A stretch of DNA of 39,628 nucleotides from Candidatus Sungiibacteriota bacterium (GTDB lineage: Bacteria; Patescibacteriota; Minisyncoccia; Sungbacterales; HO2-52-23): the NCBI GenBank assembly GCA_016196115.1, contig JACPYI010000022.1, forward strand, positions 1 to 39,628, read 5' to 3'. A program made the translations under genes and the position numbers. The notes under the pieces were generated by a model. The model was given only the letters and a program-made list of their open reading frames with translations, was not told the origin of the DNA and did no database searches. Below are positions 1-39,628 of the stretch, in pieces. The stretch's first letter is position 1. Every line of letters starts with the position of its first letter.

Positions 1-192
1 CCGGTCTCCCTCACATGCCAGCCATTTAATGAGATGTTCCTTGAATATGCTTTGTCTTATCGCCATGTTCATATGGCGATACGGTAACCGATTTATGAGC
101 TACTCGGGAGGGTTGGGTAACCTTTTTTGTGAGCTGCAACGATCTTATTGACTTTCCCCACCCTATCCTGTATAGTCCCATAGGTAAGGCAA

Positions 193-726
193 ATTCAATT
201 TAAACCCCTTTTTACTATCCAACGACGCTACCGTATCAATCAACTTATCCGCACGACCCCGATCCGAGTCATTGACGACGAGGGCGCGAATCTGGGTGTA
301 ATGGAGACCACGGACGCGCTTCGTATTGCCAACGAACGCGGGCTTGACCTGATCGAGATCGCGCCGACCGCGAAACCGCCCGTGTGCAAGATCATGGACT
401 TCGGCAAGTTCAAGTACGAGCGGGAAAAGGGAGAGCGGGAGCAGGGCAAGAAGCACAAGGACACGAGCGAGGTCAAAGGCGTGCGGATCGGTTTCCTGAC
501 CGGTACGCACGATTTGGAGCTTCGCGCCAAGAACATCAAGAAGTTTCTTGAGGAGGGCCACAAGGTGCGGATAGACATGAAGCTGGTCGGCAGGCAGAAA
601 GCGCACGGGCCGCTGGCGCTTGAGAAATTCAACGCGTTTCTTGAGATGATCCCCGCGGACTTTACCGTAGAGCTTGCGCCCAAGCGTCTTCCGCACGGAT
701 TGCTTGCAGTCATAACAAAAAAGTAG
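193..726 (+). CDS. infC: Translation initiation factor IF-3, probable non-canonical AUU start
   Basis: The frame of ORF 301..726 continues upstream as ...RRYRINQLIRTTPIRVIDDEGANLGVM-ETTDALRIANERGLDLIEIAP, the conserved IF-3 N-terminus. The in-frame TAG is at 181-183, and no ATG/GTG/TTG occurs between it and 301. ATT at 193 follows an AGGTAAGG purine stretch. Start codon is inferred. Confidence 0.93.
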   Translation: MQFKPLFTIQRRYRINQLIRTTPIRVIDDEGANLGVMETTDALRIANERGLDLIEIAPTAKPPVCKIMDFGKFKYEREKGEREQGKKHKDTSEVKGVRIGFLTGTHDLELRAKNIKKFLEEGHKVRIDMKLVGRQKAHGPLALEKFNAFLEMIPADFTVELAPKRLPHGLLAVITKK

Positions 727-733
727 CATTCCG

Positions 734-798
734 GTCATTCTGAGCGGAGCGAAGAATCCCGGGATCCTTCATCCCGACAAGTCGGGATTCAGGATGAC
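734..798. repeat. Short intergenic inverted-repeat element (GTCATTCTGA...TCAGGATGAC type)
   Basis: GTCATTCTGAGCGGAGCGAAGAATCCCGGGATCCTTCATCCCGACAAGTCGGGATTCAGGATGAC; ends near-complementary, internal hairpin ATCCCGAC-AA-GTCGGGAT. Confidence 0.75.
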
Positions 799-824
799 AC
801 ATAAACGCACAAAACCAATTTATT

Positions 825-1004
825 ATGGCACGGAAAGCCGTTCTCAAACGAATCAAATTCACCCGAACCGGAAAAGTGCTCCGCCGCCGCGCCGGACACA
901 ATCATTTTAATGCGAAAAAGAGCCAAAGCGAGCAGGGCCGCAAAAAAGGCATGCTCGGATTCACCCCAGCCATCGAGAAAAAAATGAGAGCGTATGCAAA
1001 TTAA
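825..1004 (+). CDS. rpmI: 50S ribosomal protein L35
   Basis: ATG at 825, TAA at 1002-1004; translation MARKAVLKRIKFTRTGKVLRRRAGHNHFNAKKSQSEQGRKKGMLGFTPAIEKKMRAYAN. Too short to appear in the ORF track. Operon position infC-rpmI-rplT. Confidence 0.93.
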   Translation: MARKAVLKRIKFTRTGKVLRRRAGHNHFNAKKSQSEQGRKKGMLGFTPAIEKKMRAYAN

Positions 1005-1010
1005 ATTTTT

Positions 1011-1358
1011 ATGACCAGAGTCAAACGAGGAACCATAGCCCATAAGCGGCGCGAAAAACTTCTCACCTACGCGAGGGGATTCCGCTGGGGGCAGAAAAAT
1101 AAAGAGAAACTCGCGCGCCAGGCCCTCCTACATGCATGGCCCAATGCTTTTGTCGGACGCAAGCAGAAAAAACGAAATTTCCGCCGCCTCTGGCAGGTAA
1201 AGATCGGCGCCGCGACCCGCAGCCAAGACATGTCGTACAGCGCATTTATCGGCGCGCTCAAAGAAAAGAAAATCGAGATCGACCGCAAGATTCTCGCCGA
1301 GCTTGCCGAGAAGCACCCGTCGGCATTCGGAAAAGTTCTGGCCGAGGTGAAGAAATAA
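1011..1358 (+). CDS. rplT: 50S ribosomal protein L20
   Basis: MTRVKRGTIAHKRREKLLTYARGFRWGQKNKEKLARQALLHAWPNAFVGRKQKKRNFRRLW: L20 signature, downstream of rpmI. Confidence 0.95.
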   Translation: MTRVKRGTIAHKRREKLLTYARGFRWGQKNKEKLARQALLHAWPNAFVGRKQKKRNFRRLWQVKIGAATRSQDMSYSAFIGALKEKKIEIDRKILAELAEKHPSAFGKVLAEVKK

Positions 1359-1381
1359 CTATTACTCCGTTGTGAAAACAT

Positions 1382-1414
1382 AAAAATAGTCCTGCAGGAT
1401 GCAGGACTATTTTT
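1382..1414. terminator. Bidirectional intrinsic terminator between convergent rplT and ABC permease
   Basis: AAAAATAGTCCTGCA-GGA-TGCAGGACTATTTTT: perfect 15-bp stem with A/T runs on both sides. Confidence 0.85.
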
Positions 1415-2180
1415 ATTCTCTCCAGAAAATCAGGGAACAGACAAAGATGCCGGCACCCAAGAGGATGATTGTGGGACCGGGCAGCAGATGCAGGGTGTGG
1501 CTCGCGAATGCGCCTATGGTTGCGATAAAACCGCCGAGACCGGTGCTCAAGAGAATGTAGCGGCGCGCGCTCGTGCTGATATTTTTTGCGATGGACGCGG
1601 GGATAATGGTGAGCGCGCCCATGAGAAGCGTGCCGACCAGTTTGATGCCGAGCGCCACCACGCCGGAGAAAATAAGGAGGAGCACGAGTTGTTCGGCGGT
1701 GCCGCCGCCGCCTTGCACGCGGGCAAGCTCGTTGGAGACAATGGAGAATAAGAATTTTCGCGTCAGAAAAAAAACAAGAATCGTGAGTACGACCCCGGTC
1801 GCGATTACGGAAACAAGCACCGGCGGACTGAATGCGGGGAATTCGCCGAAGAGAGAATCGATTACGTCTCCGCCCGGGATCGAGAGGATGCCGATTGCCA
1901 AACTTGCCGTGAAGAGCAGCCCCACAAGCGCATCGGACGGAAGGCGTGTGTGCTGTTCAAGATACCATACCAGTATTGCCGCGCCCAAGAGAAACGAGAG
2001 CACGCCCCAAAAAGGATCAAAGTGATAGATGAGCGCGAGCGCAATACCGGGAAGGGCCACATGCGAGAGCGCATCGCCGACCAGCGCCATGCGCTTGAGC
2101 AGGATGAACGACCCGACCGCTCCGGATGCGGCGCCGATGACGAGTGCAATCAGCAATGTTTCGACAAGAGATGCTTCCAT
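1413..2180 (-). CDS. Metal ABC transporter permease (ZnuB/MntB, ABC-3 family)
   Basis: Multi-TM protein starting MEASLVETLLIALVIGAASGAVGSFILLKRMALVGDALSHVALPGIALALIYHFDPFWG; adjacent to a cognate ATPase. Confidence 0.88.
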   Translation of the reverse strand: MEASLVETLLIALVIGAASGAVGSFILLKRMALVGDALSHVALPGIALALIYHFDPFWGVLSFLLGAAILVWYLEQHTRLPSDALVGLLFTASLAIGILSIPGGDVIDSLFGEFPAFSPPVLVSVIATGVVLTILVFFLTRKFLFSIVSNELARVQGGGGTAEQLVLLLIFSGVVALGIKLVGTLLMGALTIIPASIAKNISTSARRYILLSTGLGGFIATIGAFASHTLHLLPGPTIILLGAGIFVCSLIFWRE

Positions 2181-2186
2181 TTTGTT

Positions 2187-2936
2187 CTATGTTTTATGTG
2201 CTACATTCTTCGGATGGTGGTAAAAAGTTCCGCCACCATAAATATTTGCAAGCTCCTGCGGATTTAATACTTGCTGCGGCGCGCCGTGGCAGATCATTTT
2301 TTTGTTGAGGCACAACACGTTGGTGGCATATTGGTACACCACGTTGAGATCGTGCGAAATCAGGACAATCGTGGTGCCCCGTTCCTTCTGCAGACGGGCA
2401 AGAATATGATGCACAGTCTGCTCCCCTTCCATGTCGATGCCCGCAGTCGGCTCGTCGCAGAGCAGCACGTCGGGGTGGTTGAGCATGGCCCACGCGATAA
2501 GCACACGCTGGAATTCTCCGCCCGAAAGTTCGCTGACCGGTTTTCTTAAAATCGTATCGTGCAGACCCACGATTGACAGTTCGTGCTCGATATGCGCAAG
2601 AAATTCCCGGCCGGGCCGCCAGAATTTTTTTGACTTGAGGAGAAAGAACTCCCGCACCGTCACGGGCAAGGACCGGTCAACTAAAAACTTTTGCGGCACA
2701 TAACCGATTTTGACGCCTTTTTGCCAAGCAATTGTGCCCTGATGCGGGATCAACCCAAGCAGCGCCCGGAAAAGCATGGTCTTGCCTGCGCCATTGGGCC
2801 CGATCACGACAAGCGCTTCTCCTTTTTCAACGGAGAACGAGACACCGCGCAAAACCTCCTCGCGATCCATGGTGATCGAGAGGTCATGCACGTTGAGCAG
2901 ATGGTTTTGATTTTGATGCGACTCCGGTTCGATCAT
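2187..2936 (-). CDS. Metal ABC transporter ATP-binding protein (ZnuC-like)
   Basis: Walker A GPNGAGKT, signature LSGGEFQRV, Walker B DVLLCDEPTAGID. Confidence 0.9.
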   Translation of the reverse strand: MIEPESHQNQNHLLNVHDLSITMDREEVLRGVSFSVEKGEALVVIGPNGAGKTMLFRALLGLIPHQGTIAWQKGVKIGYVPQKFLVDRSLPVTVREFFLLKSKKFWRPGREFLAHIEHELSIVGLHDTILRKPVSELSGGEFQRVLIAWAMLNHPDVLLCDEPTAGIDMEGEQTVHHILARLQKERGTTIVLISHDLNVVYQYATNVLCLNKKMICHGAPQQVLNPQELANIYGGGTFYHHPKNVAHKT

Positions 2937-3384
2937 ATTTTTTCAGAAACTTTTCCGCTGCTGCGAGCACACGTCGTGCATTTTGATACGTCAATTTTTT
3001 ACGCGCCTCTCTGTACCCTAGCCATGCGTACGCTTGGTGCTCGGACGAGACCGTCACGCGTTTCTGCTTCGTTTCCGCAAGAAAAAAGGCTACAAATTTA
3101 AGGCGCTTCCCCGTTCCATAATTTACAAAGTAGCGGATCGTTTCTTTGAAGCCGGGGGTGAGAGTGATGCGCCGTATTCCGGTTTCTTCGCGAGTTTCTC
3201 TCCTGACCGTATCCTCGGTTTTTTCTCCCGCCTCAATGTGGCCTTTTGGAAAATCCCAGTGTCCGGCCGTCGGCTTACGCGCTTTGCCGTTCGGTACATC
3301 CGGATGCTGAATCAAAAGATACATCCGCCCGGCCCTCGTATGCCGAAATACCGCCGCTCCGGCCGATCGTTCTGCTCTTGCCAT
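2884..3384 (-). CDS. NUDIX hydrolase
   Basis: Nudix box GHIEAGEKTEDTVRRETREETGI. Confidence 0.9.
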   Translation of the reverse strand: MARAERSAGAAVFRHTRAGRMYLLIQHPDVPNGKARKPTAGHWDFPKGHIEAGEKTEDTVRRETREETGIRRITLTPGFKETIRYFVNYGTGKRLKFVAFFLAETKQKRVTVSSEHQAYAWLGYREARKKLTYQNARRVLAAAEKFLKKYDRTGVASKSKPSAQRA

Positions 3385-3468
3385 GCCTAGAGCTTATCAT
3401 GATTTTACGCTGAAAACAACTCCTTGCGCGCAGGAAAAGGCCTCGTGTGCAGAACCCATACATAATAG

Positions 3469-5208
3469 CTACCGTCTCTTTTTCGACAGCGCGAGGAATT
3501 CTTTTAACGGACGCGTATTGACCACGTTCTTCTTCTCTGCCCAGCCGCGACGGGCCTGGGCTATGCCGTATTCGAGAAACGTGAAGTGGCCGGCTGCATG
3601 CGCGTCGGAATCAATGGTCATTTTGACCCCGGCTGCAACGCATTTGCGGATGTATTCGTCTTTTAAGTCAAGACGCTCCGGTGAGGCGTTGATCTCGAGC
3701 ATCGTGCGCGTTCGCTTTGCCGCGGCAATGACCGCGTCAATATCAACGTCAATGGGTTTGCGCTTGTTGATGCGGCGGCCCGTCAGGTGGAAAATAATGT
3801 CAACGTGGGGATTTTCCATGGCGCGGATCACGCGAGCGGTTTGTTCCATACGCGAAAGGCGGAAGTGACTGTGCACTGATGCGCCAACTACGTCGAGCTT
3901 GGCAAGCATTTCATCCGCGATGTCAAGTGAACCGTCTTTCATAATATTCACTTCGGCGCCGGCAAGCACAATGCAGTTGATTTTTTTCTTTCGCAGTTTC
4001 GCATTTACCTGTTTGATCTCTTGAATCTGACGCGCCAATTTTTTTTCGTCCAGTCCGCCGGTCATGGCAAGAGACTTGGTGTGATCGGTGATCGCGATAT
4101 ATTCGAGCCCCGCGTCAGACGCGGCTCGTGCCATCTCTTCGATTGAATTATCACCGTCGGTCCAGTTTGTTTGCACCTGCAGATCGCCGCGTATGGCGCC
4201 GTATCCGATCAGATGCGGAAGTTTGTTCGTGCGAGCCGCTGGAATCTCGCCGGTCATCTCACGAAGCTCCGGCTCAATATACCGAAGCCCGAGTTTTTTA
4301 TAGAGTTCCTCTTCGGTTTTTCCCGCGATCATTCTGGCGCCGGAGAAGAGCCCATACTCGTTGAGCTTCCATCCTTTTTTGATCGCAATCTCGCGCAAGG
4401 CCACATTGTGTTCTTTTGATCCGGTGAAATAGTTGAGCGCCGCGCCCCATGATTTTTTCGGCACCACGCGCAGATCAGCATCAAGCCCGTTTTTGAGCCG
4501 CACATTGGTTTTGGTCGGCCCGTGTCCATAGACATGAGCAATCAGAGGCAGTGCCAGAAACCGTTTGGACACCGCATCCGGTTTTGAAGACGAAACCAGA
4601 ATATCAATGTCGCCGATGGTCTCTTTTCTCCGGCGCAGGGAACCGCAAACCATTACTTCATCCGCCTCCGGAAAGGAGCGGATCATACTCTCAAGCGCAC
4701 GCGCTTCGGGAAGGATCGAGCCGAGCAATTTCCGACCACCGGATGTCTTGAGAAATTCGATTCCTTTGAGAATCTTCTGCTCCGATTTCTCGCCAAGCCC
4801 CGGCAGTGCGCGAATCTTGCCGGCTTTCGCTGCGGCCTCAAGACCGGCGAGATTTTTGATCTTCAGCTTCTGCCAGAGCAGCTTGATCATCTTGGGCCCC
4901 ACGCCCTCGACAGCCGCAAGTTCAGCAACCGCGACCGGATATTTTTTGACCAGCATCATATGCTCCCGAAAATCGCCTTTTTTCAAAAGATCCTCGAGAT
5001 GATCCGCGATCCCCTTTCCCACGCCGGGAATGCCCGCGAACGCATCTTTTCCTTTTTCGCGATACGACCCCGCAAGCTCGGCGCCAAGCGATTCAATGGA
5101 TTGGGCAGCACGCTCGTATGCGGCCGGCTTGAACGCAACGCTTTCCATCTCGAAGAACATCGCCATCTCATACAATATGTTTGCGATTTCACGGTTGGTC
5201 ATAGGCAT
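3469..5208 (-). CDS. polX: Family X DNA polymerase with C-terminal PHP phosphoesterase domain (PolX)
   Basis: HhH motifs (GIPGVGKGIADHLEDLL), nucleotidyltransferase CGSLRRRKETIGDIDILV, PHP motifs (YIAITDHTKSL, DSDAHA). Confidence 0.92.
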   Translation of the reverse strand: MPMTNREIANILYEMAMFFEMESVAFKPAAYERAAQSIESLGAELAGSYREKGKDAFAGIPGVGKGIADHLEDLLKKGDFREHMMLVKKYPVAVAELAAVEGVGPKMIKLLWQKLKIKNLAGLEAAAKAGKIRALPGLGEKSEQKILKGIEFLKTSGGRKLLGSILPEARALESMIRSFPEADEVMVCGSLRRRKETIGDIDILVSSSKPDAVSKRFLALPLIAHVYGHGPTKTNVRLKNGLDADLRVVPKKSWGAALNYFTGSKEHNVALREIAIKKGWKLNEYGLFSGARMIAGKTEEELYKKLGLRYIEPELREMTGEIPAARTNKLPHLIGYGAIRGDLQVQTNWTDGDNSIEEMARAASDAGLEYIAITDHTKSLAMTGGLDEKKLARQIQEIKQVNAKLRKKKINCIVLAGAEVNIMKDGSLDIADEMLAKLDVVGASVHSHFRLSRMEQTARVIRAMENPHVDIIFHLTGRRINKRKPIDVDIDAVIAAAKRTRTMLEINASPERLDLKDEYIRKCVAAGVKMTIDSDAHAAGHFTFLEYGIAQARRGWAEKKNVVNTRPLKEFLALSKKRR

Positions 5209-5267
5209 AGATACTCCTATTGGCCATTCTGATCCGTCAGTTGACGGAGAAGAACTCTTCTCCTGAT

Positions 5268-5303
5268 CATCGTCGAGATCCTTCGGCTACGCCTCAGGAT
5301 GAC
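5268..5303. repeat. Second, shorter copy of the TCAGGATGAC-type intergenic element
   Basis: GATCATCGTCGAGATCCTTCGGCTACGCCTCAGGATGACG between polX and the MFS gene. Confidence 0.55.
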
Positions 5304-5311
5304 GGAAAAAG

Positions 5312-5971
5312 TTACGGCCGCTTCTGTTCGATTATCATGACGCCCTCCGCGGCGCCCATGCGGGGAGAGATGTACGGACGCAGGAACCAGAGAATGATAA
5401 AGCCGATCAGCATGAGCGTGCCGTTGATGAGAAACATGACGCGGATGCCGGTGATGGTCGCAAGCAGTCCAGAAAAAATGCCGCCGAGCGCGGATCCGGC
5501 GCCGACCGAAAAACTGGAAAAGAGCGACCATTCAAACCCGATATGTTCGTGATCCAGATGCCTGCTGAAGATGGCGTAAAACGGCGGAATAAAAAGCGCG
5601 TCCCCGATCGCCATCAATACTTGCAACGCGTAGATGTGCCAGACCTCATGGCTGAAATAAAAGAGAAAAGTTGCAAGCGTAAAAATACACGCGCCCGCAA
5701 GCATGGCATTGTGATCGTCCATCTCGCCGCTGATGCGGTCAAGCCGGCGCGCAATCGGTATTTGCAGGAGCGATTTGCAGATCCAATAAATCGCCACCGC
5801 AAACCCGACCACCGTGATCGCGCTCCCGCCGATATTCTCGAGCACGAACACCGCAAAGAGCGGCGTGGTCAGCCCGGCCGCCGCAGTAAAAATAAACTGG
5901 CTGAATATAATGATGAGAATGACGTTGTTGACCTTGGGGAAGGTGAATTTCACACTCCCAGTATAGCACAA
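5312..5971 (-). CDS. MFS-type transporter, half-length (about 6 TM)
   Basis: 219 aa hydrophobic protein, VNNVILIIIFSQFIFTAAAGLTTPLFAVFVLENIGG...; MFS-like pattern in only one half-module. Confidence 0.65.
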   Translation of the reverse strand: MCYTGSVKFTFPKVNNVILIIIFSQFIFTAAAGLTTPLFAVFVLENIGGSAITVVGFAVAIYWICKSLLQIPIARRLDRISGEMDDHNAMLAGACIFTLATFLFYFSHEVWHIYALQVLMAIGDALFIPPFYAIFSRHLDHEHIGFEWSLFSSFSVGAGSALGGIFSGLLATITGIRVMFLINGTLMLIGFIILWFLRPYISPRMGAAEGVMIIEQKRP

Positions 5972-6114
5972 AAACCCCGGCCTAACAGCTGCTCTCCCAA
6001 TCGAGCTCCCCTGATGGAGTCAAGCAGGGGGGATGGGGATACGTTGGCGCATACAGCTTGACATTGCTTTGAATCGGCGTAAAATATCTGTACACGCTAC
6101 AGTAATTACAGATT

Positions 6115-6210
6115 ATGCTCATTATTTATCTTATCTTCGCGATAATCGGACTCACCATTGTTTTGATGGCGCTTCCCACGATTATTTCCAAGAGCCGCAG
6201 GCATCAATAG
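6115..6210 (+). CDS. Putative small single-TM peptide
   Basis: ATG...TAG encodes MLIIYLIFAIIGLTIVLMALPTIISKSRRHQ (31 aa); not in the ORF track because of length. Confidence 0.25.
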   Translation: MLIIYLIFAIIGLTIVLMALPTIISKSRRHQ

Positions 6211-6340
6211 CTTCGTCGAAACCTGGGACAATGTGCAGCTTGCCTTCACGGACGCGCATGATTGCTTCGGCAATCTCCGGGCGCAGGCGGGAGCAGCAAG
6301 CAGCACATAGCTTGCCTGTCTTGAATTCTCTATCTTCCAT
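6182..6340 (-). CDS. Putative small Cys-containing protein
   Basis: ATG at 6338-6340 to TAA at 6182-6184: MEDREFKTGKLCAACCSRLRPEIAEAIMRVREGKLHIVPGFDEAIDACGSWK (52 aa). Overlaps ORF 6106..6456 in another frame. Confidence 0.35.
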   Translation of the reverse strand: MEDREFKTGKLCAACCSRLRPEIAEAIMRVREGKLHIVPGFDEAIDACGSWK

Positions 6341-6468
6341 CCGGACAGCCGCATGACCAGGCGGATAAAAAATCCATACTCGTCAGCCAGCTGCCGCTGC
6401 GGAGCCGCGCGAACCGGTTGCGGATTCTGTTTTTCGTATTCTCCGAGGATGTCCATATCGTGATGCCA

Positions 6469-7602
6469 TTATACCTTCCCGTTGAGAAAACGCAAGAGTT
6501 CGGCAAAGACGCCAACGAGCAAAACCGCAAGGATGGCGAAGCCCGTAATGGAGGCGAGTGTGCTTTTTTGTCCCTGCATCCGCCGAACACTGCGGCCCAT
6601 GAGCAGAAAGAGGATCGCGTCAACGCCGAATGCGACCACGCCGACAATGCTTATGATCGCGATAAAATTCTGGAAGCCGGCAAGGTAGAGGACAAAGGGA
6701 ATTGCAGACGCGGCAAGCCATGCGAAGCGCCGAGGCATGGCAAGGTCAAGGGAAAGCAGTGCCTGAAAATTCGCCGAGAGCGCAACGAAAGACGTGAGCA
6801 CGGCAAGAAATCCGACAGCGCTTGCCCATAGCGCGATGTTGTTGCCAAACGTGCGTTGTAGCCCGACAATCGCCTCCGTACTTGTTCCCACTCCGCTCAC
6901 GCCCACCACCGCAAAGGCAAACAAAAGATATAATGCGGCCGGAATAAGGGATCCGGTAATAATAGCGATTCGAACCATTTTTTTGTTGCGGCCAAGAACC
7001 GTAACCACATCCGGAATTACGCCGGCCCCGCTTAGGGCAAAGAGGAGTACGCCGTATGGCGCAAAGAGATCGCGCGCGCGCATGGCGGAAAAATTGGGGA
7101 GTGAGATGTTTGGCAGCAGCAGGAGCGAGAGCAGGGCAATAAAGGCAATCTCAAAAACAGTGAGTACGCTGTTGATCGCTGATTCTTTTTTCAGCGGGAA
7201 AAACGTGATCAGGCCGACTATACAGACGAGCCCTATCGCAAATATGTTGATGTGGGTTCCTGCTCCAACCGGGCCAAAAACGGTCTGCACAAAAAGGGAT
7301 CCGACCACCAGATACGCAAGCAGCGTGCCAATGGTGCCAAACAACGTGGATGCCCAGGATATTTTTGTTGCCCCGCGTCCAAGATAGGCGCGGATATACC
7401 CGGGCATGCGGTGGAACTCCGGAGTGGCAAGCACGATTTCGCCGTAGAGAAGGTGCAACATGGTCACCGCGCATGACAACACAATAAGTTCTATGGCTCC
7501 GGGCAGGAAGCCGGATTGCACAAACGAAAAAGGGATGGCAAACATGCCCACGCCGATAATCATGCCGGACAAGAGCAGTATTGCTTGAAGCAATTTCAAC
7601 AT
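6469..7602 (-). CDS. Aromatic amino acid permease family (HAAAP/Trp-Tyr permease-like) transporter
   Basis: MLKLLQAILLLSGMIIGVGMFAIPFSFVQSGFLPGAIELIVLSCAVTMLHLLYGEI...; about 11 TM. Confidence 0.8.
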   Translation of the reverse strand: MLKLLQAILLLSGMIIGVGMFAIPFSFVQSGFLPGAIELIVLSCAVTMLHLLYGEIVLATPEFHRMPGYIRAYLGRGATKISWASTLFGTIGTLLAYLVVGSLFVQTVFGPVGAGTHINIFAIGLVCIVGLITFFPLKKESAINSVLTVFEIAFIALLSLLLLPNISLPNFSAMRARDLFAPYGVLLFALSGAGVIPDVVTVLGRNKKMVRIAIITGSLIPAALYLLFAFAVVGVSGVGTSTEAIVGLQRTFGNNIALWASAVGFLAVLTSFVALSANFQALLSLDLAMPRRFAWLAASAIPFVLYLAGFQNFIAIISIVGVVAFGVDAILFLLMGRSVRRMQGQKSTLASITGFAILAVLLVGVFAELLRFLNGKV

Positions 7603-7608
7603 ACGATG

Positions 7609-8196
7609 CTATTTTTCCACGGTCTTTTCCAACTTGATCAATTCCATGAGTTTTGTAACAAGGGTTTTCGGATTTGAATCAAATATCACTTTGCCGGGGC
7701 CGCGGTGGCTTTCTTTGATCAGCTCCTGGATCCGATCCGCCAGCCCTCCAGTGCCGGTGAGCACGCCGATGGGCTTGTCATCTTCGAACGCGATGGTGAA
7801 CTCGTTGAGCGTTCCCATGCGCCCGCACACGATGAGCACGGCATCGGCCGAACGCGTGAGCAATAAGTTGCGCCCGGCATACCCGAATCCGGTGTAGATG
7901 ATGATGTCGTGATAGTCAACCGGCAGTTTGTATTTTTTTATATGCTCAAGCTCGGACGAGGCCGGAGAAAGCCCGATCACGAATCCGCCGGCCTCTTTGG
8001 CGCCGATCGCCCCCCAGTACGGCTCCCCGGTGGTGGCCCCGGTAACCAGCACCGCTCCTTGTCTGATAACTTCTCCTCCCAACTCCTTTGCTTTTTCCAG
8101 CGCATCGGGCGCGCAGTGGCTTGTCTCGGCCGCGCCCGAGATGCAGAGTTTATACTTCAGATGCACATGTTGATCTTCTTTTGACTTGCTGTTCAT
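7609..8196 (-). CDS. TIGR00725/LOG-like (SLOG superfamily) protein
   Basis: Internal start MNSKSKEDQHVHLKYKLCISGAAETSHC at 8196; nucleotide-binding pattern ADAVLIVCGRMGTLNEFTIAFEDDKPIGVL. The ORF-track extension to 8472 overlaps the MBL gene and is low complexity. Confidence 0.75.
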   Translation of the reverse strand: MNSKSKEDQHVHLKYKLCISGAAETSHCAPDALEKAKELGGEVIRQGAVLVTGATTGEPYWGAIGAKEAGGFVIGLSPASSELEHIKKYKLPVDYHDIIIYTGFGYAGRNLLLTRSADAVLIVCGRMGTLNEFTIAFEDDKPIGVLTGTGGLADRIQELIKESHRGPGKVIFDSNPKTLVTKLMELIKLEKTVEK

Positions 8197-8242
8197 AATG
8201 AAAGTATAGAAGAAAAGGAACGAACCCGCAAATGAATTCGTG

Positions 8243-9574
8243 TTACAGTTCAACCTCCTCGTGGAGCGCGGGCACGTCGGCCTGTACGCCGAGGCGGTCG
8301 CGGATTTCCTGCGAGAGGTGGCTGGCCTGCGTCTCCTCGCCATGCACGACAAATACCCGTTTGAGGGTATCGCGCGTCTGCTCGACAAATGAAAAAAGCT
8401 GGGGCGCGTCCGCGTGCGCGGAAAATCCGTCAATCTGCCTGATTTCGGCATTGACCGGAATCTCCTCGCCAAAAATGTGTATGCTTTGGGCGCCGTTGAG
8501 CAGCCGATGCCCGAGCGAGCGCGGACTTTGGTAGCCGATGATGAGCAGCATACTTTTGGGATCCGGCAGGTAGCGGCGCGCGTGATGCAAAATCCTGCCG
8601 CCGGTCATCATGCCGGATCCGGCGATAATCACTTTGGGCGGCGGCACGTCATTGATGTGTTTTGAGGCATCCACGCTCTCGGTAAACGTGAGCCGCTTAA
8701 AGCGGAACAGATTGGGATGGCGCGTCATGAGTTCGTGGATTTCCTGCCGGTACTCGTCTCCGTACCCCTCATATACTTCAGTGACGCGAGTTGCAAGCGG
8801 CGCGTCCACGAATACGGGCATATCCGGCACCCGCTTAAAGTGCACCATTTCATTGAGCAGGTATAAAATATCCTGCGTGCGCTCCGTGGCAAACGCCGGA
8901 ATCATGAGCGCGCCGCCTTTGGCTGCGACATCTTCAATCGCGCGCTCGAATTTCAGCTCGCGATCCGCGACCTGCTCATGCATCCGGTTGCCGTAGGTGG
9001 ACTCAATCACCAGATACTCAAGACCGGAAATCTGCTCCGGGGGTTCAAGCAGCGTCGACGACACGTTGCCCAGATCGCCCGTGAAAAGCAGACGCTTGCC
9101 TTCGGCCCACAGTTCGACCAACGCAGACCCGAGAATATGCCCGGACCGGTTGAACCGATAGGCAATATCGCCCACTTCCTTTTTTTCGTGATAAAAAATC
9201 GCATCCCACTGCGAGAACGAGCGCTCGATGTCATGCTCGTCGAACAGCTGCCGCTCCTCGCGTTGCGCGAGCGAGAGCGCATCCTCCAAAATCAGCCGCG
9301 CCAAATCGCGCGTTGCCGCAGTCGAGATGATGCGCCCGTGAAAGCCCTTTTGCACGAGCCGCGGAATGCGCCCCACATGGTCAAGATGCGCGTGCGTAAC
9401 CAACAGCGCATGCACGCCCCCAGGATCAAAAGCGAAATCGTTGAAATTGACGTCGCTCACGTCGTCCGCCCCTTGGAACATCCCGCAATCCACCAGAATA
9501 TTCGTTTGTTCGGTCTGCACCAGATAACACGACCCGGTCACCTCCTGCACTCCGCCGTGAAATGATAGTTTCAT
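8243..9574 (-). CDS. MBL-fold RNA metallo-hydrolase with beta-CASP domain
   Basis: HAHLDHVGRIPRL metal motif, LLFTGDLGN, SGMMTGGRILHH, DGFSAHAD, FVVHGEE. Confidence 0.92.
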   Translation of the reverse strand: MKLSFHGGVQEVTGSCYLVQTEQTNILVDCGMFQGADDVSDVNFNDFAFDPGGVHALLVTHAHLDHVGRIPRLVQKGFHGRIISTAATRDLARLILEDALSLAQREERQLFDEHDIERSFSQWDAIFYHEKKEVGDIAYRFNRSGHILGSALVELWAEGKRLLFTGDLGNVSSTLLEPPEQISGLEYLVIESTYGNRMHEQVADRELKFERAIEDVAAKGGALMIPAFATERTQDILYLLNEMVHFKRVPDMPVFVDAPLATRVTEVYEGYGDEYRQEIHELMTRHPNLFRFKRLTFTESVDASKHINDVPPPKVIIAGSGMMTGGRILHHARRYLPDPKSMLLIIGYQSPRSLGHRLLNGAQSIHIFGEEIPVNAEIRQIDGFSAHADAPQLFSFVEQTRDTLKRVFVVHGEETQASHLSQEIRDRLGVQADVPALHEEVEL

Positions 9575-9580
9575 GAGACG

Positions 9581-10630
9581 TTAATAATTGTTATACGTAT
9601 ACTCGTCCACCACCCTGCCCTGCGGGTCTCTTAGCGTTACGGTGTCAAACCGCTTGTTGAAAAATGGAATGGCGCGCTGCATCCAGACCAGCCACTGGTC
9701 GCTGTAAAAATCAGAGCGGGATTTGTAGTTTGCCACGCACCCGGCATAGTTGAGATTTTGCGCAATATAATCGGCGCACTCGGGACGCGTGGGATCAATA
9801 AATTCCGGCAGAGGCCCGGTACGGCAGCTCCCGATGTTGTTGAGTGCCTGAACGCACCGATCGGATAGATTGTGCAGGGTGCGCGTGTCCGGGCTGGGAC
9901 AACGGTGCGACAAACCAGGAGAAAACGGTGCGATCTCGTCAAAATATCCGGTGCATAGATTCTCGCGAAAATTCGTATTTTTACTCTGCTTGCCCGTACT
10001 GATGACTACATGATCATGCGGGCGCAGGATGATTGCATCAAGGGGCGTTGCGGTAAATCCCGGGAGCGCGAAGCCGAGCGGGATACCATAGTTTTGTCCG
10101 TGTTCGGTCGTGATGGAGAATCCCGTGACCGAGATCTTTTCAGTATCAGTCCGATTGCCTAGAGATATGCGCTCGTCCTGTGCCTCGCCGCCGGACTGCA
10201 CTCCCTCAAAAAATATTTTTCCTTTGTGCGGAGATGTGGTTGCGCCTCCTCTTACGGATGATTCCGAGGGCAGATGTATGTTCCCGGCTCCACCAGCCGG
10301 CAGAATAATCCTCTGCTGCGGTACGGACACCGCCCGTTGCGCCGCTATCATCTCGTTTGCCACACGACGCGACTCGGGACCAAAGTATCCGCCAATCGGC
10401 GCAATACCATGGGCCGCCTGGAATTTTTTCACGGCCTGGATCGTCCCGGAGAGATAGTTGCCGGTCGAGGGCAAAGACAAGTACCCCTTGCTCCGTAAAA
10501 AATCCTGCAGCGCCATGACATCCCGATCATGATACATCCCAAAATGCAGATTGCGCGATAACGTTTCCGCGCCAAAAACAACGCCCGGGAGCAATAATAT
10601 AACAGCAGAAAATATGACGCGTCTCTTCAT
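9581..10630 (-). CDS. Secreted peptidoglycan-binding-domain protein
   Basis: Start MKRRVIFSAVILLLPGVVFGAE at 10630 (signal peptide); PG_binding_1-like DVMALQDFLRSKGYLSLPSTGNYLSGTIQAVKKFQAAHGIAPIGGYFGPESRR. The ORF-track N-terminus beyond 10630 is tRNA sequence. Confidence 0.8.
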   Translation of the reverse strand: MKRRVIFSAVILLLPGVVFGAETLSRNLHFGMYHDRDVMALQDFLRSKGYLSLPSTGNYLSGTIQAVKKFQAAHGIAPIGGYFGPESRRVANEMIAAQRAVSVPQQRIILPAGGAGNIHLPSESSVRGGATTSPHKGKIFFEGVQSGGEAQDERISLGNRTDTEKISVTGFSITTEHGQNYGIPLGFALPGFTATPLDAIILRPHDHVVISTGKQSKNTNFRENLCTGYFDEIAPFSPGLSHRCPSPDTRTLHNLSDRCVQALNNIGSCRTGPLPEFIDPTRPECADYIAQNLNYAGCVANYKSRSDFYSDQWLVWMQRAIPFFNKRFDTVTLRDPQGRVVDEYTYNNY

Positions 10631-10653
10631 ACCGCACAGTATACCACAAAAAA

Positions 10654-10725
10654 TGTCCCCGGGCAGATTCGAACTGCCATTACGGGCTTCGGAGGCCCGC
10701 GTTCTATCCATTGAACTACGAGGAC
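10654..10725 (-). tRNA. tRNA-Arg (anticodon CCG), no encoded CCA
   Basis: Minus strand GTCCTCG TA GTTC AATGGAT AGAAC GCGGGCCTCCGAAGCCCGTAAT GGCAG TTCGAAT CTGCC CGGGGAC A. The 7-bp acceptor stem pairs; anticodon loop CTCCGAA; T-loop TTCGAAT. Confidence 0.93.
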
Positions 10726-10848
10726 AAAACCGCCTTAACCACAAGAATCATATCCGCTTTTTATATAATTTTCAACAAAAAAAGCAATGTCCGGAAGAAG
10801 CCGGACATTTCGCGTACTTTCTATCAAATCCCGCTTCACCATACGGAA

Positions 10849-11679
10849 TCAATCGCCCATTTTGGTAGAGCCGCTCTCGATATTATAATCAAAGAGGATT
10901 TGGGCGATCATGAGTTGAAAACGCAGAAAGATCGTGCGCGAATCTGGTATTAACGTTGAGATGGTAACACGCGCTGGTTCAAATTGGATCACAAATTCGA
11001 CAATTTTGTGTTTCAAGAAAAATTGACTGATCGCTTCATAAATTTCCATCCTATGCGCATCCGACTCAGCATCTCCACACGAACACTCAAAAGTCGCACT
11101 GATTCTTTTCCGTGCGATAGGGCGCTCACGCTCAACCCACGGCCGCAATAGTAAGCGCTCACGCGCGAGCGCAAGATCAATAAGATGAAACCCCTCGCGG
11201 CTTATGGCATCAAGAGAAGTAACCGAGAGCATCGGATTACCGCCTCTCGGATCAGGCAAGGTTATGGCACCAATAAATATTTCTATTCCTTCATCTCTTT
11301 TACATCTCAAGCTATCAAGATAATCTATCACATCCGCAGTAATCACCACTACCGCTTCAATTTCATGAGGACTCCTTGCAAGAATCTGCCGATTAACTTC
11401 AACGTCATCATCTCCATGATTGTCCGGGTTCGTTGCAATAACTGGAAACCCTGCACCACGGTATGTTTTTTCAAAACGGGCCGCCTCTCGAGTCGGCGTC
11501 ACATAACACCCCTTATGAAATACCGCATTCCTTTTAAGCGTAGTCGCCACACCCTCAACGCATACCTTGCGAAATTCCGCAAGCCGTACCTGCGCTATAC
11601 CTAAGATTCGCATCATATTATATGAGGACTGGCCGTCTATAATAACATCAAGATTTGCTTTCTCCTGAGTTTCCAACAT
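10849..11679 (-). CDS. NYN/PIN-like domain protein (LabA/DUF88-like)
   Basis: LDVIIDGQSSYNMMRILG..., DDDVEVNRQILARSPHEIEAVVVITADVIDYLDSL: NYN-type acidic motifs; uncharacterised C-terminal region. Confidence 0.55.
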   Translation of the reverse strand: MLETQEKANLDVIIDGQSSYNMMRILGIAQVRLAEFRKVCVEGVATTLKRNAVFHKGCYVTPTREAARFEKTYRGAGFPVIATNPDNHGDDDVEVNRQILARSPHEIEAVVVITADVIDYLDSLRCKRDEGIEIFIGAITLPDPRGGNPMLSVTSLDAISREGFHLIDLALARERLLLRPWVERERPIARKRISATFECSCGDAESDAHRMEIYEAISQFFLKHKIVEFVIQFEPARVTISTLIPDSRTIFLRFQLMIAQILFDYNIESGSTKMGD

Positions 11680-11770
11680 CTTTCTCCTCCTTTTTCTTTT
11701 TCAAAGACGTAAAAACACATTACCATGAGTCCATAAAAAAATCAAGTCCTCGTATGCTTTTCGCGGCTTA

Positions 11771-11826
11771 AAAACATATTCAACACTTAATCCACGATCG
11801 TAAGTGAAGTGTTGAATAGAGAAAAT
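11771..11826 (-). terminator. Intrinsic terminator of the exonuclease-WYL gene
   Basis: Minus strand TTCAACACTT...AAGTGTTGAA (10-bp perfect stem) followed by TATGTTTTT. Confidence 0.65.
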
Positions 11827-11836
11827 TAGCGGCAAA

Positions 11837-12655
11837 TCAAAACAACGCCGCCTGTGCGTCCTGCGCCATGATGTACGATTCGCCGGTCGGCTCGATCTTG
11901 AGAATGCGGCTGATGCGGAACATGCGCACGCTTTTGCGCAGATGGCAGTATGCCTCGACCTCGTCGCCTTTGATCGCGTACACGTCTATCAGCCGAGCTT
12001 TCTTGAAGCCAAGTCCGTCGTGGTCTTCGGAGGAGACATATTCAATAGCAAGGCGTTTTCGATTGACAAGCGCCTCTTCCAGTAGCACGCGGCTGGGCTT
12101 GGCATATCCCTTTGCCCACTCAACCGGCACCGAGTGGATTTTGTTGTCGGCAAATGAGCGAAACAAAATATGCCCGTGCTTTTTCCCATACTCGTACACA
12201 TCGCGCGTGAGGCGCACATCGTCGAGACAATATTTTTTCACTTCCTCCACGCGGCCCTGCCGAAACCACTCGAGCGCCTCCAGCCCGTGCCCGGATTTTG
12301 ACTGACCAAGAGTCGCTTCGCTAACCGCGTTGAGCCCGACCCGATGCCCGAGAAAATTCACCGCATCCTCATAGAGATCGGTGACGGCTATTTTTTCGAA
12401 CACTCCAAGATTTTTGACATACGGCTTCAGTACGGGAATGTCGAAGTGGTTGATGTTAAACCCGATGACGTGGCCGGTTTTATGCAGCATGTCTTCGAGT
12501 TGCGGCAGTTCGTGCTCTTCGAGCGCGACAAAAGAATCTTTATCATACGAATACACGCCCGCAACTGAAATGCCCAATTGGTCGATATTGCGCTCCCCGC
12601 CGACTTCCGCAAACGACTTTTTTGTTTCCAGATCAATGACCAGCGTGTCGTTCAT
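11837..12655 (-). CDS. DEDD-type RNase H-fold exonuclease fused to WYL-like domain
   Basis: LVIDLETKKS (DxE), GFNINHFDIPVL (D), KKYCLDDVRLTRDVY (Y-x3-D); C-terminal RKRLAIEYVSSEDHDGLGFKKARLIDVYAIKGDEVEAYCHLRKSVRMFRISRILKIEPTGESY resembles WYL. Confidence 0.75.
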   Translation of the reverse strand: MNDTLVIDLETKKSFAEVGGERNIDQLGISVAGVYSYDKDSFVALEEHELPQLEDMLHKTGHVIGFNINHFDIPVLKPYVKNLGVFEKIAVTDLYEDAVNFLGHRVGLNAVSEATLGQSKSGHGLEALEWFRQGRVEEVKKYCLDDVRLTRDVYEYGKKHGHILFRSFADNKIHSVPVEWAKGYAKPSRVLLEEALVNRKRLAIEYVSSEDHDGLGFKKARLIDVYAIKGDEVEAYCHLRKSVRMFRISRILKIEPTGESYIMAQDAQAALF

Positions 12656-12701
12656 CTTGACAGCATACGCGAATCCGGAAAAAAATCAACTCGTTTGGAT
12701 A

Positions 12702-14747
12702 TTAGTGGGCAGGTCCCTGCGTGCTCGTGGCCGCACTGGATGCGTCCGGTGTCGGGACAGAGGAGGAAGCGATTTGCGCTGGCGCGTCAGATAGGGAAGT
12801 CGTTGCGGTTTGGGTCGGGAGCGGTACTGGTACAGGCACGGGAGAAAGAGGTGTTGCGCCATTGCACTCGCCCGCCACGAGCTTCATTGATCCGGTATCC
12901 ACGTTTGCGGCAAGCAGGCATCCGGCTTTTCCATATTGATCGTACATGGTTACCCCCTCCGGCTTCTCGCTCGATCCGAACACTGCATGCTGGGCTTTCA
13001 GATTTTTGGTAACAATCTCATCCGTCACCACCTTCACGACATTGAGCGTCCCATCTTGATCAATACTCCACTGTCCTAATGAGGATGAGATGCGTTTAAT
13101 CGTGATGCCATCATTGAGTATGGAGGTGTATTTTGGGGATTGAGTATAAGTGCGCTGATCTTGGCATCTTCTTCTTGTAATGCTCTGGTCAGTACCGGTG
13201 CGAGTTTGGCATAGTCAACAGATTCAGGCAGCCCATCCTTGTCTTTGGCGATCAGTTCCGGAATAAGAGGATTGACTTGTTCTGCGATAAAGCCGAGTTT
13301 CTTTGACTGATCGTTGGGGTCTACTTCCTTTTTGTAGGTGAATGAGATGGGGTTGAGTTTGAGGATGTCAGACAGTCCATAGGTGATGGGTCTGATATTG
13401 TCTTTGAAGCGTTCAGATGATGCAGAGCAGGTGGTGCCTGATGTTATCTCATAGTTTGAGGTGTTGATGCACAGGTAATTGCCTGTGGTGGCAGAGGTGA
13501 GAGAGGAGGACAGGGCAAGGGTGCCGGTGAGGGAGAGGGTACGCCATGGGGAGGTGGTGGCGATGCCGACGTTGCCTGCATTGGTGATCACAAAATTTGT
13601 CTTCGTTGATGACCCCACAACGAATTGCGGTCCGGCACCGATGCCGTTGGCGTTTACGGAAAGGAGGCCCCAGGGCGTTGTCGTCCCGATACCAACGTTA
13701 CCCCAGAATACACCGGAAGTGGTAGTTGCGGAGATAGTGAGGGGGCCAGCACTCATAATACCAACCGGCCCTACATTAAGACCCGAGTTCACCAAGAGAC
13801 GGTTCGCGACATCGAGGTTATTGGTGATTGAGACATCGGAGGCCTTGACGCTGCCGATGTTGGCCGAGTCAATGTCAGCGCCGCCAATGTCAAGAATGGA
13901 ATAAGTGGTACCGGAAAAATCAGAAACGTAGGCGTATTTGCCTTGAATAAAAACATCGGTTGTACCGACAAGACCTGTAGTGTAGCCGCCCACCGCTGCC
14001 GGAGCCGTCGGGTCAGAAACATCAACGATCTGCAAGCCATTACTTCCATACGTGATATACGCATAGCGTCCGTTCACAACAATTTCACCCAAGGTAGAGA
14101 CGGGCGTCGCGGTTATTGAAAACGTCGATAGTAAGGTGATGCTGGCTGGATTAGAAATATCAAAAATTCTAAGACCGATGTTATTATTCTCCATGACATA
14201 GGCATATTTTCCCGACACGTAAACGGCGTTGCTTCCGTTAGTCATCTGATAATAACCGAGAGTGGTTGGACTGGACGGGTCCGCAACATTAACGATCTTT
14301 AAATAATTGTTGCCGGTGTTGCTGGTCCCGACAACATGGGCGTAGCCGTTCAATAGAAAAACTCTTTTATCACTGTTAGACGTTCCAAGCACCGGCGAGT
14401 CTTGACCTACGAAAATCGGATTGCTTGGATTGGATATATCAAAAATTTCTAATCCGCCACCATTACCAAAAGCTACATAAAGATATTTACCAAGTAACTT
14501 CATGTGATTGTAAAAGCCAGGGCGAGCTGTGATCGTACTCAATAATACCGGGGCGGCTTTGCTGGAAATGTCATAAATATTCAATTTGGCTTGCCCATTA
14601 CAAACATAGGCGTAATTGCCCACAACTTGAACGCAAAACCCGTAATCTGATTGGGCCGTGGTGGAAACAGTTCTTGGACGAACGGGATCCGAAATATCCA
14701 TTATGATAAAGGCATTGCCGCCGGCAACAAGGTAGGCGTAATTACCC
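12702..14747 (-). pseudogene. LVIVD-repeat beta-propeller / S74 intramolecular chaperone surface protein, 5'-truncated by IS and frameshifted
   Basis: Repeats like GNYAYVCNGQAKLNIYDISSKAAPVLLSTI; S74 domain SERFKDNIRPITYGLSDILKLNPISFTYKKEVDPNDQSKKLGFIAEQVNPLIPELI. The frame reads upstream of 14701 as PSGNYAYLVAGGNAFIIMDISDP directly into the IS TIR. C-terminus continues in another frame (13037..12702). Confidence 0.85.
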
Positions 14748-15873
14748 GAGGGGTCGGGGAGTTTTCACACCCCCAACACAGCTGATTTAACCTCCCATGT
14801 TGACCTTTGTTGTTTCCATGCCGTCCACTGCGCCATCTGTACCGCAATGCCCATGGCGGCAAAAGACCATCGGTTGTTGATATCTCCGCGCATCCAGCAG
14901 CGATCAAGTTCGAAGATATCAGCAACTAATCCCTGCATGGGTTCCACTGTTGTTGAGCGTTCTTTGTAATCTTTCAGGTTTTTCTTGGTGAGCATATCTT
15001 TGATCATCTTTTTTCGTGATTCTGATTTGTCCATGCCTTTGCGGGGAACGGTCACGAGCCGGATCCGATGATTCTTCTTCAGATTCCAATAGAGATGTTG
15101 ATCATCAGCCTTTGAATCCATACACACTTTTCTGACGATTCCCTCATAGACGATGATATCCCGCTCCATCCGTTTTGCTTCGTTTCCTGAATTTGGCATC
15201 CATTGGAATATTCCGACAATCGGTATGGTATGCGGGGTAATGCTGAATGTCCCATGTCCGTACACCCAGCCATCTGCGCGGGATTTTCCCCACGTTGCCT
15301 CCTTATCCAATCCACGCAATCTTCTCGGAACGATACCTTCTTTTTTCTGCTTCTGGTGCCAGACTGGACCTCGCGCTTTGACCATCATCTTGTCTGCCGA
15401 TACCGTCCTAATGGAAGATTGTTCGAGAAAATACCTGAAAAATGAATGCTGCAGGTCTTCGAGATGAATGGCTGATTTTTTTTAAGCGATCTCGGAGTTG
15501 GCGTTCTGAGATCGGCTTCTTGCGGATTCGCCCACCCAGTCCTTCTGTGAATATGTCCCAATACTGGAGCGCTAAACGGTGAATCGCAAGATAATTCTTC
15601 GCTTTTGCTTTCACCGAAAGCACTGCAATGAACATGATGAGCCATTCAGGGTAGTCAAATTCGCTTCCTCTTGTCCCGTTCCGGACAGGGTGAGGGAATT
15701 TGGTTACTTTGAGGAACTTCTTGAAGTAATCACGTGTTTCTTTAATCCATTGTGGGTTGAGCTTGGGAGTTTGTGTATGTTGTTTTGATGCCGTGGTATG
15801 CTTGTTCATGCATCCATGATACCAGAATCAGCATATTTCCTCACTTTTTGTAGGGAAAACTCCCCGACCCCTC
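14748..15873. mobile_element. Insertion sequence (DDE transposase, IS4/IS5-superfamily-like) with perfect 19-bp TIRs
   Basis: GAGGGGTCGGGGAGTTTTC (14748-14766) and GAAAACTCCCCGACCCCTC (15855-15873) are exact inverted repeats enclosing two transposase ORFs. Confidence 0.93.
14765..15809 (-). CDS. Transposase in two frames (15809->15408, then 15388->14765), joined by a +1 shift at an A8 run
   Basis: N-terminal ORF EFDYPEWLIMFIAVLSVKAKAKNYLAIHRLALQYWD...; continuation KSAIHLEDLQHSFFRYFLEQSSIRTVSADKMMVKARGPVWHQ is in the second frame immediately after the A8 (plus-strand T8 at 15476-15483). DDE candidates in RADGWVYGHG, DSKADD, RSTTVEPMQGL. Confidence 0.8.
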
Positions 15874-16384
15874 ATCCGAACAAGAATTCGATCCGCAAGG
15901 CATCTCGGTCGTCTTCAAGAAAATTCAGCAAGCGGCAGGCATCCAAAAAATAGAGTATCAGCAAAGTTTTAACCGGAATTTATTTTTCCTCCATACCGGC
16001 ACCGATATTATGAAAACAGAATTCACTTATTTTCCCTTTCCCCGCATAGAGCAAAAAGAGAAAATCGGCGAGCTTTTTATAGACAGTTTGATTGATATTG
16101 CGGTCAACAAAATTTTTACCATCTACCAAAAACCTCGTTCGCGTGATTTCATCGATCTCTATTTGATCCTCGTCAATAATACGAATCTTACCATCGATTC
16201 CCTGATCAAGAATGCCCAAATAAAATTTGATACGGTTATCGATCCGGTCCAGCTTGGCGCTCAATATGTGAAAGCGAAAGAACTGAAAGATTACCCCAAA
16301 ATGCTGGAAAAACTTGATGCAGACGTGTGGCAGGGATTTTTCGTCAAGGAGGCGGAGAAGCTTTCAGTTAGGGTATTTAAGTAG
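15874..16384 (+). pseudogene. AbiEii/DUF1814-like nucleotidyltransferase toxin, 5'-truncated at IS boundary
   Basis: The open frame from the IS edge reads EQEFDPQGISVVFKKIQQAAGIQKIEYQQSFNRNLFFLHTGTDIMKTEFTYFPFPRIEQKEKIGELFIDSLIDIAVNKIFTIYQKPRSRDFIDLYLIL. The catalytic N-terminus is missing. Confidence 0.75.
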
Positions 16385-16430
16385 TATTTCAATCATTGCG
16401 TCAAGGACTGCTTTGTGCTATTCTTACGAA

Positions 16431-16811
16431 ATGGAGCGAATCATCGTTGAACAAAAAATTAAGGAGGTTGTGGACAAAATCGTCGCGCAATTTCAGCCGG
16501 AAAAAATTATTCTCTTCGGTTCGTATGCATGGGGCACTCCCCATGAAGATAGCGACGTGGATTTTTTTGTGATAAAGACGACTGTCGTTCCTCGTCGAGA
16601 GCGCAAATACGAATTGCGGCATACGCTTTTCCCCTCACCATTTGCGTTTGATGTTTTGATTTATACCCCCGAAGAACTTCAAAAAAGTATCAATGAAAAT
16701 AGAAACCTTTTTATTGAAGACATACTCAGAAACGGAAAGGTGCTTTATGAGAGGCCTGACGGCGCTTTTGCCGTAGATCTCCCGGCTCGGCCACTGACTG
16801 TCTTATCATGA
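16431..16811 (+). CDS. MNT-type minimal nucleotidyltransferase (MntA-like antitoxin candidate)
   Basis: MERIIVEQKIKEVVDKIVAQFQPEKIILFGSYAWGTPHEDSDVDFFVI: GSx(10)DxD motif. Stop overlaps the next ATG as ATGA (16808-16811). Confidence 0.85.
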   Translation: MERIIVEQKIKEVVDKIVAQFQPEKIILFGSYAWGTPHEDSDVDFFVIKTTVVPRRERKYELRHTLFPSPFAFDVLIYTPEELQKSINENRNLFIEDILRNGKVLYERPDGAFAVDLPARPLTVLS

Positions 16812-17118
16812 ACGCCAAAATGACAACGTATGTCGCGGATTGGTTCGCCTGAGGCGATGATGATTTGACTCTGGTGGAATTGATGCGGGAAAAAGGAACA
16901 GTATCCCCAAACCTTGCCTGCTTTCATGTACGGCAGGCCGCAGAAAAATATCTCAAAGGATTTTTGGCGTATCATGACTTGCACATAAGAAAAGTGCACA
17001 ACTCTACATTGAGTCGCGGTATCCGGACGACTTTGTCGTGTTCACGCCCGAAGACAGCGAAAAAGCAGGGGGCACGGCACTCCGCATCAAGGAATTTGTG
17101 CTAAAAAAGATGGCCTGA
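16808..17118 (+). pseudogene. HEPN-domain gene remnant
   Basis: MNAKMTTYVADWFA*GDDDLTLVELMREKGTVSPNLACFHVRQAAEKYLKGFLAYHDLHIRKVHN | (frame change) LYIESRYPDDFVVFTPEDSEKAGGTALRIKEFVLKKMA*. In-frame TGA at 16850-16852 and an apparent internal deletion. Confidence 0.75.
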
Positions 17119-17122
17119 GAAA

Positions 17123-17341
17123 ATGAAAAAGGAGACTATATTCTATTCTGTCGTTAGTATTGCGATTCTCATAATTGCAGTCAGTTTTTTACTTCTGCAG
17201 TATATTAAATACAAACAGCTTCGCCTCGCGCAAGAGAAAGCCGTACAAGAATGCGTAGAAAAGACTGTTGGCATAAATTCAGCTGGCTTCATCGCAGCTA
17301 ATGCGGAGCAAAAATGTATTGAGAAATTTTTAAAAAAATAA
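17123..17341 (+). CDS. Small single-TM protein
   Basis: 72 aa, MKKETIFYSVVSIAILIIAVSFLLLQYIKYKQLRLAQEKAVQECVEKTVG... Confidence 0.55.
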   Translation: MKKETIFYSVVSIAILIIAVSFLLLQYIKYKQLRLAQEKAVQECVEKTVGINSAGFIAANAEQKCIEKFLKK

Positions 17342-17382
17342 TTTACGGGGCAATAACGCGCGCAAAAGAAGATAACCAACTA

Positions 17383-17448
17383 CGATACTTCATTCATTCC
17401 TCTTTACGAATCAACCGTGATTCGCGGTGAGAAATGAATACGGTATCG
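17383..17448 (+). promoter_or_regulatory. Large structured 5'-leader hairpin upstream of pnp
   Basis: CGATAC/GTATCG + ATTCATT/AATGAAT + CTC/GAG + CGAATCA-ACCG-TGATTCG nest in one hairpin (about 23 bp with small internal loops), 44 nt before the pnp start. Confidence 0.65.
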
Positions 17449-17492
17449 CACCATCTCTTTTTTGCCGCATTGCTGCTCGTTGAAACATACGT

Positions 17493-19739
17493 ATGGAATC
17501 ACATAAGTATTCGAAGGTGGTCGAGGGGAAGACGCTCCATGTGGAGCTGACCAACTGGGCCGAGCAGGCCAACGGGTCGGCGCTGGTGCGGCTGGGGGAT
17601 ACGCTTATCCTGGCGACTGCGGTGATGAATCCGCATCAGCGGGAGGGAGGGGATTGGTTTCCGCTCATGGTGGACTATGAGGAGAAGTTTTACGCGGCGG
17701 GAAAAATACTCGGCTCGCGGTTTGTGAAGCGCGAGACCCGGCCGTCGGAGGAGGCGATTTTGACCTCGCGGTTGATCGACCGCTCAATCCGGCCGCGGTT
17801 TGACATGCGTATGCGGAACGAGGTGCAGATCGTGGTAACCGTGCTCTCCATAGACGATGAGCACGATCCGGATGTGCTGGCGCTCTTTGCCGCATCGCTC
17901 GCGCTCTCGCTTTCCAACATTCCGTGGGACGGCCCCACGGCAGGCGCGCGCGTAGGCATCATAGACGGCAAAATGGTGCTCAACCCAACGTATCAAGAGC
18001 GCCAAAAAGCGACGCTCGACGTTATCTTTTCCGGCACGGCGGATCGCATCAATATGCTTGAAGCGGGCGCGTCTGAAGTATCAGAAGACCGGTTTGCCGA
18101 AGCAATTGGGTTTGGCTATCGGTCCATTCAGGAATTGACCGCATTTCAGAAAGAGATTTGCCGTGAACACAAAAAAGAAAAAGCGATCGTGCCGCTCTCC
18201 ACGCCGTCGCCGGAGATGATTGAGCTTTTTGAAAAAGAGTTTAGCGCGGCTGTTGAGAACGCGGTGTACCAAAAAAACCGCCCCGCTACGCCGGAGCTTC
18301 AGCGAGGCGAGCATGCGGCACATGAATCAACCGATTCGGTGCGGAAGGCATGGCTTGCGAGGGCGCAAGAAGCATTGTCTGATTCGTTTGTGAAGGGAAC
18401 TGCGGAGTTCCTCATGGAAGAAAAGGTGAACGACATCGTGCACGAGCGCATCATCAAGAAAAACGAGCGCCCGGACGGACGCACCCCCGAAGAGCTGCGG
18501 TCGCTCAACGCCTCCGCAGGACTTTTGCCCCGCACGCACGGCTCCGGACTGTTCATGCGCGGCGAGACGCATGTGCTTTCCTTATTGACGCTTGGCGCGC
18601 CCGGCGACCAGCAGATTGTGGAGGGCATGGAGATCCGTACTAAAAAGCGATTCTTGCACCATTACAATTTTCCGCCCTTCTCAACCGGCGAGGTCAAGCC
18701 CATGCGAGGTCCCGGACGGCGCGAAATCGGGCACGGCGCGCTTGCGGGGCGGGCATTGGCGCCATTGATCCCTTCTGCCGATGAATTCCCCTATACCATC
18801 CGCATCGTGTCCGAGGTGCTTTCGTCAAACGGCTCCTCATCTATGGCATCGGTGTGCGGCTCATCGCTCGCGCTCATGGATGCCGGAGTGCCAATTAAAA
18901 AACACGCGGCGGGTGCGGCCATGGGACTTATGATGAACTCGATGACTGGAGAGTACAAAGTGCTCACCGATATCCAAGGGCCGGAGGATCGTTTCGGCGA
19001 CATGGATTTCAAAGTGGCGGGCACGCGCGACGGGATTACGGCCGTGCAGATGGACGTGAAGATCGAGGGCATCACGATCGAGATTTTGCGCGATGCATTG
19101 AGCCATGCCCATCGGACACGAATGCAGATATTGGACATGATGGAATCGGTCATCTCGCAGCCGCGCGAGAATTTGTCCGAGTGGGCGCCGCGCATTATCA
19201 CGCTCAAGATCAACCCGGAAAAGATCGGCGCGCTCATCGGACCCGGCGGCAAGATCATCAACGAGATCATCGCCAAAACCGGCGTGCAGATCGACATCGA
19301 AGAGGATGGAACCGTGTTTGTCACCTCCGAGAAAGAGGCGGGCATGGCCGAAGCGCTCGCCATGATCAAGCAAATCACCCGCGAGCTGAAACCAGGCGAG
19401 CTGGTGGAAGGGCAGGTGACCCGCTTGCTTGATTTCGGCGCGTTTGTCGAGATCGGTCCCCGGCAGGAAGGTTTGATCCATATCTCGGAGCTTGCCCCGT
19501 GGCACGTCGAGCGCGTAACGGACATTCTCAACATGGGCGACACCACGCAGGCGATCGTCAAGAACATCGACGATCAGGGACGCATTAATCTTTCTTTGAA
19601 GGATGTGCCCGGGCGATACTCCGACACGGACATCGCCACCGCCCGCCAGCGCCAACCTGGCCGGTCAGGCGGCGATATGCCGCGCAACAATGGCCACCGG
19701 GGACGCGGTCCGCGAAATTATGACAGACGAAGAACATAA
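17493..19739 (+). CDS. pnp: Polyribonucleotide nucleotidyltransferase (PNPase)
   Basis: RNase PH domains, KH motif INPEKIGALIGPGGKIINEIIAKTGVQIDIEEDG, S1 motif GQVTRLLDFGAFVEIGPRQEGLIHISELA. Confidence 0.97.
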   Translation: MESHKYSKVVEGKTLHVELTNWAEQANGSALVRLGDTLILATAVMNPHQREGGDWFPLMVDYEEKFYAAGKILGSRFVKRETRPSEEAILTSRLIDRSIRPRFDMRMRNEVQIVVTVLSIDDEHDPDVLALFAASLALSLSNIPWDGPTAGARVGIIDGKMVLNPTYQERQKATLDVIFSGTADRINMLEAGASEVSEDRFAEAIGFGYRSIQELTAFQKEICREHKKEKAIVPLSTPSPEMIELFEKEFSAAVENAVYQKNRPATPELQRGEHAAHESTDSVRKAWLARAQEALSDSFVKGTAEFLMEEKVNDIVHERIIKKNERPDGRTPEELRSLNASAGLLPRTHGSGLFMRGETHVLSLLTLGAPGDQQIVEGMEIRTKKRFLHHYNFPPFSTGEVKPMRGPGRREIGHGALAGRALAPLIPSADEFPYTIRIVSEVLSSNGSSSMASVCGSSLALMDAGVPIKKHAAGAAMGLMMNSMTGEYKVLTDIQGPEDRFGDMDFKVAGTRDGITAVQMDVKIEGITIEILRDALSHAHRTRMQILDMMESVISQPRENLSEWAPRIITLKINPEKIGALIGPGGKIINEIIAKTGVQIDIEEDGTVFVTSEKEAGMAEALAMIKQITRELKPGELVEGQVTRLLDFGAFVEIGPRQEGLIHISELAPWHVERVTDILNMGDTTQAIVKNIDDQGRINLSLKDVPGRYSDTDIATARQRQPGRSGGDMPRNNGHRGRGPRNYDRRRT

Positions 19740-20682
19740 AACCGATAAGACGTCGACGCACCCGGCTATCCGGACCATGAGTTCGGATATTGATGAACTT
19801 CTCAAAACCAGCAGGCCAACGATCTCGCAGATGATCACCAAAGAGACTCAGTCAGCCATGCCGAGCGAGCACCGGATTCCGGCAATGCCGCCGAGACGGC
19901 CCAGGATGGGTCCAGTCGTAATCATAATCGGCGTCTTGCTCATTGTCGGTTTTATCGGAGGAGGAGTCCGGTATTTCCTGCCGACCGCCAACCCTTCCGT
20001 TACGTCGCCAGGTACAACTCCGGGATCACCAGCGGTTCCTGTCCCGCCCGGCACCCCGCAGCCCACACCTGTGCCCGTACCTCCCCCGCAGCCGCTTTTC
20101 AGCACGGATGCCTCGCGCACTATCACGATTCCCGACAATGACCGTTCGGTTTTTCTCAAGCTCGTAACCGATACTCTCCAAGAGCCGGAACAGACTGGCA
20201 CGGTCAAGCGCATCCTGATCAAGCTGCAACCTGCCCGCGCGGGCAGGGAAGGACAAAGCGAGCATTACGCAAGCATCGTGGAGTTCTTTAATCTGTGGCA
20301 CATTACAGCCCCGCAGAATTTTCTGCAGCATCTCGATCCCGCGTTCATGTTTTTCGTCTATTACGGATCCGACGGCCCTCGCATCGGCTTCGCGACCAAA
20401 ACTCGGGACCCGGCCCGCACCCTGAGCGATATTTTTGCATGGGAACAATCACTCATCTCGGATTTCGCGCCGTTTTTCTTTCAAGAGCAGACCAAACCGC
20501 CGGATCCCTCCCTTTTTGAGGATCGCACCTTTTCAAACACCGACTGGCGCTATATGAAACTATCAACCCAAAAAGACCTGGGCATCGGCTATCTCATCTT
20601 CCAAGCCAACCGCCTGGTCATATTCACCACCAGCAAAACATCCATGGAGCGCATCATCAAAACGCTCTATGGAACGCAGTGA
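19720..20682 (+). CDS. Single-TM protein with Pro-rich linker
   Basis: Start MTDEEHKTDKTSTHPAIRTMSSDIDELLKT; TM VVIIIGVLLIVGFIGGGVRYF; Pro-rich linker. Overlaps the pnp 3' end by 20 nt. Confidence 0.7.
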   Translation: MTDEEHKTDKTSTHPAIRTMSSDIDELLKTSRPTISQMITKETQSAMPSEHRIPAMPPRRPRMGPVVIIIGVLLIVGFIGGGVRYFLPTANPSVTSPGTTPGSPAVPVPPGTPQPTPVPVPPPQPLFSTDASRTITIPDNDRSVFLKLVTDTLQEPEQTGTVKRILIKLQPARAGREGQSEHYASIVEFFNLWHITAPQNFLQHLDPAFMFFVYYGSDGPRIGFATKTRDPARTLSDIFAWEQSLISDFAPFFFQEQTKPPDPSLFEDRTFSNTDWRYMKLSTQKDLGIGYLIFQANRLVIFTTSKTSMERIIKTLYGTQ

Positions 20683-20721
20683 CATTTTGACGGAGATATA
20701 CACATCGGGTAGAGTGATTAT

Positions 20722-21099
20722 ATGGACATATCCACGTTGGGACAACTACGGGTACAACTTCAGAGAGAGCATGACCGCATCTTGGCGGAATTAAAGGCAA
20801 TCGCGACTCCGAGCGCTAGCGCGCCGGGACAATGGGATGCCTCATATCCGAAATTCGAGGAAGAGGAAAGCGGCTCGCATGCGGATCGGGATAACGAGGA
20901 AGACGAGGTGGAAGAGTATGAGGAGCGTATTGGCGCCAAATCCAGCTTGGCATCGCAGCTGCTTACTATCACGCACGCGCTTGAGCGCATTGAGCACGGC
21001 GCGTACGGTACCTGTAAGAGATGCCACAATCCCATTCCGCTCGAACGCCTCCTTGCAAACCCGGCTGCCGAATATGACATTGCTCACGAGCCCCTGTAG
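20722..21099 (+). CDS. DksA/TraR-like zinc-finger protein with altered second zinc pair
   Basis: YGTCKRCHNPIPLERLLANPAAEYDIAHEPL at the C-terminus; acidic coiled-coil N-terminus. Confidence 0.75.
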   Translation: MDISTLGQLRVQLQREHDRILAELKAIATPSASAPGQWDASYPKFEEEESGSHADRDNEEDEVEEYEERIGAKSSLASQLLTITHALERIEHGAYGTCKRCHNPIPLERLLANPAAEYDIAHEPL

Positions 21100-21254
21100 C
21101 TCCTGTGGATAACTTTCGCTTTACAGGAGTATCCGCTTCACGATACACTGAAGTAAAATCATAAGTTTCTCCTAATCGGTTCTCCGGCAGGGAGTTGTTG
21201 TGTTAGTGCAAAATCTGCACAACAAAATAAATTTCTGCACAAGAATCTTCCCTC

Positions 21255-22754
21255 ATGAAGAGATCTTTACATCAGCGATGGTCTGATATTGCAATCAATG
21301 TCGCGCTTGTGGCATTCGTGGTCGTTCCGGTGTACGCGGCGAGCACCATCGGCACCAACATTAGCACGGGCGGCACATTAAGCGTTACCGGGGCATCCAC
21401 GCTTACCGGTGCGGTTACCGCAACAGGAGGCGTTGTGTCCGGAGCCAATGTTACGGTTCCGGCCGCCTATAGTCTTGATGCGGCATCAACGGGCGTGCTC
21501 AACATCGGCACAACAACCGCCACTACGATCAACATCGGCCGCTCCGGGCAGATACAGGCGCTTCTCGGCAATGCAACTGTTGCCGGAACGCTCGGGGTAA
21601 CTGGCGTCACGACCCATACCGGCAATTTGGGCATCGGTACGACCACTCCTGGAACTCCGTTGGGCGTGACTGGTGCGGGAGTATTCACTGGGCCTCTTAC
21701 GTTCACATGGTTAAACGCTACCTCTACCACCGCAACTTCAACGCTCTCCACCGGAGGCCTTACCGTTGGCACCAACCAGTTTGTAGTACAGCAGACGAGC
21801 GGCAGCGTGGGAGTCGGGACCACCACCCCATCGCAACTCTTTTCGGTGCACGGCAATAGTTATATAAGCGGCACCCTATACTTGGGCGCGGCAGTAACCG
21901 CAACCTCTACCCTGAATGTTACCGGACTCACGACGCTGGGTAATGCTTCTACCACACAGATTGGTTCCACCGGCTCAGCATACTTTGGCACCACGAGCGG
22001 TAACGTGGGAGTCGGGACCACCACCCCATCGCAACTCTTTTCGGTGCACGGCAATAGTTATATAAGCGGCACCCTATACTTGGGCGCGGCAGTAACCGCA
22101 ACCTCTACCCTGAATGTTACCGGACTCACTACCTTGGGTAATGCTTCTACCACACAGATTGGTTCCACCGGCTCAGCATACTTTGGCACCACGAGCGGCA
22201 GCGTGGGAGTCGGGACCACCAGTCCATGGGGATTGTCGGCAATAGAACAAGGAACGGAGACGTACTCATTCGTCGTATCAAATAACGGGAGTTCTACGCC
22301 GGCGCTTTCCGTCAATGGGGTGAACGGAAATGGGAAAATCGGCGTGGGGACCACAACTCCGTACGCAGGTTTCTCCATACAATCGAATTTAGACGCCTTA
22401 AATACCGACGCATTCGTGGTCGCGACATCAAGCCGGGCCGCGGTATTCGGCATTGATAACGACGGGCATAGATTTACGAGCGGGCCCGCTCCGGCCCTGT
22501 CTTCATGCGGCACAAGCCCATCAGTCGTAGGAAGTGACGGCGGTGGTACAGTTACGAACGGCACGAGCGGTGGAGGCGCGTGCACACTGACGTTTGCAAA
22601 GGCCTTTCGAGCTACTCCCTATTGCAACGTAAACACCGGCGCCAATACCGCAAGTTCTTCGGTAACCTCAATCTCCACCAGCGCAGTTACGTTCAGCATT
22701 GTTCCAAACGTGGATAGCATCAAGTTGTACTACTCATGCGCATATCACCAATAA
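21255..22754 (+). CDS. Secreted repeat-rich surface protein (tail-fibre/adhesin-like VGTTTP motifs)
   Basis: Signal-like N-terminus; repeated GVGTTTPSQLFSVHGNSYISGTLYLGAAVTATSTLNVTGLTTLGNASTTQIGSTGSAYFGTTSG. Confidence 0.7.
   Translation: MKRSLHQRWSDIAINVALVAFVVVPVYAASTIGTNISTGGTLSVTGASTLTGAVTATGGVVSGANVTVPAAYSLDAASTGVLNIGTTTATTINIGRSGQIQALLGNATVAGTLGVTGVTTHTGNLGIGTTTPGTPLGVTGAGVFTGPLTFTWLNATSTTATSTLSTGGLTVGTNQFVVQQTSGSVGVGTTTPSQLFSVHGNSYISGTLYLGAAVTATSTLNVTGLTTLGNASTTQIGSTGSAYFGTTSGNVGVGTTTPSQLFSVHGNSYISGTLYLGAAVTATSTLNVTGLTTLGNASTTQIGSTGSAYFGTTSGSVGVGTTSPWGLSAIEQGTETYSFVVSNNGSSTPALSVNGVNGNGKIGVGTTTPYAGFSIQSNLDALNTDAFVVATSSRAAVFGIDNDGHRFTSGPAPALSSCGTSPSVVGSDGGGTVTNGTSGGGACTLTFAKAFRATPYCNVNTGANTASSSVTSISTSAVTFSIVPNVDSIKLYYSCAYHQ
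21807..22202 (+). repeat. Tandem 198-bp (66-aa) duplication, two near-identical copies plus partial third
   Basis: GTGGGAGTCGGGACCACCA recurs at 21807, 22005 and 22203 (period exactly 198); copies differ at a few silent-type sites (ACGACGCTG vs ACTACCTTG; GGTAAC vs GGCAGC). Confidence 0.95.
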
Positions 22755-23647
22755 TCAAAAAATTCAGCGCGATTGTTGTTGCAATTTTTGCCTTGACCCC
22801 GTGGGTAGCTTCTGCCGCAGCGGTAACAGTGTCTGATGACACCACGCTGACACTGCCAAGCGATGGCACTTCATATACTCTTGTGGCTGGAAGCACGTTT
22901 GAACAGCTTGATGTTCAAGCAGGTTCCCTTATCTTCAGTATGTCAACCGGAGAAAGTGTGACCGTAACTTCTGCAGACAAAAAAGCATTAAACCCGAACC
23001 CGGCCGTGGCCGTGACCTGTGCATCAGACAAATCGAGCGTAACGCTCACGGTTGCCTCAACGCTCCCGGCACAAGCATTCACCTTAACACCAAGCGGAAG
23101 CTGTTCCGATACCAGTTCTACGGCTCCCAACACCGGAGGAGGCGGAACTCTTATTGTCTCTTCAGCAGGGTCCGGATCTCCGCCGCCGCCAGCTCCTGCG
23201 CCCGCACCAACTCCCTCCGGAGTTACCGCCTCCTCCAAAAGCGCCGGAGTGCCCGTACCTTCGCCCACACCATCTTCGTCGGTCGCCACTCTTGCTCAAC
23301 CCGTGTTTTTCAAAAATCTCTTGCCGGGCATGCGCGGAGATGAGGTACGCCAACTCCAGACACTCTTACGCCAGGATAAAACTTTGTACCCCAATGGCAT
23401 CGTGAACGGGACATTTGGTCCCGCAACAACCCGCGCAGTAAAGAATTTCCAGAAAAAGTATGGCATTGCGCAGACCGGAACCGTAGGACCTGCAACGCGC
23501 GCAAAACTTATCCAAGTATTCGGCGGACAGGCAAAGAAGAGCAGTCCTGCGCCCAAAGCGCCTCTTTCTGCCGGCACACAAGCACTCCAGGATCAACTCA
23601 CCCGACTCCTCAAACAACTGCAGGACCTGCAGAAGAACAAAAAATAG
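22736..23647 (+). CDS. Secreted peptidoglycan-binding-domain protein
   Basis: PG_binding_1-like FFKNLLPGMRGDEVRQLQTLLRQDKTLYPNGIVNGTFGPATTRAVKNFQKKYGIAQTGTVGPATRAKL; signal peptide. Confidence 0.85.
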   Translation: MRISPIIKKFSAIVVAIFALTPWVASAAAVTVSDDTTLTLPSDGTSYTLVAGSTFEQLDVQAGSLIFSMSTGESVTVTSADKKALNPNPAVAVTCASDKSSVTLTVASTLPAQAFTLTPSGSCSDTSSTAPNTGGGGTLIVSSAGSGSPPPPAPAPAPTPSGVTASSKSAGVPVPSPTPSSSVATLAQPVFFKNLLPGMRGDEVRQLQTLLRQDKTLYPNGIVNGTFGPATTRAVKNFQKKYGIAQTGTVGPATRAKLIQVFGGQAKKSSPAPKAPLSAGTQALQDQLTRLLKQLQDLQKNKK

Positions 23648-23653
23648 GATTGC

Positions 23654-25177
23654 ATGGCCGTTACTATACACTCCGCACAGGTTGTCGGGCTTGATGCAAG
23701 GATCATCTCGGTCGAGCTGGACATCACTCCGGGGCTGCATATTTTTACGATTGTCGGCCTCGCTGACAAAGAAGTACAGGAATCGCGCGAGCGTATTACC
23801 GCGGCGATTCAGAATCTTGGAGCGCTTGCCCCGCACAAAAAATCACAGCGCGTCATTGTCAATCTTGCGCCGGCCGACATCAAAAAGGAGGGGCCGGCGT
23901 TTGATTTGCCGATTGCGCTTGGTTTTCTGCTCGCATCAGGACAGATCGCGTTTGATCCGCGCCACACGGTTTTTCTTGGGGAGCTGGGACTTGACGGCGG
24001 AATTCGCAAGGTCTCGGGCATTCTTGCCTCAACCCTGGCAAGCCGCGATGCAGGATTTGGGCGCATCATACTGCCCAAGGGCAACGGAGCCGAGGCATCG
24101 CTCGTGGCTGGCATCACCATTTACGAGGTAACGAGTTTACAGGAGACCGTTGAATTCCTGACCGGCAGAAAAACGCTTGAAGTGTTCCCGGCGCATGCGC
24201 ACACGCAAGAAAAACTTCCGGATATGGCGGCGGACTATCGTCACATCAAAGGACAGGAAAAAGCAAAGCGCGGTCTTGAGGTTGCGGCAGCCGGGAATCA
24301 TAACGCACTTATGGTAGGCCCGCCGGGCGGGGGCAAAACATTGCTTGCGCAGGCGTTACCCTCGATCCTGCCGCCACTCTCGTTTGAAGAGTGCCTTGAA
24401 GTTACCAAAATCTACAGTATCAGCGGCAAATTATCCGACAACACGCCGTTTATCCGCGAACGCCCATTTCGCAACCCGCACCATACCGCATCATACACCG
24501 CGGTCATCGGCGGGGGTACGCACCCGCGGCCCGGCGAGGCCACGCTTGCGCACCGCGGCGTTTTATTTCTCGACGAATTCCCCGAGTTTGACCGCCGCGT
24601 GATCGAGTCGCTCCGCCAGCCCCTTGAGGAACGCGCCATTACGGTTGCGCGTTCGCAGGGCACGCACGTGTTCCCGGCGCAATTCATGCTTATTGCGGCC
24701 ATGAACCCGTGCCCGTGCGGCAACTTTGGCAACCCAATCAAGGACTGCGCATGCTCGCCCGGCTCAGTTATCCGTTACAAAAAGAAAATCTCCGGCCCCA
24801 TGCTTGATCGCATTGACATCCACATTGATACGCCCGCCGTGGAGTACGAAAAACTGGAAGGCGCCGAAGGAGAACCGTCCGAAAAGATACGCGCGCGCAT
24901 TGCCGCGGCCCGGACGCTTCAGGCAGACCGGTTTCAAGATCTCCCCATTACCACCAACGCCGAAATGGGTCTGCGCGAGATCAAACAATTCATCCGCATC
25001 AAAGATGCCCTGAAGCCCATCCTCCGCCTGGCCCACGAACGTTACCAACTCTCGGCCCGCGCCTACCACCGCGTCCTCAAAGTAAGCCGCACCATCGCCG
25101 ACCTTGCCGGCTCCCCGGATATCGAGGCATCGCATCTGACCGAAGCCCTGCAATATAGACCACGGGCGGAAGTATAG
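23654..25177 (+). CDS. YifB/ComM family Mg-chelatase-like AAA+ ATPase
   Basis: MVGPPGGGKTLLAQALPSILPPL, GVLFLDEFPEF, AMNPCPCGNFG, N-terminal Lon-protease-like fold. Confidence 0.95.
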   Translation: MAVTIHSAQVVGLDARIISVELDITPGLHIFTIVGLADKEVQESRERITAAIQNLGALAPHKKSQRVIVNLAPADIKKEGPAFDLPIALGFLLASGQIAFDPRHTVFLGELGLDGGIRKVSGILASTLASRDAGFGRIILPKGNGAEASLVAGITIYEVTSLQETVEFLTGRKTLEVFPAHAHTQEKLPDMAADYRHIKGQEKAKRGLEVAAAGNHNALMVGPPGGGKTLLAQALPSILPPLSFEECLEVTKIYSISGKLSDNTPFIRERPFRNPHHTASYTAVIGGGTHPRPGEATLAHRGVLFLDEFPEFDRRVIESLRQPLEERAITVARSQGTHVFPAQFMLIAAMNPCPCGNFGNPIKDCACSPGSVIRYKKKISGPMLDRIDIHIDTPAVEYEKLEGAEGEPSEKIRARIAAARTLQADRFQDLPITTNAEMGLREIKQFIRIKDALKPILRLAHERYQLSARAYHRVLKVSRTIADLAGSPDIEASHLTEALQYRPRAEV

Positions 25178-25204
25178 CGCATGGAGTGATCATTTTCTAA
25201 AGCA

Positions 25205-25891
25205 ATGAAACAAACAAGGCAACGTTTTACTAAATCAGAACAACACGTCAGAGATGCGTTCATAGCGCATCTGAAAATCACGAAACGCAAAACCGCCAAA
25301 CCGGTTGTGGTTGCCATGATCGGATTAGTCGGCTCCGGGAAAAGTTTTGTAGCGCGGGAACTCGCACCCATGCTCGGAGCAACAATCATCGAATACGACC
25401 GGATACGCATTCAACTGCGAAAGGCGCATCTCTCATATGATCATGTGGCCGTAATCGCCGAAGACGCGGCGCGGGTGATTATCTTGCGCGGCGGAAACGT
25501 CATCCCGGATTCCGACTTCGTAGATAGAGGAAAGCAAGCGGTGCTTCGACATACTGCGCGAGAAATCCGCACATCTGCGCTTTTTGTACGCGTAACATGC
25601 GATCCGGACATCATGGTCGGGCGCATTCTTGCATCAAACCAAAAACATGATTTATTTTTTAGAAATGCATCTTCGTCGTGGAAGGGTCCTGCCCGACAGA
25701 GAGCTGCGGTAGTTAAAATTCGTGAGATGCTCCGCCGCATCCCGCATCACTACCGATGGAGTGACCACAACGGCGGCACATGGGAATTAAAAAAGTTATC
25801 CCCCTTGCCCTTTGCCGAAATCGATACGGGCAATATGGGGTGGAGACACAAAGTAACGTATATCGCCAAACAAATTTATAGAGACGTATAG
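25205..25891 (+). CDS. P-loop kinase-like AAA protein
   Basis: Walker A VAMIGLVGSGKSFVARELAPMLGATIIEYDRIR. Confidence 0.65.
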   Translation: MKQTRQRFTKSEQHVRDAFIAHLKITKRKTAKPVVVAMIGLVGSGKSFVARELAPMLGATIIEYDRIRIQLRKAHLSYDHVAVIAEDAARVIILRGGNVIPDSDFVDRGKQAVLRHTAREIRTSALFVRVTCDPDIMVGRILASNQKHDLFFRNASSSWKGPARQRAAVVKIREMLRRIPHHYRWSDHNGGTWELKKLSPLPFAEIDTGNMGWRHKVTYIAKQIYRDV

Positions 25892-25904
25892 ATCGGAGTA
25901 CGCT

Positions 25905-26702
25905 TTGACAATCACCGCAAGAAAGCGTAGAGAGGAAAGAAAGCACTTTGACTTAACTATAGAAGGAGAACCGGAAATGAGTGAACAGATCGCCGCTGCG
26001 GAGCGGGAACGATACGAACGAGCCGTGCAGGGATTAGATCAGGCGATTTATGAGCTGACTTGGTTGGGACAATTATGGGGTCCACGTGGAGTACTTGCCC
26101 TAGAACGCACGAGGAGGCATTATCTTCTTTTATTGGGCAGACACGCAGATGCGCTCAGCACCACCTCAAGCACATTTTTTGCGGCGGGCGGCGATGCTCA
26201 CGCTCGCGCGCGCAATTATGGATTTCCGCTTAAAATCATATTACTCCCGGTGGCAAAATATTTTTTTGAGCGCTCATTTTTGCTCACCAAAAAACTTATT
26301 CGCGACTATGGCTATGATCAGTTAAGCACAAATAAGGTCGATTTTATCGCACACGGCCTTACACGCAAAAAATATTACGAGCAGGCAACCGCATGTATGA
26401 ATATCGTTCTTGCGCGACCGGATGCTACGCCAAACAACAAAGCCCTCATGTATCGTTTAGCCGCAGACATAGAAATATCCCGCGGAGAATATAGGCTGGC
26501 GGAGCGAGACGTCGCGCGTGCGCTGGAGCTTCGCTCCTCCCTCGGTCCCGAAACAATAATACGCATTCTTCGTACGCAGGCACTACTCGAGAAAGCTCGG
26601 GGTAATCCCGCCAACGCAGAAAGAATCCAGCGCGAGATACGTCAAATTTCCCGCGAACAGGCGCTTCCGGGGCAAGACAAAAAAAGTCAGGCTGGTTTAT
26701 AG
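25905..26702 (+). CDS. Hypothetical protein, possible TPR-like helical repeats
   Basis: TTG start in track; alternative MSEQIAAAERERYERA at 25977. C-terminal ALMYRLAADIEISRGEYRLAERDVARALELRSS is TPR-like. Confidence 0.55.
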   Translation: MTITARKRREERKHFDLTIEGEPEMSEQIAAAERERYERAVQGLDQAIYELTWLGQLWGPRGVLALERTRRHYLLLLGRHADALSTTSSTFFAAGGDAHARARNYGFPLKIILLPVAKYFFERSFLLTKKLIRDYGYDQLSTNKVDFIAHGLTRKKYYEQATACMNIVLARPDATPNNKALMYRLAADIEISRGEYRLAERDVARALELRSSLGPETIIRILRTQALLEKARGNPANAERIQREIRQISREQALPGQDKKSQAGL

Positions 26703-26734
26703 GTTTATGGTTTTTCCCGAACAAGCAAATGATA

Positions 26735-26761
26735 AGAGACGGTCTCCCGTCTCTGTTTTTA
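26735..26761 (+). terminator. Intrinsic terminator
   Basis: AGAGACGG-TCTC-CCGTCTCT followed by GTTTTTA. Confidence 0.8.
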
Positions 26762-26791
26762 TCTTTATGATGTGATTTTTGGAAACGACCA

Positions 26792-27934
26792 TCAAAACAA
26801 ATTCCTCGCCCCGCGGATTTCAAAATGCACGTGGCAGCCGGTGGAATTGCCGGTGGAGCCGATGGCGCCGATCTGGGTGGCCTGGTCTATGCGCTGACCG
26901 GCTGCGGCGAGCACGGCGCTCAGATGCGCGTACAGGGTTTGGGTTCCGTTTCCGTGGCTGATTACGACGTATTTTCCATATCCGCCGTTCCAGCCGGACG
27001 TGCGGGCGATGATCACGATACCGTCGGCGGACGCGAGCACGGGCAGGCCGCACGAGTTGGCAAGGTCAATTCCGTTATAGCCGTGAATCCCGCGCGAATG
27101 TCTGCCGCCGATAATCGGACGCAGATAATACCCGCGATACTCGGGAAGGTTTGCAAAGCGCGAACCGCCTCCACCCCCGGAAGAACCGGGACGCGGCGGC
27201 TTTGAAGGAACTTGTACCGTAAGCTCCCCGTCGGGAATCAGAATGGTGCTTCCCGGCTCAAGCGCTTCATTAATTGCAAGATCATTAAAACTTGAGATGT
27301 CTGCCTTAAAACTTAAGATGTCTTGCTCGTCAGTCATGTCTTTAGGCTTGAATTTTTTCACGATCGAGTCGAACGTATCGCCTTTTCTCACCTCATATTG
27401 GATTCCGGAAACCGGCAGAACAACCAGGGTGTCGCCGACTCCGATCTCGGACACACTCTTCAAATCGTTTGCCCAGAGCAGGGTGTTCAATGAAATGCCA
27501 AACTTGTTGGCAATACCCCTGCCCGTATCTCCGGACTGCACCACATACGGGATAATTTTGTCCTGGCCGTTTTCCGACATGATGCCAAGAGGATTGAGCG
27601 ACCCTACGAGGGCGCTGTCCTGGACCACGGCAAGCGGGGATGGGTCCGGATCGGTTTTCTTGCCGTCACTGCCAACCTCATCGGGCTGCTGGCTGACTTG
27701 GCGACTTCCCAAGAGCGGGAGCGAGATGGTTGCGGCGCTCCGACTCGAGTCGGAGACCGCAACTGCGCTGTCCGGCAAGAAAAACTTTGCCAAATTTGAA
27801 AAAAAACCGGCCCGTGCATGGGCTGGAATAATAAGCGCGCCGATTACAACTATATATGAAGCCGCTACAAGCTGTTGCTTGATACACCGCGTTCGCTGTA
27901 TGCTCATTCTTTTAGGTAAGCCGTTTTTCGCCAT
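26792..27934 (-). CDS. LysM-domain M23 peptidoglycan endopeptidase-like protein
   Basis: LysM repeats (YVVQSGDTGRGIANKFGISLNTLLWANDL; YEVRKGDTFDSIVKKF) and M23 GYNGIDLANSCGLPVLASADGIVIIAR...HGNGTQTLYAHLS...HVHFEIR. Confidence 0.92.
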   Translation of the reverse strand: MAKNGLPKRMSIQRTRCIKQQLVAASYIVVIGALIIPAHARAGFFSNLAKFFLPDSAVAVSDSSRSAATISLPLLGSRQVSQQPDEVGSDGKKTDPDPSPLAVVQDSALVGSLNPLGIMSENGQDKIIPYVVQSGDTGRGIANKFGISLNTLLWANDLKSVSEIGVGDTLVVLPVSGIQYEVRKGDTFDSIVKKFKPKDMTDEQDILSFKADISSFNDLAINEALEPGSTILIPDGELTVQVPSKPPRPGSSGGGGGSRFANLPEYRGYYLRPIIGGRHSRGIHGYNGIDLANSCGLPVLASADGIVIIARTSGWNGGYGKYVVISHGNGTQTLYAHLSAVLAAAGQRIDQATQIGAIGSTGNSTGCHVHFEIRGARNLF

Positions 27935-28072
27935 AAAAACAAAAAGCGCGTATCGCTTCTCTCTATACTACCCCATGCCAAGCCCAGCGTCAACGTTTGT
28001 TGTGCACACATTATTCACAGCGCAAAAACCGCAATTTTTGCCTAGGGACATCTCTTTCTGTTACTCTGAAGC

Positions 28073-29983
28073 ATGATAGATCTTCTCCACGGACTCAACG
28101 AAAAACAGCAAGAAGCGGTGCTCGCCGTAAACGGACCCGTGCTTATTCTGGCAGGGCCCGGCTCGGGCAAAACCAGAACAATCACGCATCGGATCGCGCA
28201 CTTGATTTCGACCGGCGTTCCAAGCGAGCACATTCTTGCCGTCACATTCACCAACAAGGCCGCAGGCGAGATGAGGGAAAGGGTTGCCACACTTCTGTTT
28301 CCATCTTCAAGCTTCCAGCTTCCATTTATGGGCACCTTTCACAGTTTGTGTGTGCGTATCCTTCAGGTCCACGCCCAAAAACTCGGCTATTTCCCGCGCT
28401 TTACCATTTTCGACGATGACGACGCATCCGGACTGATTAAAGAAATCATGCGCGATTTCGAGATCAATCCAAAGCAGTTTTCTCCCGGCGCAATCAGCGC
28501 CGAAATCTCGCGGCTTAAAAATGAGCTCATGACACCCGCGCATTACGCCGAAACCAATGACCTGACCAACCTATTTCCGCAAACCATCGAGAAAATCTAT
28601 GCCGAATACCAGCACCGGCTCCGCCAGTGCAATGCCATGGATTTTGACGATCTGCTCGGCAATGTCGTGCTGTTGTTTGAAAATCATCCGGATGTGCTGG
28701 CATCATATCAGGATCGTTTCCAATACATCCACGTGGACGAGTGGCAGGATACGAACCGCGTACAATATCTGCTGATCAAAGCGCTTGCCGAAAAAAGTCG
28801 GAACATCGCGGTGGTGGGAGATGATGCCCAGGCAATTTATGCATTTCGGGGCGCGGACTTTCGCAATATTCTCAATTTTGAACAGGACTGGCCCGATGCA
28901 AAAGTAATCATCCTTGACCAGAATTATCGGTCAACCCAGATCATTCTCAATGCGGCCAGCGCCGTTATCGGCCGCAACAAAAATCAACGCGAAAAACAAC
29001 TCTGGACTGAGCAGAGCGGAGGCGAGCAGATCATGCTTTCCATCACCGAGAACGAACGCACCGAGGCCGAATATCTGCTCGAAACCATGATGGAGCAGCG
29101 CACCCGCGGATATGCGCTCAAAGACATGGTGGTGCTTTATCGGACAAACGCGCAATCCCGCGTCTTTGAAGAGATGCTGCTTGAGAACAACATTCCCTAT
29201 AAAATCGTGGGCGGCGTGCGGTTTTACCAGCGCAAAGAAATAAAAGACATATTGGCATATATCCGACTACTCTTGAATGAGAAAGACATCATGTCGCTCA
29301 AGCGCATCATCAACGTGCCGCCCCGCGGAATCGGGAAAAAATCTCTGGAGTTTTACCGCAATCAAACACTGAAACCCCCCGGCAGAACAAAAACTGAAGC
29401 ACTGAATGCTTTTGACGCGCTGCTCGCAGATCTTCGCGATGTTATCCATCACCAAATCGGATCCGAATGTATAAAACATCTCGTCTCCACCATCAAGTAC
29501 CGGGAATACCTTGAAGAAACGCAGCCCCAGGCAGAGGAACGCTGGCAAAATATTCAGGAACTGGTAAGCGTTGCCAAGAGATACGATGACCTTAACCCGC
29601 CAACCGGGCTTGAAAAACTACTTGAGGATGCAGCTCTCATGGCGGAACAAGACGAGACCAATGCGCCACAGGACGCGATCAATCTCATGACCCTGCACGC
29701 CGCAAAAGGACTGGAATTTGCTGTTGTGTTTCTCGTGGGGCTTGAGGAGGGCATATTCCCCCACAGCCGAGCATTATTCAGCCCCAGCGAACTTGAAGAG
29801 GAACGCCGCCTCTGCTATGTGGGCCTGACGCGCGCCAAAGAAAAGGTCTTTCTCTCCTGCGCGCTCCGGCGCATGCACTTCGGCTCCATCCAGGCCAACA
29901 TCCCATCCCGTTTCTTGCGCGAAATTCCCGAACATCTGATCGAGATCCGCAACGAGCACGATGACGCAATTTTCATTGAGTAA
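28073..29983 (+). CDS. UvrD/Rep/PcrA-family superfamily 1 DNA helicase
   Basis: LNEKQQEAVLAVNGPVLILAGPGSGKTRTITHRIAHLI, TFTNKAAGEMRERV, VGDDAQAIYAFRGAD, TLHAAKGLEFAVVFLVGLEEGIFPH. Confidence 0.95.
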   Translation: MIDLLHGLNEKQQEAVLAVNGPVLILAGPGSGKTRTITHRIAHLISTGVPSEHILAVTFTNKAAGEMRERVATLLFPSSSFQLPFMGTFHSLCVRILQVHAQKLGYFPRFTIFDDDDASGLIKEIMRDFEINPKQFSPGAISAEISRLKNELMTPAHYAETNDLTNLFPQTIEKIYAEYQHRLRQCNAMDFDDLLGNVVLLFENHPDVLASYQDRFQYIHVDEWQDTNRVQYLLIKALAEKSRNIAVVGDDAQAIYAFRGADFRNILNFEQDWPDAKVIILDQNYRSTQIILNAASAVIGRNKNQREKQLWTEQSGGEQIMLSITENERTEAEYLLETMMEQRTRGYALKDMVVLYRTNAQSRVFEEMLLENNIPYKIVGGVRFYQRKEIKDILAYIRLLLNEKDIMSLKRIINVPPRGIGKKSLEFYRNQTLKPPGRTKTEALNAFDALLADLRDVIHHQIGSECIKHLVSTIKYREYLEETQPQAEERWQNIQELVSVAKRYDDLNPPTGLEKLLEDAALMAEQDETNAPQDAINLMTLHAAKGLEFAVVFLVGLEEGIFPHSRALFSPSELEEERRLCYVGLTRAKEKVFLSCALRRMHFGSIQANIPSRFLREIPEHLIEIRNEHDDAIFIE

Positions 29984-29984
29984 A

Positions 29985-30052
29985 AGAATAGTAATTGCTT
30001 TTTTGCGCTTTTAAACGAAGTTTAACCAAAGCAAAAAAGTGATTGCTATTCT
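29985..30052 (+). promoter_or_regulatory. 68-nt intergenic hairpin between helicase gene and rsmA
   Basis: Arms AGAATAGTAATTGCTTTTTTGC (29985-30006) and GCAAAAAAGTGATTGCTATTCT (30031-30052) pair over all 22 positions in RNA (three G-U); inner stem TTAAAC-GAA-GTTTAA. Confidence 0.75.
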
Positions 30053-30061
30053 TTATGATAG

Positions 30062-30874
30062 GTGACAACACTTCATCCAAACAAACTGCTTGGCCAGCAT
30101 TTTCTCACATGCGCGTGGGTGCTTCCGGAGATGGCGCGGGCTGCAGAACTTACGACCGACGATACGGTACTTGAGATCGGTCCCGGAACCGGCGTGCTTA
30201 CCAGATTTTTAGCTACCCAGGCCAAAAGGGTCATTGCCGTTGAAAAAGATCGCGCGTTGAGCGCTGTGTTGTCCGTTGCGCTCACGCGCGAAAAAATCGC
30301 AAACGTCGATATCGTCACGGGAGATGTTCTGCGTTTTGATTTCTCCGTTATGCCCGATAGATACAAAGTAGTGGCCAATATCCCGTATTACCTTACCTCG
30401 CGGCTTATTCGCATCCTGCTCGAGACCAAGAAAAAACCTGAAGTCATGGCGCTTACGATCCAAAAAGAGGTGGCGGAGCGGATAGTGGCACAGTGCCCGG
30501 ACATGAATATACTGGCACTTTCGGTGCACGCGTATGGCACACCCGAGATTGTGGCAGAGGTACCGGCATCATGCTTTGCTCCGCGGCCCAAAGTTGATTC
30601 GGCAATCATCAAGATCCGTGATATTTCAGATGCATTTTTCGCGCGCCGTCACATTGCTTCAAAAGATTTTTTCCGCGTTATCAGACAAGGATTTTCCTCT
30701 CGCCGCAAAATGCTTGTCAATAATTTGGAGCAGTTTGCAACAAAAAAAGATACAGGACAAGCTCTCATTTCTATCGGACATCCGGCATCGGTGCGGGCGC
30801 AGGAACTCTCTCTTGAGGAGTGGGCAAAGCTCGTCCACGATATGCACCTGCACGACCAAGATTTTCCATTCTAA
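30062..30874 (+). CDS. rsmA: 16S rRNA (adenine1518/1519-N6)-dimethyltransferase (RsmA/KsgA)
   Basis: LGQHFLTC, VLEIGPGTGVLTRFLA, VVANIPYYLTSRLI, SSRRKMLVNNL. GTG start. Confidence 0.95.
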   Translation: MTTLHPNKLLGQHFLTCAWVLPEMARAAELTTDDTVLEIGPGTGVLTRFLATQAKRVIAVEKDRALSAVLSVALTREKIANVDIVTGDVLRFDFSVMPDRYKVVANIPYYLTSRLIRILLETKKKPEVMALTIQKEVAERIVAQCPDMNILALSVHAYGTPEIVAEVPASCFAPRPKVDSAIIKIRDISDAFFARRHIASKDFFRVIRQGFSSRRKMLVNNLEQFATKKDTGQALISIGHPASVRAQELSLEEWAKLVHDMHLHDQDFPF

Positions 30875-30918
30875 ACAATCTCCTGACGATCGTCCAAAGT
30901 TTGTTTAGAATCATTTTT
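30868..30918 (+). terminator. rsmA terminator
   Basis: ATTCTAAACAA (30868-30878) / TTGTTTAGAAT (30901-30911), inner palindrome GACGATCGTC, then CATTTTTTT. Confidence 0.75.
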
Positions 30919-31636
30919 TTGCTGACCGAATCTGATCGTACGCTTTGGTGATGCGATCACGCGAGTCCTGCATCTGCGCCGGCGTGGAGCTTGCCTGTTT
31001 TCCTTTCCATTCCACCAGCTTGAGAAGAAATTGCTCCATATCGCGGTTGTTGTTTATTTTGATGAACTCGGTATCCTTGATCACGCCCTCTTGCACCATT
31101 TGCGCTCGAAAATCGCGCAGTTGGGGGGAGACATCAAAAACGGAAAAGGCAGCGATTGCGGCCGCCTGCGATGGTGTCGGCTGTTTTGGCACGAGAATGG
31201 GGACTGAAGATGTTGCGCGGGGCAGGGGTTTGCTTGCATTCGACAATGGCCGCGACTGGGGCGTTTGGCCAGACAAAGGAGTTTGGGGCCGGGGAGTCGG
31301 CAATACCTGATTTCTCGCGCCCGGCACGAGCGATTGGCTTGGAGGCAGAGGAAGAATCGGCGGTGGGAGCGTATGCGTTTCAACCACGACGTCCGGACCA
31401 GGCGTGCCTTGAGACGCTGGCGTGCTGGGACTTCTGTTGGCGCCTGGATTGGTCGGCCTGTTCCCAAAGCCGGGCAAGTTGAGAATATCCGGAATGCGCG
31501 AGACCGTACCGGTGATACCGGGTGAAGATGGCGCTATTGCCGGGGCCCGGCCGTGCAACCCAAAAAGAACAATCCCGCCGAATACGAGCGCGCCGATAGC
31601 AATGATGATCACGATAGCAAGGGGATTGGGGTTCAT
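30911..31636 (-). CDS. Single-TM Pro-rich hypothetical protein
   Basis: MNPNPLAIVIIIAIGALVFGGIVLFGLHGRAP TM segment, long Pro/Ser-rich linker. Confidence 0.6.
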   Translation of the reverse strand: MNPNPLAIVIIIAIGALVFGGIVLFGLHGRAPAIAPSSPGITGTVSRIPDILNLPGFGNRPTNPGANRSPSTPASQGTPGPDVVVETHTLPPPILPLPPSQSLVPGARNQVLPTPRPQTPLSGQTPQSRPLSNASKPLPRATSSVPILVPKQPTPSQAAAIAAFSVFDVSPQLRDFRAQMVQEGVIKDTEFIKINNNRDMEQFLLKLVEWKGKQASSTPAQMQDSRDRITKAYDQIRSAKK

Positions 31637-31647
31637 AATAAAGGTTT

Positions 31648-32013
31648 TTAGGGAAGTCCCGAACCCACCATTAAAACATGAAATCCAGATCCTACAAATA
31701 CAGTACTAACAATACAACCCTCTGGAAGAGGAATATAGGTGCCAAGCAGGGGCACTGTAGGAATAATTGGATCATAATAACTAAACCAAATTGTCGCGGA
31801 GACCACTAAAGGGTTGAAAATCATGAGGTTGGGCGGACTAGCACCAACAGGAACTTGATAGGTTAGAAAAGCATAGACAGGAGACGCATATAGGAAACAG
31901 GGGATAGAGAGAATATTGTATCCACCAAATCCGAGCTGCGCGTGCGCCTTCTGTGGCAAGACCAAAAGCGTGATCCCTACAATAAGTACAACGATAAGGA
32001 CATATTGTTTCAT
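31648..32013 (-). CDS. Secreted hypothetical protein
   Basis: Signal peptide MKQYVLIVVLIVGITLLVLPQKAHAQLGFGGYNILSIPC... Confidence 0.6.
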   Translation of the reverse strand: MKQYVLIVVLIVGITLLVLPQKAHAQLGFGGYNILSIPCFLYASPVYAFLTYQVPVGASPPNLMIFNPLVVSATIWFSYYDPIIPTVPLLGTYIPLPEGCIVSTVFVGSGFHVLMVGSGLP

Positions 32014-32082
32014 ATTTTCCAGTATACCACAAAGTCAAGTTATCCACAGATACTTTCATCGCCAAGACGCTAAAAATGCACT

Positions 32083-33090
32083 ATGATAAAGGGAACTATG
32101 ACGAAAGCGTACAAGTATTTTCGCTCTCACCTGAAAGCGGTGTTTGTGTTGGTTATTTTCGCATCTGTTGGTGGCGGTCTGCTCCTCTGGAACCGCAACA
32201 CAAAACAACAGAGCGCGGCTCACGGCAGCTTTGCGGTTGTTGGTAATACCATGCGCACTGAGCAGTTGAAAAAACTTCAGCAGGATAGCGACGGCGATGG
32301 ATTGCGGGATTGGGAAGAGACGTTGTATCACACCGATCCGCACAATCCCGATACCGACGGAGACGGGACCCCGGACGGAGAGGAGGTGAAGTTGGGACGC
32401 GATCCCACAAAACCCAACACATCTAAAAATCCTCGTGAGCCCAATGACTTGATGGCAACTTCAACGCCGGAAACTATACAAAACAATTCTGTACAGGATC
32501 AAAATCTTACCAAGCGCCTTGCCGAAGAAGTGGGCAAACAGATTATTGTCCAGCGCATCGCGCATCCTGATGTTCCGTTTGACCCGCAAACCGCAGGGCA
32601 GGATGTTGTTGATAACTTTATAAGTTCGGTCCCTGATGACGCCACTACGTTCGTAAATGAAAAAGATATAATGATTAGCAAGCAAGATACAAGCGACGCG
32701 ATAAAAAAATATAAGCTTGAATTAGAACGCATTGTGAAGATAGGTTTTGGTGCGTTTACCAAAGACGAGCTGGAGATCCTTAAAGAGGCGCTGGAGGCCC
32801 AAGATTATGCGAAACTTAATCAGCTTGATAAATATATTTCAGCATACGATCGCGCCATCGGGCAATTAAAAAAACTTTCGGTTCCGCCATCGTTGGCCTC
32901 GCTCCATCTTGAATATCTTAATCTCGCTGTCGCCGAAGAAACGGTGGTCAAAAAAATGCGCGGTGCCCAAAATGATACGGTGAGCGCCATGGTTGCAGCA
33001 AAACAGTATATTGCGATCCATCAAAATTTTGACACACTGTATCTCAAATTTCATCATGAATACGAGAAACATGGACTAGCAAAGAAATAA
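32083..33090 (+). CDS. TM protein with thrombospondin type 3-like Ca-binding Asp repeats
   Basis: [45 protein letters not shown]. Confidence 0.8.
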
Positions 33091-33095
33091 CCAGA

Positions 33096-35051
33096 ATGAA
33101 TCTTCGCGCTCATCTTAAAAAATCGTTAGTCGCGCCGTTCCTCATCGCTCTGATTTGCATAGGATTTGCTTTGCCTTTTTCCGCGCACGCCATCTTGGGT
33201 GTGGGAGATGTAGGTGTAACCGTCACTCTCCCTGGTTCAGTTACTAGCACCGAGACACTTACTAATCCTCAAACTTTTGGCTCAACCACGTGGCTACTTC
33301 GCTACATCGTCAACCCGCTCGCGCGGGCCGCAACGCGGGCTGTGCTTACCTCGCTTACCCAGCAGGTGGTGAATTGGGTTTCGGCAAACGGGGGAAATAA
33401 CGTCGGGTTTGTGGGCAATTTTGAGCAGACCCTTACCAATGAACTTGATAATGAGGCCGGGCAGATTTTGGACCAGTTCAAATACATTGATTTTTGCGGG
33501 GACATCGGGACGTATCTGCGGCTTAATTTGCGCGGGCCTGCGGGCGGGTTTCGCCAGAGGGCCCGATGCACCCTGACCGCGGCCGTAAAAAACGTGCAGA
33601 GTTTTTACGACAACTTCCAAAACGGCGGCTGGGAGACGTTTTTGAAAACCAACGTGGATATCCAGAACAACACGGCCGGCGCCTTTCTCATCGGGTTTGA
33701 CTACAAACTTGCGATGGAATCGCGGCGGAAAGAAGAGTTTGGGCTCAAGTACCAAAAGAGCAGCGTCCTTGGCATTACCATACCCAAAAAAATATCAAGC
33801 ACATGCATACCAACGGACTCCAGAAAAACTTTTGGAAATGACCCGAATCTTGGTAAAAGTTATTCCCGATCAGGCAGCAAGCTCTCCTCAGATGTTACCA
33901 CCAATCAGACCGAATTTGGAAGCGAGAGCTGTCTCAACACCTACGAGGAGCAGACCCCGGGCACGATTATCGAGCAGACCATCAAAGACGCGAATAAGAC
34001 CGGCATTGATTTTGGCATTAGCGCAAAGGATTTTGACGAGGCAATCGGCGCCATTATGACGGCGCTCTTGCAGCGTACCATCAGCTCGGCAGGAGGCATA
34101 TTTGGCAAGGGCTCGCCTGGGCAGGCAAATTATGGGGACCAGCTGTATAGCTACAAAGAGATCGGCCCGTCGCAGGATGCTCTGCGCTCCCGCACTGAGG
34201 CCGGTATTTTCCTTGCCTACGGAGCCACCCAGGCCATTGATGCGTCGGTGCTGGCGCTTCGCGCAGAGATTGCGGCAACCTCAACGCTCTCTGCCGCGCG
34301 CGAAAAAGAACTGAAAGAAAAAACATCTGACCTGCTTGCCAAAAAACAGGTGCTTGCCGCTGCCGAAAGCCGGATTGTTACCACCAAGCAATCATCATTC
34401 AATGCCGTTACCCAGGGTGATATTGCGGCCATTGACGGACGCATCACGCAAAGCATGAACGCTATTGAGCCCATTGCCGCCGAAGTAAAAGCATCGCCAT
34501 ACGCCTCGCCCACCGGAGACATGAAAACCGACGCGCTCAATGATCTCTCCGGCGCCCGCACCGCTGTGGCAAGCACACGACGCCTTGTCGGGCAGGCAAT
34601 TGACGAGATTGACGCGGCGCTTGGATTCTTTGCCGCGGCCAGCACGACTCGTCAAGCCGATATCGCGACCCTCCACAACTATCGCGATACGCTCTTCACG
34701 AGCATACGGGCAACGACGGCCGCCGAGTCCGGGGCGACGCAAAAACTTCTTGCGGAAGACGGCAAACTTCAAAACGAATACAATACGATCCAGAGATTTG
34801 TCACCTCAAGCGAGGCAATCGGGGAGACCGGCACCGCGATCAGTTTGATTTTGGCGGCAAACGAAGTGCGACAAAACGCCGCTACCGCGATCCAAAATAC
34901 CTTTAGTTTTCTCGACAGCATCGTGGGGCAAGCATTGGTAACCCCAGCTCCCCAGAGCCCGTCCACAGCGGCAACACCCGTAACCCCGGAAACGCCCGAA
35001 ACCCCGCCGATCCCGGCACCCATAGAATCAGGAGGCGAGCCCGGAGAATAG
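33096..35051 (+). CDS. Large secreted/membrane protein of the putative secretion/pilus locus
   Basis: 651 aa with signal peptide; position next to VirB6-like gene; resembles hypothetical proteins of CPR T4SS/pilus loci (recalled, not searched). Confidence 0.6.
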   Translation: MNLRAHLKKSLVAPFLIALICIGFALPFSAHAILGVGDVGVTVTLPGSVTSTETLTNPQTFGSTTWLLRYIVNPLARAATRAVLTSLTQQVVNWVSANGGNNVGFVGNFEQTLTNELDNEAGQILDQFKYIDFCGDIGTYLRLNLRGPAGGFRQRARCTLTAAVKNVQSFYDNFQNGGWETFLKTNVDIQNNTAGAFLIGFDYKLAMESRRKEEFGLKYQKSSVLGITIPKKISSTCIPTDSRKTFGNDPNLGKSYSRSGSKLSSDVTTNQTEFGSESCLNTYEEQTPGTIIEQTIKDANKTGIDFGISAKDFDEAIGAIMTALLQRTISSAGGIFGKGSPGQANYGDQLYSYKEIGPSQDALRSRTEAGIFLAYGATQAIDASVLALRAEIAATSTLSAAREKELKEKTSDLLAKKQVLAAAESRIVTTKQSSFNAVTQGDIAAIDGRITQSMNAIEPIAAEVKASPYASPTGDMKTDALNDLSGARTAVASTRRLVGQAIDEIDAALGFFAAASTTRQADIATLHNYRDTLFTSIRATTAAESGATQKLLAEDGKLQNEYNTIQRFVTSSEAIGETGTAISLILAANEVRQNAATAIQNTFSFLDSIVGQALVTPAPQSPSTAATPVTPETPETPPIPAPIESGGEPGE

Positions 35052-35330
35052 GGTAATACCAAAGATCATGAAAAGAGATTTTGATTGATGGAGCCCAAAA
35101 GCAAAACCGCCCCGTATACAGAGCGGCTTCGCGGTGCATAACCCACCCGACAGATTACCTCCGAACATCACCAGCGGGCTTGGTACGCGGGTATATTTTA
35201 TCCCGGCATGGTCGGGACTCGGCGTCGATCCTTTGAGCACAGTACCATACCACCCAAAGAATCCGAGCTCTGCCCCCGGTTCGGCCAGAAACAAGAGCTT
35301 GTACGAAAAAGCACCACCTACATATGTATC

Positions 35331-35410
35331 ACAAACAAAAAAACCCTACTCTCCCTGCTCCTGATCGCGCTGGTGATCGCGGGGGTTTTCGGCGCGGGGC
35401 AGGAGGTGTT
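35331..35410 (+). repeat. Leader-module copy A (hydrophobic leader coding)
   Basis: CTCTCCCTGCTCCTGATCGCGCTGGTGATCGCGGGGGTTTTCGG... = LLSLLLIALVIAGVFGAG; ~80 bp similar to copies B and C. Confidence 0.85.
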
Positions 35411-35428
35411 ATCATATATGAGAAAAAC

Positions 35429-35989
35429 ATGACGCAAAAAACGCTCATTCTCAAAGGAGAGGCTGTCGTCTACATTGACTGGGCGAATGTTCACGGCTGG
35501 GAGGGATCACTCAAGTGCAAGATAGATATTGCTCACCTTTTTGCCTATTTGAAAACTTATCCGCAGACGCAGGATATACGGCTTTATTTTGGGAAAGATA
35601 TCCATCCGAAATCCGTAGCATTTCTCCAGCGCGCGCAAGAAATCGGATACACAGTCACCAGTAAAGACGTAAAATATATTCTTGAAGCGGAGATTAGCGG
35701 CCGGAAAGTATATCGCCGCAAATGCGACTTTGATATGGAAATCTGTATTGACGTACACGAGGCGCTGGCTGAAAACATCCGTGCCTTCGTTTTCTTTACC
35801 GGAGATGGCGATTTTGCTCCGTTGTATAAGAAGCTGATCCACTTACATAAACAGGTGATTGTAATCTATTCACCGGGTCATCTTGGCAGGGAGATTTGGG
35901 ATATAAAGAAGGGCGTGTTTAAGATTCAACTCAAGAATCTATTCGATAGAGAAAAATCGTCCCCCCGATTGCTCGAGGGGCGTGATTAG
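35429..35989 (+). CDS. NYN-domain (LabA/DUF88-like) putative ribonuclease
   Basis: AVVYIDWANVHGWEG, CDFDMEICIDVHEAL, AFVFFTGDGDFAPLYKKL. Start overlaps leader-A ORF stop (ATGA). Confidence 0.85.
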   Translation: MTQKTLILKGEAVVYIDWANVHGWEGSLKCKIDIAHLFAYLKTYPQTQDIRLYFGKDIHPKSVAFLQRAQEIGYTVTSKDVKYILEAEISGRKVYRRKCDFDMEICIDVHEALAENIRAFVFFTGDGDFAPLYKKLIHLHKQVIVIYSPGHLGREIWDIKKGVFKIQLKNLFDREKSSPRLLEGRD

Positions 35990-36105
35990 TCACCAGTGTA
36001 GCAAATTGAAAAAGTATGTCAAGACCTCTGATCAGACATTTATCCCTCACTATTCTTAAACGTACCACCATACAAATGGGTGTGGAACCCAAAAGAATAG
36101 TGTGG

Positions 36106-36212
36106 GACAAAAAAATCATCCTCTCCCTGCTCCTAATCGCCCGCCTGCGCCAAGGCTTCGGTGGACAAGCACTGGTCATTGCCGGAGTTTTTGGCACGGG
36201 GCATGGGGTGTT
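36106..36212 (+). repeat. Leader-module copy B with 30-bp in-frame insertion
   Basis: KKIILSLLLIA-RLRQGFGGQA-LVIAGVFGTGHGVF; insertion CCGCCTGCGCCAAGGCTTCGGTGGACAAGC (36141-36170). Confidence 0.85.
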
Positions 36213-36247
36213 TTGGGCGGAGCGGCGAGTTAGTGTAACATAAGATT

Positions 36248-36640
36248 ATGGAAAAAGCTTTTGACGCGTGGAATACGGAAAAGAAGATGATTCATCAACA
36301 AGAGTTGCCGCCATTTTGCTATCCACGCGAAGTATGGTGGTGTGCGCTTGGAGTAAATGTCGGCGATGAGCAGGATGGAACCGGCAAAAACTTTGACAGA
36401 CCCATTGTTGTCGTGCGCGGATTTAATGAACGTATCTTTTTGGGCATCGCGCTTACCGGCAAAAAGAAAGTGGGGGATTATTACTTTTATCTGGGGAAAA
36501 TCGCTGACAGAGACGCATCTGCTGTCCTCTCTCAAATGCGGCTCATTGACTCGAAACGGCTGGTCAAGAAGATAGCCGTGCTCGATAAAATCACGTTTGA
36601 AAACTTACAAGAAGCTCTTAAAAAAATGCTCTTTGGATAA
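36248..36640 (+). CDS. PemK/MazF-family toxin-like protein
   Basis: PREVWWCALGVNVGDEQDGTGKNFDRPIVVVRGFNERIFLGIALTGKKKVGDYYFYLG...SAVLSQMRLIDSKRL matches the PemK/MazF pattern. Confidence 0.75.
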   Translation: MEKAFDAWNTEKKMIHQQELPPFCYPREVWWCALGVNVGDEQDGTGKNFDRPIVVVRGFNERIFLGIALTGKKKVGDYYFYLGKIADRDASAVLSQMRLIDSKRLVKKIAVLDKITFENLQEALKKMLFG

Positions 36641-36720
36641 TGTAAACTAATTTGCCCCCGCTTGCGCGGGGGCGAGGCCGAAGCCCTTTGTACTCCCATC
36701 ATACCACCCTCCCAAAACAC

Positions 36721-39000
36721 ATGTCAACCCCCCAGACCAAACACAAAAAAATCATCCTCTCCCTGCTCCTGATCGCGCTGGTCATCGCCGGGGTTTTGGG
36801 GCTGGGGCATGGAGTGTTTGCCGCACCAGATCCGCCAGCAGTACAACCGCCCACGACGGGACTTTCAATTCCACCAAACTCATCTTCGTCGATTCTTGGT
36901 GCAATTCTCTGGATTCTTTTGGCCATTCGAACCGTCCTCGCATGGCTCCTATCGTATGCTGGTACTGCTTTAGACGCAATGTTTGTAGCAAATGCCGAGC
37001 TTGTACCTTCTGGCAATTCAACTGTACAAACTGGATGGATTATATTGCGTGACCTCGTAAATGGAATGTTTATTTTAATCGTCCTCTGGATTGCACTTAC
37101 TATTATCCTCGGTATTGAACAATATGGCGGAAAAAAATTACTCGTAAAGGTGTTAGCAGTCGCAATTCTTATTAACTTCAGTTTAGCAATTGTTACTGCA
37201 ATCTTTGCGTTTTCCAATCAGGTTGCGCTCGTTTTTGCAAATAAAATCAGTGGCGGACCGGAAAAAAACGTCGCTGCACTCATTATCAATACAACAAAAG
37301 TATACAGTATTACCAATCAACTCGACGCAGAGGCGCGTGCTAAACTTGAACAAGCAAGAAAGGCATATATATGGTCTGGAAGTAGTTGTGCTTGGGGGGA
37401 TATATGGTGTGCTACCAAGAATATCGGTTCAGCCGCCGTCACCGCTGCAGGATCTGCTTTCAGCACGGTGGTAGGAGCCGAGAAGGCGAATTTTGATCAG
37501 GTAGTTGGTGCCGCCATTGGTATTATCTTTCTCTTGATTATAACATCGGCATTTGTCTATACAGCCGTTGCTCTTGGTATACGCTATGTTGCGGTAATAC
37601 TTGTCTCAATCTTTGCTCCTATCGCTTGTCTTGCACTTGTTTTACCACTTGCATCCGCAAAAAAAGCGTGGGATCAGTGGTCAGAAGCGGTTTTCAAATG
37701 GGCGTTCTTTGCCCCGGCGTTTTATTTCTTACTGTATCTGACGCTTCTTATGGCGGTAGCATTTGATAAGCAACTCAGTCAGGGATCACAGGGAACAACA
37801 GATATTAAAATAGATACGCCACGCATTTTGGCTCTTATGGTAGTTTTGATTATGCTCCATTTCACGGCAAAGTTTGCAAAAGACACATCTGGAAAAGCGG
37901 GTACAATTGTTATGGATACCCTCAAAAAAGGTGCGGGGTTGGCGGTGGGGGTTACGGCTGGGGTGGCGACCGGCGGGACGCTGATGGCGGCGCGTGGGTT
38001 GGCGCGTGGGATGGTGAAGCCGGGGACAAGGCGTGAAAAGTTTACGCGAGGACTGGCCCGATACGCGCCAGGCGGAAGAGCTATTCAACGGGCAGGTGTT
38101 CGATCATTGGAGCAGCAGAAGCAGGATATTGAGGATCGGAAGAAAAACTATGGAAGCTACTCCAACGATCAGATACAAGCTGATTTCCGCGGAACCAATA
38201 TTGATTACACCAGAGAAAATGCTGCCAGATTGGCCATGCTTGCCGAACGCAAGGATGGGTTTAAGGGCATGAACGAGGGCGAGATGAAGCGCGTACAGGC
38301 AGTTCTTTCGCATTACAATATGGGCAGTACGCTTGCCAAGACAAACCCAACCCTTGCAGATGAGAACTCGCTCTCTACCAAGGGACGGCAAGACCTAAAG
38401 GATAACGCCGGAAAGAATGCGATAAATCATAATAATGCCCTGGCGGCAGATCCAATCCGCTACACCGCAGAGAATATGCTATCCGGCGACATAGAAAAGG
38501 TAAACACCAGTGAGATCAAGGAAATGACGACGGACAGTGATAAGGCGAAAGAGGCAAAAGCAAAAGTGCGCGAGGGCTTTGCGCGCAATACCGCGTTTGG
38601 CACGAATCAACTCCGCGATCTTGCAGTCAAAGATATTGAGGCAGCCCAGCAACAGGTTAATCACATGAATAGCACCTATGTAGCACTCAATGCGGAGTTG
38701 GCTACCGAGATGGCAAAAGTCGAGGACCAGAGAGATCAGGCAATGATTGCGCGCACCAATCGCCGCATTGCACAGATAAAGGGAATCGCGGCATATGTCA
38801 ATAATAATCCGGGCGGCAGAATATTAGGACTTACATTAGAAACAGAAATGGCAGATGCCGCGGAACAAGAGCGCCAGCGAGGGCGCAGAGGAGGAAGAGC
38901 GGGTAATCCACAACCTCCAACACCAACTCCACCAACTACTCCCACGCCTACACCCCCCCCCGACAACGCCGTAAACCCTGCGGCGCAATGGACTCGTTAA
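36721..39000 (+). CDS. VirB6/TrbL-like multi-TM protein (putative T4SS/pilus locus)
   Basis: Start MSTPQTKHKKIILSLLLIALVIAGVLGLGHGVFAAPD; TM core GWIILRDLVNGMFILIVLWIALTIILGIEQYGGKKLLVKVLAVAILINFSLAIV; long charged cytoplasmic tail. Confidence 0.72.
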   Translation: MSTPQTKHKKIILSLLLIALVIAGVLGLGHGVFAAPDPPAVQPPTTGLSIPPNSSSSILGAILWILLAIRTVLAWLLSYAGTALDAMFVANAELVPSGNSTVQTGWIILRDLVNGMFILIVLWIALTIILGIEQYGGKKLLVKVLAVAILINFSLAIVTAIFAFSNQVALVFANKISGGPEKNVAALIINTTKVYSITNQLDAEARAKLEQARKAYIWSGSSCAWGDIWCATKNIGSAAVTAAGSAFSTVVGAEKANFDQVVGAAIGIIFLLIITSAFVYTAVALGIRYVAVILVSIFAPIACLALVLPLASAKKAWDQWSEAVFKWAFFAPAFYFLLYLTLLMAVAFDKQLSQGSQGTTDIKIDTPRILALMVVLIMLHFTAKFAKDTSGKAGTIVMDTLKKGAGLAVGVTAGVATGGTLMAARGLARGMVKPGTRREKFTRGLARYAPGGRAIQRAGVRSLEQQKQDIEDRKKNYGSYSNDQIQADFRGTNIDYTRENAARLAMLAERKDGFKGMNEGEMKRVQAVLSHYNMGSTLAKTNPTLADENSLSTKGRQDLKDNAGKNAINHNNALAADPIRYTAENMLSGDIEKVNTSEIKEMTTDSDKAKEAKAKVREGFARNTAFGTNQLRDLAVKDIEAAQQQVNHMNSTYVALNAELATEMAKVEDQRDQAMIARTNRRIAQIKGIAAYVNNNPGGRILGLTLETEMADAAEQERQRGRRGGRAGNPQPPTPTPPTTPTPTPPPDNAVNPAAQWTR
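36741..36820 (+). repeat. Leader-module copy C (functional signal peptide of VirB6-like gene)
   Basis: CACAAAAAAATCATCCTCTCCCTGCTCCTGATCGCGCTGGTCATCGCCGGGGTTTTGGGGCTGGGGCATGGAGTGTT. Confidence 0.85.
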
Positions 39001-39060
39001 TATACTTTCAATTACGAAACTCCCTTTGATATGGTATCATGCCAATAGCCATGCGTGTGA

Positions 39061-39628
39061 ATGATGAAGGAACACATGGCCATTCGTATGAAACCTACCC
39101 TCGCAGTGTATCATACCTTGAAGGAAAAAGTAACCTTTCTGTACCATAAGCCGAAACTGTTCATGCATGAGAATACCACTGGTCGAAAACTGTCATTGCC
39201 CATCATCGAGACCATTACCCTTGCCCTGTACAAACAGACCCAGCACATTCAAACCAAGAAAGCGATCCGGAATGACTTCCAGCCATCCTGTTCCTAATCA
39301 TGTCTGACCTTGCCGCATGGGGACACTCGGGAAAAGGGCATTACTACGGGCTGAAACTGCATCTCACGTCTGATCTGAATAGACAATTACTCGCCATTAG
39401 ATTCAGTCCCGCCAATACCCACGGCACCAAGGTATTCAGGAAGCTGAACGATGATCTGGACGGCATCTTTGTGGCTGATGGGGAGTATGTCTCCGAGAAG
39501 CTGGAACGGGAGTTCTATGTTGAACACAAACGAATCTTGTTTGCCCGACCCCGCAAGAACATGGGTAAACTCATCACCGCATTCCAGTATCATCTCTACA
39601 ATACCCGTATGCTCATTGAACCGAACTT
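39061..39628 (+). pseudogene. IS982-like transposase remnant with internal deletion (right end beyond window)
   Basis: N-terminal part ...LSLPIIETITLALYKQTQHIQTKKAIRNDFQPSCS* (39061-39297), then in another frame MSDLAAWGHSGKGHYYGLKLHLTSDLNRQLLAIRFSPANTHGTKVFRKLNDDLDGIFVADGEYVSEKLE... The middle part appears missing. Confidence 0.7.

What the first reader, a model, noticed from the sequence alone, without database searches (positions are those of the whole stretch)
35331..36820. Thrice-repeated ~80-bp hydrophobic-leader module, two copies directly preceding an NYN gene and a PemK/MazF-like gene
Copies A (35331-35410), B (36106-36212) and C (36741-36820) encode KK(I)xLSLLLIALVIAGVxGxGxxV and are strongly similar at DNA level; similarity appears to stop near GTGTT. 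Only C is followed by a large protein (VirB6-like). The A frame terminates as ATGA overlapping the NYN start (35429-35432); the B frame ends 4 nt before the PemK/MazF-like start. Possible readings: (1) small hydrophobic leader peptides translationally coupled to RNase genes, a membrane peptide + nuclease module; (2) leader DNA as a recombination cassette; (3) decayed paralogue remnants carrying hitch-hiking toxins. I know of no described system with this layout.
Basis: partly seen in the sequence, partly recalled or inferred. Interest (0 to 1): 0.7.

Follow-up and report, generated by a model that had tools for sequence, protein, structure and literature searches.

The report
RNase genes paired with convergent RNAs
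The repeated "leaders" are broken duplicates of the start of a secretion-system gene; the real discovery is that each neighbouring RNA-cutting enzyme gene faces a short, structured RNA gene, a pairing that recurs across Patescibacteria and into Campylobacter relatives and looks like a new kind of toxin with an RNA antidote.

Summary
The repeat is real: copies A, B and C match the first ~33 codons of the VirB6-like gene (36721-39000), and the genome has no others. A and B are not working peptides. A has no start codon close to it. B is split by a ~30-nt dispersed repeat. In the sister species the matching copy keeps only its 3' half.

Behind the stop codons of both nuclease genes (NYN, PemK/MazF-like) a near-consensus promoter drives a short structured RNA back towards the gene. 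In 286 genomes, 78 of 100 divergent PemK-like genes have this unit. None of 31 canonical MazF genes has it (those carry operonic antitoxin ORFs), and none of 284 ordinary ORFs does. A covariance model built from the RNA found 8 genomes outside the class, and all 8 had the toxin gene alongside. Both stems covary strongly. NYN genes have their own convergent RNAs. Homologues on Campylobacter, Helicobacter and Nitratiruptor plasmids or prophages show the same layout.

Best reading: RNase toxin with an RNA antitoxin, like type III TA in logic but convergent, single-copy and transcribed from its own promoter. Two such modules, plus a decayed third, sit at virB6 with leader fragments between them. 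Antitoxin action is inferred, not shown.

The parts
35335..35410 (+). Leader copy A: duplicated virB6 5' end, own start codon lost
35429..35989 (+). NYN-domain nuclease gene (toxin-like half of module 1)
   Evidence: PF01936 E 1.5e-14
35950..35988 (-). Convergent small RNA of the NYN module (AAUCACGCCCCUCGAGCAAUCGGGGGGACGAUUUUU), model R2 match
35995..36022 (-). Promoter of the NYN-module RNA: TTGACA-16-TACACT
36107..36213 (+). Leader copy B: duplicated virB6 5' end split by a ~30-nt dispersed repeat (36141-36170, approximate)
36248..36640 (+). Divergent PemK/MazF-like RNase gene (toxin-like half of module 2)
   Evidence: PF02452 E 3.9e-10; family profile matches B. subtilis MazF/EndoA E 7e-12
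36651..36695 (-). Convergent two-hairpin small RNA of the PemK module, model R1 match; predicted 5' end about 36691
36698..36727 (-). Promoter of the PemK-module RNA: TTGACA-18-TATGAT; its -35 box is the complement of the virB6 start (ATGTCAA)
36743..36818 (+). Leader copy C, signal-peptide-like start of the VirB6-like gene
36721..39000 (+). VirB6/TrbL-like type IV secretion gene
35068..35100 (+). Decayed PemK start (MKRDFD*W) with its promoter-like upstream
   Evidence: E 0.017; score 33, 0 of 500 shuffles
35193..35255 (-). Possible decayed convergent RNA belonging to the PemK remnant (weak)
   Evidence: 19 of 500 shuffles reach the score

Best explanation
Each nuclease gene is the toxin-like half of a two-gene module. 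The other half is a ~40-60 nt structured RNA on the opposite strand, driven by its own strong sigma70-type promoter and ending at the nuclease stop codon. The RNA most likely acts as an antitoxin by folding into a compact hairpin RNA that binds and blocks its RNase, as in type III systems; the strong promoter would keep RNA in excess and loss of RNA would free the RNase. Shown here: the pairing, its specificity, its conservation and the RNA structure. Inferred: transcription, binding and neutralisation. At this locus two modules (PemK and NYN) and a decayed third inserted at the virB6 start, and the leader copies are fragments of the virB6 5' end duplicated with them, not functional peptides.
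For: Pairing: 78 of 100 divergent PemK-like genes have promoter plus two hairpins, against 0 of 31 canonical MazF and 0 of 284 ordinary ORFs. In an earlier scan of 217 ORFs scored for convergent promoters alone, 3 of the top 4 were the focal genes and the sister PemK. Specificity: 32 of 37 RNA-model hits lie beside PF02452 genes, 4 of the other 5 beside PemK remnants. Forward test: 8 of 8 hits outside the class have the toxin beside them. Structure: 98.7% of cells paired, 82 double changes against 23 in shuffles and 4-11 when slid. NYN: all 4 strong R2 hits are beside NYN genes; 14 of 19 distant NYN genes have a convergent promoter scoring 10 or more. Exclusivity: canonical MazF genes have an overlapping upstream ORF, most RNA-paired ones do not. 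RNA without toxin: small Campylobacter plasmids. Toxin fold: MazF profile. Leaders.
Against: No expression data for any Patescibacteria RNA. No test of toxicity or neutralisation. Some RNAs lack a clear U-run terminator. An antisense role through the toxin mRNA 3' end is not excluded. The remnant RNA upstream of leader A is only marginal. The close conservation of leader DNA between the two species is not explained by simple debris.
Confidence: 0.72

Rival explanations
1. The convergent RNA is a cis-antisense regulator (type I-like): it controls the nuclease mRNA by pairing with its 3' end or by transcriptional interference, without binding the protein.
For: The RNA ends at or near the nuclease stop codon in most loci and is by nature complementary to the mRNA tail. 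Convergent antisense RNAs control other toxins (own knowledge: txpA/ratA).
Against: Stem sequence and geometry are conserved with compensatory changes across families, which pairing to a cis target does not require. The hairpins lie outside the coding region in most loci. The pVir RNA is kept almost unchanged on small plasmids without the toxin gene.
Confidence: 0.2
2. The hairpins are only bidirectional terminators of the nuclease genes, and the promoter matches are incidental.
For: Many of the second hairpins look like terminators.
Against: Promoter scores of 9 or more with two hairpins are absent from 284 ordinary ORFs, spacing from the -10 box to hairpin 1 is fixed at 11-13 nt in 70 of 77, and a model of the RNA alone finds the toxin in new genomes.
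Confidence: 0.04
3. One reading: small hydrophobic leader peptides translationally coupled to RNase genes.
For: Frame overlaps at 35429-35432 and the 4-nt gap at 36243-36248.
Against: Start lost in A, core interrupted in B, 5' half missing in G001; leader absent from every other genome searched outside the genus, apart from short matches of 18-28 nt.
Confidence: 0.03
4. The leader DNA is itself a cis-acting or recombination element that moves or is kept together with the modules (reading 2).
For: Leader codons are far more conserved between G000 and G001 than the rest of virB6 (21/24 against 124/302 identical codons, Fisher p 8e-6), and the non-coding half-leader in G001 is also kept. Copies flank the PemK module as direct repeats in both species.
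Against: Only two genomes carry it and no other cargo is known. It may simply be upstream DNA of the RNA promoter, or gene conversion.
Confidence: 0.25

Closest known systems
Type III toxin-antitoxin systems (ToxIN, CptIN, TenpIN)
   Same: RNase toxin of the MazF/Kid fold group beside a short structured RNA gene and no protein antitoxin; one family member weakly matches the CptIN toxin model (E 0.0065). Fold relation of type III toxins to MazF/Kid from PMC5086642.
   Different: Type III RNAs are tandem repeats upstream of the toxin, co-transcribed from one promoter with a terminator between (PMC5086642). Here the RNA is convergent, downstream, mostly single-copy and has its own promoter.
AbiF/RCd22 of Clostridioides difficile (PMC12373285)
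   Same: A structured ncRNA neutralises a toxic protein by direct binding, in cis and in trans.
   Different: Other protein family; RNA upstream and co-transcribed with the gene.
Type I toxin-antitoxin with convergent RNA (txpA/ratA class; own knowledge)
   Same: Convergent small RNA overlapping the toxin 3' end.
   Different: Type I toxins are small hydrophobic peptides; here the partners are RNases and the RNA is conserved as a structure.
Type II MazEF/PemIK
   Same: Toxin is a MazF/PemK homologue; best solved relatives are B. subtilis EndoA/MazF.
   Different: No operonic protein antitoxin in most members; canonical MazF in the same genomes do have one and lack the RNA.

Membership tests
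Type III TA | Toxin is an endoribonuclease of the MazF/Kid-like fold | tested here: met
   Sequence profile only: EndoA/MazF E 7e-12, PF02452. Met for PemK; the NYN partner is a different fold. Activity not tested.
Type III TA | Tandem RNA repeats upstream of the toxin, same strand, one promoter, terminator between | tested here: not met
   RNA is on the opposite strand behind the stop codon with its own promoter; upstream of PemK here lies the leader fragment.
Type III TA | RNA antitoxin folds as a pseudoknot | tested here: inconclusive
   Two covarying hairpins found; no pseudoknot was modelled or excluded.
Type III TA | RNA binds and inhibits the toxin protein | not testable with these tools
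   Needs expression and co-purification.
Type II MazEF/PemIK | Toxin gene paired with an adjacent protein antitoxin gene | tested here: not met
   Upstream frame here is the broken leader; most RNA-paired members have no operonic ORF (68 of 82 RNA-positive without one), and those found in the rest look like neighbouring or spurious ORFs.
Type I TA | Antisense RNA that blocks toxin mRNA | not tested
   Cis complementarity exists, but function cannot be separated by sequence.
Type I TA | Small hydrophobic peptide toxin | tested here: not met
   Partners are 130-190 aa nucleases; leader peptides are broken.
Any Rfam family | Match to a curated covariance model | tested here: not met
   No match in the region at E up to 10; among 12 related loci only tRNAs and two chance matches below cut-off.

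The most novel reading that the evidence does not exclude
A previously undescribed class of toxin-antitoxin systems in which unrelated RNases (MazF/PemK-like and NYN) are each controlled by a cognate, independently transcribed, convergent structured RNA that binds the protein; widespread in Patescibacteria and shared with plasmids and prophages of Campylobacterota, with RNA-only copies on small plasmids acting as antidotes to the toxin.
Probability: 0.5. Interest if true: 0.88.

Novelty: new variant of a known kind. Interest (0 to 1): 0.78.

Why it matters
Solitary MazF/PemK and NYN genes are common in the reduced genomes of Patescibacteria and look like toxins without antidotes. A convergent RNA in nearly every case would supply the missing half. 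If confirmed, it would add an RNA-antitoxin architecture not covered by the present types, give covariance models for annotating it, and tie two unrelated RNase folds to the same logic. The Campylobacter, Helicobacter and Nitratiruptor members make it testable in cultured bacteria, and transcriptome maps of C. jejuni 81-176 pVir already exist (PMC3656092).

Tried and rejected
Leader peptides as functional units: rejected, frames broken. Leader as a general cassette: found only in this genus. Canonical MazF as members: rejected, no RNA and operonic antitoxins. Rfam identity: none. MAFFT alignment of all RNAs was not structure-aware, so a gap-free seed was used. Ungapped promoter-anchored covariation was weak and noisy. 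Two weak R2 hits (L273, L274) lack an NYN match or a convincing promoter and are taken as chance. One R1 hit (G001:C15) is an orphan without a PemK remnant. A single-sequence viral scan found nothing, a profile scan found three, two of them with the RNA. PADLOC gave only a weak generic NYN match. Paper searches for this pairing found nothing, but the library holds open-access papers only. Structure prediction was not run: the sequence profile already gave the fold.

Full report
1. The repeat. C is the first ~33 codons of the VirB6-like gene 36721-39000, whose relatives occur in 81 of 93 genomes searched. A and B are broken as peptides. In A the hydrophobic frame has no nearby start and the ATG at 35324 is in the NYN frame. 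In B a ~30-nt insert (RLRQGFGGQA) splits the core; it is a small repeat, CCGCCT-CGCCAAGGCTTCGGCGG, also seen at other places in this genome and its relatives. In the only other genome of the genus held, G001, the gene order PemK-virB6 is the same, but the leader piece before PemK is just the 3' half, close behind the preceding stop codon. The leader-peptide reading therefore fails.

2. What lies on the other strand. Behind the PemK stop codon the minus strand carries TTGACA-18-TATGAT followed by two hairpins. Behind the NYN stop codon it carries TTGACA-16-TACACT and a GC-rich hairpin with a U-run. Of 217 ORFs scored in the window and relatives, only four reached 10 of 12 matches for a convergent promoter, and three of them were the window PemK, the window NYN and the sister PemK.

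3. The PemK-RNA pairing. A PF02452 search of 286 genomes of the class gave about 140 matches in 70 genomes. I compared their flanks. Canonical MazF/PemK (over 62 bits, ~110-125 aa) have an overlapping or adjacent upstream ORF in 30 of 32 loci and no real convergent RNA. The divergent ~130-aa family, to which the window gene belongs, has the promoter-plus-two-hairpin unit in 78 of 100 loci by an automatic rule. By eye about nine of the rest also show it, and most remaining negatives are short MazF-type genes with an upstream ORF. None of 284 ordinary ORFs meets the rule. Fisher p is 4e-16 against canonical MazF.

4. The RNA. Its shape is constant: about 11-13 nt from the -10 box to hairpin 1 (3-5 pairs; UUCG the commonest loop), a short linker, then hairpin 2 (often GNRA-looped), ending near the toxin stop codon. 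On the alignment fitted to the model, 98.7% of cells pair, 9 of 10 pairs show changes on both sides, and 82 cells are doubly changed, against 23 in shuffles and 4-11 with slid partners. That alignment leans towards the model, so the slid control matters. UACA precedes hairpin 1 in 38 of 78 RNAs, against 3 in shuffles. The closest solved relatives are B. subtilis MazF/EndoA, which from my own knowledge cuts U^ACAU, so a substrate-mimic role is an attractive but untested idea.

5. Specificity, tested with the RNA alone. Model R1 gave 37 matches in the class genomes. 32 lie beside PF02452 genes, four more beside PemK remnants, and one is an orphan. Across the phylum it found eight genomes outside the class, and all eight have the convergent PemK-like gene. 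RNA with a decayed toxin is what an antitoxin would leave behind.

6. NYN. The seven close NYN homologues with the intact gene, as well as the window, have promoter plus AAUCACGCCC-hairpin-U-run, across distant Patescibacteria lineages. Model R2 found four strong matches, all beside NYN genes. Of 19 more distant NYN genes, 14 have a convergent promoter scoring 10 or more, followed by RNAs of other kinds. The principle thus spans two unrelated RNase folds.

7. Outside Patescibacteria. The window PemK-like protein matches genes on Nitratiruptor, Campylobacter (pVir) and Helicobacter plasmids and Campylobacter CJIE4-type prophages, annotated as type II toxins. In the seven examined, convergent structured RNAs follow the gene. 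The pVir RNA is nearly identical on small plasmids pCJ419 and pCJ3.7K, which lack the PemK gene at that place. A pVir small RNA, CJpv2, previously seen by northern blotting, is recorded as antisense to pVir0033 with a right neighbour facing it (PMC10470494, PMC5447181). That fits, but I could not confirm the coordinates.

8. The locus. A stretch at 35068 resembles the PemK promoter and start with a stop inside (score 33, 0 of 500 shuffles), so a third, decayed module probably preceded leader A; its RNA trace is marginal (19 of 500). The order is then remnant module, leader A, NYN module, leader B, PemK module, leader C-virB6. Leader copies are best read as virB6 5' ends duplicated as modules inserted there. 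In C the -35 box of the RNA promoter is the complement of the virB6 start.

9. Not explained. Leader codons are conserved between G000 and G001 far beyond the rest of virB6 (21/24 against 124/302 identical codons, p 8e-6), and the non-coding half-leader in G001 is kept too. Constraint from the RNA promoter side, gene conversion or an unknown DNA element are possible.

10. Verdict. The RNA genes and their pairing with the nucleases are strongly supported. Antitoxin action by direct binding is the most likely mechanism, but it is inferred. By the tested features it is not a type III system (wrong arrangement), though it probably works like one.

Noticed in passing
window 36141-36170: Small dispersed palindromic repeat (CCGCCT-CGCCAAGGCTTCGGCGG) inserted in leader B; other copies in G000, G001, G003, G005, G006 and G010.
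   Followed up: partly
window 36721-36820 and L042:5626-5725: The virB6 leader DNA is abnormally conserved between two species whose VirB6 proteins share only 45% identity.
   Followed up: partly
L261 (G515:C58) and G111:C6:21298-21443: Two convergent RNAs in tandem beside one PemK-like gene; in L261 each has its own promoter.
   Followed up: no
L084, L089, L092, L097 and L083, L093, L094: Two further convergent RNA families beside distant NYN genes (CUGAUAAUGUCUUU.. and ACUAAAC..CC..GG types).
   Followed up: partly
L285 (pCJ419) and L286 (pCJ3.7K): Small C. jejuni plasmids carry the pVir RNA without the PemK gene, possibly an antidote only.
   Followed up: partly
window 36039-36111: Imperfect 30-nt inverted repeat between the NYN-module RNA promoter and leader B.
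   Followed up: no
L239 (G001:C15): Orphan RNA of the PemK type behind a gene that looks like a GIY-YIG nuclease (by eye), no PemK remnant found.
   Followed up: no
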